Of a stretch of 64,000 nucleotides of DNA, positions 1 to 64,000 are shown in pieces. The notes below the pieces were generated by a model. The model did no database searches and had not been told where the DNA came from. It saw nothing but the letters and a program-made list of their open reading frames with translations. The translations under genes and the position numbers were made by a program. The stretch is from Natrinema sp. SYSU A 869 (GTDB taxonomy: Archaea > Halobacteriota > Halobacteria > Halobacteriales > Natrialbaceae), in NCBI RefSeq assembly GCF_019879105.1, contig NZ_CP082249.1, positions 2,108,001 to 2,172,000 of the forward strand, read 5' to 3'. The number at the start of each line of letters is the position of its first letter. Positions within the stretch are counted from its first letter, which is position 1.

Positions 1-1
1 C

Positions 2-328
2 GGCTCCGATTGTCCGTGTTACGTGCCCCGAGACGTGCCGTCATTCGAGACGGGACGAGCGGCACTGGCCGAATCGTGCCGGCTCGTTTCGCTCGCACAT
101 CCGCTTCGATACCGCGATCCGGAGCGCGCGCTCGCGCTGGCGGCCGACCTTGACGCCGTCGAACTCCAGTATCCTTACGGCCGCGACGTCGACCGCGAGC
201 CCGTCGAACGAGCGATCGAGCGCCACGACCTGCTCGTGACCGGCGGCAGCGACGCCCATGACGAACGCCTCGGCATCGACGGGCTCTCTCGGCGGGCCTA
301 CGAGCGACTCGAGCTGACAGGTAACTGA
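2..328 (+). CDS. PHP-domain metal-dependent hydrolase, C-terminal part (cut by window edge)
   Basis: This is the C-terminal part of a PHP (polymerase and histidinol phosphatase) family protein. The reading frame is open from base 2, and a later ATG at 23 is probably internal. Visible family motifs are SLAHPLRY (metal-binding His), VELQYPYGRD, and GGSDAHDERLG near the end, where the Asp-Ala-His triad supplies late metal ligands. PHP proteins hydrolyse phosphoester bonds with a trinuclear metal centre, but the substrate cannot be told from this fragment. A second PHP protein lies at 19245-20009. The family call is good; the function is open. Confidence 0.75.
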   Translation, partial: GSDCPCYVPRDVPSFETGRAALAESCRLVSLAHPLRYRDPERALALAADLDAVELQYPYGRDVDREPVERAIERHDLLVTGGSDAHDERLGIDGLSRRAYERLELTGN

Positions 329-384
329 TCCAAATGCTGGCCGCTAGCGGAGGGTTCAATGCATCGTGGTGCTAACGGGCGGAT

Positions 385-549
385 ATGAACTGCCACTATT
401 GTGACCACGAGGCCGCCTTCGCAGCTGAGTCCGATGGACTCAAAGTGGGCCTCTGCGAGGAACACTTCCGCGAGCGATTACAGGAGCTCGCCGAAGCTGA
501 CGGGCTCGAGAGCCTGAAGGAGAAAGTCGACGTCGATCGCGCTGAATAA
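385..549 (+). CDS. 54-aa zinc-finger-like microprotein (DUF6757-type)
   Basis: This is a 54-residue protein that starts MNCHYCDHEAAF. It has a CxxC pair at residues 3 and 6 and a later Cys/His pair (LCEEHF) that could complete a zinc site. The second half is a charged helix (RERLQELAEADGLESLKEK). I associate this sequence with the conserved haloarchaeal DUF6757 family, from memory. The gene lies 56 bp after the PHP gene on the same strand and converges with the ferredoxin gene. No function is known to me. Small zinc-binding proteins of this size are common in haloarchaea and often regulatory, but that is inference. Confidence 0.8.
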   Translation: MNCHYCDHEAAFAAESDGLKVGLCEEHFRERLQELAEADGLESLKEKVDVDRAE

Positions 550-565
550 GGCTAGCCGCGTCTTT

Positions 566-1015
<450 letters not shown>

Positions 1016-1162
1016 CTACCGAGGGACGAGCGTCGTGACCGTCGCCGAGCGACCCGAGGCGTCGGGATCGGCTGTGATCTCATCGGCCTGTTTCTCTCGA
1101 TTCGGGGTCTGCTGCCCTGAACGATGTCGAATCCAGTCAGCCGCATGTCCTGTGCGGTCGTT

Positions 1163-1966
1163 TCACTCGTCCATCGAGTCGGGCACCTCATCACGGTCCT
1201 CGAGGCGGTCGTCAAGCAGTTCGCGGGTCCAGACGGCGAAGCCGTGGTCGCGGCCATAGGTCCAGACCGCCATCTCGTTAACCACGTTGGGGAGATCGCT
1301 CTCCTTGATCCCGGCCGCGACGATCGCTTCCTGGTCGGCCATGAGCAACTGCGCTGGCCACTCTTGCTGGACGTTGTTGGTCGTCTCAAGGTCGGGCGCG
1401 ACGACGATATCCGCGTCCGGAGCCGCCTCCGTGAACATCTCGTGGGCGTCCTCGGTGGGGACTTCGACGTACACCCTGACGCCGCGGTCGGCGGCTGACT
1501 GGAGGCCGTCAAGAATCCGCTGCTCGGCGACCTCGATCGCCGGGACGAGGTAATGGACGGTATCCTCGGCTTCCTCGAGGAAGAGGGCGACGCGTTCGGT
1601 GACGTGTTCCTTCTGCGTGATCGCCCACATTCCCTCGTCGTCCATCGATTCGGGCTCCTCGAGCTGGCCGAGGGCGTTCTCGGCGGCGTTGATCCGCGAG
1701 TCGTAGTCTTCGCGGATTCGCCGACACGCCGTGTCGACCGGGACGGCCTTGTACTGGCGAGGTTCGGTCTGCTGGACGCTGACGAGTCCCTTTCGGTCGA
1801 GTCGCTCGATCGTGTCGTACACCCGTGATCGGGGGATATCCGCGACCTGACTGATCTCCTTGGCGGTCCCCTTCGAGATGCGGACGAGCGCCACGAAACA
1901 CCGAGCCTCGTACTCGGTTAGGCCCAGTTCTTCGAGGGTTTTGACTGCTTCCTCAGCGTCTGACAC
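1163..1966 (-). CDS. TrmB family transcriptional regulator
   Basis: A 267-aa regulator. The first ~80 residues form the TrmB winged helix (LTEYEARCFVALVRISKGTAKEI..., then IPRSRVYDTIERL as the recognition helix). The rest resembles the TrmB C-terminal ligand-sensing region. In Halobacterium, TrmB controls sugar and gluconeogenic metabolism; other haloarchaeal paralogs sense unknown ligands. Here no sugar gene is adjacent. A TATA-like element on the minus strand at 2020-2027 lies about 55 nt before the ATG, which allows a short 5' leader. The family call is secure; the target genes are unknown. Confidence 0.85.
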   Translation of the reverse strand: MSDAEEAVKTLEELGLTEYEARCFVALVRISKGTAKEISQVADIPRSRVYDTIERLDRKGLVSVQQTEPRQYKAVPVDTACRRIREDYDSRINAAENALGQLEEPESMDDEGMWAITQKEHVTERVALFLEEAEDTVHYLVPAIEVAEQRILDGLQSAADRGVRVYVEVPTEDAHEMFTEAAPDADIVVAPDLETTNNVQQEWPAQLLMADQEAIVAAGIKESDLPNVVNEMAVWTYGRDHGFAVWTRELLDDRLEDRDEVPDSMDE

Positions 1967-2031
1967 GGTTGATCCACACGCCGAAATTGGGAAAGAACGC
2001 GGCTTTCTCGCGCCACGCCGTTATATGCTGA

Positions 2032-2181
2032 CTAGGAGAAGACCCGAAAGGAGGTCCCGCCACAGGGACAGCCGTCGGTGCTTCCGATCGGACGAACCTC
2101 GTTCCCCATGACCCAGACTGCCAGCGCTCTGCCACAGTCCGTACACCGTGCCGCACCCTTCTGTCGTGATTGCGCTTCCAT
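2032..2181 (-). CDS. 49-aa CPxCG-like zinc-finger microprotein
   Basis: A small protein with two Cys pairs: CTDC near the start and CPCG near the end. It belongs to the haloarchaeal class of zinc-finger microproteins. An upstream in-frame ATG at 2277 would give 81 aa. I chose 2181 because a clear TATA box (2201-2210, minus strand) is centred about 25 nt upstream, which predicts a leaderless transcript beginning exactly at this ATG. An ATG at 2187 is the alternative. It lies between the TrmB gene and an MFS gene, all on the minus strand but with separate promoters. Function unknown; a regulatory or RNA-binding role is only a family-level guess. Confidence 0.7.
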   Translation of the reverse strand: MEAQSRQKGAARCTDCGRALAVWVMGNEVRPIGSTDGCPCGGTSFRVFS

Positions 2182-2200
2182 GGACATTTTTCTCTCGTTC

Positions 2201-2210
2201 GATATATAAG
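2201..2210 (-). promoter_or_regulatory. TATA box of the 49-aa zinc-finger gene
   Basis: On the minus strand this reads CTTATATATC, a near-consensus archaeal TATA box. Its centre is about 25 nt ahead of the ATG at 2181, so the transcript is predicted to be leaderless. Confidence 0.65.
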
Positions 2211-2316
2211 CAGACCGTGAGTTTCCGAGGAGTCCACGGCCGTGTACTCCGGTTGTGACAACGGCCGGATCGGCCATCGGGTATCGCCTCGCGAGAAGAG
2301 AGAGCGGGGGTTCGAG

Positions 2317-3489
2317 TCAGTAGCCGAGCGAGAACGCCCGGTTGACAACCAGTGCAACGAAGACGATGACGAGCAATGCGGCGAGGAAGCCAAAGGAGAC
2401 GCCCCAGCCGAAGTGATCCGCTAAGAGCCCGGTGACGACCGAACCCAGCGCACCGACGAAGCCATAGACGGTGCGAACGAGCCCGAATCCGGCGCTGCGT
2501 TCAGCGGCGGAAAGTTCGTCCATGAACCGCGGCAGGAGCGCCGCACCCCAGCCGAGACCGATCCCGAGGAGCACGACGCCGGCCACGACGGCGGCGATTC
2601 CTGGAACGGCAATGAACAGTACGAAGCCGGCGACGGAAAATGCCATACAGGCCGCAGTCGTGACCTCGCGACCGTAGCGATCGGAGGCCGCGCCGACGCC
2701 GACCTGCGTGATCCCCTGGACGACGAAGTAGCCCCCGAAGACGAGACTCGCCGTCGTCTCGGGCTGGCCGCGGTAGGCGACGAGGAAGGCCGGCAGGAAC
2801 GAGGACGTCGCCTGCCAGACGAAGTCTCCCAGAACCGCAATAGCGGACGTGAAGGCGATTTTCGGCCGCGAGAGTAGTTCAACCAGCGGCTCGAGTTCGA
2901 AGCGCTCGGCCATCGGCTGATTGGGCCGCTGGGGTTCGGTCGGCCGAACCGACCAGGCGAACAGCACGAATAGTGGGACGGCGACGACGGTCCCGACGGC
3001 GATGGCGGCCCGCCAGCCGTACCGGACGGCGACCAAGGCGGCGACGGGCGGCGCGACGAGCCCCGCGATCGGACCGCCGCTGTTGTGGACACCGATCGCG
3101 ACCCCGATCTCGTCATACGTTCGGGTCAGCAGCGACGTCGCGACGCTGTAGTGGAGGCCCGCGACGGCCCCGAGCGCGATGGTCCCAACCACGAAGACGG
3201 GGAATAGCGGCGCGATCGCGAGGAAGGCACTCGCGACGGCTGTCCCGCCCACGGCGACCAGAATCACGCGGCGCTCGCCGTACCTGTCGGCGAAGACGCC
3301 GCTGGGGAACTGCGAAAGGAAATATGCCATCCACATCCCCGTCAGCGCGAGCCCGATCACCGAGTTCGAGACGCCGAACTCGGCTGTAATTCGCGGCACG
3401 ACCGGGCTGATCACCAGCCTGCCGGCCATCGTCGCCAGAAAGGCGAGCGTACACATCGTCAGCACCGTCTCCTCGTATCGCCAGCGCAT
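2317..3489 (-). CDS. MFS transporter
   Basis: A 390-aa major facilitator superfamily permease with about 12 predicted membrane helices. The loop between helices 2 and 3 has the MFS signature (FPSGVFADRYGERR), repeated in degenerate form in the second half (VGAASDRYGREV). It begins directly with membrane helices (TMCTLAFLATMAGRL) and has no extra domains. The substrate cannot be read from the sequence. No partner gene is co-oriented upstream within 250 bp. A second, only distantly similar MFS gene lies at 47248. Confidence 0.85.
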   Translation of the reverse strand: MRWRYEETVLTMCTLAFLATMAGRLVISPVVPRITAEFGVSNSVIGLALTGMWMAYFLSQFPSGVFADRYGERRVILVAVGGTAVASAFLAIAPLFPVFVVGTIALGAVAGLHYSVATSLLTRTYDEIGVAIGVHNSGGPIAGLVAPPVAALVAVRYGWRAAIAVGTVVAVPLFVLFAWSVRPTEPQRPNQPMAERFELEPLVELLSRPKIAFTSAIAVLGDFVWQATSSFLPAFLVAYRGQPETTASLVFGGYFVVQGITQVGVGAASDRYGREVTTAACMAFSVAGFVLFIAVPGIAAVVAGVVLLGIGLGWGAALLPRFMDELSAAERSAGFGLVRTVYGFVGALGSVVTGLLADHFGWGVSFGFLAALLVIVFVALVVNRAFSLGY

Positions 3490-3720
3490 TAGTCGAGTTC
3501 CATTGTCAGCATCGTTGCTCGGTGATCGGGACGAAAGTCCACTCGACAGTCATCGACTCCAACAGATGAGGACACTGCTACCGGCAGCCGCCGCTCCGAT
3601 CGAAAGCGAAGGTGTGACGAGGTAACAGCCGGGAACCGGGCGCGGCTCGAGCACTGAAGAGCCGAAGTGACAGGCTCGAACAGCCGGATCAACGGCTCGA
3701 TACTGCGATCCGCGAGCGAG

Positions 3721-3728
3721 GCGCTTTT
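3721..3728 (+). promoter_or_regulatory. GCGCTTTT box ahead of hemB
   Basis: GCGCTTTT ends 24 nt before the hemB ATG, where a TATA element would sit. The identical octamer lies 26 nt ahead of hemC (10514-10521). It may be a shared, weak TATA variant for tetrapyrrole genes; no experimental support is available here. Confidence 0.35.
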
Positions 3729-3752
3729 GCGACTCCCGGCGAATACACGGGT

Positions 3753-4766
3753 ATGGATCTCACCCATCGCCCCCGGCGGCTCCGACAGGACCGCGTTCGC
3801 GGCCTCGTCAGCGAGACGAGCCTCGAGTCAGCGGACCTCATCGCGCCGGTGTTCGTCGACGCAACGACCGACGAACGAATTCCGATCGAGTCGATGCCCG
3901 GCCACGACCGAGTGCCAATCGACGGAATCGTTGCCCGTGTCGAGGAAGTCCTCGAGACGGGCGTCGAGGCGATCATGCTCTTTGGCATTCCGGAGTCGAA
4001 GGATCCCGAGGGACGCCGAGCCTGGGCCGAAGACGGCGTCATTCAGGAGGCGCTCCGCCGGATCACGAGCGAGACGGACGCCTACGTCATCACCGACGTC
4101 TGTCTCTGCGAGTACACCGATCACGGCCACTGCGGGCCGCTTGAGGAGGAACTCCGGAGCGAGGACGTCGTCGAGGCGGACGGCCCCGCCTGCGAGCCGA
4201 CGATGACCGTCGACAACGACGCCACGCTCGCAGCCCTCGAGCGGATTGTCACCTCACACGCCCGTGCGGGAGCGGACATGGTCGCGCCAAGCGGGATGAT
4301 GGACGGCATGGTCGAGGTCATCCGCGAGGCGCTCGATCAAGAGGGGTTCGAACACGTCCCGATCATGAGCTACGCAGCGAAGTACGAAAGCGCGTTCTAC
4401 GGCCCCTTCCGGGACGCCGCTGACGGCGCGCCATCGTTCGGCAACCGGCGTCATTACCAGATGGATCCCGCAAATTCGCGCGAAGCCATGCGGGAGGTTC
4501 GCCTCGACGCCGAGCAGGGCGCGGACGTGATGATGATCAAACCCGCGCTCCCGTATCTCGACATCATCGCCAACGTCCGCCGCGAGTTCGACCATCCCGT
4601 CGCTGCCTACAACGTCTCCGGCGAGTACGCCATGCTCCACGCCGCCGCCGAGAAGGGATGGCTTGATCTCGAGGCGGTCGCCACGGAATCGCTGCTGTCG
4701 ATCAAACGTGCGGGCGCGGACCTAATTCTAACCTACTTCGCCGAAGACGTCGCGGAGCAACTGTAG
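3753..4766 (+). CDS. hemB: delta-aminolevulinic acid dehydratase (porphobilinogen synthase)
   Basis: A 337-aa cytoplasmic enzyme that condenses two 5-aminolevulinate molecules to porphobilinogen, the second committed step of heme and cobalamin synthesis. The two Schiff-base lysines are K210 ([14 protein letters not shown]) and K263 ([11 protein letters not shown]). The cysteine-rich zinc site is C117-x-C119-x7-C127 ([13 protein letters not shown]), so it is the zinc-dependent type. Length is normal for the family. The ATG is placed 24 nt after a GCGCTTTT box, consistent with a leaderless transcript. hemL, hemC, cobA and hemD follow within 10 kb on the same strand, but each has its own intergenic region except the last pair. 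Confidence 0.97.
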
Positions 4767-5131
4767 AATCGACGGCGTTCGAGATCGTTTCGTCAGGCAA
4801 TCGACTCGGTCCAAATCGACCACTTTCTCTCGCTTTGGACAGGCGATTAGACGAATGTCAATATCAGTTCGCCCCCGAGTGGCAGGCCGGCAATATCTGC
4901 CGCGCGCGAGCAAAGATGGGCCGATAGGCCCCGTACAGGGGCCACTATCGCGGTAACTATCTCGATTCCGAACGGGTCCGTCGTTCAGTAGGGGTTGACA
5001 AACGCGTAGAATATAACCGTTGCTCGAAAAAGACGTGATTTCTGATACCCTTATACACATTATATCTGATTTAGCTTTGAACGGATGGCCCTATTATGCC
5101 CGCAATTTTGTGTGTTTGTAAAGGCTAACCC

Positions 5132-5139
5132 TTAAATAA
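5132..5139 (+). promoter_or_regulatory. TATA box of the leader peptide-amt transcript
   Basis: TTAAATAA sits 41-48 nt before the leader ATG at 5180, predicting a start of transcription near 5160 and an about 20-nt 5' leader that contains the AGGAGG ribosome binding site. Confidence 0.6.
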
Positions 5140-5167
5140 TACAAGTACAACGGACTCGAACGTGATT

Positions 5168-5173
5168 AGGAGG
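5168..5173 (+). promoter_or_regulatory. strong Shine-Dalgarno AGGAGG before leader ORF
   Basis: A perfect AGGAGG lies 6 nt before the ATG at 5180. Most genes around it look leaderless, so such a strong ribosome binding site in front of a 26-codon ORF is unusual and supports that the small ORF is translated. Confidence 0.6.
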
Positions 5174-5179
5174 ACGAAC

Positions 5180-5260
5180 ATGAACGAGAGTGCACTAGAA
5201 GAAGACGATTGTACGGACGATGGGAGCAACGGTGGATGGGAACTCGAGGTGGGTGGCTGA
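5180..5260 (+). CDS. 26-aa upstream leader peptide, translationally coupled to amt
   Basis: The ORF starts [15 protein letters not shown] and is acidic. It has a perfect Shine-Dalgarno, and its stop codon overlaps the amt start by one base (TGATG: TGA 5258-5260, ATG 5260-5262). That arrangement lets a terminating ribosome restart on amt. The amt start also has its own GAGGTG motif 8 nt upstream, inside the leader ORF. I do not recognise the peptide. It could be a regulatory uORF or only a coupling device. The alternative is that amt translation begins at an internal ATG at 5209 and the small ORF is accidental. Confidence 0.5.
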
Positions 5261-6951
5261 TGGAGCCGACGCTCCTACAGGCCGACACCGAGATGCTGAT
5301 CGAGTCGATCAACTATACGTGGATCCTGATCGCCACGTTCCTGATCTTCTTTATGCACGCCGGCTTCGCCATGCTCGAGGCGGGGCAGGTCCGCTCAAAG
5401 AACGTCGCGAACCAGCTGACGAAGAACTTGCTGACCTGGTCGGTCGGTGTGACGGTATTCTTCCTCATCGGGGCTGGCGTTGAAAGCGTCGTCGCCGGCA
5501 ACGGCTTCGCGCCCGGCTTCCAAGGTGACGCGACAGGCTGGATGGACTGGCTCTACGGTGCGGTCTTCGCCATGACTGCGGCGACCATCGTTTCCGGAGC
5601 CGTCGCCGGTCGGGCGAAGCTCCGTGCGTACGTCACCTACACGTTCCTGCTGGCCGCGGTCATCTACCCGGTCGTCACCGGGCTGACGTGGGCCGGCGAA
5701 CATATCGCATACAGTGACGTCCTGTTCCAGGACTTCGCGGGCGGGATGATCGTCCACGGAATGGGCGGCATCGCCGGCCTCACAGCAGCGTGGGTCCTCG
5801 GTCCGCGCATGGACCGGTACAACAGCGACGGGACCGCGAACGTTATCCCCGGTCACTCGCTGACCTTTGCCGTGCTCGGAACGCTGATCCTCGCCTTCGG
5901 CTGGTACGGCTTCAACGTCGGTACCTCGGCGATCATCGGCGAGGGCGCGTTCCTCGGCGACCAGCTCGGTCGCGTCGCCATGACCACGACGGTCTCGATG
6001 GCCTGCGGTGCGATGGGGGCCGGACTCATCGCGTGGCTCAAGACCGGCAAGGTTGACACGCTATACGTCGCGAACGGCCTGCTGGCCGGCCTGGTTGGCA
6101 TCACCGCGATTCCCGAAACGACCGCGTGGTGGGGAGCGTTCGTCGTCGGCGGCCTCGCCGGCGCACAGCTGCCAATCGTCTTCGAGTTCGTCGAGCAGTA
6201 CCTGAAGATCGACGACGTGTGTGCGGTGTTCCCCGTCCACGGCTCGGCCGGGGTCCTCGGAACGCTGTTGTTCCCCTTCGTGGCCGCGCCCGGCGTCGTC
6301 GATAACATCGCGAACGCCTTCATCACCCAGCTCATCGGCGTCGCCGTTATCACCGTCTGGACGGTCGTCGCGACCGCCGTCATCTGGTACGCGTTCAAAG
6401 CCGCCGGACAGGCCCGCGTCTCGCCGGAACACGAGCGCGACGGACTCGACGTCTCCGAACACGGCGTCGACACCTACCCCGAGTTCGGCCAGCCCGATGT
6501 CGCCACCGACGGGGGCGACGAGGTCATCCGCGCCGACGGCGGTGAGCGATTCGATGAATCGCGATCCTCGTCGGAACTCCGTTCCGACGGCGGCGAGCCG
6601 AACGACGGCCAGATCAAGATGGTCATGGCGATTGTCCGCCCCGACCGTCTCGGCGCGATCAAGCAGTCGCTCGCCGAAGCCGGCGCGCCATCGCTGACCG
6701 TCACCAACGTCTCCGGCCGCGGCTCCCAGCCCGCGAAGAAGGGGCAGTGGCGCGGCGAGGAGTACACGGTCGATCTCCACCAGAAGGTGAAGATCGAATG
6801 TGTCGTCGCGGACATCCCGGCCCAGGAGGTCGTCGATGCCATCCGCGAGGGCGCCGAAACCGGCGAGCCCGGCGACGGCAAGATCTTCGTCATGCCCGTC
6901 GAGGGCGCGACACAGATCCGGACCGGCAAGACCGGCCCTGACGCCGTCTAA
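5260..6951 (+). CDS. amt-glnK: ammonium transporter Amt fused to PII protein GlnK
   Basis: A 563-aa natural fusion. Residues 1 to about 395 form an Amt/Rh ammonium channel with about 11 membrane helices (for example [19 protein letters not shown] and [17 protein letters not shown]). Residues about 451-563 are a complete PII signalling domain ([13 protein letters not shown]-loop [15 protein letters not shown], Tyr in GEEYTVD, and the C-terminal [20 protein letters not shown]). PII normally binds Amt as a separate protein and plugs the channel according to 2-oxoglutarate and ATP/ADP. Here it is tethered by a ~55-residue acidic linker containing two DNA hairpins (6546-6562, 6570-6588). The start at 5260 was chosen for its coupling to the leader ORF; 5209 would add 17 residues. 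Confidence 0.93.
6546..6588 (+). repeat. two 3-nt-loop hairpins inside the Amt-GlnK linker
   Basis: Hairpin 1 is GCGATTC-GAT-GAATCGC (6546-6562). Hairpin 2 is GTCGGAAC-TCC-GTTCCGAC (6570-6588). Both stems are perfect, both loops are 3 nt, and the reading frame stays open, giving Ser/Glu/Arg-rich residues that end in LRSDGGEP. The RecJ-like gene has a matching PRSDGGEP after its own hairpin. Confidence 0.75.
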
Positions 6952-7338
6952 GCTCGGGACACGCGGTCGACCGATCGCAGTCCGCCCGCCGACGGACCGC
7001 GACGTGAGGTGACTCACGCGACCCGCGTTCTCGAGGCCTCTGACAACCGCTCTTCGGCGACTCGACGCCTCCCCGAACGGGGCGTCACGTCGGCCGGGCC
7101 CGACCGGCCCGCGGCCGACACCCAGTGCAGTCCCCCGTGGTTTCGATGGTGTGACGCTGTACTGGATTTGATGCGATTTCGTCGCTTTTCTCGCGGTCCG
7201 TCACGGCTCCTCGAGCGACAGGACTCCGGTGGGTGACCGGCGGAACTCGAGCCCGACGCGTACACGTTCGGCCGTTCGGTCGGCGGTTCGGAGCCGAACC
7301 TCGGTACTACTTTGCCGTCCGGATGCAAAGGGCCGGGC
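6952..7338. other. amt-hemL intergenic region (387 bp)
   Basis: No gene seen. A GC-rich nested inverted repeat at 7089-7119 has 7-bp outer arms GTCGGCC/GGCCGAC and inner arms GGCC/GGCC; it may be a terminator or structured 3' end. The stretch before hemL contains a weak TATA-like CTACTTTG about 35 nt ahead of the ATG. Confidence 0.5.
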
Positions 7339-8685
7339 ATGAACGAAGACAACTCACGTGAGCTCTATGACCGGGCGCTGTCGGTGATGCCTGGCGGCGT
7401 CAACTCCGCGGTCCGGGCAGCGATCGAACCGTATCCGTTCTTCGTCCGGAAGGGCGAGGGAGGCCACGTCATCGACGCTGACGGCAACCGCTATATCGAC
7501 TGGGTCATGGGACTCGGCCCGCTGCTGTTGGGTCACGACCTGCCCGAACCGGTCCGGGCCGGCATCCAGCAGAAGGCCAGCGAGGGACCGATGTACGGGA
7601 CGCCCACGCCGGTCGAGGTCGACCTCGCGGAGTTCGTCGTCCGCCATGTCCCCAGTGTTGAGAAGATCCGCTTCGTCAACTCCGGGACCGAAGCCACCAC
7701 CTCCGCCGTGCGACTCGCGCGGGGGTACACTGGCCGAAACAAGATCGTCGTCATGCAGGGCGGCTACCACGGTGCCCAGGAGTCGACACTGGTCGAGGGC
7801 GACGCCGACGATCCGAGACCGTCCTCCGCGGGAATTCCGCAGTCGTTCTCCGAGCACACGCTCCCCGTCCCGTTCAACGACGAGGACGCCATACGAGAGG
7901 TCTTCGAGGAACACGGGGACGACATCGCGGCCGTCCTCACCGAACCCATTCTGGGAAACTACGGCATCGTCTACCCCGAAGAGGGCTACCACGAGTTCCT
8001 CCGGGAGATCACCGACGAGCACGGCTCGCTGCTGATTTTCGACGAAGTGATCACCGGCTTCCGCGTCGGCGGCCTCGGCTGCGCCCAGAGCGAGTTCGGC
8101 GTCACGCCGGACCTGACCACGTTCGGCAAGATCATCGGTGGCGGCTTCCCCGTCGGCGCAATCGGCGGTCGTGCCGAAATCATCGAGCACTTTGCGCCGA
8201 CCGGCGATGTCTTCCAGGCCGGCACCTTCTCCGGCCACCCCGTCACAATGGCCGCCGGCCTCGAGACCCTGAAATTCGCCGCGGAAAACGACGTCTATGA
8301 CCACGTCAACGGGCTGGGCGATCGGCTCCGAAGCGGGCTAACCGACATCGTCGCCGATCAGGCACCCAGCTACACCGTTACCGGCACCGACAGCATGTTC
8401 AAAGTGATCTTCACGCGGGAAGGGCCGGGCCCGAACTCGCTCGAGGAGCAGTGCAAAGCCGGCTGCCAACAGGACCCGACCTGTCCCCGCTATGACTACT
8501 CACCGAAGAACGCTGCCGACGTGAAGAATGCCGAGACCGAACGCTGGCGGCGCATCTTCTGGGGGAAGATGAAAGAGCAGAACGTCTTCCTCTCGCAGAA
8601 CCAGTTCGAGTGCCAGTTCGTCAGTTACGGCCATACCGAGGATGACGTCGAGGAGACGCTCGAGGCGTACAAGGAAGCGCTGTAG
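7339..8685 (+). CDS. hemL: glutamate-1-semialdehyde 2,1-aminomutase
   Basis: A 448-aa PLP enzyme that converts glutamate-1-semialdehyde to 5-aminolevulinate, the substrate of HemB. Family landmarks are [39 protein letters not shown], and the PLP lysine K264 in [15 protein letters not shown] Cys-containing segment ([16 protein letters not shown]) near residue 375 is an insertion relative to bacterial HemL. The ATG at 7339 starts the conserved N-terminus ([14 protein letters not shown]); an ATG at 7312 would only add a non-conserved nonapeptide. It forms a physiological pathway with hemB, hemC and hemD in this window. Confidence 0.97.
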
Positions 8686-8740
8686 CCGATCGGACAGTGG
8701 ATGAGTTGGCTCGAACAGGGTGACGACGAGCAGGACCATC

Positions 8741-9967
8741 TCACTCCAGTACGAGCGCTGCCTTCGTTGCGTCGGCGATCGATTCGTCATCCCGTTCGCT
8801 CGAGGCCATGGGGAGTTCGACCGCGAAGCGGCTTCCCTCGGGACCGGTTTCGGTGAGTTCGACGGTCCCGTCGTAGCGGGCGACCAATTGGTCGACCAGA
8901 TAGAGGCCTAGTCCGTGCGTGCTCCCGCGGCTCTCGACCCGATTGAAGAGGGAGTCGCGCTCCGATTCGGGGATCCCGGGTCCGTTATCCGAGATTTCGA
9001 ACCGGACGGTTTCGGGGCCGGGTTCGACCGTGATCGAGACGCGGGGTGTCGCAGCGTCATTGTGTTCGACCGCGTTCGAGAGGAGATTGCCGAAGATCCG
9101 GGCGAGCAAGTCGTCGGCACGGACGAAGACGTGGTCCGGGACCGACGTCTCCACGTCGACCGTCTCCCACTCGGTTTCGAGTTTTCGAACTTCGTCGGCC
9201 AGCAATTGGGCGGCGTCGACGGGCTTAGGCTGGTAGCTCCCCTCGGTCGTCTGGAGCAACACGCGGACGTCGTCGATCACCGTCGACATTTCCTCGGATT
9301 GGTCGATAACGATCTCGAGCCACTGCCGGCTGCGGTCGTCCAACGCTGACTCCTCATCGAGGACCCGCGACGCGTAGCCGTCAATGATCGTTGCGGTGTT
9401 CAACACCTCGTGACGGAGGATGCTGTTGAGGTAATCGAGGTAATCACGTTGCTCCTCAAGATGTTCCGCCCGGAGCGCGGCGCGTTCGGCGGTCAGGGTT
9501 CGTTCGATGGTACGGCCTTCGATACACCCGATGAGCAGCCCGGTCCCGGCACCGAAGGCCGTGGCCCACCGACCCCACGAAACGATAACGGCCCACGATT
9601 CGGTCGGAATGACCGCCATAAGGGCGATATTGACGGAGAGAAAGGTGAGCAGGCCACCGAGCCACCACCACGCGATGCGCGGGTACCGGGCTGATGAGAG
9701 CGGGGACGAGCGGAGCCAATAACCGGCGTACGTGATCCCGATTAGAAACGGAATCGTCGTGACGACCCCGACAAGAAACTCGCCGTTGAAGATGAGTGCC
9801 GGATCGAACGAAAAGAGGAGACCGATTTCAGCGAGCACCACGAACGACAGTCCCATTCCAAACCCGATCAAATACGTCGGAATCTGGTCTTTCGGGAGGA
9901 CACTGACATCCGACGGCCATTGCATATCCTGCAAACGACGGTCGACGCGGTTAGCGTTTCCGACCAC
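8741..9967 (-). CDS. membrane sensor histidine kinase
   Basis: A 408-aa (or 394-aa, if started at 9925) two-component kinase. Five to six hydrophobic segments fill residues ~30-150. A short coiled region follows, then the HisKA H-box with H186 (NSILRHEVLNTATI), then an HATPase domain with the N-box (GNLLSNAVEHND) and G-boxes (ISDNGPGIPES, GLGLYLVDQLV). There is no PAS or receiver domain and no adjacent response regulator, which is common for haloarchaeal orphan kinases. It converges with hemL and is followed upstream by the haemoglobin gene on the same strand. An oxygen or redox link is only suggested by that neighbour. Confidence 0.88.
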   Translation of the reverse strand: MVGNANRVDRRLQDMQWPSDVSVLPKDQIPTYLIGFGMGLSFVVLAEIGLLFSFDPALIFNGEFLVGVVTTIPFLIGITYAGYWLRSSPLSSARYPRIAWWWLGGLLTFLSVNIALMAVIPTESWAVIVSWGRWATAFGAGTGLLIGCIEGRTIERTLTAERAALRAEHLEEQRDYLDYLNSILRHEVLNTATIIDGYASRVLDEESALDDRSRQWLEIVIDQSEEMSTVIDDVRVLLQTTEGSYQPKPVDAAQLLADEVRKLETEWETVDVETSVPDHVFVRADDLLARIFGNLLSNAVEHNDAATPRVSITVEPGPETVRFEISDNGPGIPESERDSLFNRVESRGSTHGLGLYLVDQLVARYDGTVELTETGPEGSRFAVELPMASSERDDESIADATKAALVLE

Positions 9968-9997
9968 CTCCCACCAGCCGGCCCCGTTGCGAACAAG

Positions 9998-10363
9998 TCA
10001 GTCCGCGGCCGTGACGATTGCAGTCTGATAGCTCGCGATTTCCTCGCGGACCACCTCGCGGTCGCCCTCGTCGACGTCGAATGCCGCGAGTGCGTTGTCG
10101 AGGTGGGTCGCGATCGCTTGGAAATCCGCCGGCGTGATGCCCATGTCCGCGTGAACGGCTTCCATCTCCCCGCCGGCGTACTCGACCGGCCCGCCAGTGA
10201 CCGAACTGATGAACTGGGCCTGATGTGCGCGCTGTTTCTGCATATCGACGTCGTCGAAGTAGCCTGCAACCTGTTCGTCCGCCATGACGCGGTCGTAGAA
10301 TTCGTCGACGACGGCCGTAATCGCGTCTTCGCCACCGAGTCGTTCATAGAGCGTTTCGCTCAT
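9998..10363 (-). CDS. group 1 truncated haemoglobin
   Basis: A 121-aa 2-on-2 globin starting MSETLYERLGGEDAI, the classic opening of trHbN proteins. The B-helix has the aromatic pair FYDRV, with Tyr at the distal B10 position. The proximal histidine is in MEAVHADMGI, followed by the typical ADFQAIATHLDNAL helix. Such proteins bind O2 or NO. It lies 30 bp before the histidine-kinase gene on the same strand, so the two are probably co-transcribed. It sits between heme-biosynthesis genes, but this may be coincidence. Confidence 0.92.
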   Translation of the reverse strand: MSETLYERLGGEDAITAVVDEFYDRVMADEQVAGYFDDVDMQKQRAHQAQFISSVTGGPVEYAGGEMEAVHADMGITPADFQAIATHLDNALAAFDVDEGDREVVREEIASYQTAIVTAAD

Positions 10364-10513
10364 CGGGAGTGTATACTGAACTGATACTGATAAGATTCGG
10401 GCCGAACAGATTCGTTCGAAATCGGCCCTTTATACGATACAGAACGGATATCCACCGCGTCGTGTCTTCGTTGCATCGGAAGTCGATCCGTAACTGCCGC
10501 GTCGGACAAGCGT

Positions 10514-10521
10514 GCGCTTTT
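10514..10521 (+). promoter_or_regulatory. GCGCTTTT box ahead of hemC
   Basis: The same octamer as ahead of hemB, ending 26 nt before the hemC ATG. It is the most likely core-promoter element for a leaderless hemC transcript. Confidence 0.35.
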
Positions 10522-10547
10522 CATACTCGAGGACCCGACTGGTTGCT

Positions 10548-11696
10548 ATGAGAACGCGCGGGACGCTGCGATTGGCGACGAGGGGGTCCGCACTCGCCCG
10601 GCGACAGGCCGCCCTAGTACAGGAGGCCTTAGAGGAACGCCGGTACGAGGTCGAACTCGTCACCGTCGAGACGACGGGGGACCAGATCAGAGACGAGTTG
10701 ATCCATCAACTCGGGAAGACCGGCGCGTTCGTCCGCGAACTTGACGAGCGCGTTCTCGAGGGTGACCTCGATGCCGCGATCCACTCGATGAAGGACATGC
10801 CGACCGAACAACCCGAGGAACTCGTGACCGCCGCGGTTCCCGAACGGGGACAGCCGGGCGACGCCCTCATCACGCCCGACGGCGCGACGCTCGAGGAACT
10901 GCCCGATGGCGCGACCGTCGGCACCTCGAGTCTGCGCCGGCGCGCACAACTCCTCTCGAACCGGGACGATCTCTCGGTCGAGCCGCTGCGCGGAAACGTC
11001 GATACGCGCATCGAGAAGTTGCTCGCGCCCGCGCTGCAGGACGAACATCACGAGAGAACGGAAGCGGACAAGGAACGCAAGGGCAACACCGGGGACGAGG
11101 ACTTCGAGCCCGAGTACGACTGCACCACTGACGAGTGGTTTGACGACCTCTCGGAACTCGAGAAGGGCGCGCTTGGCCGCGAGATTGAGACCGAGTACGA
11201 CGCGATCGTCCTCGCGCAGGCTGGCCTCGAGCGCAGCGGGCTCGCCCACTACGTCGACTACCAAGAATTACCGACGTCGACGTTCGTTCCCGCACCGGGA
11301 CAGGGAGCGCTCGCGGTGACCACACCCGACGGGGAGACGGCCCGCGACATTCAGACGCACATCGATCACCCGCGGAGTCGCGTCGAGACGACCGTCGAGC
11401 GGACGATTCTGGCGGAACTGGGCGGCGGCTGTATCGCACCGGTCGGCATCTACGCGATCGTCCAGGGCGAGTACGTCCGCGCGACCGTCAGCGTCTTCGA
11501 CCGCGACGGCGAGGAATCGGTGACTGCCAGTCGGGATCTGCCGGTCGAGACCCACGCCGACGCCGCCCGCGAGTTTGCGCGGGACCTCGCGGATCGCGGT
11601 GCAGCGGAGCTAATCGAGCAGGCACGCAAGGAGGCCGACGGTGACGAGGGTGACGACAAGGGCGTCTCCGAGGAAGATAAGCCCGAGGGGAAATAG
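10548..11696 (+). CDS. hemC: hydroxymethylbilane synthase (porphobilinogen deaminase)
   Basis: A 382-aa enzyme that polymerises four porphobilinogens to hydroxymethylbilane. It starts MRTRGTLRLATRGSALARRQA, the family N-terminus. The dipyrromethane cofactor cysteine is C295 (LGGGCIAPVG). Two features lengthen it beyond the ~310 aa of bacterial enzymes. One is a highly charged insertion around residues 160-215 (with HHERTEADKERKGNTGDED). The other is an acidic Lys/Glu/Asp tail. Both look like haloarchaeal adaptations. An upstream ATG at 10512 adds 12 non-conserved residues and was rejected. cobA follows after 14 bp. Confidence 0.97.
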   Translation: MRTRGTLRLATRGSALARRQAALVQEALEERRYEVELVTVETTGDQIRDELIHQLGKTGAFVRELDERVLEGDLDAAIHSMKDMPTEQPEELVTAAVPERGQPGDALITPDGATLEELPDGATVGTSSLRRRAQLLSNRDDLSVEPLRGNVDTRIEKLLAPALQDEHHERTEADKERKGNTGDEDFEPEYDCTTDEWFDDLSELEKGALGREIETEYDAIVLAQAGLERSGLAHYVDYQELPTSTFVPAPGQGALAVTTPDGETARDIQTHIDHPRSRVETTVERTILAELGGGCIAPVGIYAIVQGEYVRATVSVFDRDGEESVTASRDLPVETHADAAREFARDLADRGAAELIEQARKEADGDEGDDKGVSEEDKPEGK

Positions 11697-11710
11697 CTAG
11701 CAAGTAGCGA

Positions 11711-12511
11711 ATGTCAGACAACGCTATCGACGCCGACCCGGGCACCGTCTACCTCGTCGGCAGCGGTCCCGGCGATCCCGATCTCCTGACCGTCAAGGCA
11801 AAGCGCCTGCTCGAGGCCGCGGACGTCGTCCTCCACGACAAACTTCCCGGCCCGGAGATCATCGAGACCCTCCCCGAGGACCGCCGCGAGGACGTCGGCA
11901 AGCGCGCCGGCGGCGAGCGCACGCCCCAGTCGGAGATCAACGAGCGACTGGTCGAACTCGCCCGCGAGGGGAAATCCGTCGTCCGGCTCAAGGGCGGCGA
12001 CTCGTTCGTCTTCGGCCGCGGCGGCGAGGAGGCCGAGTATCTCGCGGCCCACGAGGTTCCTTTCGAGGTCGTGCCCGCGATCACGTCGGCGATCGCCGCG
12101 CCCGCGGTTGCCGGCATCCCGGTCACGCACCGCGATCACGCCTCCTCGGTGAGCTTCGTCACGGGCCACGAGGACCCGACCAAGGCGGAGTCGGCGGTCG
12201 ACTGGGAGGCTCTGGCCGCAACCGGCGGCACTATCGTCGTCCTGATGGGCGTCGGCCGGCTCCCGGACTACACGAAAGCGCTGCTCGAGGCCGGCATGGC
12301 TCCCGAAACGCCGGTCGCACTCGTCGAACGCGGCACCTGGCCCGGCCAGCAGGTCGCGACGGGCACTCTCGAGACGATCGTCGACGCCCGCGACGAGGCG
12401 GAGATCTCGCCGCCCGCGGTGACGGTGATCGGTGACGTCGCCGGCACGCGCGAGTCGGTTGTCGACTTTTTGCAAAACGACGACGGGACTGCCGAGGACG
12501 AGGAACAATAG
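11711..12511 (+). CDS. cobA: uroporphyrinogen-III C-methyltransferase
   Basis: A 266-aa SAM-dependent enzyme that methylates uroporphyrinogen III at C2 and C7 to precorrin-2, the branch towards siroheme, cobalamin and, in archaea, the alternative heme route. Motifs are VYLVGSGPGDPDLLTVKA at the N-terminus, RLKGGDSFVFGRGGEEAEYL, and GTIVVLMGVGRL, all standard for SumT/CobA. A short acidic tail ends the protein. Its TAG is directly followed by the hemD ATG (12512), so hemC-cobA-hemD form one transcription unit. Confidence 0.96.
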   Translation: MSDNAIDADPGTVYLVGSGPGDPDLLTVKAKRLLEAADVVLHDKLPGPEIIETLPEDRREDVGKRAGGERTPQSEINERLVELAREGKSVVRLKGGDSFVFGRGGEEAEYLAAHEVPFEVVPAITSAIAAPAVAGIPVTHRDHASSVSFVTGHEDPTKAESAVDWEALAATGGTIVVLMGVGRLPDYTKALLEAGMAPETPVALVERGTWPGQQVATGTLETIVDARDEAEISPPAVTVIGDVAGTRESVVDFLQNDDGTAEDEEQ

Positions 12512-13255
12512 ATGAGTGCCACGCCCACGGTCGCCGTCTTCCGGCCCGACGACGACCGCCTCGAGCGAGCTCAGGAGTTGCTCTCGGAACTCGGTGCCGA
12601 GCCGGTTCCGGATCCGATGCTGTCCGTCGAAGCCACCGACGCGACGCCGCGAACCGACGCCGACTACGTCGTCTTCACGAGCAAGACCGGCGCGGAACTC
12701 GTCTCCAACGCGGGCTGGGAACCGAGCGGCGAGACCGTCTGTGCGATCGGCCCCGCAACGGCCGATGCGCTCCGCGCAGAAGGGTACACGGTCGACCTCG
12801 TTCCCGAGGAGTTTACCTCAAGCGGGCTGGTCGCAGCCCTGAAGAGCCGGGTCGACGGCGCGCGCGTCGAGGTTGCCCGCAGCGATCACGGCAGTCCAGT
12901 GTTGCTCGAGGGACTCGAGGACGCAGGCGCGTATGTCCACGAAACGATTCTCTACCGGCTGGTTCGGCCCGACGGCAGCGGCGAGTCGGCGGTGCTGGCA
13001 GCCGAGGGCGGGCTCGACGCCGCCTGTTTCACCTCGTCGCTGACCGTCGAACACTTCCTCGAGGCCGCAACAGAGGGAGGGATTCGGGAGGACGCACTCG
13101 AAGGGCTCGCGGATGCCGTCGTCGGCGTCATCGGCGAGCCGACGGCCGAGACCGCCGCGTCGCTCGGAATCGACGTCGACGTCGTCCCAGACGAAGCGAC
13201 GTTCGACGCGCTCGCTCGGGAGACGATGGCAGCGACGGCGGCACGCGAGCCGTAG
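12512..13255 (+). CDS. hemD: uroporphyrinogen-III synthase
   Basis: A 247-aa enzyme that cyclises hydroxymethylbilane to uroporphyrinogen III with inversion of ring D. The sequence is poorly conserved in this family. Recognisable parts are YVVFTSKTGAELV, CAIGPATADALRAEGYTVDLVPEEFTSSGLV, and FTSSLTVEHFLEAA, which fit the two-lobed HemD fold. The position immediately after cobA, with no spacer, strongly supports the call. The window now has the route from glutamate semialdehyde to uroporphyrinogen III and precorrin-2. Confidence 0.93.
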   Translation: MSATPTVAVFRPDDDRLERAQELLSELGAEPVPDPMLSVEATDATPRTDADYVVFTSKTGAELVSNAGWEPSGETVCAIGPATADALRAEGYTVDLVPEEFTSSGLVAALKSRVDGARVEVARSDHGSPVLLEGLEDAGAYVHETILYRLVRPDGSGESAVLAAEGGLDAACFTSSLTVEHFLEAATEGGIREDALEGLADAVVGVIGEPTAETAASLGIDVDVVPDEATFDALARETMAATAAREP

Positions 13256-13287
13256 CGTACTCCGAAGACCGCTCTTTTCGGCGCGTA

Positions 13288-14313
13288 TCACGCCTCGAGC
13301 AGACGGAACGCGACTAGGGCTGGCAGCGCGAATCCGAACGCATTGCCGCTCCCGTGCCAGCGGATCATCTCGGGAATCGTAACGAGCGATGGCGTCCCGG
13401 GGAGCGAAGAGAACGCGAAGGCGAGCGCCAGTGCCATGGTCCAGCAGACCGACAGCGCGGCGACGGCGAGCAAGAGTCCCGGCAATCGCGGCGCGGCGGG
13501 AACGGCATTATAGAGCGTCTGGATTGCGAATCCGACGACAGCGGCGGTAAAGGCGACGGCGGCGACGACCTCGACTATCGGTGAGAACGTGATTCCGATC
13601 GCGATCAAGAGGATACCGACGACGATGACGACCGTCGTCGCGGCCGTCGCGCGTCCCGCGATCGTCGTTGGGAACGTCCCGTCTGCGCCCGTTAGGATTC
13701 GACCGGTCAGGCCGACGACGAGCGGCAACGCGAACCCGGCGTAGTGGAAGTGGACACCCGTCAGCAGGACGATTATCGGTGCGAATCGGAGACTGATTCC
13801 GGCCGCGTGCAGGCAGAGAAACGCGGCGGCGATCGGTACGTACAGCAGCCCGGCGTCGATGGCGAGTTCCGGCAGCGGTCCGCCGCCGCGGGCCGCGAGC
13901 CGTCCGAGCCCACAAAGCGCGATCGCACCGGTGACCCCGAGCCACGGGAGGGTGAGCGCAATTGCAGCCGGTGATCCCTGTGGCGCGGCGAGTGCGGCGA
14001 CGAGCGCCAGCGCGGCCGGGGCCTGTCCAACGACGGCGGCCCGATAGGCGACCGTCGCAGTCATCGCGTCTCGAGGAATGTCGACCACACTGAGACCGAG
14101 CGGCACGAGGACGAGTGCGGCGAGTGCCACGTACAGCGCCACGGGGATGATCGGGATCACACCGCTGATCGTCCCGACGGCGAGACCCAGCCAGACAATC
14201 CCACCGGCTGCCACACTCAGATCGGTGACGCGTCGACCGGCGACTCGGGGACGAGGGTGTGCAGTCGTCGACGGACCCTGTGCTCGATCGGCGGTCGTCT
14301 CGCAATCGCTCAC
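13288..14313 (-). CDS. YndJ-like polytopic membrane protein
   Basis: A 341-aa protein with about 9-10 hydrophobic helices. It resembles the C-terminal membrane half of Bacillus YndJ, including VHFHYAGFALPLVVGL and WTMALALAFA near the end. An N-terminal ~30-residue polar stretch precedes the first helix. Function is unknown. It overlaps the DUF4166 gene by 4 bp (ATGA), and in bacteria YndJ and DUF4166 genes also occur together, so a shared process is likely. The N-terminal ATG is supported by that overlap. Confidence 0.75.
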   Translation of the reverse strand: MSDCETTADRAQGPSTTAHPRPRVAGRRVTDLSVAAGGIVWLGLAVGTISGVIPIIPVALYVALAALVLVPLGLSVVDIPRDAMTATVAYRAAVVGQAPAALALVAALAAPQGSPAAIALTLPWLGVTGAIALCGLGRLAARGGGPLPELAIDAGLLYVPIAAAFLCLHAAGISLRFAPIIVLLTGVHFHYAGFALPLVVGLTGRILTGADGTFPTTIAGRATAATTVVIVVGILLIAIGITFSPIVEVVAAVAFTAAVVGFAIQTLYNAVPAAPRLPGLLLAVAALSVCWTMALALAFAFSSLPGTPSLVTIPEMIRWHGSGNAFGFALPALVAFRLLEA

Positions 14314-14993
14314 GCGTTCTCACCCGGCAGATCGATTCCGCCGAGGGCCGACGGCGGCGCGGCGTCGGCGACGGCCTCGCGCGGTCGAAGCTCGTTTTCG
14401 AACGCTCCCTCGTACTCGAAGACGGTCCCGAGGACCGAGTTAGTGATCGCGGCCGAGACCCGAAACCGGCCGTCATCGTCGTCGTACCAGTCGCGAAGGT
14501 GTCCGCCGGCCGAGAGCGGAGACGGAAGCTCGAGGTACCGACCGCCGACCCGGAGCCACTGTGTGCCAATCGAGAGCGCCAGCGCGCCATCCTCGGCGTC
14601 GATGTGGACGTCGGCGGCGACGTATCCGTGTCTGCCGAAGAGGTCGGTGAGACAGCCTCGAGCGGGGTTCCATCGCAGCGTGTCCACGAACGTCCGCGGC
14701 GGCGAGGTATCGAAGCGCCGGCGGAGGACGAGCGCCTCGTTGCCTTCGTCATCGACGAACGGCTCCGTGATAATCGTGAACGGAATGTTAGTGCCCCGCT
14801 CCGGAAAGAGGAAGTCATCTAGCGTGCCGAGCCAGAGCACCGGCACTGCGAGGGGGGTCCGGTCGAGGTCGTACATTTGACCGGCGCCAACCGCCTCGCG
14901 GCCCTCGTCCGATTCGAGGCCGTACCGGTCGCGAACGCAAGGGTGGAGCGTCTCCCACGCGTCGCCGACCTCGCGCTCGAACAGGCCGGTCAC
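14310..14993 (-). CDS. DUF4166 domain protein
   Basis: A 227-aa soluble protein of the DUF4166 type. It begins MTGLFEREVGDAWETLHPCVRDRYG and contains PFTIITEPFVDDEGNEALV and a beta-rich C-terminal half (GTQWLRVGGRYLELP). The biochemical role is unknown. It is the middle gene of an operon: epimerase-like gene (86 bp upstream), DUF4166, YndJ-like (4-bp overlap downstream). In bacteria this combination accompanies NAD-dependent epimerase-like proteins too, so conservation of the trio is the main clue. Confidence 0.75.
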   Translation of the reverse strand: MTGLFEREVGDAWETLHPCVRDRYGLESDEGREAVGAGQMYDLDRTPLAVPVLWLGTLDDFLFPERGTNIPFTIITEPFVDDEGNEALVLRRRFDTSPPRTFVDTLRWNPARGCLTDLFGRHGYVAADVHIDAEDGALALSIGTQWLRVGGRYLELPSPLSAGGHLRDWYDDDDGRFRVSAAITNSVLGTVFEYEGAFENELRPREAVADAAPPSALGGIDLPGENA

Positions 14994-15079
14994 GGCGGTC
15001 CCTCTGGTCGGTGGACAAACGACGCGAATCGGCGGGTCCGGGTTCGTATCGGTCTCATAGTTCGATCAGTTCCGTATCG

Positions 15080-15952
15080 CTATCGATGATCGTCGGCGAG
15101 GGACGCCGACAGCGTCCGGAGCGAGTCCGGCGACACTCCGAACGCCGTGACGTCGTTGTCCGCGGTCGTATTGTCCAGCCCCAGCACGCGGTACTGGTCG
15201 CGGCCGAACGGAATCCAGGGGAGGGGATCAACGACCATCGCCGCGACCGCGGCAAGGCCCATCGGGATCGCCACGACGACACCCCCGCCGCGAATCCGCT
15301 GGACCGTTTCGGCGAGCGTGAGTCGTTCAGGTCCGCCGATCTCGTAGCACTGGCCGACGTGACGGTCGTCCTCGAGTCCGTCCGCGAGCAACGGTGCGAG
15401 ATCCTCGACCCAGATCGGCTGGAGCCACGTTTGGTCACCACCCGGAAGCGGCGTGACCAGCGGCAGTGCCAGCTGCTCGACGAACGGGATAAATGCACAG
15501 CCGTCGCCGAAAACGACCGACGGGCGGTAGATCACCCACGCCAGCTCGGACTCGCGGACGACGCGTTCGGCCCGCCGCTTCGCCCGGAAGTAGGCCGTCT
15601 CGACGCCCGATTCGACGCCCAGTCCGCTCAGTTGGACGAATCGGTCGATCCCGGCTCGCTCGCTCGCCGCCACGAGATGGCGGGTCCCGTCGAAGTGGAC
15701 TGCCTCGTGGCGTTGCCCTCGCGGCTGGACGTGCGACGGGAGCGCAATGAGATTGACGACGGCATCGTGGCCGTCGATGACGTCGTCGAGTCCCGGGACG
15801 GTCACGTCGACAGCGACCGTGTCGACGGCCGCTGGCAACCCGGCCGCGTCGGGTGTCCGCGAGGCGACCGTCACCGCGTGCCCGCGCTCGAGCAGGACGC
15901 GACACAGGGACTGCCCAATGAATCCCGAGCCGCCAGCGACCAGGACATCCAT
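15080..15952 (-). CDS. NAD(P)-binding epimerase/NDUFA9-like protein
   Basis: A 290-aa extended short-chain dehydrogenase-like protein. The N-terminal dinucleotide motif is VLVAGGSGFIGQSL (GxxGxxG). The usual catalytic YxxxK is replaced by a region reading ETAYFRAKRRAERVV, which keeps Tyr and a nearby Lys (Y-x-x-x-K), as in NDUFA9/UDP-glucose-epimerase relatives. Later motifs are YRPSVVFGDG and CYEIGGPERLTLAE. It is the first gene of the epimerase-DUF4166-YndJ operon. The substrate is unknown; in haloarchaeal annotation it falls under complex I NDUFA9-like proteins, not necessarily part of complex I. Confidence 0.82.
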   Translation of the reverse strand: MDVLVAGGSGFIGQSLCRVLLERGHAVTVASRTPDAAGLPAAVDTVAVDVTVPGLDDVIDGHDAVVNLIALPSHVQPRGQRHEAVHFDGTRHLVAASERAGIDRFVQLSGLGVESGVETAYFRAKRRAERVVRESELAWVIYRPSVVFGDGCAFIPFVEQLALPLVTPLPGGDQTWLQPIWVEDLAPLLADGLEDDRHVGQCYEIGGPERLTLAETVQRIRGGGVVVAIPMGLAAVAAMVVDPLPWIPFGRDQYRVLGLDNTTADNDVTAFGVSPDSLRTLSASLADDHR

Positions 15953-15985
15953 ACCGGTCCCTTCTATCGTGGAATCTTAACTGTA

Positions 15986-16000
15986 CTGTTCATTGAACAG
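15986..16000. promoter_or_regulatory. 15-bp palindrome CTGTTCA-T-TGAACAG (operator candidate)
   Basis: Perfect 7-bp arms around one base, 34 nt upstream of the epimerase start. A TATA-like TTAAG on the minus strand lies between the palindrome and the gene. It could also serve the divergent CapA-like gene. No regulator is assigned. Confidence 0.4.
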
Positions 16001-16154
16001 AGACGATGGCTGGTAGGACAAGATGGGAGATGACAGCCCGACGGGCTATTTGAACCTAGAATTCAAACGAGGGATCGATGAGCCGACCCGAACGGACTCG
16101 AGCGATCGCGAACCAAGATACTCGCGGAGACACGCGGGCACACCTATCCGACCG

Positions 16155-17246
16155 ATGAGCGGGGGCCGGCGACGGTTTCTGGCAGCGGCGGGGACGGCAG
16201 TGCTCGGCGGCTGTACCGCGCCCGCAGCCGAACCGACCGCGTTCGAGGACCACGAGCGCTACGACACGACGATCGGATTCGCGGGCGATACGATGCTCGG
16301 CCGAAACGTCGACGGCCGTTACGGGCGGGCCGGCGTCGACCCGGCGACCGTCTGGGGCGACCTCCAGCCCCGACTGCAGTCGCTGGACGGCGTCTGCTGT
16401 AATCTCGAGTGTTGTCTGTCGAGGCGGGGCGACCGGTTCCCCGACCGAACGTACTACTTCCGAGCCGATCCCGAGTGGGCCGTCCCCGCTCTCGAGGCCG
16501 GGAACGTCAAGTTCGCGTCACTGGCGAACAACCACATGCTGGATTACGGGCCGGCAGCGCTTCGGGACACCGTCGACGCCCTCGAGGATGGGGGCATCGG
16601 ATACGCAGGTGCTGGCGAGAGCCCAGCGACAGCCCGCGAACCCGCGACTGTCTCCGTTGGCGATATCGATGTCGCGGTCGTCTCCTTTGCGGACCATTAC
16701 TCGGAGTACGGCGCGACCAATGATCGACCTGGGACGGCCTACGTCGAATTCGATCCGGAGTCGTCCGATAGCCGCCGGATCGTCGGCGAGGCGATCGACC
16801 GGGCGAACGCGAGCGAGCCGGATCTGCTCGTCGCCTCGGTCCACTGGGGACCGAACTGGGTCGAGTACCCCGACGAGGACTACGTCACATTCAGTCACTG
16901 GCTCGTCGATCAGGGCGTTGACCTCGTCCACGGCCACAGCGCCCACGTCGTCCAAGGCGTCGAACGCTACGGCGATGGCCTCATTCTCCACGATACCGGC
17001 GACATCGTCGACGACTACATAACAAAGGAAAAGCTGCGCAACGACCGCAGCTTCCTCTTTGAAGTCGGACTCGAGAGCGGGAGCCTCGAGGAGCTTCGGC
17101 TCGTTCCGGTTGCAATCGACGACCGAGCCGTCTCTCGAGCCGACGAGAACGCGGCAGCCTGGCTTCGAGAGACGATGCGGGACCGATCGAACCCGTTCGA
17201 GACGACCTACGAGCGGGATGGCGACGATCTCGTCCTCTCGCTGTGA
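16155..17246 (+). CDS. CapA-like poly-gamma-glutamate synthesis family protein, Tat lipoprotein
   Basis: A 363-aa exported protein. The N-terminus MSGGRRRFLAAAGTAVLGGC combines a twin-arginine motif with a lipobox (LGGC), so Tat export and lipid anchoring are predicted. The body is a calcineurin-like metal-dependent domain of the PGA-cap family: GFAGDTMLGRNVDG, CNLECCLSRRGD, SLANNHMLDYG, VHWGPNWVEYP, and GHSAHVVQGVE. Biochemistry of CapA-type proteins is poorly known. An ATG at 16023 would bury the signal peptide behind 44 residues, so 16155 was chosen. No capB or capC is nearby, so a polyglutamate capsule is not implied. Confidence 0.87.
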   Translation: MSGGRRRFLAAAGTAVLGGCTAPAAEPTAFEDHERYDTTIGFAGDTMLGRNVDGRYGRAGVDPATVWGDLQPRLQSLDGVCCNLECCLSRRGDRFPDRTYYFRADPEWAVPALEAGNVKFASLANNHMLDYGPAALRDTVDALEDGGIGYAGAGESPATAREPATVSVGDIDVAVVSFADHYSEYGATNDRPGTAYVEFDPESSDSRRIVGEAIDRANASEPDLLVASVHWGPNWVEYPDEDYVTFSHWLVDQGVDLVHGHSAHVVQGVERYGDGLILHDTGDIVDDYITKEKLRNDRSFLFEVGLESGSLEELRLVPVAIDDRAVSRADENAAAWLRETMRDRSNPFETTYERDGDDLVLSL

Positions 17247-17320
17247 GCCCCCGATCCCGACCGCACGGTCGACCGGGACGATCCGCGGGTTTATGAACGA
17301 AGCCGCCCCACAATCCCTCG

Positions 17321-25552: not shown

Positions 25553-25846
25553 TCAGTCTTCCGTCCAGTAATACAGGTCTTCTCGATCAGCACCGCAGGC
25601 GGGGCAGGCGTCGGGGATGTCGCGATCGAGTCGCCCCAACTCGCCACACTCCCAGCAGCGCCACATCAGTTCAGCCTCGCCGAACGCCTGCCCCGAGCGG
25701 ACGTGTTCAACGCTCATCCCCTCGATTCCGTCCCGAAGCGTGATGTAGAGCCCGTTCTCGTCGACCCCGCGAACTCGGCCGATTTTCGTCCCGTCCTCGG
25801 TGTAAACCGTTGTCCCGAACCCCAGTCGCGGTCGTTCTTTTTCCAT
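25553..25846 (-). CDS. rubredoxin-like zinc-ribbon protein (DUF7130-type), copy 1
   Basis: A 97-aa protein. An N-terminal beta-barrel-like part (GFGTTVYTEDGTKIGRVRGVDENGLYITLRDG) precedes a zinc ribbon CWECGEL...CPACGADREDLYYWTED. The two CxxC pairs resemble rubredoxin. It is a tandem paralog of the next gene (25951-26289), with the same order of parts and the same ending. ATGs at 25861 and 25894 are alternatives; a TATA-like CTATATAG on the minus strand at about 25899-25906 favours a start in the 25846-25861 range. Function unknown; electron transfer or zinc-dependent sensing are possibilities. Confidence 0.8.
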   Translation of the reverse strand: MEKERPRLGFGTTVYTEDGTKIGRVRGVDENGLYITLRDGIEGMSVEHVRSGQAFGEAELMWRCWECGELGRLDRDIPDACPACGADREDLYYWTED

Positions 25847-25950
25847 GGTAGACACCAACATGGACCTACGCCGCGAATCGGGATAAATCCTCACGTGCTA
25901 TATAGAAACAGGAGATCGCCGGCGATTTCTCGAGCGGCATCGGCGATGGA

Positions 25951-26289
25951 TCAATCCTCGGTCCAGTACATCAGGTCCTCCCGTTCGGTGTTGCAGTTCG
26001 GACACTCGTCGGGAAGTCCTTCGTTAATCTCACCCATCTCGCCACACTCCATGCACCGCCACATCAGGTGTGCCTCACCGAACTCGTGGCCCGAACGGGC
26101 GTGTTCGACGCTCATCCCCTCGGCTCCCTCACGGGTAGTGACGAAGAACCCGCTCTGCTCGAAGCCCCGAATGCGACCGAGTTGGTTGCCGTCTTCGTCG
26201 TAGACCGTCTGCCCGAAATGGAGGTTCTCCACCGCCTCAATGGCCTCTTCTTCGCCTTCCTTCGCCGGTGTTTCGCCAGTTTCGACCAT
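25951..26289 (-). CDS. rubredoxin-like zinc-ribbon protein (DUF7130-type), copy 2
   Basis: A 112-aa paralog of the neighbouring gene: NLHFGQTVYDEDGNQLGRIRG, then GAEGMSVEHARSGHEFGEAHL, then CMECGEMG...CPNCNTEREDLMYWTED. The N-terminal 20 residues are acidic and unique. A much longer ORF continues upstream to 27054 antisense to the hydrolase gene, but that part has no family features, so the start is set at MVETGETPAK (26289). Retention of both copies side by side suggests distinct roles or partners. Confidence 0.82.
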   Translation of the reverse strand: MVETGETPAKEGEEEAIEAVENLHFGQTVYDEDGNQLGRIRGFEQSGFFVTTREGAEGMSVEHARSGHEFGEAHLMWRCMECGEMGEINEGLPDECPNCNTEREDLMYWTED

Positions 26290-26703
26290 AGCCGTATTCA
26301 CACCGGCGACGGCGATAAAGTCACAGCGCGCATTGTGCGAGTGGCCCCTCGAGACCGTGAGGCGTCCGATATGACATGGGAGCGTCGTGGGTACACGATG
26401 AGACACGCCATGCCAGAATACAATACGGTAATAGAAACCAATATACGCTCCTAGGATAGAGGCGTGTGATATGATATCTTTTCTCATATCTGATTCTCCT
26501 GATGGTGTCTTTCCGGCCGAGATAGGGTTGCTCGAGCCATGCGGACCGGGGAAGCCATCGGTCAGTGTCACGGTGGCAGGAAATGGGAAACCGGTACGAT
26601 CGACGGGCAGAAGCCCATCATTGCGTCCGACCGACGTGGCCATCGGACGAAACCCGACTGCTAATACGGCTTCGGCCACTCCTCTCTGTGACGTGATTCG
26701 ATC
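26290..26703. other. 414-bp divergent intergenic region
   Basis: No credible gene; a 78-codon forward ORF runs into the hydrolase start and has no family signal. It is AT-rich around 26400-26500, with an inverted repeat GATATGA/TCATATC (26468-26490, 9-nt spacer), possibly an operator between the divergent zinc-ribbon and hydrolase genes. Confidence 0.5.
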
Positions 26704-27615
26704 ATGAGCGGGACCGGTGTCGCTACCATCAGCGACTGTCGAATCGCCTACCGGCGTGCTGGAACGAGCGGGCCACCGATCGTCCTCTGTCACGGCGCGG
26801 GGCTCGACGACGCGACCGTCTCGTGGCGACACGCGATCAACGCCCTCGCGGACGACTATCGCGTCTACGCGCTCGACTGGCCCGGATACGGGAACAGTAC
26901 GGGCGATGTCGATCACACTATCGAGACCTACGTCGACGTCCTCGAAGGGTTCCTCGAGACGCTTCCCTTCGAGCGCGTCTCGCTGGCCGGCATCTCGATG
27001 GGCGGTGGCGTCGCGCTCGGCTACGCACTGGACAATCCCGACCGCGTCGAGCAACTGGCGCTCGTCGACAGTTACGGACTCGGCAATAAACTGCCGAATG
27101 CACTCCAGTGGAAGGTCCTGTCACAGGTTCCCGGCGCAACCGAGTTCGGAAAAATCGCGGCCAGTACCTCCACCCAGAGCGTCCGCATGGTCCTCGATGG
27201 TCTCGTCGCGGACGCCGGTGGGTTGCCCGATCGCTTCGTCGACGACATCAGACGGAAACTGATGGAACCCGGGTCGATACAGGCATTCGAGGAGTTCCAG
27301 AACAACGAACTCTCCTTCAACGGCCGCGTCGCGACGAACTTCGTCGACGATCTCGAGTCCCTGTCCGTACCGACGCTGCTGATCCACGGCCGGGAAGACC
27401 CCCTCGTCCCCGTCGAGTGGTCAAAGCGAGCGGCGGATCTGATTCCGGATGCCGAACTAGACCTCGTCGACGACTGCGGCCACTGGACGCCTCGAGAGCG
27501 CCCCGAGCGGTTCAACGAAAGCCTCCGAAACTGGCTCCCGGACCCCCGGTATTCACCGACACCGCAGTACACCAAGGAAGGAATGCCCGGCGTGACTCGC
27601 GTCAGCGGCGACTAG
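26704..27615 (+). CDS. alpha/beta-fold hydrolase
   Basis: A 303-aa serine hydrolase. The oxyanion segment is LCHGAGLDDATVSW. The nucleophile elbow is AGISMGGGVAL (G-x-S-x-G with Ser). The catalytic Asp is in LLIHGREDPLVP and the catalytic His in DDCGHWTPRERP. The overall plan fits the epoxide-hydrolase/haloperoxidase-like (MhpC-type) branch. No signal peptide. The substrate is unknown. It converges with polC across the seven-hairpin array. The N-terminus MSGTGVATISDCRIAYRRAG is standard for this group. Confidence 0.9.
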   Translation: MSGTGVATISDCRIAYRRAGTSGPPIVLCHGAGLDDATVSWRHAINALADDYRVYALDWPGYGNSTGDVDHTIETYVDVLEGFLETLPFERVSLAGISMGGGVALGYALDNPDRVEQLALVDSYGLGNKLPNALQWKVLSQVPGATEFGKIAASTSTQSVRMVLDGLVADAGGLPDRFVDDIRRKLMEPGSIQAFEEFQNNELSFNGRVATNFVDDLESLSVPTLLIHGREDPLVPVEWSKRAADLIPDAELDLVDDCGHWTPRERPERFNESLRNWLPDPRYSPTPQYTKEGMPGVTRVSGD

Positions 27616-28028
27616 TTCCGTTTCGTTCGTCTCATTCTGTATTCGGCCGGGAGCACGGCTCGAGCAACGCAAGAGCCGTGCGACCCGGGGGAGGGCAGGC
27701 CGCTACCCAATTCCGACCGCGAGCGGGCCGACGACTGACGTGGAGGGGGCGTTCTGCGTCCCGGAACGGAAGGAGGAGTGCTTTTGATCGTAACTGAGCG
27801 GAGCGAAGCTCCGCGAGGTCGTCGGGCGGCGCTGCCGCCCGACTGCAAGCGATTCCTCCGGAATCGCCCAGTCCAAAAGAGCGCTGCGCGCTCTTTTGAA
27901 GATTTTGCCGAGGGACATCGCGCTGGCGGCGATGCCGCCAGCGCGATAGACCGTGGTTCGAGACGCCTTCGGCGTCTCGTCATCACGAGAGAGCGAAGCT
28001 CTCTCGAACGACAGAGCAAAATTTCGGC
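27616..28028. other. 413-bp convergent intergenic region carrying the hairpin array
   Basis: No gene. The half beside polC is almost wholly made of the seven hairpins described separately (27798-28006). The other half (27616-27797) is GC-rich with no clear feature. Confidence 0.7.
27798..28006 (+). repeat. tandem array of seven perfect hairpins with 3-nt loops
   Basis: In order: 27798-27814 (GCGGAGC, loop GAA); 27821-27843 (10-bp stem, loop GCT); 27849-27867 (GCGATTCC, loop TCC); 27874-27898 (CAAAAGAGCGC, 11 bp, loop TGC); 27918-27946 (13-bp stem, loop GAT); 27959-27979 (CGAGACGCC, loop TTC); 27986-28006 (CGAGAGAGC, loop GAA). All stems are perfect, 7-13 bp long, and unrelated to one another in sequence. 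Spacers are 5-19 nt. Two carry the core GCGAAGC, known as an exceptionally stable DNA mini-hairpin. The array lies between convergent genes, so terminator use is possible, but seven in a row is far more than needed. Confidence 0.85.
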
Positions 28029-31000
28029 TTACATGAAGTCTTCAATCCCACTTTGCTTGTTCTTGTCATTTTCGAAAACGCTCTCGAGCGACCGCTCGAG
28101 TACTTCTAAGCGCTGTTTCGTGTAGTCTCGACAGTCGTACTCGTCGGCGACCTGGATCGCGGTCTGCATGTACTTGTTGACCGACCCCTTGTGGACGGTG
28201 AGGTTGACGCGGCCGCCGCATTCTCGGCAATCGCCGGTCAGGGGCATTCGTCGGAACTTCTCGCCGCAGTCGAGACAACGAGTCTCCTGCCGCGAAAACG
28301 CTCGGAGGTTCCCGATCAGGTCCGGCAGGAAGTGGTACTCGATGACCCGCTCGGCCACGTCCGTCTCGTCGACGGCCGCGAGTTTGCGCGAGAGCTCGAG
28401 TTGGGCGTCCATCTTGTCCATCATCGAGCCGAGCGTCTTGTAGGCGGAGAGATCGGGACCCATGGCGATGTCGGTGGTGTCGTGCGTGTGTTCGAAGCCG
28501 GTGTACTCCGTATCGGTACCCAGCGTGTCCTCGGCGATCTCGACGTCGACCTCACCGGGGTCGGCCTGCTCGCGGGTCGCGAGATAGAAGTCGCGGGGAT
28601 ACTGCGTGACGACGTCCATGTTGTGGGCCTCGTCGTCGATCTCGGAGGGATCGATGCGGGAGGACATGACGAGCGGGGCGTCCATCTTCCCGCCTCGTTG
28701 ATCCGGCAAGAACGATTTACTAAAGTTAAGCAATCCGTCAAGAAGGAGCATTACGCAGTCTTCGTCGCCATCGCAATTTCGGCGTTTCGCGGCGTGAAAG
28801 TACGGATGAGCGTATCCGACCGCCGCGCTCGTGAAACCAATCACTCTGCCGACAGTTGCTGCGGAGGTGTGGGGCGCCATCCCGAAGACGAGTTCGCCGA
28901 CAAGTTCCTGGCGGTCCTCGAACTCGTAGTAGGGCTCGAGGCCGTAGTACTGCTCCAAGAGGTCATCGATGAAGTCGGCGGTCTGGAGCATGTGCTCGGC
29001 CGCGCCGTTCGAGAGAACGATATCCTGGACGCGGAGCTCGACCAGTTGGTCCTCGTGGGTGAGCGGTTCGCCGTGAATGTCCTCCTCGTAGCCCAGCGCC
29101 TGGAGCTGACCGACGTCGATATCGAGTTCGGTCGCGCGGACGGACGTGACCGGCAGGTCGGTCATGTCGTAGCGGACGGTGCCGTCCTTGAACGAGGAGA
29201 CATCGTGTTTCGCGCGCAGGATTCCTTTCTCGATCGGTTCGGGGACCTTGTTCTGCGAGGAGAGTCCCTTGACGCCTTTCAGGATCTCGAAGGCGTTCTC
29301 GCGTTCGCCGACCGACTCGAGGGCGTTCCGAAACTCCTCGTTGACGTCGATTTCGCGGGGCTCGACGCAGGTGCCCTCGCGCTCGCAGTGATCGCACTCG
29401 ACGCGGCCGGCCTCGTCGGGCTCGAGACGCTCGTCACAGTCGGGACAGCGGTAGTCCGGTATCGTGCGGGTGTTACAGTCGGGGCAGCGGTTCTTGAACG
29501 TCTCCGTGCCACAGGACTCACAGCGCTGGCGACCGACCTGCAGTTCGACGACGCCGGGCGTGTCCGACATCGTCTCGGCGTGTTTGGCGGCGTCGGCGAC
29601 GTTGCGCTGTGCGCCGCCGGCTTCGCCGATCGGGAACAGCGTGTGAACGGACGGGCTCAGGTCGCGGCTCTCCGATTTTTCGGGACGGCCCATTCGGTTA
29701 CCGATCCGGGTCGGCGCTCGCTCGCGCACCTGAAACGGCGCGACCTCGTTGACCGCCTCGATGGCGTTGTCGCCATCGACCTCATGGCCCCATGTCCGGG
29801 CGCGTTCGGTGAGATCGTCGTCGGACCACGTGCGCTCGAGTTCGACGGTCGTCGCCTGCTCCCCGTCCCGTGCCTCGGGCTTGAGCGCGGCCCCGTCGGC
29901 GGCGGTTCGTCGGGGCTCACAGCCGAGCGTCCGGACGAGCGGTCGCCAGTCGTCAATCTCGATGTGGTCCTCGTCCGCGCGCTGGCGGTGCTCGAGGACG
30001 ATCGTCTCGAGGGCGTCACGGACCGGTTCGTCGTACTCGAGGACGAGCACGCTGTCGTCGCTCTCGACGTCGCCGTCGACGTGGCCGTCCGCGACTGCCG
30101 CGGCCAGCGTCCGGAACTGGTCGACGGCGATGTCGTGCCAGAGATAGGTGTACTCGGGATGGAGCGGCGCGTCGTACTCCATGGCCCACTCCAGGGCTTC
30201 CTCGGTGTCGGGAAACTCGAGATCGATACGGGGGTCGTCCTCGAGCGCCTGGACGTCTACGCCCGCAGCCTCGAGATCCTGGACCCACCACTCGTAGGTG
30301 TAGGAAGCTGGCGCGAGCGGGTGGTTGTTCTCGACGAACTCGCCGTAGTTGACCAGGTATTCACCGAGATCGAGGATGGCCTCGACGCCGTTTCTGATCT
30401 CGAGGGCGTCCTCGGGGTCGTCGATCCGGCGGACGTCGCCATTCGCGAGTTTGACCGTCGGCCCCTCGAGGGAGTCGACGGGGACGACGCCGGCGGCCTT
30501 TCCGGGGCGTTCGGTCTTGATCTGGGTACCCGTCGCGAGGAAGTCGTCGACGAGGTGCATCGCGGCGGGGTGGACGCCGGCGGTCGCGAAGCCGTGGTTG
30601 CGCGCGCGGCCGTAGCGCAGTCGGAAGCCCCCCTTCGAACAGGGGTGAGAGAAGACCGGCCGGCCGGCGATCAGGTCCCGGAGGTACTTCTCGGAGGTCT
30701 CGACGCGGGGCGGGCCGTCCGCTTCGTCGCCGTCGGGTTCGTCGTCTGCCGCCGTTTCGTCTGCATCGGCCTCGGCAGTCGCATCGTCGTCAGCCTCGCC
30801 GTCGGAATCGTCATCGCCGGCAGCGTCTCCGTCGTCATCGTAGTAGTTGCCGTCGATGAGGTCCTGCAGCCACGGCCAGTCGACCTCGTCCAAGTTGCGG
30901 GTGTACCGCTGGATCTTCGGGGCCTTCAGCGCGATTCCCTCGCCGAGGACGAGACACATCCCACCCCGGGCGCTGTTCGTGTCGACTCGCTCGAGATCCC

Positions 31001-31679
31001 GGAATCCGGAGACCTCCTCGTCACCGGTGGCCTCCCCGTCTAACATGATCGGGAGGTGTTTGGCGATGAATTTTGCCTCCTTTGCCTTCGGGGTATACTG
31101 CAGTCCGGTTTCCTTGTCGTAGAGGGCGATCTCCTCGGCGTAGCGTTCGACCTCCTCCTCGCGGGCAGTGAACTGTTCGATGCCCACGAGTGCGCGTGTG
31201 TAGTCGGCGACGAGCACCGAGAGCGCCTGTGCCGTCCCGCCCGCGGAGCGAATCGGGCCTGCGTAGTAGACGTTGACGAACTCCGTGCCGTCATCGTTCT
31301 CGAGGATTTCGACTTTGTCGATCCCCTCGATGGGGGCGGCGACGACGCCTTCGGTCAGTAGGGCGACCGCGGTACGGACTGCCCCCTCAACCTTGCCCGC
31401 TTTCGTCTCGTAGTCGCCGACGCGTCCCTCCGCGAAGTCTTCCGCGAGCTCGAGGGCCGCCTCCTCGCGGGACATCTGGCCCTCGAGTTCGCGGACCCGT
31501 TCGGCGACGCCGTCGATCCCGAGGATGTTCTCGACGCGGTCGGCCATGTCCTTGGCGACCGGAATCTCGACCTCGGGCTCGGGGTCACCGCCCCGTTGTT
31601 TGGCCCGCTCGGCGACCGCGAGGGCCTCGTCGAGCTGGTCCTCGAGCCCCTGAAAATATGCTTCGTCTTCCGTGCGCAT
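28029..31679 (-). CDS. polC: DNA polymerase II (family D) large subunit DP2
   Basis: A 1216-aa catalytic subunit of the archaeal replicative polymerase PolD. Landmarks: N-terminal YYAGPIRSAGGTAQALSVL; acidic linker at ~310-360; zinc-binding CESCGTETFKNRCPDCNTRT; the active-site region AAKRRNCDGDEDCVMLLLDG, which holds the catalytic acidic residues; C-terminal zinc motif CLDCGEKF...CRECGGRVN; and a PIP-like tail QSGIEDFM for PCNA. No intein is present, although this gene often carries one in haloarchaea. Codon use is abruptly unlike the rest around the active site (28690-28860). Start at 31679 (MRTEDEAYFQGL), one base after the PPC gene stop, so the two are coupled. Confidence 0.97.
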   Translation of the reverse strand: MRTEDEAYFQGLEDQLDEALAVAERAKQRGGDPEPEVEIPVAKDMADRVENILGIDGVAERVRELEGQMSREEAALELAEDFAEGRVGDYETKAGKVEGAVRTAVALLTEGVVAAPIEGIDKVEILENDDGTEFVNVYYAGPIRSAGGTAQALSVLVADYTRALVGIEQFTAREEEVERYAEEIALYDKETGLQYTPKAKEAKFIAKHLPIMLDGEATGDEEVSGFRDLERVDTNSARGGMCLVLGEGIALKAPKIQRYTRNLDEVDWPWLQDLIDGNYYDDDGDAAGDDDSDGEADDDATAEADADETAADDEPDGDEADGPPRVETSEKYLRDLIAGRPVFSHPCSKGGFRLRYGRARNHGFATAGVHPAAMHLVDDFLATGTQIKTERPGKAAGVVPVDSLEGPTVKLANGDVRRIDDPEDALEIRNGVEAILDLGEYLVNYGEFVENNHPLAPASYTYEWWVQDLEAAGVDVQALEDDPRIDLEFPDTEEALEWAMEYDAPLHPEYTYLWHDIAVDQFRTLAAAVADGHVDGDVESDDSVLVLEYDEPVRDALETIVLEHRQRADEDHIEIDDWRPLVRTLGCEPRRTAADGAALKPEARDGEQATTVELERTWSDDDLTERARTWGHEVDGDNAIEAVNEVAPFQVRERAPTRIGNRMGRPEKSESRDLSPSVHTLFPIGEAGGAQRNVADAAKHAETMSDTPGVVELQVGRQRCESCGTETFKNRCPDCNTRTIPDYRCPDCDERLEPDEAGRVECDHCEREGTCVEPREIDVNEEFRNALESVGERENAFEILKGVKGLSSQNKVPEPIEKGILRAKHDVSSFKDGTVRYDMTDLPVTSVRATELDIDVGQLQALGYEEDIHGEPLTHEDQLVELRVQDIVLSNGAAEHMLQTADFIDDLLEQYYGLEPYYEFEDRQELVGELVFGMAPHTSAATVGRVIGFTSAAVGYAHPYFHAAKRRNCDGDEDCVMLLLDGLLNFSKSFLPDQRGGKMDAPLVMSSRIDPSEIDDEAHNMDVVTQYPRDFYLATREQADPGEVDVEIAEDTLGTDTEYTGFEHTHDTTDIAMGPDLSAYKTLGSMMDKMDAQLELSRKLAAVDETDVAERVIEYHFLPDLIGNLRAFSRQETRCLDCGEKFRRMPLTGDCRECGGRVNLTVHKGSVNKYMQTAIQVADEYDCRDYTKQRLEVLERSLESVFENDKNKQSGIEDFM

Positions 31680-31680
31680 G

Positions 31681-32100
31681 TCAGAGCCAGAGGTCCAGCT
31701 CGGTGGTCTCGTCGTACTCGCGCTCGAGGGGCTCCTCGAAGACGCGCATATGGACCTCACCGGCCCAGACCGTCGCCTCGTTCAGGTGGCCGGCGTAGGT
31801 GGTTCCCTCGTCGTCCGAGAGGACCGCGTGCGTGTGGGCGAACCGTTCGTCGTCTAGCCAGGAGACATTCCCGGTACAGCCGGCGACCTCGAGCGGTTCA
31901 TCGAACTCGATTGGGTAGTATTCACACTCATCCTGATCGTAGAACCACAGTTCGGCGTCCTGGACCGCGCCGAGCGCGGTGAACCAAGCGGCGTCGGCCT
32001 CGACGTCGTCCGCGAGCGACTCGATCTCGGCCCGCCAGTCGGCACCGGTCTCGAGGCGGGCGACGTACTCACCCGTGGTTTCGACGGCTCGATAGTTCAT
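31681..32100 (-). CDS. PPC (DUF296) domain DNA-binding-type protein
   Basis: A 139-aa protein that is essentially one PPC/DUF296 domain: YVARLETGADWRAEIESLADD, AAWFTALGAVQDAELWFYD, and GHLNEATVWAGEVHMRVFE near the end. In plants this domain trimerises in AT-hook proteins; prokaryotic stand-alone copies are mostly uncharacterised, with some metal-binding examples. It lies directly upstream of polC with a 1-bp gap. That arrangement puts it in the replication operon and may hint at a nucleic-acid role. Confidence 0.85.
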   Translation of the reverse strand: MNYRAVETTGEYVARLETGADWRAEIESLADDVEADAAWFTALGAVQDAELWFYDQDECEYYPIEFDEPLEVAGCTGNVSWLDDERFAHTHAVLSDDEGTTYAGHLNEATVWAGEVHMRVFEEPLEREYDETTELDLWL

Positions 32101-32435
32101 ACTGGTCTACTGTGTTGGCCGGCAGAAAAAGCCCACCGGTCGCGTCGCACGGACGGCGACCGGCCTCGAACGTGGGCGTGGACTCCCCGCTCGCAACTAT
32201 CCAACGGCCGGGAGCCGCAGTAACGTATATGTAGAGAAACCTGTATTCTATCGTGAAATATATGATATACGTTTCGCACGTGGAAAAAGTCGGCAGCGAT
32301 GTGCAATGAACCGCATCAGTGTACAAGAATTGGACCCATTCGATCCGGTACTAGTGTATTATCCGTCAGTAACGGCTGATTTGCATATCTTACCCTGTAG
32401 ATACCAAAATAGGTGGGTTGATATCACCTACCAAG
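32101..32435. other. 335-bp divergent intergenic region
   Basis: No gene. Two AT-rich promoter-like zones: around 32222-32280 (for the PPC-polC unit, on the minus strand) and around 32378-32392 (TTTGCATATCTTA, ahead of the peptide importer). The inverted repeat at 32410-32430 abuts the importer start. Confidence 0.5.
32410..32430. promoter_or_regulatory. inverted repeat TAGGTG/CACCTA before the peptide-importer start
   Basis: Six-bp arms with a 9-nt spacer end 5 nt before the ATG at 32436, overlapping the expected transcription start. It may be an operator or a hairpin that hides the AGGTG ribosome binding site. Low certainty. Confidence 0.35.
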
Positions 32436-34016
32436 ATGGTGCCGAATCAGTCAACGACGCGACGGCGACTTCTCGGTTCGGGGGCCGCCGTCTCGGCGGC
32501 AGTTATCGCAGGGTGCATCGGTGGTGGTGGTGGCGGTAACGGGGAGCAGTTTCACTTCACGCAGGAACAGTCGCGCGAAGAGCAGTTCGACCCCGTCGTC
32601 TCGAACGACGCGTACAGTTTCCAGATCATTCAACACGTCTTCGACGGGCTCTACGAGTTCGACGAGGGCCTCGAGCTCCAGCCGAATCTCGCGACGGGCG
32701 AGCCGACCGTCGAGCGCGACGGCACCCGGTACATCTTCGAAATCGAGGAGGCCGCGGAGTTCCACAACGGCGACGATGTGACCGCCTCGGACGTCGCCCA
32801 CTCGTTTACCGCACCCGTCGAGGAGGAGACGGAGAACGCCTCGGAGTACAATATGATCGAGAGCACCGAGGTCATCGACGACTACCAGTTGCAGGTCGAC
32901 CTCGGAGAAGATCCCTACGGCCCGTTCGAACTCCAGACGATGGGCGTGACGGTTGTCCCCGAGTCGGTTCGGACCGAGGACCGCGAGGCGTTTAACAGGG
33001 ATCCGATCGGCTCCGGGCCGTTCACATTTGCCGGCCTCCAGGAGAACGAGTACGTCGAGATCGAACGGTGGGACGACTACTGGGATGACCTCGAGCCGAA
33101 CCTCGAGCAGGTCCGCTTCGTCGCCCACGACGACGAGGCGGGGCGGGTCTCGGACATCCGAGCGGAGAACACCGACGCCATCGCGGGCATTCCGAACGAC
33201 GACTGGGACGTCCTCGAGAACGAGGGCGGTGTGACTCTCCACTCGGCGGAGAGTCCGACGTTCATGTACATGGCCTTCAACTGTAACGAGGGGCCGACGA
33301 CGAACCCCGAGGTGCGACGGGCCATCGCCCACTCGTTCTCGATGCAGGACTTCATCGAGTCCAACGCGGCGAACGTGACCTCGCCGATGTACAGCCCGAT
33401 TCCGCCGGTCGTCAATGAGGTCTGGGAGTTTCCCCAAGACGAGTATCAGGAAATGTTGCCGTCGTACGATCCCGACCAGGCCCAGTCGCTGCTCGACGAA
33501 CACGCGCCGGACGGCTTTACGCCGACGATTATCACGCCGGAGGGGATCCGCGCGCAACTGGCAGAACGGATCGCGACCCGGCTCGACGAGATCGGCTACG
33601 GAGCCGACGTGCAGGTGCTCGACTTCGCGACGCTGGTCGATACCTATACCAGCGGGAGCGCCGACGACTACCAGATGTACCTGCTGGGCTGGACCGGCGG
33701 CCCCGATCCCGATTTCTACCTCTACTCGCTGTTCCACGAGAGCCAGGCGGGGACGAACCAGGGCCACTACTACGGCGGCAGCGACGGCTTCCATCAGGCG
33801 ATCGCCGACGGGCGTAACTCGGCAGACCAGCAGGAGCGATACGACCTCTACGAACCTGTCATCCGGGAAATCGTCAACCAGCTGCCCGCGCTGCCCGCGT
33901 TCACGCAGGACAACACGATGGCCTCGCGGGACTACGTCCAGGACCTCCAGGCCCACCCGGAGGTCACGAGGAACCCGGACCTCATCGCGGACCACACGAA
34001 CGTATCGATGGAGTAA
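32436..34016 (+). CDS. dppA: oligopeptide ABC transporter substrate-binding lipoprotein
   Basis: A 526-aa extracytoplasmic binding protein of family 5 (peptide/nickel type). The N-terminus has the twin-arginine motif TTRRRLLGSG and lipobox AGC followed by a Gly run, so it is a Tat-exported lipoprotein as usual in haloarchaea. Body motifs: FEIEEAAEFHNGDDVTASDVAHSF, RDPIGSGPFTFAGL, and FNCNEGPTTNPEVRRAIAHS. The ATG at 32436 was preferred over an in-frame TTG at 32418. It is followed by two permease and two ATPase genes on the same strand. A peptide substrate is inferred from the family; opines or other solutes are possible. Confidence 0.93.
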   Translation: MVPNQSTTRRRLLGSGAAVSAAVIAGCIGGGGGGNGEQFHFTQEQSREEQFDPVVSNDAYSFQIIQHVFDGLYEFDEGLELQPNLATGEPTVERDGTRYIFEIEEAAEFHNGDDVTASDVAHSFTAPVEEETENASEYNMIESTEVIDDYQLQVDLGEDPYGPFELQTMGVTVVPESVRTEDREAFNRDPIGSGPFTFAGLQENEYVEIERWDDYWDDLEPNLEQVRFVAHDDEAGRVSDIRAENTDAIAGIPNDDWDVLENEGGVTLHSAESPTFMYMAFNCNEGPTTNPEVRRAIAHSFSMQDFIESNAANVTSPMYSPIPPVVNEVWEFPQDEYQEMLPSYDPDQAQSLLDEHAPDGFTPTIITPEGIRAQLAERIATRLDEIGYGADVQVLDFATLVDTYTSGSADDYQMYLLGWTGGPDPDFYLYSLFHESQAGTNQGHYYGGSDGFHQAIADGRNSADQQERYDLYEPVIREIVNQLPALPAFTQDNTMASRDYVQDLQAHPEVTRNPDLIADHTNVSME

Positions 34017-34136
34017 GTCGGCGGAACCGACGGTGCCTGACCGCGGTCGGCGGGAGCGGAGATCGCCCGTCGATCCGGTCGTCGCGACGCCGACGCAGTC
34101 CGATACCGACGAGCGAACGGACCGATTTGCGAACCA

Positions 34137-35138
34137 ATGAAACTGCTCAAATACACCATATACCGGCTCTTGCAGGCGATCCCCGTCCTGATCGGGATCT
34201 CCGTCATCACGTTCCTGCTCGCCAATCTGGGCCCGGGCGATCCGGTCAGCCTCATGCTCCAGGGACAGGAACACAGCGAGGAACTGGTCAGAGCGATCGA
34301 ACGGCGATACGGCCTCGATAGACCGCTCCACGAGCGATACGTGACCTACATGGCAGGTCTGCTACAGGGAGATCTCGGCCGGAGTATCCACTATCAGCGG
34401 CCGGTCACCGCCCTGATGATGGACCGGATTGGGCCGACGCTCCTGCTAGTCCTGTCAGCATACGCGTTCGCGCTGGTGACGGCGATTCCGCTCGGCATCG
34501 TGGCTGCCGACCGACGCAACGAACCGACCGATCACGCCTCGCGGATCGCGGCACTCGTCGGCGTCAGTACCCCATCGTTCTGGATCGGGATCGTCCTGAT
34601 CCTGATCTTCGCCGTCAAGCTCGGCTGGTTGCCCTCGAGCGGGCTCTACTACCCGTGGCGACCGCCCGAGTCCTATCCGGGGATCGACAGTCACCTCGAG
34701 CTCTACTACGAGTCAGCCAGACACCTGCTGTTGCCGATGATTGCGCTGGGGACCTTACAGATGGCGACGATTATGCGCGTCGAGCGCACGCAGATGATAG
34801 AGTCGCTGCAGGGCGAGTACGTCAAACTGGCCCGCGCGTACGGCGTGCCAGAGCGGACGATCCTGCGAAAGCACGCCTTCCAGGTGGCTCAGCTGCCGAT
34901 CATCACGATCGTCGGCCTCAACCTGTCGACGGCGATTGGCGGCGCGGTGCTGGTCGAGACGGTGTTCAACATCAACGGGATGGGGCAGTTGTTCGTCGAG
35001 GCGATCCAGCAGAACGACTACCAACTGGTCATGGGCGTCACGATGATTCTCGGTGCGTTGTTCGTCGTGGGCGTCGTCATTACCGACATTTCATACGCGT
35101 ACGTCGACCCGCGAGTCACCTACGGTGAGAGGGAGTAA
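34137..35138 (+). CDS. dppB: oligopeptide ABC transporter permease (DppB-like)
   Basis: A 333-aa inner-membrane permease with six predicted helices. It starts MKLLKYTIYRLLQAIPVLIGISVITF, the hallmark of DppB/OppB. The EAA loop interacting with the ATPase is EYVKLARAYGVPERTILRKHAFQ. The 120-bp gap after dppA may hold a weak attenuator, as binding-protein genes are usually expressed more. dppC follows after 2 bp. Confidence 0.94.
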   Translation: MKLLKYTIYRLLQAIPVLIGISVITFLLANLGPGDPVSLMLQGQEHSEELVRAIERRYGLDRPLHERYVTYMAGLLQGDLGRSIHYQRPVTALMMDRIGPTLLLVLSAYAFALVTAIPLGIVAADRRNEPTDHASRIAALVGVSTPSFWIGIVLILIFAVKLGWLPSSGLYYPWRPPESYPGIDSHLELYYESARHLLLPMIALGTLQMATIMRVERTQMIESLQGEYVKLARAYGVPERTILRKHAFQVAQLPIITIVGLNLSTAIGGAVLVETVFNINGMGQLFVEAIQQNDYQLVMGVTMILGALFVVGVVITDISYAYVDPRVTYGERE

Positions 35139-35140
35139 TC

Positions 35141-36172
35141 ATGGCAGTTGGCGAATCACAACTCGAGAGCGGGACGGAATCGGCGGCCGAAGAGGAAGAG
35201 GTCGAGGCCCGCGTCGGCTGGCGATACACCGTCGCGCGAATCAAACGCGATACGACGGCCCGCTGGGGGCTGTACGTCGTGACCGTCGTGCTGTTCGTCG
35301 CGATCTATGCCGTCGTGGACAGCAATCTCTCGACGCTCACGTTCGGCCGCGCGTCGGATTACACGTTCGCGAGGCTGTTGCCGATATTCGATCATCCCAC
35401 GCACATTCCCCCGCCGGGCGAAGGCACACAGCACATGCCGCCGTACTTCCCGCTGGCCGAGCAGTCGTGGAACCCGCTGCCGGCGGGCGGCACGCTCGAG
35501 CATCCGCTGGGGACTGACCACACGGGGCGGGACTACTTCACGAGGATCGTCTACGGGACGCAGGTGTCGGTGTTCGTCGGGATCGTCTCGACGTTCATCG
35601 GGCTCGCCGGCGGAACGATCGTCGGTGCCGTCGCCGGCTACTACGGCGGTCGGGTGGACGACATCCTGATGCGGATGGTCGAGACGGTGTACGCGATCCC
35701 GCCACTGATCCTCATCATCGTCTTCACCGTCTTCGTCGGCGGGGCAAACATCTGGTACGCGGTACTCGGCGTCGGCATCGCGTTCGTCCCTGTCTTCGCC
35801 CGCATCATCCGGAGTCGGGTCCTAAGTGTCCGCGAAATGGACTACATCGAAGCGGCGCGAGCGGCCGGCGTCAAGGATCGGAACATCATCATGCGACACG
35901 TCGTGCCCAACAGCTTCGCGCCGGTGCTGGTGTACGCGACGCTCCAGATCGGTGTGACGATCCTCATCGTCGCCGGGCTCTCCTTTTTAGGCTATGGCGC
36001 ACAGCCGCCGACTCCCGACTGGGGCCAGATGCTCAACATCGCCCACGGCTACATGCACTCGAACGTCTGGCTCTCGATCTGGCCGGGCATCGCGATCATG
36101 ATCACCATCATGGGCTTCAACCTGTTCGGCGACGGCCTGCAGGACGCCCTCGACCCACGAATCGACGACTAA
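35141..36172 (+). CDS. dppC: oligopeptide ABC transporter permease (DppC-like)
   Basis: A 343-aa permease. An acidic cytoplasmic N-terminus (ESGTESAAEEEEVEARVGW) precedes the first helix. A long extracellular loop with HPTHIPPPGEGTQHMPPYF and HPLGTDHTGRDYFTRIVYGTQ, a DppC/OppC signature, leads to five more helices. The EAA loop is DYIEAARAAGVKDRNIIMRH. It is tightly packed between dppB and dppD (2-bp gaps), so one polycistronic message is expected. Confidence 0.94.
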   Translation: MAVGESQLESGTESAAEEEEVEARVGWRYTVARIKRDTTARWGLYVVTVVLFVAIYAVVDSNLSTLTFGRASDYTFARLLPIFDHPTHIPPPGEGTQHMPPYFPLAEQSWNPLPAGGTLEHPLGTDHTGRDYFTRIVYGTQVSVFVGIVSTFIGLAGGTIVGAVAGYYGGRVDDILMRMVETVYAIPPLILIIVFTVFVGGANIWYAVLGVGIAFVPVFARIIRSRVLSVREMDYIEAARAAGVKDRNIIMRHVVPNSFAPVLVYATLQIGVTILIVAGLSFLGYGAQPPTPDWGQMLNIAHGYMHSNVWLSIWPGIAIMITIMGFNLFGDGLQDALDPRIDD

Positions 36173-36174
36173 CC

Positions 36175-37341
36175 ATGAACTCCGAACCACTACTCCGCGT
36201 CGAGAACCTCAAGACGCAGTTCTTCACCGAGGCAGGCACAGTGCGCGCAGTCGACGGCATCTCCTTCGAGGTCCGCGAGGGCGAGATCGTCGGCCTCGTC
36301 GGCGAGAGCGGTGCCGGCAAATCGGTCGCCTCGATGAGCCTATTGCGGCTCGTCGAGAGCCCTGGCGAGATCGTCGGCGGCGAGATTACCTACAAGGGCG
36401 AGACGATCTTCGGCCTCGAGGAGGGGCCCGACGGCCAGCTCCGGGAGCGCGACGACATGCTCTCGAACGAGGAGATACGGACCCGGATCCGGGGCAACGA
36501 GATCGCGGTGATCTTTCAGGATCCGATGGAGTCGCTCAACCCTGTCTTCACGGTCGGCGGCCAACTGCGGGAGTTCATTGAACTCAACCGCGGGCTGTCC
36601 GAAGACGAGGCCAAAGCGGAAGCGATCGACATGCTCCGAGAGGTGGGCATTCCCGACCCTGAGGAGCGCTACGAGGAGTACCCCCACCAGTTCTCCGGCG
36701 GGATGCGCCAGCGCGTGCTCATCGCAATGGCGCTCGCCTGCGAGCCGAGCCTCATTATCGCCGACGAGCCGACGACGGCCCTGGACGTCACCGTCGAGGG
36801 GCAGATCCTCGATCTCGTCGACGAGCTGCAGGCGAAGTACGGGACGAGCTTTATCTGGGTCACCCATGACCTCGGCGTCGTCGCCGAGATTTGCGACCGG
36901 GTGAACGTTATGTACCTCGGCGAGATCGTCGAACAAGCGCCGGTGGACGAGTTGTTCTACGACACCAAGCACCCCTACACGAATGCCCTGCTGAACTCGA
37001 TTCCCCGTCCCGACCGGACCGTCACCGACCTCGAGGCGATCGAGGGCGTGATGCCCGAAGCGATCGATCCGCCGCCGGGCTGCCGGTTCCATCCGCGCTG
37101 TCCCGACGCGCGGGAGGTGTGTAAGCGGGTCCATCCCGAAGCGAAGGTGGTCGCCAACGCCGACGGCGAGCCCCATCGGGCGGCCTGCGTGAAACACGAC
37201 GTCTTCGACGTCGGCTACGAGGACAGCCCGCCGCTCGAGGGAGCGGTAGGAGACGAACGCAGCCAGCGGATTGATGGCCCCGATTCCGGACTCGTACCGA
37301 ATCCGACCGGCGACGAGAGTGGAGGTGAGGGCCATGAGTAG
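36175..37341 (+). CDS. dppD: oligopeptide ABC transporter ATP-binding protein (DppD-like)
   Basis: A 388-aa ATPase. Walker A is [11 protein letters not shown]; signature is [13 protein letters not shown]; Walker B is [12 protein letters not shown]; the switch His is in [12 protein letters not shown]. The C-terminal oligopeptide-transporter motif contains [20 protein letters not shown], a Cys cluster that can bind an Fe-S cluster or metal in some family members. The last eight bases overlap the start of dppF. Confidence 0.95.
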
Positions 37342-38668
37342 CGGCATTCGACTGGACGAGGACAGCGAATACGACCGAGCGGGACCGCTGCTCGAGCTCG
37401 AGGGCGTCACGAAGTACTTCGATCAGGAGTCGGGACTACTGGCGAGTGTACAGTTCGATTCGAGCCAGTTTCCGCCGATCAGCGTCGACCGGGAGACCGT
37501 GAAGGCGGTCGACGACGTTTCCCTCGAGATTCAGCCCGGCGAGACGCTCGGGCTCGTCGGCGAGTCCGGCTGCGGCAAGAGTACGCTCGGGCGGACGGTC
37601 CTGCGCCTGCTCGAGCCGACGGAGGGTGATATCTACTTCAAAGGGGAGAACCTGGCTGATCTCGGCGGCGAGGCCCTGCGACAGACGCGTTCGGACATGC
37701 AGATGATCTTTCAGGACCCTCAGTCGTCGCTCGATCCGCGGATGAAGGTCGGCCAGATCATCGAGGAGCCGATGCAGGCCCATGGGATACTCGACGACGA
37801 GGGTCGAGAAGCGCGGGCGAAGGACCTCCTCGAGAAGGTAGGGCTCGATCCGCGCCACTACAACCGCCATCCCCACGCCTTCTCCGGCGGGCAGCGCCAG
37901 CGGATCAACCTCGCGCGGGCGTTGTCGGTCGATCCTGATTTCGTCGTCTGTGACGAACCAGTCTCCGCGCTCGACGTCTCCATTCAGGCGCAGGTGCTGA
38001 ACACGATGGAACGACTCCAAGACGAGTTCGGCCTCACCTATCTCTTCATCGCTCACGACCTCTCGGTGATCCGTCACATCAGCGATCGCGTGGCGGTGAT
38101 GTACCTCGGTCACATCGTCGAGTTAGCGGAGAAAGAGGAACTGTTCGAGAACCCACAGCACCCATACACGCGCGCCCTGCTCGAGTCGATTCCCGTCCCC
38201 GACCCGCGGGAGGGCGGCTCGCGCGGCGTGCTCGAGGGAGAGGTTCCGAGTCCGGTCGATCCACCCTCGGGCTGTCGGTTCCGGACGCGGTGCCCGCGCC
38301 TGATCGCCCCGGACGCGTACAACTGGACCGACGAGGAGTGGGCACAGACACGGGCGTTCATGCGAGCGGTCAAGCGACGGACATTCGAACCGATGCCGGC
38401 CGCCCGGATCGAGACCGAGTTCTTCGACGGCGACCCGCCGCGGGGCGAGGCAGGGTCAATCATTGAGGAAGCGATCGAACTCATCGCCAGCGACCGGAAC
38501 GCGGGCGGCGATGACGACGATAAACCCGAGCGCTGGACCGAGGCGACCGACCTATTGCTCAAGTCCTTCGCCGAGCGGAGTATCTGCGCGCAGGAGCGAC
38601 CGGCGTACGAACTTGAGTCCGGAGACGGCGACAGCGAACACTTCGCGGCCTGTCACCTGCACCGGTGA
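37334..38668 (+). CDS. dppF: oligopeptide ABC transporter ATP-binding protein (DppF-like)
   Basis: A 444-aa second ATPase. Walker A is [13 protein letters not shown]; signature is [13 protein letters not shown]; Walker B is [12 protein letters not shown]; switch His in [11 protein letters not shown]. Compared with bacterial DppF (~330 aa) it has a longer C-terminal part beyond the [23 protein letters not shown] motif, ending in FAACHLHR. The ATG at 37334 overlaps the dppD stop; the longer frame from 37271 would overlap dppD by 71 bp and was rejected. It closes the importer operon. Confidence 0.94.
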
Positions 38669-38814
38669 TGATCGAGGCGCGCGCTCGAGTGGACCTCACC
38701 GAGCGGTTCTGCCGACCGTTCAGGGGGAGACTAATGGGACGCGACGGGATCGTGAGAATGGTTCACTCATAGTTCGAGTCAGGATTATCTAACACGATCG
38801 ATAATCGTAATAAT

Positions 38815-38822
38815 GCTTAAAC
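38815..38822 (+). promoter_or_regulatory. TATA-like box of microprotein gene 1
   Basis: GCTTAAAC lies about 26-33 nt ahead of the ATG at 38848. The block from here to the start aligns without gaps to the promoter of microprotein 2 (TGCTTAAACGGCTGCCGC against TACTTATACGCATGCCGC). Confidence 0.5.
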
Positions 38823-38847
38823 GGCTGCCGCAATTATTAACTCGTGT

Positions 38848-39003
38848 ATGAGTAAGATACTCGCCATCCTGGCAGCACACACGGAAACCGGCGCGAAGGT
38901 ACAGCGAACGATTGAACACTCGCCGTCGTTCTCGGGCGTCCAGACGAGCGATAACGGCCACCCCGAGACGCAGGTTTCGCCGGGCGGGTTTCTGACCGGG
39001 TAA
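38848..39003 (+). CDS. 51-aa microprotein, paralog 1 (MSKI...PGGFLTG)
   Basis: A 51-residue protein starting MSKILAILAAHTETGAKVQR and ending in PGGFLTG. It is paralogous to the 39423-39581 gene: about half the residues match, including the MSKI start, AK and RTI in the first half, SP in the middle, and the identical last seven residues. It has no cysteines and no obvious signal peptide; the N-terminal third could form an amphipathic helix. It begins 179 bp after the peptide-importer operon, same strand. I recognise no family. Possible roles, all speculative: a secreted or processed peptide, or a small regulator. Confidence 0.7.
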   Translation: MSKILAILAAHTETGAKVQRTIEHSPSFSGVQTSDNGHPETQVSPGGFLTG

Positions 39004-39422
39004 GCAGACCGAGACCCGCCGCGAATGCACCGACGGTTCGGTTCCCGTCGAACGGGGCCCGGACGATACGGCGAGTTGCGGACGATCTATGACTTTTGCA
39101 CTCCGAGAGCGGGTCACCGCCGCTCTCGATGCTCTCCGCATTCCGATAGCGGCTGCGACCGAGAGAGAGCGAATCACGGCGAGCCTACCGCTACCTGCCA
39201 CCCGCATCGGTGACCCATCGGACCAGTAGTATCCGATTGCGTATATTTGATATACACCCTCGGATCCCCACATTTCCCGTCGGATACGTAGTCAAATTTC
39301 GGCTCGAGAAGATTCAATGCCCACGTTCAAACGAGTCGGGAAAATTCAGCCGTCGCCATCGCACTGCCACGATCTTTCATCTCAAAAATACTTATACGCA
39401 TGCCGCGCTTTGTTACTCATGT
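39004..39422. other. 419-bp region between the two microprotein genes
   Basis: No credible gene; a 62-codon Arg/His-rich forward ORF looks like a shadow. It contains an inverted repeat GTATAT-TTG-ATATAC (39241-39255) and, at the end, the promoter of microprotein 2 (39391-39398). Confidence 0.5.
39391..39398 (+). promoter_or_regulatory. TATA box of microprotein gene 2
   Basis: CTTATACG lies about 25-32 nt ahead of the ATG at 39423. The 34 bp up to the ATG match the corresponding stretch of paralog 1 at most positions, including the final CTCRTGT before ATGAGTAAG. Confidence 0.55.
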
Positions 39423-39581
39423 ATGAGTAAGATTTTCACCACCGTCACGGCAGGCACGCAGCGAATCGCGAAGGCTCGACGAACCATCGCTTACTCCCCG
39501 GCGCTCGGTGAGGGGCAGACAACGGACGAGGACGGCCGTCCCGCGACGCGCATTCTACCCGGTGGCTTCCTCACTGGGTGA
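39423..39581 (+). CDS. 52-aa microprotein, paralog 2 (MSKI...PGGFLTG)
   Basis: A 52-residue basic-then-acidic protein: MSKIFTTVTAGTQRIAKARR at the start, a central SPALGEGQTTDEDGRP, and a PGGFLTG end identical to paralog 1. An upstream extension to 39210 is open but contains no conserved sequence, and the duplicated promoter fixes the start at 39423. Conservation of the protein ends and of the promoter, with divergence elsewhere, indicates selection on both copies. It lies 168 bp from the convergent gene 39750-40256. Function unknown. Confidence 0.75.
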   Translation: MSKIFTTVTAGTQRIAKARRTIAYSPALGEGQTTDEDGRPATRILPGGFLTG

Positions 39582-39749
39582 GGAACGATCCGATGAACGG
39601 AAGCCGCGGACGCGGCCCCTTTTTTCCCACTCATAATCAATCCACGATATCCCGGTAGCGATGGCGTAGTCCGAAGTTAGCACGTATTCGCCACCGGAAC
39701 GGCCGCGTTTTCGGGTTCGAACCCGACGGCGCTGACGCGCTCTCCCGAT

Positions 39750-40256
39750 TCAATCGAGCGCCGACGACGGGTGCTTGACGTACAGGTCCTGGTCGGTCAC
39801 CCGCTGGTAGATGTCGTAGAGCGTCTCTACCGCCGCCTCGTCGGGGTCGAATCGAATGTGGGGCGCGGTGTGATAGCCGCGGCAACTGACAAGGAAGAAG
39901 TACAGCGTCCAATGATGGTCGGGCGTCGCGTCGACGACGCCGATCGATCGGCCGCCGAGATCGTCAGAGAAGTCGTTGAGCATCGCCGCGATATCGTCGT
40001 GTAACTGCTCGTCCGGCCGATACTGCGGCAGTCCGAACGTTCGTTGCATGTACGTCGTCGCCGCCCCGAGAACCGAGTTCGAGTCCCACCCGGTCGGATC
40101 GACGGCCCGGAACGTCTCGTACAGGTCGAGTAGCTGCGAGAGTTCCGCTCGAGTGACCGCGATCGGCGAGACCGGATCGCCCTGCGGGAGCGAGTAGTCG
40201 GGAAACGTATGCGAACTGGGTGCCGGGAGCTGCGTGAACACCTGCTCGAGGGACAT
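39750..40256 (-). CDS. uncharacterised 168-aa protein
   Basis: A 168-residue soluble protein starting MSLEQVFTQLPAPSSHTFPDYS. It has a helical middle (LSQLLDLYETFRAVDP ... GAATTYMQRTFGLPQY) and an aromatic segment HHWTLYFFLVSCRGYHTAPHIRFDPDEAAVETLYDIY. There is no signal peptide, no transmembrane helix and one Cys. I do not recognise a family. It converges with the microprotein pair, so it could be functionally linked, for example as a partner, but nothing in the sequence proves this. Start at 40256 rather than 40283 is a choice by N-terminal quality. Confidence 0.6.
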   Translation of the reverse strand: MSLEQVFTQLPAPSSHTFPDYSLPQGDPVSPIAVTRAELSQLLDLYETFRAVDPTGWDSNSVLGAATTYMQRTFGLPQYRPDEQLHDDIAAMLNDFSDDLGGRSIGVVDATPDHHWTLYFFLVSCRGYHTAPHIRFDPDEAAVETLYDIYQRVTDQDLYVKHPSSALD

Positions 40257-40325
40257 ATGTGGTACCACGGCACAGACGGTCAAACTGTTACCGGTGATGG
40301 ATATCGGTGACGGATGGACCCCTCG

Positions 40326-40844
40326 CTATCGCAGGGCAATCGTCGTCGAATCGCTCGGGCAGCTACCGGTTTCATCCGTCGCGACGAACGCCCGAATCTC
40401 GTACTCACCGGGCTCCGGAATCACGGATTCGCGACGATTTCCGTTCCGTGCTCGCTCGAGGCGGCCGTGCCACGTCACTGAGACTCGCTTTCGCTCGCCG
40501 CCGCGGAAATCGAAGGTGGCGGGCTGCTCTCGGGTATAGAGCCGTTCATCGCTGGCCTCGAGATGGCCGTCGACGGTCCAGCCCCAGCGGCGCTGGCTGG
40601 GCGTCGGGAGTTCGACTGGGACCGGGAGCAGATTTTTGAAATTGACAGTGATATCGACGGGAGCGTCGCGCTCGTAGACGTCCTGGTCAGTCGTGACGGA
40701 AACGGAAATCGCACGCCGGGCAACGGCTTGCGGGATCAGCGTCGAGAGGACGGTACCGACGGACGGACGGGAGTCGTCGCGTTGGAGTCCAGGCTCGTCG
40801 CTCGAGTCCAGTCCCGCATCGCGTCGCGGTCGAGAGCGCCCCAT
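40326..40844 (-). CDS. predicted beta-sandwich protein (haloarchaeal DUF, BsuPI-like)
   Basis: A 172-aa protein. After an Arg-rich N-terminus of ~45 residues comes an Ig-like or BsuPI-like beta region: ISVSVTTDQDVYERDAPVDITVNFKNLLPVPVELPTPSQ, then WTVDGHLEAS, and PEPGEYEIRAFVATDE near the end. This resembles domains for protein-protein contact on or near the cell surface. There is no clear signal peptide, and the true start may be downstream of 40844. It lies 83 bp downstream of the truncated HxlR gene, same strand, so it may belong to the same unit. Confidence 0.6.
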   Translation of the reverse strand: MGRSRPRRDAGLDSSDEPGLQRDDSRPSVGTVLSTLIPQAVARRAISVSVTTDQDVYERDAPVDITVNFKNLLPVPVELPTPSQRRWGWTVDGHLEASDERLYTREQPATFDFRGGERKRVSVTWHGRLERARNGNRRESVIPEPGEYEIRAFVATDETGSCPSDSTTIALR

Positions 40845-40927
40845 AGGGGCAGCGACCAGCGCAGTGCACTAAACGGTACGGGCGGCCGGTCGCTCGTGAG
40901 AATCTGCGTCTCGAGACGACTCCGGAA

Positions 40928-41236
40928 TTACGCCTCTCGATCGGCGGCCCACTCGAGTAGCGGTTGCAGTCGGCGGCAGAGTTCGTCGCCGTCATCGGTG
41001 AGATCGTACTCGACACGCGGGGGAATCTCCGCGTACTGCTCGCGGGAGAGGTAGCCGGCCTCAACGAGGTCGTCGAGGCGCGTCGAGAGCGTCGAACTAC
41101 TCACGTCCTCGAAGGCGTCCTCGATCTCGCCGTAGCGCGCGGGGCCGATCGCGCCGACGACGCAGATCAGTTGCATCGCGTACCGGCGACTGAGCAGCTC
41201 CATCAGCCCGTCAAGCCGACAGTCGGTAGTTCCCAT
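40928..41236 (-). CDS. HxlR-type winged-helix regulator, 5' end replaced by IS
   Basis: A 102-aa DNA-binding protein of the HxlR group: LMELLSRRYAMQLICVVGAIGPARYGEIEDAFEDVSSSTLSTRLDDLV is the winged helix, and the end ... YDLTDDGDELCRRL is typical. Its present ATG (41234-41236) lies inside the terminal repeat of the adjacent insertion sequence, so residues MGTT plus part of the next codon are IS-encoded. Joining across the 5-bp target duplication restores an in-frame 5' part at 42651-42716 that reads MTETTDDRPEPSDSPCDIDCYC, then RLDGLMELL. The protein thus lost its own promoter and two or more N-terminal cysteines but may still be expressed from within the IS. Confidence 0.85.
   Translation of the reverse strand: MGTTDCRLDGLMELLSRRYAMQLICVVGAIGPARYGEIEDAFEDVSSSTLSTRLDDLVEAGYLSREQYAEIPPRVEYDLTDDGDELCRRLQPLLEWAADREA
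41219..41223. repeat. 5-bp target-site duplication, left copy (ACAGT)
   Basis: ACAGT directly precedes the left end of the insertion sequence and is repeated at 42651-42655 after its right end. Confidence 0.85.
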
Positions 41237-41387
41237 CGATCCTGATTGCTGACTCGATTTTTAGAAGGACTGAAAGAGATCAGACCGAGTGATTCCCTGC
41301 GGCACGCTCAGACGGCGATCTCACGACAGTGAGAGAGCCGTCGCGCCAGACACGATGCGAGGCCGTCGCTCCGGTATAGGGTTGCCG

Positions 41388-41418
41388 CTGGACGCGGGCG
41401 ATCTCAGCCCGCGTCCAG
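41388..41418 (-). terminator. hairpin over the transposase stop codon
   Basis: Twelve-bp arms CTGGACGCGGGC and GCCCGCGTCCAG with a 7-nt loop that contains the TGA stop (41404-41406). It may end the transposase message or shield the gene from outside transcription. Confidence 0.5.
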
Positions 41419-42576
41419 CTGGCTATAGGTCGCCGGAATCCCGGTACAGTTCGTCGGTGCTTCCCATTTCCGCCGTAACGTGTCGTCGAGTGCGTGATCA
41501 ATCCACTCGCGGAAGACCTCGAACCGGAACCAGACAGGCAGTGCTCGCCCGCCGCGCTGCGGCGTGGCGAGCACGCCCCACCGAACGATCACCCAGAGAT
41601 TCCGCAACAGGAAGCTCACCAGAACGAACAACAGCCGCACGACTGGATCAGTCGTGCTGGTTCGTGCACGCGCTTCACGTATCGTTCGGAAAGCTGTCTC
41701 GATCGCTGAGCGCTTCTGGTAGAGTGCTTCGACATCTTTCGGCGTGCGATCGGTCAGATCGCACGCCACGTACGCCCGAACGAGCAAGCCGTGTTTACCT
41801 CGATTGCCCTGCTGGTAGGAGACACAGACCGCGAGCGGGAAGCGTAGTTCCCGCTCGCTCCCCTCGTACATCACGTACTCCGTCCAGTAGGACACCGTCG
41901 TGTCGAGTTTCTCTGCCATCTGTTTTCCGCGCCGCACGACTGGAAGAGCGACTGATGCGACTGCATTCAGTCGCTCGATCGACGTTCCGTCGTAGAACCC
42001 ACGGTCGGCAAGAACGCCAGCGACATCAAAGGGGAGGGCCGCGACGTGGTCGAGCACTCGCTCGACCGCGTCGCTCTTCGGTTCATCACCACGAACGGGT
42101 GTGACTGCGACGACCAGTGGTTTGGCCCGACAAAGAACAAATCCAGCAAGGTAGCGATGGCACTGGGAGGTGCCATCGCGAGGCTTCGTGTGACAGATTA
42201 CACCAGGTTCAGCGTGTGGACAGCCATGATAATGGATATCGACGAAGTCGAGGCAGATGATCCTCGGCCCAGCGCCGAGGATCATCGCCGCCTGCTGACA
42301 GAGAAGGCGGTTAGCGATTGCTTCGAGTTCAGCAGGCGGGACCGTGTGAAGTTGGGCAAGCGTGTAGTCATCGGAGTACGTTCCACGAGTGGTGTCAGTG
42401 ACAGCCTTGATGGATTTCTGATCGACAGCGGCCTGGAGGAGCGTCTGTCGGATAATCCCGGAGTCGAAGCCGCAGCCTTCGACTCCGGGGATCGGGATCT
42501 CAGAGAGGAGATCAAGCGCTAAGGTTTCAAGGTCAGAGGCCGTAAGAACGGTGTCTGGATGGTAGAGGCACTTCAT
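41404..42576 (-). CDS. ISH3-type transposase (DDE)
   Basis: A 390-aa transposase, full length for the family. It starts MKCLYHPDTVLTASDLETLALDLLSE. Candidate catalytic acidic residues are in ICLDFVDIHYHG, GVLADRGFYDG (second Asp), and YQKRSAIETAFRTIREARARTS (the Y-x-x-x-x-x-IE motif common to IS4-like enzymes). Two long perfect palindromes lie inside the coding sequence (42256-42286 and 42467-42499). The gene reads away from the right end of the element. No frameshift, so the element may be active. Confidence 0.9.
   Translation of the reverse strand: MKCLYHPDTVLTASDLETLALDLLSEIPIPGVEGCGFDSGIIRQTLLQAAVDQKSIKAVTDTTRGTYSDDYTLAQLHTVPPAELEAIANRLLCQQAAMILGAGPRIICLDFVDIHYHGCPHAEPGVICHTKPRDGTSQCHRYLAGFVLCRAKPLVVAVTPVRGDEPKSDAVERVLDHVAALPFDVAGVLADRGFYDGTSIERLNAVASVALPVVRRGKQMAEKLDTTVSYWTEYVMYEGSERELRFPLAVCVSYQQGNRGKHGLLVRAYVACDLTDRTPKDVEALYQKRSAIETAFRTIREARARTSTTDPVVRLLFVLVSFLLRNLWVIVRWGVLATPQRGGRALPVWFRFEVFREWIDHALDDTLRRKWEAPTNCTGIPATYSQLDAG
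42256..42286. repeat. 13-bp palindrome inside the transposase gene
   Basis: Arms GATGATCCTCGGC and GCCGAGGATCATC with a 5-nt loop. It encodes part of AAMILGAGPRIICLDF on the minus strand. Confidence 0.55.
42467..42499. repeat. 13-bp palindrome inside the transposase gene (5' part)
   Basis: Arms CCCGGAGTCGAAG and CTTCGACTCCGGG with a 7-nt loop. On the minus strand it encodes the symmetric-looking peptide GVEGCGFDSG. Near the start of the gene it could fold in mRNA read from outside and limit transposase translation. Confidence 0.55.
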
Positions 42577-42650
42577 ACACCCATTCAGACGCTTCCTGAG
42601 AATCTAACCTCATCAGTCTCGACTAACTTCTGATTCGATGGGAACTACCG

Positions 42651-42655
42651 ACAGT
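42651..42655. repeat. 5-bp target-site duplication, right copy (ACAGT)
   Basis: Matches 41219-41223 and marks the right boundary of the insertion sequence. Confidence 0.85.
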
Positions 42656-42716
42656 AGCAGTCGATGTCACAGGGCGAATCGGACGGTTCGGGTCGGTCGT
42701 CGGTGGTTTCTGTCAT
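42651..42716 (-). pseudogene. stranded 5' end of the split HxlR regulator gene
   Basis: On the minus strand from the ATG at 42716 this reads MTETTDDRPEPSDSPCDIDCYC and then runs into the IS. Read through the 5-bp duplication it continues in frame into the rest of the HxlR gene (41223 downward). It keeps the original start codon and lies beside the original promoter. Confidence 0.8.
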
Positions 42717-42739
42717 CGCTTTGGTTCACCGCAGTTACT

Positions 42740-42789
42740 CCATTACTTCGGACTCGACAGTACAAGTACTTCGTGGGTCGAAGTAATGG
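42740..42789. promoter_or_regulatory. divergent operator: 11-bp inverted arms between hxlR start and merB
   Basis: CCATTACTTCG (42740-42750) and CGAAGTAATGG (42779-42789) are perfect inverted copies separated by 28 nt, with a small AGTAC/GTACT hairpin between. One arm lies at the expected TATA position of the HxlR gene (start 42716); the other ends 3 nt before the merB ATG (42793). This is the layout of a regulator binding its own and the divergent target promoter. Confidence 0.6.
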
Positions 42790-42792
42790 TAT

Positions 42793-43446
42793 ATGACGGA
42801 ACAAACCTGCGAGTGTTGTCGCACAGTCGAAACCCACCCTGCAACAGCGACGGATGAGACCGAACCGGCGGTCGACCGCTGGATAGACGGACCGGCCGTC
42901 ATGGAGACACCCCTCCCCGACGACGTCCGGACGGCGATGGAACAGTTCGTCGGCGACGCCTCGATCACCACGCTCGAGGACTGGGTCGCCGAACTTCGGC
43001 AGCGGATCGGCGGCGGGGGGCCGATCAAGATGGACGATCTCTGTCACGCGGACGGGGAAACGGCCCACTGGGGCGAACTCGACGGCACCCGTTACGACTT
43101 CCAGTGTTTCTACGATGCTGTCGCGCTCGCTGAACTGGCGTCGGCCCCCGTCGAGATTCACACCACAAGCCCGGGCGGGGCGGTCATCGAGGCTCGAGCG
43201 ACGGGCGACGGTGACCTGAACGTGACGCCGTCGACAGCGGCCGTTTCGTTCGGTGTCGTCACTGATGAAATACCATCGGACGGAGAACCAACGCTCGAGG
43301 ACGCCTATGCCGCGATCTGTCCATCAGTGAAGGCCTTTCCGACGCGGAGCGCGTACGAACAGTGGGCAGCGCGGACCGCAGTAGCAACTATCGGCATGCC
43401 GTTGTCGGCCGCGACGGGGGTCGCGACCGGACTCGGTACAGAATAA
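42793..43446 (+). CDS. merB: organomercurial lyase (MerB-like)
   Basis: A 217-aa enzyme of the alkylmercury lyase family, which protonolyses C-Hg bonds. The catalytic set known from E. coli plasmid MerB (C96, D99, C159) is matched by C105 and D108 in DFQCFYDAVALAE and by C176 in AAICPSVKAFPT. The fold-typical end YEQWAARTAVATIGMPLSAATG is present. An extra N-terminal CECC motif (C6, C8, C9) might pre-bind mercury. It is divergent from the original HxlR start, with a shared operator. No merA or merT is in the window. Confidence 0.85.
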   Translation: MTEQTCECCRTVETHPATATDETEPAVDRWIDGPAVMETPLPDDVRTAMEQFVGDASITTLEDWVAELRQRIGGGGPIKMDDLCHADGETAHWGELDGTRYDFQCFYDAVALAELASAPVEIHTTSPGGAVIEARATGDGDLNVTPSTAAVSFGVVTDEIPSDGEPTLEDAYAAICPSVKAFPTRSAYEQWAARTAVATIGMPLSAATGVATGLGTE

Positions 43447-43464
43447 TCCCGTTTCCCACCCCGG

Positions 43465-43626
43465 TTATCGCCAGGCCGGAAGCGTCGGTGCGTCGTCTGC
43501 CTGCATCGACAACCAGGCACCGTCCGCGGAGATGTCCGCGATGACATACTCGTCGCTTGCAGCCGTCGAGTCGATCGAACCGACGATCGTATCATCGGAC
43601 GCCATGGCGTGGGGGTTCGTCGCCAT
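43465..43626 (-). CDS. 53-aa haloarchaeal protein (DUF7556-like)
   Basis: A 53-residue acidic protein: MATNPHAMASDDTIVGSIDS, then DEYVIADISADGAWLSMQADDAP. It ends in a short WR tail. I associate it with DUF7556, from memory. A TATA box (43648-43656) is centred about 26 nt upstream of the ATG at 43626, supporting a leaderless start there; the ATG at 43605 is an alternative. The longer frame to 43737 runs through the promoter and was rejected. Function unknown. Confidence 0.7.
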   Translation of the reverse strand: MATNPHAMASDDTIVGSIDSTAASDEYVIADISADGAWLSMQADDAPTLPAWR

Positions 43627-43647
43627 GTGAGAGAGTGACACCCAGAT

Positions 43648-43656
43648 ACATATAAA
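43648..43656 (-). promoter_or_regulatory. TATA box of the 53-aa gene
   Basis: The minus strand reads CTTTATATGT, centred about 26 nt before the ATG at 43626. Confidence 0.6.
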
Positions 43657-43727
43657 GTCATCGAATTGGACTGTCCGTTCGCAATACTGATCGGAAATCG
43701 AACCGATATCGGGTATGAAACACTGGG

Positions 43728-43733
43728 TTATAC
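43728..43733 (+). promoter_or_regulatory. TATA box of the CBS-domain gene
   Basis: TTATAC is centred about 27 nt ahead of the ATG at 43758, predicting a leaderless transcript for the CBS-glyS unit. Confidence 0.55.
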
Positions 43734-43757
43734 TCATTTTCGGCGTACCGTGGGGAT

Positions 43758-44612
43758 ATGAACGTAGCCGACGCGATGACGCCCCGTGAGGACGTGGTCA
43801 CCGCCGACCTGCCAGGTACCCGTTCGGACGTACTCGAATACCTGCAAGAACGATCGTTCTCGTCCGTCCCGGTCGTCAAACCGACCGACAACGGCCCGGA
43901 GTACCGCGGTCTCATCTCGCGAGAGACGCTCATCGAGGAGCCGGATGAGGACCAACTCGTGATGTTGATGGAAGAAGACCTGCCGACGACGACCGCTGAA
44001 ACGAGTCTCGAGGATGTCGCGCGGACGATGGTCGAGGAGAGCGCACGTCGCGTTCCGGTCGTCGACGGCGAGTTCGAAGGGATCGTCACCGTCACGGACG
44101 TCATTCACGCGATCGCGACGGGCGATCAGGAGACCGAGGGAACTGTCGAGTCCTACGCGAGCACGGACGTGAACACGACCTACGAGGGTGCGCCACTGCC
44201 AGTCGCCGAGCGGGAACTGTCCTACGCGAACGTCCCCTACACCGTCGCGCTGGACGACGACGGTCGGATGAGCGGCGTCCTCACGGAGGTCGACATCCTC
44301 GAGGTTGCCCGGATCGTCGAGGGCGAGGAGGAGACCGGTGACAACTTCGGCGATCAGGATGACGACTGGTCCTGGGAAGGGATCAAGGCGGTCGGCAGCC
44401 GCTATCTCCCCACGCGGGACATCGAGATTCCGGCGGGACCGATCCGGGAGCTCATGAGCGACGACGTGGTGACGGTCTCGGCCGGGACGTCAGTCCAGGA
44501 GGCCGCACAGCGGATGATCACCAACGACATCGAGCAGATTCCGATGGTCACGGGCGAGGACCTCGTCGGTATCGTCTGTGACGTCGATCTACTGGAGGCA
44601 CTCTATGAGTGA
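43758..44612 (+). CDS. protein with four CBS domains
   Basis: A 284-aa soluble protein built of two CBS pairs (Bateman modules). First pair at about residues 5-115 (VADAMTPREDVVTADLPGTRSDVLEYL and DLPTTTAETSLEDVARTMVEESARRVPVVDGEFEGIVTVTDV). Second pair at about 130-190 and 225-284 (PIRELMSDDVVTVSAGTSVQEAAQRMI). Such modules bind adenine nucleotides and act as energy or ion sensors. There is no attached catalytic domain. Its last 8 bases overlap the glyS start, so it is co-expressed with glycyl-tRNA synthetase. Confidence 0.9.
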   Translation: MNVADAMTPREDVVTADLPGTRSDVLEYLQERSFSSVPVVKPTDNGPEYRGLISRETLIEEPDEDQLVMLMEEDLPTTTAETSLEDVARTMVEESARRVPVVDGEFEGIVTVTDVIHAIATGDQETEGTVESYASTDVNTTYEGAPLPVAERELSYANVPYTVALDDDGRMSGVLTEVDILEVARIVEGEEETGDNFGDQDDDWSWEGIKAVGSRYLPTRDIEIPAGPIRELMSDDVVTVSAGTSVQEAAQRMITNDIEQIPMVTGEDLVGIVCDVDLLEALYE

Positions 44613-46388
44613 GCAAGAACACGCGGCGGCAAGCGCCGACGAACCGACGAGCGAGAAACTGGTCGAACTGGCCAAGCGGCGGGGCTACTTCTTCCAGTCC
44701 AGCGAGGCCTACGGCGGCGTCGGTGGTTTCTACACCTTTGGCCCGCAGGGTGCGGCGCTGAAGGGGAACGTCGAGGACGCTTGGCGGGATCGCTTCGCGG
44801 TCGCCGAGGGCAACATGGAGATCGACGCGCCAACGATCATGCCCGAGCCCGTCTTCGAGGCGTCGGGCCATCTGGACGGCTTCGACGACATGCTCGTCGA
44901 GTGTCCGGAGTGCGGCGAGAGTCACCGCGCGGACCACGTCGTCGAGGACAACACCGAATACGAGGACGCCGAGAGCCTTCCCATTCCCGAAGTCGAGGAC
45001 GTCATCGCCGAGTACGAACTCGTCTGCCCGAACTGCGGCGCGGGACTCGCGGGCCAGGCCGTCGACTCGTTCAACCTCATGTTCGCGACGAACATCGGCC
45101 CCGGCGACTCCGACCCCGGCTACCTGCGCCCCGAAACCGCACAGGGCATCTTCGTCGAGTTCCCGCGCCTGAAGGAGTACGCGCGCAACCAGCTTCCCTT
45201 CGGTGTCACCCAGATCGGCCGCGCCTACCGCAACGAGATCAGCCCCCGGCGCTCGATCATCCGTACGCGGGAGTTTACCCAAGCCGAACTCGAGTACTTC
45301 ATCGATCCCGAGGCCGACAAGCCGGATCTCTCCAGCGTCGAGGACGTCGAAGTAACCCTCTACCCGGCGAGCGAGCAGAACGCCGAGGACGGCGAGGAAT
45401 TCCAGACGACAATCGGCGAGGCGGTCGAGGAGGGCATCATCACGGACCCGTGGGTCGCCTACTTCCTCGGCGTTGCGAAGCCGTGGTACGAATCGGTCGG
45501 CGTCGACATGGATCGCTTTCGCTACCGCCAGCACCTCTCGGGCGAGCGGGCCCACTACGCCAGCGACTGTTGGGACGCTGAGAGCGAGATCGACGGTAAC
45601 TGGATCGAGATGGCCGGCTTCGCCCACCGGGGCAACTACGACCTCTCGAAACACGCCGAGCACTCCGGCGACCGCTTTACGATCTTCAAGCAGTACGACG
45701 AACCGAAGACCATCGAGCGCGCCGCCGTCGACCCAGACATGAGCTACCTCGGCCCCGAGTTCGGTGGCGACGCACAAGCAGTGGTCCAGAAGCTCGAGGA
45801 CCTTGCGGCTCGCGATCGCTCCGCATTTGACGGTGACACCGTCAAGATCGACCTCGAGGGCGAGACCCACGAGATCCCCGTCGAAAAGACCGGCTTCGCG
45901 GTCGAGAAACAGACGGAGGCCGGTGAGCACGTCACGCCCCACGTCGTCGAACCCTCCTTCGGCGTAGACCGGACAGTCTACACCGTTCTCCACCACGCCT
46001 ACCGCGAGGACGAGGTCGCCGGCGAGGAACGGACCTTCCTCGACCTCGATCCCGAGGTCGCGCCAACCTTCGTCGGTGTCTTCCCGCTGCAAAACGACGA
46101 CGAACTCGAGTCCGAAGCAAACGCCATCGTCGACGCCCTGCGCGAGGCGGGCTGTCGGTCACGTACGACGATTCGGGCAACATCGGCCGGCGCTACCGCC
46201 GGCAGGACGAGGTCGGCACGCCGTTTTGCGTGACGGTCGACTACGAGAGCATCGAACAGGAGGAGGGCGGCGTCACGGTCCGCGAGCGCGACTCGACGGC
46301 GCAAAAGCGACTCCCGATCGATGACCTGCCCGAAACGCTGTCTGCGATCCGGGCCGGCGACCTCGCGTTCGACGAGCTCGAGGAGTAA
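44605..46388 (+). CDS. glyS: glycyl-tRNA synthetase, with a 1-nt frameshift near 46150
   Basis: A class II synthetase charging tRNA-Gly, about 594 aa when repaired. Motifs: [20 protein letters not shown]; Cys pairs CPECGESH and [18 protein letters not shown]; motif 2 [17 protein letters not shown]; and anticodon-binding start [15 protein letters not shown]. The frame breaks in REAGC at 46148-46154 (GGGCTG where GGGCCTG is expected). Beyond it, the +1 frame continues perfectly: [20 protein letters not shown] ... FDELEE and a TAA at 46386-46388. The enzyme is essential, so this is more likely a sequence or assembly error than a dead gene, but a real lesion is not excluded. Confidence 0.9.
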
Positions 46389-46447
46389 GCGATACCGGGC
46401 GGGTGACGGCACCAGGCACTATCGGTTGCCGTCGTTCGAGCGCGGGA

Positions 46448-46470
46448 GTCCTTTATATAGTATATAGGAC
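46448..46470. promoter_or_regulatory. promoter with AT palindrome before the dolichol-kinase-like gene
   Basis: GTCCT and AGGAC arms enclose a double TATA-like core TTATATAGTATAT. It lies about 50 nt upstream of the ATG at 46520. Confidence 0.5.
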
Positions 46471-46519
46471 TAGGGAGAACTAACCGACGGACTGAAGGTC
46501 ACCTCTCCCGAGACTGGAG

Positions 46520-47113
46520 ATGATGGCCGACGAATTGAAGCGGCGACTCGTCCATGCCAGCGGCTCAGGGCTGGTCGCCCTCTATCTGCTCGCTACCTAT
46601 CTCGGGCTCGGACTCACCTGGACCCGGTTTCAGGTTCTCATGGTCGCCCTCGCGACCGGCGCGCTCGTCCTCGAGTTCCTGCGGCTCCAGATCGGGCTTG
46701 ACTGGCGGCTCTATGACGTGCTCACCCGCGAGTACGAACAGGATAACCCCGCCGCCTACGCGCTGTATCTCATCAGTATGGCCGCCGTCGTGGTGGTCTT
46801 CGAGCCGGATATCGCACTGCCCGCGATGTTGATGCTCGCACTGGGCGACCCGATCAGCGGGGCCGTCTCGGACAACAGCCTCCAGCGGGTCAAACCGCCG
46901 AAAGTCCTCATCACGATGTTTCTCGTCTCGACGGTCGTCGCAGTGCCGTTTCTGCCGGTTGCAGTGGCGCTCGTCGCCGCTCTAGGCGCGACGCTCGCCG
47001 ACGGCGTGACCCTCGAGATCCGCACCTACATCGTCGATGACAACCTGACGATCCCGATCTACGCCGCCTGTTTGGCCTATCTGGTCCTCAAGTTCACGCC
47101 GGTATCGCTGTAG
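46520..47113 (+). CDS. dolichol kinase-like membrane protein
   Basis: A 197-aa integral membrane protein with about six helices, resembling the CTP-dependent polyprenol/dolichol kinase (SEC59/VTE5-type) family. The N-terminus MMADELKRRLVHASGSGLVALYLLATYLGL carries the KRRLxHxSG motif, and AMLMLALGDPISGAVSDN matches the family's (A)xGDxxA region, which holds the catalytic Asp. In haloarchaea this may phosphorylate dolichol for N-glycosylation or recycle isoprenoid alcohols. The ATG at 46523 is an equally good start. Independent promoter. Confidence 0.8.
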   Translation: MMADELKRRLVHASGSGLVALYLLATYLGLGLTWTRFQVLMVALATGALVLEFLRLQIGLDWRLYDVLTREYEQDNPAAYALYLISMAAVVVVFEPDIALPAMLMLALGDPISGAVSDNSLQRVKPPKVLITMFLVSTVVAVPFLPVAVALVAALGATLADGVTLEIRTYIVDDNLTIPIYAACLAYLVLKFTPVSL

Positions 47114-47247
47114 GGACAGGGAACAGTCCGTGACCGTTCGCTCGGCCGGGCCGGTGACGCATCGACGCGTCGACGGGTTCCGATATCGGCAAGGCCATAC
47201 CGTTCTGGACCGCTAAAGACCGTCGCCGACGAAGTGAGCAGCCACCC

Positions 47248-48468
47248 GTGTCTCTGTTCGGAACGAGGCGTCGACTGGCGACTGTGCGGGCCTTCCTGAC
47301 GGACGGCCGCGGCGAAATCCTGATCGCAGTCGCCGCCGGCTGGTTTCTCTCAATCGGCGTCCGGCTCGCCTATCCCGTCTTGCTGCCGTACCTCCGACGA
47401 GCCTACGGCCTCGACCTGACGACGGCCGGCTTCCTGTTGACTGCCCTCTGGCTCTGTTACGCGCTGGGACAGCTCCCGGGCGGACTGCTTGCCGACCGGT
47501 TCGGCGAGGGGAACGTCCTCGTCGTGAGTACGGTGATCTCTACGGTAACGCTCGGGCTCGTCGCCGTCGCCGGCTCCGCGCCGGTGGTCTATCTCGCCAC
47601 GGCCGCGTTCGGCTTCGGGACGGCGCTGTACGGCGTCGCCCGCTTTACGACGTTGTCCGATATCTATCCCGACAACGACGGCACCGCGATCGGCGTGACG
47701 ATGGCCGCCGGCCAGGCCGGCAACACCCTCCTGCCGCTCGCGGCCGGCGGGATCGCGTCGGCGTTCGCCTGGCAGTACGGCTTCGGCCTCGCGGTCCCCG
47801 CGTTCGCCCTCGTCGCGATCGGGCTCCGGCTCGTCGTCCCCGCGCGCACCTCGAGCGCGGAGAGCGCCGTCGACAGCGTCTCCCTCGAGACGGCTCGCTA
47901 CGTCCTGTCGGAGCTTCGCCGACCCGAGATCGTCACCGTGACCGCGATCCAGATCCTCACGTACTGCGTCTGGCAGGCGTTTACCGGCTTCTACCCGACC
48001 TATCTGATCGAGAGCAAGGGCTTCTCCCAAGGGATCGCGACCGGCCTATTCAGCGCCTTCTTCGCGGCCGGAATCGTCGTCCAGCCCCTGACCGGGCGGC
48101 TGTATGACCGGTTCGGGATCCGGACATCGCTGCCGCCCGTCCTCGGCGTCGTCGTCCTCTCGTTGGTCGCGCTCCCGTTCCTCGAGGGGTTCTGGCCCGT
48201 CGTCGTCGGGACCCTCTTCCTCTCGAGCATCCTCGGCTACGGCACGATCACGCTGCCGTACATGACCGCGGCGTTTCCGGCGGACATGCAGGGGACCGGC
48301 CTGGGCTTCCTGCGGACCGTTTATATGACCATCGGCGCGATCAGTCCGGTCCTATTCGGCGCGTTCGCCGATCGGGGCTACTTCGACGAGGCATACGTCG
48401 TGCTCGCCGGGTTCGTGGCCGTTGCGATCGTGTTGACGTGGTGGCTGCCCGAACTATCCGATCAGTAA
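47248..48468 (+). CDS. MFS transporter
   Basis: A 406-aa permease with 12 predicted helices, starting at a GTG. Signature loop LPGGLLADRFGEGNVLV, and in the second half QPLTGRLYDRFGIRTS. Helix 5 contains VTMAAGQAGNTLLPLAAGGIASAF. It is similar in plan to the nitrate/oxalate-formate type MFS, but the substrate is not readable. It converges with the tspO gene. An internal methionine start is not evident, which is why the GTG was kept. Confidence 0.85.
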   Translation: MSLFGTRRRLATVRAFLTDGRGEILIAVAAGWFLSIGVRLAYPVLLPYLRRAYGLDLTTAGFLLTALWLCYALGQLPGGLLADRFGEGNVLVVSTVISTVTLGLVAVAGSAPVVYLATAAFGFGTALYGVARFTTLSDIYPDNDGTAIGVTMAAGQAGNTLLPLAAGGIASAFAWQYGFGLAVPAFALVAIGLRLVVPARTSSAESAVDSVSLETARYVLSELRRPEIVTVTAIQILTYCVWQAFTGFYPTYLIESKGFSQGIATGLFSAFFAAGIVVQPLTGRLYDRFGIRTSLPPVLGVVVLSLVALPFLEGFWPVVVGTLFLSSILGYGTITLPYMTAAFPADMQGTGLGFLRTVYMTIGAISPVLFGAFADRGYFDEAYVVLAGFVAVAIVLTWWLPELSDQ

Positions 48469-48496
48469 CTGAACGCCGGCATCCAATCGGCGTTTC

Positions 48497-49003
48497 TCAG
48501 GCGTTCAGCCGCCAGAGTTCGAAATTGAGGAGGGCTGCGACGGTCACCCAGACGAGATACGGCACTAGCAACGCCGCGGCGCGGCGGTCGACCCGCCGGA
48601 ACGCGAGGATTGTCCCGGCGACGAGCACCCAGAGCGTGACGATGATGCCGAGCGCGACGAGCGGTGCCTCGAGCGTGAAAAAGGCGGGCGTCCAGGCGAC
48701 GTTGAACAGCATCTGGACGGCGAACGCTCCGAGTGCGAGCCGCCGGCCGTCGGCGTCGCTGCGCCAGACGAGCCACAGCGCGATGCCAAGCAGGGTAAAG
48801 AGGAGCGTCCAGACGACCGGAAACGCGATCCCCGGCGGGTAGAACCAGGGTTTCTCGAGCGCGCGGAACCAAGGTGTATCCGGCGACGAGAAGATGCCGG
48901 GAAGGCCGCCGATCAGGTTGATAGCCACGACGAACGCGGCGGCCCTGACGAGCGAACTCCGATCGGGTAGTCCGCGGTGGGACTGAGTCGCGCCGGCAGT
49001 CAT
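48497..49003 (-). CDS. tspO: TspO/MBR family protein
   Basis: A 168-aa membrane protein with five helices. Family motifs are GGLPGIFSSPDTPWFRALEKPWFYPPGIAFPVVWTLLFTLLGIALWLVW, with the tryptophans that shape the ligand pocket, and QMLFNVAWTPAFF. TspO proteins bind porphyrins and related tetrapyrroles and respond to light or oxygen stress; the tetrapyrrole genes lie 35 kb away. It is divergent from hef, 147 bp between the starts. Confidence 0.9.
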   Translation of the reverse strand: MTAGATQSHRGLPDRSSLVRAAAFVVAINLIGGLPGIFSSPDTPWFRALEKPWFYPPGIAFPVVWTLLFTLLGIALWLVWRSDADGRRLALGAFAVQMLFNVAWTPAFFTLEAPLVALGIIVTLWVLVAGTILAFRRVDRRAAALLVPYLVWVTVAALLNFELWRLNA

Positions 49004-49150
49004 AGCGGTGTCTACGGGACGACCGTGGAAAGCGGTGATGCCGACGGCGCTCTTCGAGGCGTCTCCGCCGGTCAGCGCGCTCGAGGATCACTACTTCACT
49101 TTCACCGCGGTACGGGAACCCTTATTCGCGGCGGCGATGAACGGCAGGTA

Positions 49151-51613
49151 ATGGCTACGACGGACGAGGAAATCGCTTCTATCGAGCATCCGCTCCTCGA
49201 GCCCGACTTCTTAGAGCGGCGACTCTACCAACTGAAACTTGCGGGTACGGCCGCGAACCACCACACGCTCGTCTGTCTCCCGACCGGACTGGGAAAAACA
49301 ACAGTGAGCCTGCTCGTGACAGCCCGACGACTCGATGAGGTCGGCGGTAAGTCACTGATGCTCGCACCGACGAAACCCCTCGTCCAGCAGCACGCGGACT
49401 TCTACCGGGAAGCCCTGCAGATCCCCGACGAGGAAATCGTCGTCTTCACCGGCGACGTGAGTCCCGAGGACCGCACCGCAATGTGGGAGGACGCGACGGT
49501 CGTGATGGCGACGCCGCAGGTGATCGAGAACGACCTCGTCGGGAGTCGGATCTCGCTGTCCGACGTGACCCACATCACCTTCGACGAGTGCCACCGCGCG
49601 ACGGGCGACTACGCCTACAACTACATCGCCGAGCGCTACCACCCCGACGCGAAGCGGCCGCTCGTCACTGGGATGTCGGCCTCCCCCGGCGGCGACGAGG
49701 AAGCCATCCTCGAGGTCTGTGAGAACCTCGGGATAGACGAAGTCGAGGTAATGACCGAGGAGGACGCCGACGTCGAGGAGTTCACCCACGACACCGAGGT
49801 CGAGTGGGAGCGCATCGACCTTCCCGATGAAGTCATCGAGATCCGGGACGCGCTGAACGAGGTGATCAAAGAACGCCTCGAGAAGCTCAAGGAACTCGGT
49901 ATCGCGAGTTCGACCCAGCCCGACCAGTCCCAGAAGGATCTCAATCGAATGCGGGCCGAGCTCCAGGAGCTGATCAACAACGACCAGTCGGAGGGGTTCG
50001 AAGGGATGTCAATCCACGCCGAAGTGATGAAGCTCCGGCAGGCCGTCACGCTGGTCGAGACCCAGAGCGTCGAGGCCCTCCGTCGCTATTTCGAGCGCCA
50101 GCGCAATCAGGCCCGCTCGTCGGGTGCGTCGAAGGCGAGCCAGCGGATGGTCTCGGATCCCCGCGTACGCGAGGCCATGCGGAAAGCCGAGAGCTTCGAC
50201 GAGATCCACCCCAAATACAGCAAAGCCCGCATGCTGCTCGCCGAGACGCTGGGTCTCGAGGGCGGCGATCGGGTGATCGTCTTCACCGAGTCCCGTGACA
50301 CGGCGGAGGCGCTGACCGAGTTCCTCTCGGAGAGTTTCGACGCGAAGCGGTTCGTCGGGCAGGGCGATCGCGAGGGGTCCGACGGGATGACCCAGAAGCA
50401 ACAACAGGAAGTGCTCGACGAGTTCCGGGCGGGTGAGTTCGAGGTGCTGGTCTCGACATCAGTCGCTGAGGAGGGCTTAGACGTACCCGAGGTCGACCTC
50501 GTGCTCTTCTACGAGCCGGTCCCGACGGCGATCCGTTCGATCCAGCGGAAGGGCCGAACCGGTCGCCAGTCCGAGGGACGCGTCGTCGTCCTCATGGCCG
50601 AGGACACCCGCGACGAGGCCTACTTCTGGATTTCGCGACGGCGCGAGAAGGAGATGGAGTCGGAACTGCGCGAACTGAAGGGCATGGCCGACGAACTCGC
50701 GGACGAACTCGACGATTCACAGCAATCACTGGCCGATTTCGAGGGAAGCGACAGGAGTGGAGTGAAAGTAGACGAAAACGGCAGTGAAGCCGACGCCGTC
50801 GGCGGTTCTTCCAGCGGAAGCGAGGGGGTCGCGGGACAGCCCGGACTGCGGGAGTTCGAAACCGACAACTCGGACTCGAGTACTGAGACAGACGACGATG
50901 CAGTTGAGGCCAAGGAAACCGACGAGGCAGTCGAAACCCACGAGCCCCACGCCGAGGGCGACACCGTCGCGGTCGTCGCCGACCAGCGGGAGATGGACGC
51001 CAACATCGCCCGCGAGCTCTCGCGACGCGAGGCCTATGAGATTACTCTCGAGACGCTCGATGTCGGCGACTACGTCCTGTCGGATCGGGTCGTCGTCGAA
51101 CGAAAGTCTGTCGCAGACTTCGTCGACTCGCTGGTCGGCGGTGACCGATCGGTCTTCGAGCAGGTCGGCGCGATGGCCCGCCACTACTCGCGGCCGATCG
51201 TGATCGTCGAAGGCGAGGGACTCTACGAACAGCGTGACGTCCATCCGAACGCGGTCCGGGGTGCGCTCTCGAGTCTCGCCGTCGACTTCGGGGCGAGCGT
51301 TCTGCGCACGGACGGCGAAGACGACACGACTGAACTGCTGGCGGTGATCGCCGGCCGAGAGCAGGAAACCGCCGATCGCGAGGTGTCGGTCCACGGCGAA
51401 AAAGGGGCCAAGACTCTGAGCGAACAACAAGAGTACGTAGTCTCCTCGATCGCCGAAATTGGCCCCGTCACGGCCCGGTCGCTGCTCGAGGAGTTCGGTA
51501 CCGTCGAGGCGGTGATGATCGCGACGGAAGACGAGTTACAGGAAGCGGACGGCGTTGGGACAGTGACCGCCGAGCGGATTCGGGAGGTCATCGGGAGCGA
51601 CTACACGGGTTAA
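49151..51613 (+). CDS. hef: Hef helicase/nuclease (XPF-MUS81-FANCM-like)
   Basis: An 820-aa replication-fork repair protein. The N-terminal SF2 helicase has Walker A LPTGLGKTTVS, DECH box FDECHRATGD, MSASPGG (motif III), and IRSIQRKGRTGRQ (motif VI). A Ser/Glu/Asp-rich linker spans about residues 525-600. The ERCC4 nuclease follows: VVADQREMDANIARELSRR and VVVERKSVADFVDSL (ERKxxxD). It ends in a helix-hairpin-helix pair (EIGPVTARSLLEEFG, GVGTVTAERIREV). Hef cleaves stalled-fork structures and is essential in some haloarchaea when hjc is absent. The start at 49151 gives the conserved N-terminus; 48977 would overlap tspO. Confidence 0.96.
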   Translation: MATTDEEIASIEHPLLEPDFLERRLYQLKLAGTAANHHTLVCLPTGLGKTTVSLLVTARRLDEVGGKSLMLAPTKPLVQQHADFYREALQIPDEEIVVFTGDVSPEDRTAMWEDATVVMATPQVIENDLVGSRISLSDVTHITFDECHRATGDYAYNYIAERYHPDAKRPLVTGMSASPGGDEEAILEVCENLGIDEVEVMTEEDADVEEFTHDTEVEWERIDLPDEVIEIRDALNEVIKERLEKLKELGIASSTQPDQSQKDLNRMRAELQELINNDQSEGFEGMSIHAEVMKLRQAVTLVETQSVEALRRYFERQRNQARSSGASKASQRMVSDPRVREAMRKAESFDEIHPKYSKARMLLAETLGLEGGDRVIVFTESRDTAEALTEFLSESFDAKRFVGQGDREGSDGMTQKQQQEVLDEFRAGEFEVLVSTSVAEEGLDVPEVDLVLFYEPVPTAIRSIQRKGRTGRQSEGRVVVLMAEDTRDEAYFWISRRREKEMESELRELKGMADELADELDDSQQSLADFEGSDRSGVKVDENGSEADAVGGSSSGSEGVAGQPGLREFETDNSDSSTETDDDAVEAKETDEAVETHEPHAEGDTVAVVADQREMDANIARELSRREAYEITLETLDVGDYVLSDRVVVERKSVADFVDSLVGGDRSVFEQVGAMARHYSRPIVIVEGEGLYEQRDVHPNAVRGALSSLAVDFGASVLRTDGEDDTTELLAVIAGREQETADREVSVHGEKGAKTLSEQQEYVVSSIAEIGPVTARSLLEEFGTVEAVMIATEDELQEADGVGTVTAERIREVIGSDYTG

Positions 51614-51708
51614 GCCGCTGACCGATCGATTCCATCATCGCCGGCCGTCCGCGACTGCACGGAATAGGGCGTCTATCGTCGGCGGGGTAGCCTCGCGACC
51701 GGTACGGG

Positions 51709-52830
51709 TTAGTCTCGTCCCGTGGAGGCTCGCAGGGCGAACCCGACTCCGAAGAGCGCAATTCCGACCAGTGCTGTACTCACGCCGAATCCCGGCAGCC
51801 CATCGCCGGCCGAGTCGCCGTTATCGTTCGACTCACTGGCGACTTCGGTTTCGTTCTTATCGCCGGCTTCCGACTCGTTCGATGAGTCAGATTCGGCCGA
51901 ACGCTCCTGGATGGATAGATACGACGAGTCCGTCGCTTCGCCGTCGACGGTCACCATGAGGAGGTATTCGCCCGGTTGGAGCGACTGTTCGAGTTCGACC
52001 TGAGATCTATTCGTCACCGTCGTTCCGTCGCCTGCTTCGATGGCATCGTCGACGGAGCCAACGCCGAGAGCGGCCGTGTCGAATACGACGGTCGCGTTCC
52101 CGTTGTCGTTCTCATCTTCGACGGTAACATTCGCTTCGAAACCGGATTCGTCGAAGTGGCTGATATTCAGCGTTGCCTGATCAGTATCGTTAAAGTGCAT
52201 AGCGACTGGGGCCGTCTCTCCTCGCTCGGTTGACGGGTACCCGTCGAACGTAGCGTATTCACTTGACCCGATACTGAGATCCGGATCAGGATCCGGGACG
52301 GGACCGTCGATATCACGGTCGGCGTCCGGATTCCCTTCCGCGATAGCGAGGGTCGCCGAGCCGTCCGCGTCGTCCGCCGTGATCACGACGGTGGCGGTAT
52401 CGATCACGTCGCCGTCGACGAACGCTCCGATGGTGTACTCGCCCGGATCGAGCGTGTCGTCGAGTCTGGACTGGGACCGATTCGTCAGTCGCGTTCCGTC
52501 GCCCGGTTCGATAGCGTCGTCGACGGGATCGACGGCGAGGGAACCAGTATCGAAGGTCACGGTTGCGGTCCCGTCGTCGGTTATGTCTTCGGCGGTGACG
52601 GCCGCACGGTAATTAACTGCTTCTTTGGGCCCGATGGCTAGCGTCATTCGGTCGGAATTATTGAACGAGATGTCGACTGTTACTGATTCGCCCTGCTCGA
52701 CTGCCACCGTCGATTCGTCGAATGGGGCGCTTCCGTTCGATCCGACCACAGCCATGGGAGCAATTCCCGCGATTGTAACGAGCGATACGAGGACCAGTAC
52801 GAGTGAGCGGCGTTTCTTCACATCTATCAC
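51709..52830 (-). CDS. secreted surface protein with two beta repeats and PGF-CTERM anchor
   Basis: A 373-aa exported protein. The N-terminal signal is KKRRSLVLVLVSLVTIAGIAPMAVVGS. Two homologous domains of about 130 aa follow (each with QGESVTVDISFNNSDRMTLAI / RGETAPVAMHFNDTDQATLNI, AVDPVDDAIEPGDGTRLTNRSQ / GVGSVDDAIEAGDGTTVTNRSQ, and LDPGEYTIGAFVDG / LQPGEYLLMVTVDG). They are like the surface-glycoprotein DUF7827/BGTF modules. A Ser/Asn/Glu-rich spacer then leads to the tripartite end LPGFGVSTALVGIALFGVGFA plus basic residues, which is a PGF-CTERM signal for archaeosortase A. Several NxS/T sites allow N-glycosylation. Confidence 0.85.
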   Translation of the reverse strand: MIDVKKRRSLVLVLVSLVTIAGIAPMAVVGSNGSAPFDESTVAVEQGESVTVDISFNNSDRMTLAIGPKEAVNYRAAVTAEDITDDGTATVTFDTGSLAVDPVDDAIEPGDGTRLTNRSQSRLDDTLDPGEYTIGAFVDGDVIDTATVVITADDADGSATLAIAEGNPDADRDIDGPVPDPDPDLSIGSSEYATFDGYPSTERGETAPVAMHFNDTDQATLNISHFDESGFEANVTVEDENDNGNATVVFDTAALGVGSVDDAIEAGDGTTVTNRSQVELEQSLQPGEYLLMVTVDGEATDSSYLSIQERSAESDSSNESEAGDKNETEVASESNDNGDSAGDGLPGFGVSTALVGIALFGVGFALRASTGRD

Positions 52831-52931
52831 TTCCCGTGAAAATATCGTCTTGAATGGTAAATCTGTTTCTGAGCCAACTAGTATCGCGAGCCAGATATCA
52901 TCGAGCGGCCCGATAAGAACGGACGAGTCGC

Positions 52932-53789
52932 TCAGTCGTTCGTCTCGGAGGCGATGCCCGTCTCGCGGTCGTCCGAAACCGAAACGCGATCGCTATCACC
53001 CTCCGCGCGGGCGACGAGTCGCTCGGCGGTGAGGACACACCAGATCCCGAGTACGATGCCTGCGACGACGTCGATCAGCCAGTGAATCCCCAGATACATC
53101 GTCGAGAAGACGACGAAGGTGGCGACGGCCGACGCGAGCGAGAACCATCTGGGATACTCTCGACGCGACCGCCAGGCGAACAACGTGACAATAACCGCCA
53201 GTGACGTGTGAAGCGACGGAAAGACGTTCGTGTTCGCCGAAACCTCTGCCGTGAGTTCCTGTGTCTGCGGATAGAACTCGTACATTAGCCCGTTAACGGT
53301 CGGCAGGTGATTTCGCGGTCCGTAGGCAATAAACAGCGTATAGAATACCGACCCGATCAAGGTATTGAGTGCATACGCGACGAGCAGTTCCTTGAAGCGG
53401 CGCTGGGTCGGCAACAGGAAATAGAGGGCGAGGGCCGTCACTAGCAGATACGGGAACCCGAACATATACATCGCGGAGAAGAACCCGATCAGTGCATCGG
53501 GAACGATAGCTTGCAGAGAGGCGACGAACGACCCTTCGACAGCGTAGATCTCCGCGGTGATGTCCCAGTCGAGCGCGTGCGAGAGTTCCAAGCTGCGGTT
53601 ATGTGTCCATCGTTTTGCCAGCAAAACCAGCAGTGTGACGCCGAGATACGGCGCGATAGCTCGGCCCCGGCGCTCGAGTTCGGCGACCGTTCGCGGGAGC
53701 GTCGAGGAGCGGACACAGCATGCACAGGTGGCTGTAACGCCGATACAGACGATTGCTGTCGTGATGAATGTGACGTATCCTAATGCCAT
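52932..53789 (-). CDS. PAP2-family membrane phosphatase
   Basis: A 285-aa membrane protein with about six helices and the PAP2 active-site motifs in order: GPRNHL, FPSLHTSLAVIVTLF (SxH motif), and YLGIHWLIDVVAGI (last His and Asp). The region before them (LYFLLPTQRRFKELLVAYAL) is like the inositol-phosphotransferase subgroup. Likely substrates are lipid phosphates such as polyprenyl pyrophosphate. A polar acidic tail follows the last helix. It lies 101 bp downstream of the PGF-CTERM protein gene, same strand. Confidence 0.87.
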   Translation of the reverse strand: MALGYVTFITTAIVCIGVTATCACCVRSSTLPRTVAELERRGRAIAPYLGVTLLVLLAKRWTHNRSLELSHALDWDITAEIYAVEGSFVASLQAIVPDALIGFFSAMYMFGFPYLLVTALALYFLLPTQRRFKELLVAYALNTLIGSVFYTLFIAYGPRNHLPTVNGLMYEFYPQTQELTAEVSANTNVFPSLHTSLAVIVTLFAWRSRREYPRWFSLASAVATFVVFSTMYLGIHWLIDVVAGIVLGIWCVLTAERLVARAEGDSDRVSVSDDRETGIASETND

Positions 53790-54199
53790 TAGTAGTTCTC
53801 CTCCGTCGTAGGGGTGGCAAGCGATTGTGAGCTGCGAGCCGACGAGTGGCTGGCACGAGGGGAGGGTGATGAATCGTGCCGGGATGGATCGGGCTGGCTT
53901 CGGTCCGAGCGTGGTCGAACGCGCCCGATCGCTGAATACTCGTTCTGTAACGGCCCAGCGCAGCGGATTCCTATTAGTAGGTAAATCCTACTTAATTTAT
54001 ATCTACTGATATGCAATGCGACTCGAGCCGGATAGCACGCCGCGGGAAGGAATGACGGCGACGGCAGAGCCACCGTTCTCCGCGCGGCGCGTGGGGACGT
54101 ACCCGTCCCGGTGATTGGAGTCGGTAGGGTGTTCGGCGTTCCGTTCGGGAGACGGATCTGGACAACGACGGGCCGGGTATCCCGCCGCGATGGATCCCG
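53790..54199. other. 410-bp intergenic region upstream of the PAP2 gene
   Basis: No credible gene. An AT-rich zone at about 53970-54012 includes the inverted repeat AGTAGG-TAAAT-CCTACT (53976-53992) and a TATA-like ATATAAATTAAG on the minus strand. It lies about 200 nt upstream of the PAP2 start, so the transcript may have a long leader. Confidence 0.5.
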
Positions 54200-54952
54200 T
54201 CAGCGCAGCGTCGCCAACGCCTCACCGGCCTCGCGAGCCGCCTCGAGGCAGTCCTTGGCGTACCGGGGATCGTCCGTCGCGGCGGCTTCTTCGGCGAACT
54301 TCTCGAGGGTCCGAGCGAGCGCGTCGCGGGCGGCCTCGAGGTCGCCGTCGGCTGCGGATGAACCCGTCGCGGGGAGCGGTCGATTGTGGTCGGATCCGGA
54401 CGGACGGTCGTCGGTGCGCGAACTCGAGGGGGTTCGATCGGCCGAGGGGGTGTCGGGTTGGGACGGCGACGGGTGATCGTCTCGGGCCGCCGATGCTGAC
54501 GGCTGCGGTTGCCGGTCCGCGGTCGGCGCGTTCGTCTCCTGTCCGCGTTCAGTACCGCGCTGGTCGGTCGCCGGCGTTGCATCTTGATCAGATGCCGTCT
54601 CAGCCGCTGTCGCGGCGGCGTCGTCGGTGTCGGGCGTCGCGGTGTCCGCGCCGTCGGTTCGGTCGGTGTTCTCGCCGGTAGCGGTCTCACCGTCTGTCGA
54701 CCCCTCTGCAGCCGATTGGGCCTCGAGTTCGGTCCCTTGAACGGCATCGGGGTTCCCGTGACAGCTGGGACAGAAGGTCGTGCCGTTCTCCTGAAAGAGG
54801 GGGTCACCACAGGTCCCGCAGTGGGCGTTAGTCATCGTCGCGCCCTTGAGCAGCAGGTCGCTCATCCGCTGGGTCGCCTCGCGCTCTTCTTTGTCCTGCT
54901 CGTACTTCTCTCGAAGTTTCTCACGCTCGGCTTCCTTGTCGAAGTCGCTCAT
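54200..54952 (-). CDS. Sjogren syndrome/scleroderma autoantigen 1 (p27) family zinc protein
   Basis: A 250-aa protein. Residues 1-75 hold the conserved part: a charged helix (REKLREKYEQDKEEREATQRMSDLLLKGATM) followed by the zinc ribbon CGTCGDPLFQENGTTFCPSCHG. The centre (~80-200) is a low-complexity Thr/Asp/Ser/Pro stretch. The end is a helical module (DLEAARDALARTLEKFAEEAAATDDPRYAKDCLEAAREA). Archaeal members are conserved but uncharacterised; the human protein (SSSCA1/ZNRD2) is linked to tankyrase and mitosis. Confidence 0.87.
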   Translation of the reverse strand: MSDFDKEAEREKLREKYEQDKEEREATQRMSDLLLKGATMTNAHCGTCGDPLFQENGTTFCPSCHGNPDAVQGTELEAQSAAEGSTDGETATGENTDRTDGADTATPDTDDAAATAAETASDQDATPATDQRGTERGQETNAPTADRQPQPSASAARDDHPSPSQPDTPSADRTPSSSRTDDRPSGSDHNRPLPATGSSAADGDLEAARDALARTLEKFAEEAAATDDPRYAKDCLEAAREAGEALATLR

Positions 54953-55153
54953 ATTCGTCTAGAGGCGACGGACCGTCGAAAAAGCTGCGAAGGGACGGAC
55001 GACCGAAACGACGGCCCGTGCCGGGCGGAACCATCTCCTCGAGCGCTGTCGGACCGAGATACCGTCTCTCGACTGCTACCCGTTGCTGGAGGGGATCTCC
55101 TCGAGAGCGATCCCATCGTCTCGCATCGGTCTTCCGGGATCGAAATTCTCGAG

Positions 55154-55618
55154 TTACGGCGTGTGCTCGAGCGCGGTTTCGACGGCGTCAACGGCCCCAG
55201 ATGGGGTGTCGACAGTCACGAGATCGATCTCGAGGCCGGAGACGGCATGGGTCTCGAGGCCGACAACGGGTCGGTCGTAGATCCCAGCGAAGCCGATTTC
55301 GGAGAGGGTACCGACGCCGCCGGCCAGCGCGATGACCGCGTCGCCGTTCAGCGGGACGAGCGCGTTCCGGGCGTGGCCGAGACCGGTCGCGATAGGGATG
55401 TCGACGGAGTCGTTCGCGGCCTCGCGGCGCTCGCCGGGAAGGATGCCGATGGTCGTTCCGCCCTCGGATTTCGCGCCGCGACAGACCGCTTCCATCGTGC
55501 CGCCGCGACCACCGCAGACGACCGCGTGGCCGCGTGCGGCGAGTTCGCGTCCGACCGCTTCCGCGCGGGTCGCTTGTTCGTCCGTGATCGCACCGCCGCC
55601 GATGACGCTGACGCGCAT
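55154..55618 (-). CDS. TIGR00725/LOG-like Rossmann-fold protein
   Basis: A 154-aa protein of the SLOG group. Landmarks are VSVIGGGAITDEQA, VVCGGRGGTMEAVCRGAKSEGG (the GGGxxGxM-like phosphate loop), IGILPGE, and DAVIALAGGVGTLSEI (PGGxGTxxE-like motif). Related LOG proteins release cytokinin bases from nucleotides, and other SLOG proteins sense nucleotides. This shorter TIGR00725 type is uncharacterised. It lies 201 bp upstream of the autoantigen-like gene, same strand. Confidence 0.85.
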   Translation of the reverse strand: MRVSVIGGGAITDEQATRAEAVGRELAARGHAVVCGGRGGTMEAVCRGAKSEGGTTIGILPGERREAANDSVDIPIATGLGHARNALVPLNGDAVIALAGGVGTLSEIGFAGIYDRPVVGLETHAVSGLEIDLVTVDTPSGAVDAVETALEHTP

Positions 55619-55859
55619 ACGAGCATAGCCGCAGGCGTGGACTATGACCGGTTCGGTCTCGAGTTGCGGGCGGTTCGAGGGAGGGACCGATCCCTAATTT
55701 CGGGAAGTGATGGACGGCGAACTGAACTGTTCAGTCACTACCGCGTTCCGCCGAGATCGGTACGTGATACGACAGTCGTCGAAATATGTACCGTCGAAAT
55801 GGTTCGAAGTCAGAGGTTTCGACGGATTTAACGTGTGTGATGGGGAAGCATTACGTGGT

Positions 55860-56774
55860 ATGACGAAAGTGAGCGTGGTCGGCGCGGCCGGGACCGTCGG
55901 GGCCGCTGCGGGCTACAACATCGCGCTTCGAGACATCGCAGACGAGCTCGTATTCGTTGACATTCCGGACAAAGAAGACGACACGATCGGCCAGGCCGCC
56001 GATACCAACCACGGCGCGGCCTACGACTCGAACACGACGATCCGACAGGGCGGCTACGAGGACACGGCGGGATCGGACGTCGTCGTCATCACGGCGGGCA
56101 TTCCGCGCCAGCCGGGCCAGACCCGGATCGATCTGGCGGGCGACAACGCGCCGATCATGGAGGACATCGGCTCCTCGCTGGCCGAGCACAACGACGACTT
56201 CATCACTGTCACCACGTCGAACCCCGTCGACCTGCTGAACCGCCACCTCTACGAGACGGGCGACCGCGCCCGGGAGAAAGTGATCGGCTTCGGTGGGCGG
56301 CTCGACTCCGCTCGGTTCCGGTACGTCATCTCCCAGCGCTTTGATGCACCGGTCCAGAACGTCGAGGCGACCATCCTCGGCGAACACGGCGATGCACAGG
56401 TCCCTGTCTTCTCCAAGGTGCGGGTCAACGGCCGGGACCCCGAGTTCGACGAGGACGAAAAGGAGGAACTCTTAGAGGAACTCCAGGCCTCGGCGATGAA
56501 TGTCATCGAAAAGAAAGGCGCGACTCAGTGGGGGCCGGCGACTGGCGTCGGCCACATGGTCGAGGCCATTCTGCGTGACACCGGCGAGGTGCTCCCGGCG
56601 AGCGTGAAACTCGAGGGCGAGTTCGGCCACGAGGACACCGCCTTCGGCGTGCCGGCGAAGCTCGGCTCCGACGGCGTCGAGGAGGTCGTCGGGTGGGACC
56701 TCACCGAGTACGAGCGCAACCAACTCGGCGAGGCCGCCGAGAAGCTCTCGGAGCAGTACGACGAGATTTCGTAG
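55860..56774 (+). CDS. mdh: malate dehydrogenase (LDH-like type)
   Basis: A 304-aa NAD-dependent enzyme interconverting malate and oxaloacetate. N-terminus [20 protein letters not shown] (GxGxxG), FVDIP with the NAD-ribose acidic residue, catalytic loop [19 protein letters not shown] (arginines binding substrate), [12 protein letters not shown], and the catalytic His in [14 protein letters not shown]. Acidic insertions fit the well-studied halophilic tetrameric MalDH. The ATG at 55860 gives exactly the family N-terminus; a longer frame to 55707 covers the promoter (TATA-like GATTTAACG at about 55825). Confidence 0.96.
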
Positions 56775-56845
56775 GCGATGCTCACCCGTCCGGGTTTTTT
56801 CGCAGCCACCGATGAGCCGGCAGTCACCCGGCTGCGGACGGCGCT

Positions 56846-58287
56846 TCAGTCGTCGATCGGCAGTTTCCGAACTCGGGCCTCGACATCACCGGGATCGAGC
56901 GTGATCTCGACGGACGGCTCGAGCGACTCGGTGACGCGATCGAATTCGATCCGGCGAACGATCGTCGCGAGCGCGAGTTTGAGTTCGGTCATTGCAAAGC
57001 GCATGCCCAGACAGTGTCGCGGCCCGCCGCCAAACGGGAAATAGGCGTACTCGGGTCGACCGGTATCGGACGCGAGCGTCCGGCCATCCCCGTTCTCGTC
57101 CCCGTCCGTGAGCCAGCGCTCGGGTCGGAACGCCTCCGGGTCGGCCCACCACCGGTCGTCGCGATGAATCCCATAGATCGAGAGCTGTAGCGTCGTCCCG
57201 GCTGGCACGCGATAGCCGCCCAGCGTCGTCGCCTCGAGCGGTTCGCGGTAGAGGGCTACCACCGGCGGATAGAGGCGCATCGCCTCCCTGATGACGGCCT
57301 CAGTGTACGCGAGGGCAGGGAGGTCGGCAAACTTCGGGTCCCGGTCCCCGAGGATAGTCGTGAGTTCGTGCTCGAGATCGTTCCGAACGGCGGGTTCGCC
57401 CGCGAGCAGCCAGCAGACGAACGTCAGCGCCGTCGCGGTCGTCTCGTGGCCGGCGAACAGGAACGTGACAAGCTGGTCCCGGACTTCCTCGGGGAGAGCC
57501 GGGAACCGTCCGGATACTCCGTGCGAGCCAACACGGAGAGGAGATCACCGCCTGTCGCGTCCGCCTCCTCGTCTCCCTCGCGGCGATCTGCGACCAGTTC
57601 GGCAACGAGGGACTCGAGATCGGCCATCGCGGCCTCGTACTCGCGTTCGGTCGGCGTCGAGAGCCGCGAGGGAAGCATGGACTGGACAGCGAACTGCTGG
57701 GGAGACGCATACGAAGACAGCGCCTCGGTCGCTCGCCTGACGATCGCCGCCCGGTCGTCGTCGAGCGCGAGATCGAATAGCGTCCGCGTGAGTACGCGGA
57801 GTGTGTACCCCGACAGCGCGTCTCCGAGGGCGACCGTCTCGCCATCGTCCCACCGATCGGCGAGCGCCGACGCCTCCGCGACCATGCCATCGGCGTACGA
57901 TCGGATGCGGTCAGGCGTGAACGACGACTGCAGCAACTGCCGCTGGCGACGCCAGCACTCGCCCTCAGTGAACGCCACGCCGTCGGGGGCGATGAGTTCG
58001 CCGAAGCCGGTCTCGAACTCCCCCTTTCGAAACTCGTCGGCGCTCGAGACGAGGACCGTTTCGACGATCTCGGGATCGAAGACGGCTGCGAATTCGGTGC
58101 CGAACGCCTCGTAGGCGACGACGTCGCCGTACTCTCGAGCCGAGTCGACGAACCCGAGCGGGTCGCGGGCGACCGATAGCGTGCTTCCGAGGAGCGGGAG
58201 CCCCCGCGGACCTGGCGGCCGGTCGCCGGTCGATCCGTCAGTCGCCGGGGTCGAGTCGTCGGACCGTCGTGAGTGAATCTCGGACAT
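56846..58287 (-). CDS. cytochrome P450 with a 1-nt frameshift near 57491
   Basis: A monooxygenase of about 480 aa after repair. N-terminal half: PPGPRGLPLLGSTLSVARDPLG and FTEGECWRRQRQLLQSSF. The frame breaks at SRLSP, in a C-run (57491-57494 on the forward strand), where one base is missing. After a +1 shift it continues EEVRDQLVTFLFAGHETTATAL (I-helix oxygen motif), EAVIREAMRLYPP (ExxR), and the heme loop FGGGPRHCLGMRFA with the axial Cys. No membrane anchor, so a soluble bacterial-type P450. Its divergent neighbour is a Bat-type regulator and a P450-type ferredoxin lies 0.8 kb away. Substrate unknown. Confidence 0.88.
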
Positions 58288-58341
58288 ACACGACTGTAGC
58301 GGGGGAACGGAAGTCGGCGTTCGCCCGAAGCTGTGAACTTC

Positions 58342-58350
58342 TTTATAATA
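58342..58350 (+). promoter_or_regulatory. TATA box of the HTH regulator gene
   Basis: TTTATAATA is centred about 24 nt before the GTG at 58370, predicting a leaderless GTG-start transcript. Confidence 0.55.
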
Positions 58351-58369
58351 GGATGCCGATGTCTCCGGC

Positions 58370-59026
58370 GTGCAGTCGACGGATCTGACGCTTCGCCTTC
58401 CGGAGTGGATGGAGCTACCCGTCCCGCAGCTCCGGAACGACCTCGAGGTACATCGCGAGGAACTGCTTTCGTGGCACGTCGACCCCGAGACGGAGCGCGT
58501 GCGATTCCTCTCGGTGATCGCCGGCGACCGCGAGGCCGCTCGAGCGGTCGCGACGGACCTGGACGTGGTCCACCGATTCGATATCACGCCGATCGACGAG
58601 GACACCTTCTACGCCTATGCCGTGATGGACGTCCGCGCTGCCGACGCGAGCCTGATGGGAGCGTTCGACGAGCCGGGGCTGGTGATCGTCCCGCCGATCG
58701 TCTACACCAGTTCGGAGACGGTCCACGTGACCGTCCTCGGCGAGCCCGACGCGCTGGCGGGCCTGCTCGAGGCGTTTCCCGACGGCGTCGAGATCGACGT
58801 GGAACGAGTCAGTGACCACCGCCACAGGGTCGAGACGCTGGCTGGCAGGCTGACCGCCCGCCAGTTCGAGGCGATGGAGACGGCTCGAGCGGTCGGCTAC
58901 TACGACGTGCCGCGGACAGGGTCGCTGGCCGAAGTCGCGGTGGCACTCGAGTGTTCGGAAAGTGCGTCATCGACGCTTCTCCGGACGGCTGAGTCGGTAT
59001 TAGTCGACGCGGCGCTGGGCCGCTAA
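58370..59026 (+). CDS. Bat-type helix-turn-helix regulator
   Basis: A 218-aa transcription factor starting at a GTG. Residues ~1-150 form the Bat-associated sensory region (LTLRLPEWMELPVPQLRNDLEVHREELLSW ...). The C-terminal HTH_10 domain is LTARQFEAMETARAVGYYDVPRTGSLAEVAVALECSESASSTLLRTAES, the hallmark of bacterio-opsin-activator family regulators. It is divergent from the P450 gene with 82 bp between starts, so it likely controls the P450 and itself. Confidence 0.87.
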   Translation: MQSTDLTLRLPEWMELPVPQLRNDLEVHREELLSWHVDPETERVRFLSVIAGDREAARAVATDLDVVHRFDITPIDEDTFYAYAVMDVRAADASLMGAFDEPGLVIVPPIVYTSSETVHVTVLGEPDALAGLLEAFPDGVEIDVERVSDHRHRVETLAGRLTARQFEAMETARAVGYYDVPRTGSLAEVAVALECSESASSTLLRTAESVLVDAALGR

Positions 59027-59063
59027 GAGAGAGAATGACGGAGAATCAAGCGACGGAACCGTC

Positions 59064-59309
59064 TCAGGGAATCAACTGCTCGCCGTCGTCGTCGTAAATC
59101 GTGATCGCATCAACGGGACAGGAGCGAGCGGCGAACTTCGCGTCGAGTTCCGCGTCGTCGGGCACTTCGCGGACGAAGATCTCGTCTTCGACCTCGTCGC
59201 TGTCCTCAAGGATCGCCTTCCCGGCCGACTTGTCCTTTTTGAACGCGTCCCACTCCGCGACGCACTGGAACATCCCGATACAGGTGTCCTCGTCGAATTC
59301 GACTTTCAT
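59064..59309 (-). CDS. 3Fe-4S-type ferredoxin (P450 partner type)
   Basis: An 81-aa ferredoxin with the pattern C10-x5-C16 (CIGMFQC) ... C64-P (RSCPVDAI), i.e. only three cluster cysteines. This is the arrangement of the 3Fe-4S ferredoxins that feed electrons to bacterial P450s. It starts MKVEFDEDTCIG. It is separated from the P450 gene by the regulator. The three genes plausibly form a redox module; no ferredoxin reductase is in the window. Confidence 0.87.
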   Translation of the reverse strand: MKVEFDEDTCIGMFQCVAEWDAFKKDKSAGKAILEDSDEVEDEIFVREVPDDAELDAKFAARSCPVDAITIYDDDGEQLIP

Positions 59310-59423
59310 GGCTGAGGGTTCGGCCGATCGCGGTAAATCGTTAGCGATCGCTTCCCACGTGAGATGTTACTCGGAACCATATGTCACCAGAATTTTACTA
59401 TCTGCGCTCTTGTCGACTCGAGC

Positions 59424-60371
59424 ATGGGACGAACCCGTTCTGAGCCGCCACAGTCGCGAACGGCGGCGGACCCGCTGGGACGAGCGATGCTCGCTCACTA
59501 CCGCGACGGCCCGGGTCAGTTGGCCTATCGCGACGGCGCGGACGTGCAAGACGGTAACGTCGCCGAATTCTATTTCTCGAGTCCCGAGTCATGGGAGTCG
59601 GAAACGATCGAGGTACTCGAGCGAGTGGCCGACCACGAACCAATCCTCGACGTGGGGTGTGGCGCGGGGAAACACCTCCTGTGGTGGGCCGAGCGCGGGG
59701 TCGAAGCCGTCGGCGTCGACGTAAGTCCGAACGCCGTCTTAACGGCCCGCGAGCGGTGCGAGGTCCGCAGGACCTCAAGGCGGAGTTGCGTGGAGCAATG
59801 CTCCACGTACCCTTCGAGCGGGCTGCGAGGCGGCGAAGCCGCCTCGAACGGGACGGCAAAGCCGTCCCCCAGCCCGCGAGAAGACGGCAAAGCCGCGGAG
59901 CGCGGCCTCGAGGACGTCCTCGTCGGCGACATGTTCGACCTACCGATCGAAACGGGGTCGGTCGGTGCTGTCCACGCCGTCGGGACGCAGATAGGGCTCG
60001 GCCGCTCGCTCGCTGGGATTCGCGAACTGCTCGTCGAATTCGCTCGCGTCACCGCCGACGGGGGCGTCGCCGTCGTCGACAACAACGACCCGGCGCGACT
60101 GGACGACGAGTTCTTCGGCTACCGACCCGATCCGCGCGAGGGAGTCGCCCACCGGTGTTTCCACCTCGAGTTCGAACACGAGACAGAGAAGGGTGAGCGA
60201 TACCGCGAGGTCGGTCGAACGCTACAGTTCCTGCTGTGCTCCCCCGCACGGCTCCGCGAGGCGACGAGTGCGACGCCGTGGTTCGTCTGCGACGTCCGCC
60301 GAACCGACGGGACGGCCCATTACAGAGCAATTCTGGAAAAGCAGGGCATATCGGGCGCTGAACCCGGATAG
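59424..60371 (+). CDS. SAM-dependent methyltransferase with hairpin-array insert
   Basis: A 315-aa class I methyltransferase. Motif I is ILDVGCGAGKHLLWWAERG, followed by EAVGVDVSPNAVLTARERC. Here the sequence is interrupted by about 45 residues (~113-160) of Arg/Ser/Gly-rich, haloarchaea-atypical protein (VRRTSRRSCVEQCSTYPSSG...). The fold then resumes at LEDVLVGDMFDLPIETGSVGAV. The insert matches a cluster of DNA hairpins (59760-59906) and keeps the frame. Post-insert motifs are intact, so the protein may still work. Start at MGRTRSEPPQ (59424). Substrate unknown. Confidence 0.85.
   Translation: MGRTRSEPPQSRTAADPLGRAMLAHYRDGPGQLAYRDGADVQDGNVAEFYFSSPESWESETIEVLERVADHEPILDVGCGAGKHLLWWAERGVEAVGVDVSPNAVLTARERCEVRRTSRRSCVEQCSTYPSSGLRGGEAASNGTAKPSPSPREDGKAAERGLEDVLVGDMFDLPIETGSVGAVHAVGTQIGLGRSLAGIRELLVEFARVTADGGVAVVDNNDPARLDDEFFGYRPDPREGVAHRCFHLEFEHETEKGERYREVGRTLQFLLCSPARLREATSATPWFVCDVRRTDGTAHYRAILEKQGISGAEPG
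59760..59906 (+). repeat. in-frame hairpin array inside the methyltransferase gene
   Basis: Hairpins: GAGGTCC-GCA-GGACCTC (59760-59776); CGTGGAGC-AAT-GCTCCACG (59789-59807); CGAGGCGGC-GAA-GCCGCCTCG (59826-59846); GGGACGGC-AAA-GCCGTCCC (59850-59868); GCCGCG-GAG-CGCGGC (59892-59906). The third and fourth are enclosed by a further perfect stem GCGGGCTG/CAGCCCGC (59818-59825 with 59870-59877), so a three-way junction can form. All terminal loops are 3 nt. Confidence 0.85.
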
Positions 60372-60452
60372 CGACGGCTTCCCGATCCGCGGATCGACTG
60401 CTGAGCCAACGCTTTTCCGCGGGGTCGTGGAACAGAGGGGTACGAGAGGCGA

Positions 60453-61661
60453 ATGGTCGCACTCTCCTTTGCGGTCCTCGTCGGGACCGCCATCCTGACC
60501 TGTCTGTTCATGGCGTGGGTACTCGGGGCGAACAGCAACTCGCCGCCGTTCGCCCCCGCAATCGGCGCGAACGCCATCTCGACGATGCAGGCGGCGTTCG
60601 TCATCGGGCTGCTCGCGGCCGCAGGCGCGCTCATGCAGGGCGGCAGCATCTCCAAGACTGTCGGTACGGATCTGATAAACGGGGTCACGATCACGCCGCT
60701 GGCCGCCACCGCGGGCCTGCTGACTGCGGCGGGGTTCATGGCGATCGGGATCTACACGCGATACCCGATTCCGGCGGCGTTCGCGACGACGGGCTCGATG
60801 GTCGGCGTCGGCCTCTCACTGGGCGGCGATCCGGCGATGGCCACCTACCGACGGCTCGGGATCTTCTGGCTGCTGGTCCCGATCATGTCCGGCGGACTGG
60901 CGTACGCGACGGCGACGGTCCTGCGACGCGACGACGTCCCGGAGACGGTCGGCGTCCCGCTACTGGCCGGCATCGTCGGCGCGATCGTCGCCAACATCCG
61001 TCTCGGCGTGATTCCCGATCCGGCTGCCGATCAGGGCACCCTCGCCGGATTCGTCTCCCGGCAGTTCGGCGGTGGTCCGACGCTCGCTTCCGGCGTCGAT
61101 CTCGGAACCGTCATCGTGACGATCGGGGTCGGACTCCTCGCGTTCTACTGGGTCCGCGAGCGCGTCCGTGTCTCCGTCGAGAGCGGCATCCGCTCGTTCC
61201 TGCTCGTCCTCGGCGGCATCGTCGCCTTCTCCTCTGGCGGCTCGCAGGTCGGCCTCGCGACCGGCCCGCTCGAGAACCTCTTTCGCGTCGAACTCGGCCT
61301 CCCGGGAATCCTCCTGCTCGCGATCGGTGCGACCGGCATCCTCGCGGGTGCCTGGATGGGAGCGCCGCGGCTGTTGCAGGCGACCTCCCGGGAGTACGCC
61401 CAGCTCGGCGTCCGGCGGTCGATCGCGGCGCTGGTCCCGGGCTTTATCATCGCGCAGCTGGCGATCGCGCTCGGGATTCCCATTTCGCTGAACAACATCA
61501 TCCTCTCGGGGGTCATCGGCGGCGGGCTGGCCGGCGGCTCGGCGGGCGTCTCCCGGCGCAAGATCGGCGTCACAATCACCTTCTGGCTGGTGACGCTCTC
61601 GAGTTCGGTCGTCGTCAGCTACGGCCTGTACCAGCTGTTCGCGACGGCCATTGGCGGCTGA
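60453..61661 (+). CDS. pitA: inorganic phosphate transporter, PiT family
   Basis: A 402-aa permease with about 10-12 helices and the internal duplication of the PiT/PHO4 family. First repeat: AWVLGANSNSPPFAPAIGANAISTMQAAFVIG (the GANxxxN..GTAxGS-type signature in variant form). Second repeat: GGIVAFSSGGSQVGLATGPLEN and ISLNNIILSGVIGGGLAGGSAGVSRRK. It takes up phosphate with a cation. It lies 81 bp after the methyltransferase and converges with the uspA-like gene. Bacterial-type Pit can also carry sulfate or divalent metal-phosphate. Confidence 0.9.
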   Translation: MVALSFAVLVGTAILTCLFMAWVLGANSNSPPFAPAIGANAISTMQAAFVIGLLAAAGALMQGGSISKTVGTDLINGVTITPLAATAGLLTAAGFMAIGIYTRYPIPAAFATTGSMVGVGLSLGGDPAMATYRRLGIFWLLVPIMSGGLAYATATVLRRDDVPETVGVPLLAGIVGAIVANIRLGVIPDPAADQGTLAGFVSRQFGGGPTLASGVDLGTVIVTIGVGLLAFYWVRERVRVSVESGIRSFLLVLGGIVAFSSGGSQVGLATGPLENLFRVELGLPGILLLAIGATGILAGAWMGAPRLLQATSREYAQLGVRRSIAALVPGFIIAQLAIALGIPISLNNIILSGVIGGGLAGGSAGVSRRKIGVTITFWLVTLSSSVVVSYGLYQLFATAIGG

Positions 61662-61690
61662 AATCGGTTCGTTCTAACTCGAGTGCGGCC

Positions 61691-62131
61691 TCAGTCGAGC
61701 ACCGTCACCGGCTTAGCGGTGCGTTCGACCACCGTGGCGGCAATACCGCGACCGAGAAACCGCCTGAGGAACCCCGTCGACCCCATTTCGGAGCCGTACA
61801 TGACGACGTGATCGAATCCTTCCTCGGAGGCATATTTGGGGACGACGGTTCCGGGTCGCCCTTCGATCGTCTCGATCCGGACACGGCTCGTCGCCGTCGA
61901 ATCGGCGACCGACTCGAGCAACTCGGTCGCGCTGGCCCGCGCCTGGTCCGTCCGTTCCTCACTTCGCTCGAGGATTCCGCCCTCACTGAGCGGTGCGTCC
62001 AGTGGCGTTACAACCGCGAGCAGGGTGATATCGGCGTCGGGGAACGTCTCGAGGGCGTAGGCAAGTGCCTCGTCTTCCCGCGGTCGGCCGAGCGTAGGGA
62101 CGAGGACGCGGTCGGGGTCGGAGTCGGCCAT
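61691..62131 (-). CDS. universal stress protein (UspA family)
   Basis: A 146-aa single-domain Usp: DRVLVPTLGRPREDEALAYAL at the start, ADITLLAVVTPLD, then RIETIEGRPGTVVPKYASEEGFDHVVMYGSEMGSTGFLRRFLGRGIAATVVERTAKPVTVLD. The usual ATP-binding G-2x-G-9x-G(S/T) motif is altered (GSEMGSTGFLRRFLGRGIA), so nucleotide binding is uncertain. The start at 62131 (MADSDPDRV) is preferred to 62179. Copy B of the structured repeat lies just upstream of its promoter region. Confidence 0.88.
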   Translation of the reverse strand: MADSDPDRVLVPTLGRPREDEALAYALETFPDADITLLAVVTPLDAPLSEGGILERSEERTDQARASATELLESVADSTATSRVRIETIEGRPGTVVPKYASEEGFDHVVMYGSEMGSTGFLRRFLGRGIAATVVERTAKPVTVLD

Positions 62132-62666
62132 ACAGTGTTGTTCGGGAGCCGGTCCCATCGGTCTATCGCCGTCGGCCAATTACTCTCTCCGTTCTGTGAG
62201 TAGAGCCGTTGATTCCCTCGAGTAGAAGCAAATCAAAGCGTCCTGCTATCGTGGCAACGAGGGATCGCCACGCCCTCCCCAACCGATTTCTGCTCACGGG
62301 CGCGTAGCGCCCGTTCGCATGGGTCTCGGAACCTTTGGTTCCGCGCTAACACTCACTCACGCCGTTCGTTCGCTTATCCACTGTCAGAGCAAGCTCTGAC
62401 AAGCCTTTGCTCGCAGGCTCGCAAAGACCTCGCACGGCTTTGGGCCGCAGCTCACTGGCGTTCACCGCGTTCCAGCGCGCGCCACCGCATGCCAGTTCAT
62501 CAATACCGGGAGATGTGTAGTCCACCTGTATCGAACGCTCGAGCGCGCGCAGACCCTGACAGATCGCCACTGATCGAGCGGCGGGCGAGCGCAGCGTCGC
62601 TCGAGGAGGAGATCCCAGGGCTCGCGAGACGATACTTTAAACCGCGGGACGCGCCAAGGGTGGATA
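62132..62666. other. 535-bp divergent intergenic region, mostly repeat copy B
   Basis: Apart from the structured repeat (62223-62530), it holds the promoter side of the stress-protein gene (62132-62222) and of the helicase, where TACTTTAAACC (62634-62644) is a TATA-like element about 25 nt before the ATG at 62667. ORFs of 60-90 codons here run through the repeat and are not credible genes. Confidence 0.6.
62223..62530 (-). repeat. structured repeat element, copy B
   Basis: The reverse strand is homologous to 18878-19230. On that strand it starts with GCATGCGGTGGCGCGCGCTG (from 62492 down) and ends near TCGTTGCC (62252). Hairpins, forward coordinates: 62405-62426 (CTTTGC/GCAAAG); 62382-62401 (TGTCAGAGC/GCTCTGACA); 62327-62343 (CGGAACC-TTT-GGTTCCG); 62296-62314 (ACGGGCGC-GTA-GCGCCCGT). 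Compared with copy A, stems keep pairing while bases change (for example ACGGGTGC/GCACCCGT against ACGGGCGC/GCGCCCGT). Copy B lacks one ~50-bp segment of copy A. Confidence 0.8.
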
Positions 62667-64000
62667 ATGAATATCGAGGAGCTGTCGGGGCTCCCGGCCG
62701 GTGCCCTCGACCACTTCCGGGGCGAGGGCATCGAGGAGCTCTACCCGCCCCAAGCCGAAGCGGTCGAGGCCGGCGCGACCGAGGGCGAGAACCTCGTGGC
62801 CGCCGTCCCGACCGCGAGCGGGAAGACGATGATCGCTGCCCTCTCGATGCTGTCGGCGATCGAGCGCGGCGGAACGGCGCTGTACATCGTCCCCCTACGA
62901 GCGCTCGCCAGCGAGAAAAAAGAGGAGTTCGAGGCCTACGAGCGGTTCGGCGTCACGGTCGGCGTGACGACCGGCAACTACGAGAGCACCAGCGACTGGC
63001 TCGCGACGAAGGACATCGTCGTCGCCACCAGCGAAAAGGTCGACTCGCTCGTCCGCAACGGGGCCGACTGGCTTTCCGATCTGACCTGCGTCGTCTCGGA
63101 CGAGGTCCACCTGATCGACGACCGGAACCGGGGCCCGACGCTCGAGGTAACCCTCGCCAAACTCCGGAAGCTCAACCCCCGCATGCAGGTCGTTGCGCTC
63201 TCGGCGACGGTCGGCAACGCAGACGAGATCGCCGACTGGCTCGACGCCGCGCTCGTGGATACCGACTGGCGGCCGATCGACCTCCAGATGGGGGTCCACT
63301 ACGGGAACGCACTGAATTTCGACGACGGCTCGACCAGAGAGGTGCCCGTTGAAGGGAGCGAAAAGCAGGAGGCCGCGCTCGTCCGCGACATTCTCCAGGA
63401 GGACGGCTCCTCGCTCGTGTTCGTCAACTCCCGGCGGAACGCCGAGGCCGCCGCGAGGCGGTTAGGCGGCGTCTCGAAGAACGAACTGACCGCCGAGGAG
63501 CAGTACGAGCTGGCCGAACTGGCCGACGAGATTCGGAACGACAGCGACACCGAAACGAGTAAAGACCTCGCTGAGGCCGTCGAGCATGGCTCGGCCTTCC
63601 ACCATGCCGGCCTCTCAAGTACCCAGCGCTCGATCGTCGAGGATGCCTTCCGTGACCGCCTTTTGAAAGTCATCTCGGCGACGCCGACGCTCGCGGCAGG
63701 GGTCAACACTCCGGCTCGACGGGTGATCGTCCGCGACTGGCGGCGCTTCGATCCGAGCGCCGGCGGCATGGCACCCTTAGACGTCCTCGAGGTCCATCAG
63801 ATGATGGGCCGAGCGGGCCGACCCGGGCTCGACCCCTACGGCGAGGCCGTGTTGCTCGCCAAGAGCCACGACGAGAGCGAGGAGCTGTTCGACCGCTATA
63901 TCTGGGCCGATCCCGAGCCGGTTCGCTCGAAATTGGCGGCCGAACCCGCCCTCCGGACCCACGTGCTCGCGACCATCGCCTCCGGCTTCGCTCGCACCCG
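62667..64000 (+). CDS. Hel308-type Ski2-like DNA helicase, N-terminal part (cut by window edge)
   Basis: The first 444 codons of an SF2 helicase that acts at stalled replication forks. It starts [33 protein letters not shown] (Q-motif). Walker A is PTASGKTM, DExH box [10 protein letters not shown], motif [23 protein letters not shown], then [26 protein letters not shown], and motif [13 protein letters not shown]. The reading frame is open to the window end. Family and order fit Hel308. The TATA-like TTTAAACC upstream supports the ATG chosen. Confidence 0.93.

Follow-up and report, generated by a model that had tools for sequence, protein, structure and literature searches.

How did an ammonium channel and its PII regulator come to be encoded as one protein in Natrinema sp. 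SYSU A 869, and did the hairpins in the DNA between the two domains have a hand in it? The amt-glnK gene lies on the + strand at positions 5260–6951 of the window (the whole stretch of 64,000 nt analysed here), between two genes that look like, and which we take to be, hemB (3753–4766) and hemL (7312–8685). A preliminary description of the locus proposed that amt and glnK are usually separate in haloarchaea, and that insertion of a palindrome removed the amt stop codon and thereby fused them. The history favoured here, and which we consider very probable, is different: the Amt-GlnK fusion is old and clade-wide, and a 51-bp palindromic mobile element entered its disordered linker, in frame, long afterwards.

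The fused gene and its distribution

The gene is a single, stop-free frame encoding 563 aa: an ammonium channel, a disordered linker and a PII (GlnK) domain. Two near-full-length Pfam matches bear out the preliminary description in that both domains are complete. The Amt domain (residues 21–406, window 5320–6477, + strand) matches Ammonium_transp (PF00909) with 325 bits over model positions 2–399 of 399; its score against TIGR00836, 336 bits, falls slightly short of the cut-off of 343.3. An alignment of 35 fused proteins shows that the conserved pore residues are present, and that the conserved 16-residue tail with which the domain closes is complete. The PII domain (residues 453–557, window 6616–6930, + strand) matches P-II (PF00543) with 91.5 bits over model positions 2–102 of 102, and carries a WRGEEY T-loop and the motifs GDGKIF and IRTG, which presumably have their customary roles. 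Its nearest solved chain is 4ozj_A (a Haloferax GlnK, we assume), whose T-loop, WRGEEY included, is identical over a 15-residue stretch.

The linker (window 6478–6615, + strand) contains two ancestral DGG sites, VATDGG and (I)RADGG. In an AlphaFold2 monomer model (mean pLDDT 72.4) both domains are predicted with moderate confidence and residues 395–444 are disordered (pLDDT < 50), which would suit a passive tether that tolerates insertions. Measured between the alignment blocks that flank it, the linker is 44 residues long here versus 27 in genome G144. It contains the motif R-x-D-G(-G), of which R, D and G are invariant in the 35-protein alignment; unfused AmtB tails have this motif too, and Halonotius linkers have it multiplied.

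The fusion is ordinary for its clade. Among 121 genomes of the family, 107 contain a fused frame, six have separate genes only, and eight have no match (E ≤ 1e-100; counted by hand). The expectation of separate genes is therefore wrong for this family, and a missed stop codon or assembly error is ruled out, because 107 of 121 genomes share the same fused frame. In 81 loci (80 from named haloarchaeal genomes plus our own), 76 of 88 amt-PII pairs form one frame, in a sample that favours fusions because the loci were picked as the best matches to it; the 12 separate pairs belong to Halosimplex, to Haloferax, and to second copies in two other genomes. Across the class Halobacteria, a PII match is found in 373 of 391 genomes (six of the 18 genomes without one are in this family), and frames of ~550–760 aa and of ~113–254 aa are both frequent among the PII matches listed. 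A search of the open-licence literature returned no description of an Amt-PII fusion in haloarchaea, which is weak evidence of absence.

The fused PII is also the only one that the organism has. A Pfam search of the whole genome (three contigs totalling 5.67 Mb; completeness 99%) found neither a second glnK (PF00543) nor a second amt (PF00909), which settles the matter of other glnK copies raised in the preliminary description. Exactly one PII match is present in 84 of the 95 PII-bearing genomes of the family (counted by hand), and in about 78 it is the fused one.

The fusion is older than the insert

Two perfect hairpins with 3-nt loops do lie in the linker, as first described: hairpin A, with a 7-bp stem, at window 6546–6562, and hairpin B, with a 9-bp stem, at window 6569–6589 (neither is assigned a strand). 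When the peptide was recoded synonymously 20,000 times, a pair of stems of at least 7 bp, one of them at least 9 bp, arose with a frequency of 0.001, and hence the hairpin pair exceeds coding chance. Both hairpins fall within a cassette of 51 bp, or 17 codons (window 6544–6594, + strand), that the closest relative sampled (locus L223 of genome G144, 95% identical) does not have, and the claim that the hairpins arrived as an insertion is upheld. The relative is likewise fused, and the difference between the two genes is exactly 51 nt: our linker reads the 17-residue cassette peptide and then EPNDG, where that of the relative has an uninterrupted, shorter stretch. A covariance model of the element (described below) matches window 6535–6593 with 85.9 bits. 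The exact ends of the cassette are ambiguous because GACGGCGGYGAGC is present on both flanks.

Comparison with sister species, as suggested in the preliminary description, thus finds relatives fused without palindromes, which is nearly the result (all sister species fused, none with the palindromes) that it had set against its own proposal. That insertion of the palindrome deleted the amt stop codon and so joined the genes is hardly credible: the hairpins are located in the linker, and the separate pairs of Haloferax and Halosimplex have short spacers and are in some cases in the same frame, but most linkers read among the fused family genomes have no insert, the empty and fused L223 refutes the idea for this gene, and the cassette also occurs in an unfused AmtB tail, so that a palindrome-caused fusion is ruled out. 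The unfused tail is that of Halosimplex carlsbadense (L050), which has separate genes and in which 17 residues are inserted as VRTDGG[LATEESQTSSEPRSDGG]VSGEN; the AmtB tail of H. pelagicum (L031) has no cassette. Since the cassette is found in this tail and in many genes other than amt, it neither created the fusion nor requires it; it is independent of the fusion and, in the present gene, was inserted after it.

Within the fused linkers, the cassette has come or gone repeatedly. Its location varies among species: some have it at the second DGG site, L222, L226 and L228 at the first, L161 at both, and L073 in tandem. A tree built in a short search from the Amt and PII parts, the linker being omitted (65 rows, 55 of them different), requires 14 changes in cassette presence, gain and loss being undistinguished, and 12 of these changes are forced by branches with support of at least 95. 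Presence switches between the near-identical proteins L225 and L006, and is barely more clustered than shuffled labels (for rows with no cassette, 124 of 500 shuffles were as low).

A dispersed palindromic element and its proposed passage between genes

The cassette is one copy of a dispersed element. A BLAST search with 68 bp around it gave 23 matches in our genome at E ≤ 1, of which 22 are other places; the best seven or eight are plainly related, and the weakest are probably due to chance. A covariance model built from nine copies, whose E-values are rough, gave 33 matches in the same genome at E ≤ 1 (14 of them below 2e-4), and matches at E ≤ 0.001 in 86 of 111 family genomes, with 1–15 per genome; the copy number is low. 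A model-independent hairpin pattern, GTCRGARCNNNGYTCYGAC, is found at six places in the genome, all of them in-frame copies, and at none in the control.

Nearly every copy is read in the same way. Loci were drawn from the best 30 places of each model search, and 47 of 56 model matches were examined (including three duplicate pairs: L006/L162, L005/L171 and L073/L179). The nine left out consist of (i) repeat sightings of places in the count (L138 at 2394, L132 at 608, and L143), (ii) opposite-strand matches that overlap a counted or duplicate copy (L132 at 1485, L138 at 2378, L172 at 1437, L169 at 1531 and L168 at 1461), and (iii) one weak match (L141 at 2823). The same reading frame and orientation is shared by 46 of the 47. 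In forty, the coding frame that scores best gives ...GGERxxxSRSSSExxSDGG... or a near variant of it directly. Of the remaining seven, L167, L173, L174 and L175 occupy that frame within an open ORF (the coding status of L167 and L175 is less sure, because these ORFs are only 120 and 118 aa), L138 and L144 keep the peptide frame but start at a shifted position, and L142 (31.7 bits) is non-coding.

What the copies conserve is their pairing. The element consists of two small hairpins joined by a GATCCT spacer that hardly varies. Among 37 copies, of which 36 are distinct and some are relatives by descent, 95.8% of cells in the hairpin arms are paired. Changes on both sides of a pair number 57 cells versus 17.0 in shuffles (none of 500 as high; slid controls at most 10), a count that shared ancestry inflates; both hairpins covary, and between our gene and its N. 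thermotolerans counterpart three pairs have both members changed, with no pair broken. The innermost bases of hairpin A read TTC..GAA, CTC..GAG, ACC..GGT, TCC..GGA, ATC..GAT and AGC..GCT across copies. They thus swap residues freely, indicating that complementarity is kept rather than the peptide. A longer form, with an extra module like GERERSERDPHRNAERSE placed in frame between the halves, was observed in L138, L140 and L141 (hosts: tetrapyrrole methylase, MutS and M20 peptidase).

The host proteins are diverse. Among those that Pfam identifies are a tRNA synthetase, argininosuccinate lyase, MutS, proline dehydrogenase, an SRAP peptidase, an E1 dehydrogenase, a succinate dehydrogenase or fumarate reductase flavoprotein, mesaconyl-CoA hydratase, an ABC ATPase, a tetrapyrrole methylase, an M20 peptidase and a RecJ-family nuclease; five of 20 scanned host proteins have no Pfam match. 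In the M20 peptidase of our genome, the insert is again of 51 nt (EAISES[GEGLNESRSSSEQGSDV]DFSG), and 29 of 30 related M20 genes read from the genus, a subset of the matches listed, have none; among the listed matches outside those 30, the gene of L186 (G193:C1:2615472) has an insert. The insertion site, GAGAGC/GAT, has no DGG codon. The same M20 loop has also been struck in L183 and L186, from two other genomes, and in L141, a second gene of our own genome with the longer form.

The window contains further strong hairpins. By the covariance model, only those at 17781–17856 (+ strand) belong to the family: two hairpin-B modules (SEPRSDGG and SSEQSSDGG; SEPRSDGGEPSQTRRTSSEQSSDGG), in frame between the DHH and DHH-CID domains of the RecJ-family nuclease (ORF at window 17321–18859, + strand). 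Two composites, at 19055–19163 (+) and 62287–62402 (−), are apparently intergenic and were rejected as members, their hairpin stretches at 19055–19158 and 62296–62401 scoring 15.3 and 22.4 bits. Each has three hairpins over ~110 nt, with 86% mean column identity in the aligned stretch; the hairpin with which both open, TTGTCAGAGC..GCTCTGACAGTGGAT, is akin to the element's hairpin B. Another stretch, 27821–28006, packs six perfect hairpins (3-nt loops, 8–14-bp stems) into 190 nt; it has no strong model match and was likewise rejected.

By analogy, this is an archaeal in-frame palindromic element of the Rickettsia palindromic element (RPE) kind, a likeness drawn from their descriptions. As described for RPEs (Ogata et al. 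2000, 2002; via PMC10969869 and PMC3733652), it is a short palindromic repeat that lies in frame in unrelated genes and yields a recurrent peptide. Copies were found in unrelated genes of one genome, and in-frame insertion relative to empty orthologues was found in amt-glnK, in the M20 peptidase (one of 30), and in the AmtB tail. The title of Ogata 2002 (via PMC3733652) calls in-frame gene-invading palindromes unique to Rickettsia, and our search of the open-licence literature found no description of them in archaea (weak evidence of absence). Unlike RPEs, the present element has an archaeal host and two 3-nt-loop hairpins; it measures 51 bp, versus about 150 bp in the account of RPEs drawn on here (other RPE families differ), and it is almost without intergenic copies, where a review passage places nearly half of the R. 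conorii RPEs in genes.

Two other groups of elements invite comparison. The PATEs of Haloquadratum, as portrayed in the relevant parts of PMC3119063, are haloarchaeal, palindromic, without terminal inverted repeats and without target duplication, and have terminal-only forms of 52 bp. The element is similar in size and has two near-terminal palindromes with no terminal inverted repeats (alignment of 37 copies). It differs in being coding, a use not mentioned for PATEs in those parts of the paper. Some PATEs derive from IS605-type transposons (same source); we found no such parent, since the seven Y1_Tnp (IS200/IS605) loci of the genome, searched with 1.5 kb flanks, gave no match above 11 bits. 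One candidate parent, a similar-looking hairpin in L260 (CGTCAGAC-GTA-GTCTGACG), was put down to chance, its locus reaching no more than 10.9 bits under the model. Like the CGTC-tagged REP repeats of PMC3733652, the element has a hairpin beginning with CGTC, and some REP members lie within genes; unlike it, REPs are mostly intergenic according to the portions of that paper used here, whose main text has no 'halo' words and two 'archaea' words.

How might such an element spread? We propose that its DNA passes between genes, the arms staying complementary as the letters change, and that copies would survive where a surface loop, linker or tail receives them in the frame that gives the hydrophilic peptide ERxxxSRSSSExxSDGG. 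The amt-glnK linker has seen repeated entry or exit at its two Asp-Gly-Gly sites, reused probably because they resemble the ends of the element and because the linker tolerates extra residues; the cassette is likely to be neutral there. No target-site duplication was seen at the M20 site, which leaves the mobile step unproven, and at amt-glnK a duplication is unreadable owing to the flanking GACGGCGG.

The uniform frame could suggest instead that the cassette is retained for its peptide, an acidic, flexible spacer serving tether length or high-salt solubility, with the palindrome as a by-product. One frame of six is used in 46 of 47 matches, although five of the six frames of our own copy read without a stop, and the cassette recurs within one linker. 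We nevertheless regard this as distinctly unlikely: residues within hairpin A vary freely (F/L/T/S/I/P) with the bases remaining paired, and the near-identical L225 and L006 differ in having the cassette at all.

Purifying selection on a mobile element would account for the frame bias, and part of the one-frame preference could come from a target sequence. In the window, GACGGC falls in sense phase 0 in 68 of its 222 occurrences, and outside coding frames in 43. As 68 of 222 is far below 46 of 47, a further contribution is needed, from selection against other positions, from intergenic copies escaping detection, or from targeting of the coding strand. Intergenic copies are nearly absent, beyond the prediction of plain insertion and selection; they may have been lost by decay, or overlooked by a model trained on coding copies. 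A bolder idea, to which we give little credence, is that the palindrome spreads only via the coding strand (transcription-coupled or from mRNA) at GACGGC-like (Asp-Gly) sites and so arrives in frame; if true, many DGG-rich haloarchaeal linkers, including that of Amt-GlnK, would be products of arrivals and partial deletions.

Could there be no mobile element at all, the cassette spreading instead as GACGGCGG repeats (DGG codons) recombine or convert one another, so that tails and linkers rich in DGG trade and multiply short units? The Amt inserts sit between DGG codons with GACGGCGGYGAGC on either side, both DGG sites are in use, and DGG units are multiplied in Halonotius linkers. This explanation seems improbable, given that an insert of the same 51-nt size entered the M20 peptidase at GAGAGC/GAT, without such repeats, that the hosts span unrelated Pfam families, and that hairpin arms covary among copies. 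A mobile palindromic element remains the preferred reading, and an archaeal counterpart of RPEs with species-specific insertions in core enzymes makes both element movement and protein tolerance testable; a single linker with about a dozen gains or losses adds to that testability.

A tethered PII

GlnK trimers plug AmtB trimers through their T-loops. Here, by analogy, each of the three PII domains in an Amt trimer would most likely plug a channel via its T-loop when ammonium is plentiful, and would release it, still tethered, as 2-oxoglutarate rises. The tethered plug would be in permanent company with its channel, so that only its seating could change. The same two proteins as are fused here are known from E. 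coli AmtB-GlnK structures (as cited in reviews) and from Hfx. mediterranei, where, in the available text of PMC3831643, GlnK binds AmtB in the membrane following ammonium shock and the gene pair is conserved. In Hfx. mediterranei they are two separate proteins encoded by two pairs, whereas here they are one polypeptide with the sole PII. Ks-Amt5 (PMC5764959, as excerpted) also joins an Amt to a fused signalling domain, that domain being a histidine kinase and not a PII.

An alternative is that free PII is also made, by an internal start or by proteolysis of the linker, such that the fusion changes little. Some ~50 linker residues have a pLDDT below 50, in-frame ATG codons occur at the start of the PII domain (6619 and 6625), and the separate Haloferax GlnK begins only some 10 residues before the same point; on the other hand, linker translations show no conserved methionine between the domains ahead of the PII start. 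We consider this second source of PII possible and somewhat unlikely. The suggestion in the preliminary description that tethering would alter the regulation of other targets is a reasonable one, and gains weight because this genome has no PII besides the fused one.

PII is usually pictured as a hub that diffuses freely and informs targets in the cytosol of the nitrogen status. A lineage with its sole PII covalently bound to the ammonium channel challenges that picture.

Follow-up and report, generated by a model that had tools for sequence, protein, structure and literature searches.

Seven perfect hairpins, each with a loop of three nucleotides, follow one another behind the stop codon of polC in Natrinema sp. 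SYSU A 869, and the locus raises the question of what these hairpins are and how they came to stand together. We analyzed a window of 64,000 nt (assembly GCF_019879105.1, contig NZ_CP082249.1, positions 2,108,001-2,172,000 of the forward strand), in which all coordinates below are counted. The array separates polC, which we take to encode the large subunit of DNA polymerase D, from a convergent neighbor gene. Genes were called with our own heuristic, which labelled part of the hairpin array itself as a gene.

Hairpins of the array and their recurrence

A hairpin scan of the window recovered all seven perfect 3-nt-loop hairpins that had been predicted at 27798-28006, at positions 27798-27814, 27821-27843, 27849-27867, 27874-27898, 27917-27947, 27959-27979 and 27986-28006. 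In this order their loops on the plus strand are GAA, GCT, TCC, TGC, GAT, TTC and GAA and their stems 7, 10, 8, 11, 14, 9 and 9 bp; the predicted stem range of 7-13 bp was right except for its upper bound, as one stem has 14. A chance origin had been judged very unlikely, and 5000 dinucleotide shuffles of 27779-28031 agree, giving two hairpins at most (none in 4812 shuffles, one in 182, two in 6). The proposed count against shuffled sequence, performed on the window and on 400 kb of the genome, showed loop-3 hairpins in excess. The whole window contains 26 with a stem of at least 7 bp, compared with 5.7 after shuffling, while other loop lengths occur at ∼0.6 to 1.7 times expectation. Intergenic, non-coding DNA of the 400-kb sample holds 13 loop-3 hairpins with stems of at least 8 bp where 0.4 are expected; loops of 0, 1 and 5 nt were found 5 times each against 1.6-1.8 expected, so that the excess there lies mainly at loop 3. 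At 80 named haloarchaeal loci the count is 127 loop-3 hairpins versus 56 expected. The hairpin excess is therefore largely specific to a loop length of three. The window has additional perfect 3-nt-loop hairpins, grouped in twos or threes, at 6546-6589, 17780-17852, 59760-59868 and 62296-62343, some of them apparently within reading frames.

A repeat search of 27600-28100 returned no direct repeats and one inverted pair, and we rejected a tandem repeat. When the genome was searched with 27610-28030, BLAST gave 44 matches, the locus itself counted. These paralogues have linkers and their order in common; their stems differ with compensation and their loops vary. Two statements made from the window alone, that the stem sequences are unrelated and that only the architecture repeats, did not survive this comparison, as stems and linkers alike are found again elsewhere in the genome and among relatives. 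The array is a dispersed element and not a local oddity.

Comparison with relatives indicates that the seven hairpins are one old gene-end hairpin, which lies in what we call the core, plus three two-hairpin elements, pairs A, B and C. Read in polC sense, the layout starts with the stop codon, CCGAAATTTTGCTCTG, TCGTT-HP1-TGATGA-HP4-AACCAC, HP5 and CTCGGCAAAAT and continues with CTT-HP6-GACTGG-HP7-TTGCA-HP8-GACCTC-HP9-TCAGT, ATCAAAAGCACTCCTCC and the tail. The features are as follows.

28029..31760, minus strand: polC, an ORF of 1243 aa, with its stop codon at 28029-28031 and the element directly after it.
26704..27615, plus strand: convergent neighbor gene, an ORF, putatively alpha/beta-hydrolase-like.
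28016..28027, minus strand: 5' arm of the outer stem P1 (CCGAAATTTTGC), 1 nt past the polC stop; P1 covaries.
27954..28011, minus strand: pair A, 58 bp, TCGTT-HP1-TGATGA-HP4-AACCA, from a pattern match and from empty and filled orthologues.
27986..28006, minus strand: HP1 of pair A, stem 9, CGAGAGAGC (hairpin scan).
27959..27979, minus strand: HP4 of pair A, stem 9, CGAGACGCC (hairpin scan).
27917..27947, minus strand: P2 (HP5), the core tip hairpin, stem 14 (hairpin scan and relatives).
27901..27909, minus strand: 3' arm of P1 (GGCAAAATC), with modules B and C lying between it and the distal part of the arm.
27793..27901, minus strand: module B, consisting of pair B (HP6 and HP9) with pair C in its linker (comparison with relatives).
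27874..27898, minus strand: HP6 of pair B, stem 11, CAAAAGAGCGC (hairpin scan; in the same place in L007, L052 and L278).
27849..27867, minus strand: HP7 of pair C, stem 8, GCGATTCC (hairpin scan).
27821..27843, minus strand: HP8 of pair C, stem 10, GTCGGGCGGC (hairpin scan).
27818..27870, minus strand: pair C, 53 bp, TGG-HP7-TTGCA-HP8-GAC (comparison of filled and uninterrupted copies).
27798..27814, minus strand: HP9 of pair B, stem 7, GCGGAGC (hairpin scan).
27616..27792, minus strand: core tail (..ATCAAAAGCACTCCTCC..CAGTCGTCGGCCCGCTCGC..CCTGCCCTCCCCCGGGTC..CTCCCGGCC), conserved in relatives.

The core element at gene ends

The proposed comparison of the orthologous region was carried out among relatives, and six of the seven hairpins are missing at most orthologous polC sites. 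At this site the relatives within Natrinema mostly show a single hairpin or no hairpin at all, the usual content being only TTTTGCTCTGC, one hairpin and TCGGCAAAA, or a decayed form of it. HP5 is the sole hairpin of the seven that matches the hairpin of most relatives. The neighbor gene, identified by ORF length and strand, recurs at most polC sites of the genus. Intermediate arrangements also occur, with the polC site of G002 holding the core and module B without pair A and those of L007 and L052 holding the core and pair B without pair C. A tblastn search gave 80 named haloarchaeal relatives, and among 20 distant loci the core layout is the same in most. In L061 and L073 (Halarchaeum), the outer stem and tip 3' of polC form a single perfect hairpin whose stem has 22-23 bp and whose loop has 3 nt. 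The polC frame itself measures 1429-1754 codons in L098-L100, L108 and L115 as opposed to the usual ∼1245, perhaps owing to an intein.

The core layout, a stop codon followed after 2-10 nt by TTTTGC, a hairpin and GCAAAA, is haloarchaeal and conserved. An exact core pattern that fixes the flanks and the gap length, and requires neither a hairpin nor a gene, matched 24 of the 29 genus genomes (reversed control, 1/29) and 81 of 391 genomes of the class, from four labelled families (reversed control, 2/391). Conservation of the core flanks is built into these copies because they were found by patterns that fix those flanks. The gap holds a hairpin that is perfect in 88 of 116 cases, and of the 106 hairpins that have no more than one mismatch, 98 have a 3-nt loop; these mismatch and hairpin counts exclude two CTCCC copies. 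A looser search for TTTTGC..GCAAAA in 101 stretches found 38 matches versus 8, 2 and 4 for controls, and all 17 loose copies that lie less than 40 nt from a stop lie within 12 nt of it.

The original prediction had noted the position just past the polC stop, and this position proved meaningful. The genus searches summed to 132 core matches, 98 of which were read for stop codons, the 34 omitted including most of the imperfect CTCCC class; in 85 of these 98 the stop codon of a long frame on the same strand lies 2-10 nt upstream. In the DNA fold the 3' arm of P1 (27901..27909) pairs with the 5' arm, and both the outer and the inner core stem covary. For P1, covariation within the genus reaches 0.88 at position 5 versus 0.44 after shuffling, and in other families it is 0.85, 0.70 and 0.90 at positions 2, 5 and 6 versus 0.33, 0.31 and 0.49.

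Grouped by upstream gene, the 98 copies fall into 26 groups, 18 of them with at least two copies; their stems are perfect in 74 and have one mismatch in 14. At a single core site the stem switches between species among ∼10 recurring sequences. Among 55 pairs of orthologous copies with identical perfect stems at the same site, which are not independent of one another, the loop is the same in 25, the reverse complement in 16 and different in 14. An imperfect hairpin class (GCTCCCTCGCT..CTCGGTCGC) occupies the core slot in G009 (C28, C50) and G023, with near-identical loops within each genome and tandem copies ∼90 bp apart, which suggests homogenisation within genomes.

An Rfam 15 search gave four matches up to E 5 and none at the gathering score, and the core tail (27616-27792) has no counterpart among Rfam families. 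A K-turn or box C/D was considered as a candidate interpretation of TGATGA and the internal loop. The hairpin-then-T-run order of bacterial-type terminators is absent, as the T4 of the core precedes the hairpin; an archaeal U-tract is represented by TTTGC at 2-10 nt past the stop in 85 of 98 copies. We think that the core is a putative transcription 3'-end (terminator) element. A multi-step terminator had been among the roles proposed for the array, and a terminator is plausible for the core element alone.

The two-hairpin elements

Pair A occupies a G^C step (^ marks the junction) of the internal loop that separates P1 from P2, and core elements in the window and at several other loci carry it at CTCTG^C. 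The stem of HP1 recurs elsewhere in the genome with varying loops. The general pattern GTT-hp-T(G/C)AT(G/C)A-hp-AAC was found in 27 of the 29 genus genomes, with up to 8 matches each, and the family in 200 of 292 class genomes from 10 of 11 labelled families, these genome counts including a few chance matches within coding DNA; the reversed-pattern control gave 0. Among the matches listed we typed 65 pairs, one strand each and with overlapping, evidently chance and some imperfect matches omitted, and 124 of their 130 hairpins have a 3-nt loop with at most one mismatch, 113 being perfect. The commonest pair stem, CGAGAGAGC, has loops of both orientations (AAA 4 and TTT 5, GGA 3 and TCC 3, GAA 6 and TTC 4). 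In L139 and L144 two extra hairpins (HP2 and HP3) lie between TGA and TGA of pair A, and the nested four-hairpin form in L139 extends to 109 bp.

Filled and empty sites show how these pairs are placed. A 54-bp pair interrupts a Y1 transposase gene in L290, and the paralogue of this gene in L288 aligns straight through with exactly these 54 bp absent; in L284 a pair splits a second transposase gene. An end that we take, from its neighborhood in L290, to be of IS605 type is filled by a pair at one step, GCCTCGGGG^CTTGACCCC, in 6 copies in 6 of 29 genomes, while empty copies (GCCTCGGGGCTTGACCCC) occur in 23 of 29. The filled ends have three types of flank, judged by eye, that also occur empty. 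The IS605-type end hairpin GCCTCGGGGCTTGACCCC has 63 copies with at most one mismatch in G005, far above other genomes of the genus. All 27 distinct pair copies have TCGTT at the 5' end, and 23 have AACCA at the 3' end; the base to the left is G in 26 and the base to the right C in 24, with G^C in 24. No target duplication is visible at the two split transposase genes or at the IS605-end sites. Empty and filled sites together show that the pair A family is mobile and that it inserts cleanly between G and C.

Flank pairing around the pair exceeds the 95% control in 6 of the 27 copies, and hairpin-loop targeting was for this reason rejected as a general rule. The Natrinema genome has 7 Y1_Tnp matches; at the 6 loci read none is flanked by a pair, the sole association being the split gene, and hairpins occur near six of the seven.

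Module B is inserted with GGCAAAAT on one side and the distal P1 arm on the other. In pair B the linker, GAC^CTC, is interrupted by pair C in the window and in L139-L141 and is intact, as GACCTC, in L007, L052 and L278, which indicates that pair C is nested in pair B. HP8 has the loop AGC in the window, and three further copies that share its stem have GCT. For pairs B and C the evidence is comparison inside this element family, and as no empty site was found outside the family, they may have been inherited together with the element and not inserted independently.

Folding, alternative explanations and related systems

The loop sequences bear on whether DNA or RNA folding is the constraint. 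Three-nucleotide loops of the type d(C-GNA-G) are among the most stable DNA mini-hairpins, and a literature search confirmed that GCGAAGC mini-hairpins are widely used. The original prediction had singled out this ultra-stable motif, and with good reason: among 100 core hairpins, counted at up to one mismatch, C-G closes the loop in 98 and 77 loops are GNA (38) or TNC (39), the other 23 being different, against a GNA plus TNC background of 0.16. Among 124 pair hairpins the closing pair is C-G in all 124, with GNA in 36 and TNC in 48. Single mismatches are G.T in 6 and A.C in 6 core hairpins and G.T in 5 and A.C in 6 pair hairpins. As the two kinds are about equally common, there is no RNA wobble bias, and this test for selection on a sense-strand RNA was negative. 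GNA and TNC are also evenly represented by direction, with 17 and 16 at convergent and 16 and 12 at co-directional sites; convergent transcription as the cause of loop symmetry was rejected because co-directional sites are symmetric too. The folding energies do not discriminate, since the region is as unusual in RNA as in DNA folding (z -8.9 and -9.2), so that a function as RNA is conceivable. Given the strand symmetry of the loops, we favor DNA folding rather than RNA folding as the likely constraint. Arms that stay perfect as their sequence changes, together with reverse-complemented loops, suggest either that template switching rewrites one arm from its partner or that copies exchange whole hairpins. 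As a hypothesis, arm-to-arm copying would be consistent with the loop flips; selection alone, balancing GNA-type loops, could mimic them.

We consider it quite probable that the array is a composite of an old gene-end core, mobile pair A and pairs B and C, and that at least elements of the pair A type are mobile and present in most haloarchaeal genomes sampled. The core is an old haloarchaeal gene-end element (TTTTGC, tip hairpin, GCAAAA, 2-10 nt past the stop), into whose internal loop pair A, a mobile two-hairpin element of 50-60 bp, was inserted at G^C. The pairs would probably move as single-stranded or snap-back DNA, with the enzyme supplied elsewhere. That the whole array instead functions as a single multi-hairpin terminator or as a structured RNA of the 3' UTR, selected for its RNA structure, seems unlikely to us. 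The position directly behind stop codons, the covarying stems and the strong RNA fold would all be expected of it, and in a Haloferax reporter a hairpin terminated 59% of transcripts (PMC7237163, in the text available); yet most orthologous sites lack six of the seven hairpins, pairs lie within transposase genes and IS ends, mismatches have no G.U preference and loops no strand preference, the loops are of 3 and not 4 nt, and T4 stands before the hairpin and not after it.

Replication template switching is reported, in the accessible parts of two papers, to make perfect stems and invert loops (PMC8794818; PMC8604942), and the array and pairs have just such perfect arms and loop reversals. We nevertheless regard a local origin of the hairpins as short inverted copies, with no mobile unit, as very improbable: local copying would yield unrelated linkers, whereas the linkers and ends of pair A are common to unrelated sites and genera, and the clean 54-bp insertions match a shared family. 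The pairs could also be REPINs or BIMEs proper moved by a RAYT transposase, with which they share the form of a gene-less, dispersed, mosaic doublet of inverted palindromes with compensated stems and mutual insertion (PMC3116915, in part). This too we find doubtful, as the pair ends are TCGTT..AACCA without a GTAG or CGTC tag and none of the 6 Y1 loci examined in the Natrinema genome adjoins a pair, save the split one. For chance or an assembly artefact we found nothing in favor; the shuffles, the class-wide recurrence with zero controls and the many independent assemblies refute it. The composite reading is only partly anticipated by the four roles first offered (terminator, structured RNA, protein-binding cruciforms, repeated inverted copying), which did not include two-hairpin elements with clean empty sites for the pair A family.

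More tentatively, and with rather more doubt than confidence, we propose that most haloarchaea harbor a gene-less mobile DNA consisting solely of two perfect C-GNA-G mini-hairpins, ∼55 bp long, that enters single-stranded DNA at G^C, often beside or inside hairpins including its own relatives; nesting would then build branching hairpin trees, whose arms would be rewritten and loops flipped at the DNA level. If this is true, the pair-type element would be among the smallest mobile elements known, its cargo being DNA shape alone. The anatomy of the array is explained under the composite reading, which resolves the odd array into layers whose order in time can be worked out, and the pairs account for part of the strong haloarchaeal excess of 3-nt-loop hairpins. 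The 200 of 292 genomes offer natural replicates on how transposase-free hairpin DNA moves, and the loop reversals and compensated stems form a large natural data set on the upkeep of perfect hairpins. In the core we have a candidate, open to testing, for a gene-end signal conserved among haloarchaea.

In our search of open-licence papers we found neither the core element of haloarchaea described nor pair A recognized as a unit of two hairpins. A Natrialba magadii paper does not mention hairpins, palindromes or MITEs, and the available portions of PMC5217627 and of the RepRanger and inverted-repeat survey papers contain no haloarchaeal words. Archaeal U-tract terminators of Haloferax resemble the core in having a T-run soon past the stop codon, whereas T4 in the core is followed by a stem of two parts that covaries and encloses a fixed internal loop (PMC7237163, available text). 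The pairs, as 65 doublets of 130 hairpins, are like REP, BIME and REPIN sequences in being extragenic, dispersed, mosaic, non-autonomous doublets of inverted palindromes with compensated stems (PMC2817692, PMC3733652, PMC3116915, each in part), and differ from REP in being archaeal and in having a loop that is nearly always 3 nt. The small mobile repeats (SMR, types A and B) of Haloquadratum walsbyi are described in the text available of PMC3119063 as transposase-free, with inverted repeats and without target duplication, as preferring near-terminal palindromes of IS605-type elements for insertion, and as ∼110 bp (SMR-A) or, for one SMR-B, 80 bp long, their mobilisation being termed enigmatic. 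Compared by description, pair A is likewise haloarchaeal, gene-less and without target duplication, and at 54-58 bp at the sites read it is also too short for a transposase gene. Its terminal repeats (TCGTT on the left in 27/27, AACCA, AACGA or AACTA on the right) are imperfect and only 5 bp long. It occupies IS605-type ends in 6 copies in 6/29 genomes, with many copies elsewhere, and it has about half the length of SMR-A, only the nested form reaching 109 bp; the same portion of PMC3119063 describes no two 3-nt-loop hairpins. The closest known kinds are thus the small mobile repeats of Haloquadratum and the bacterial REP, BIME and REPIN sequences.
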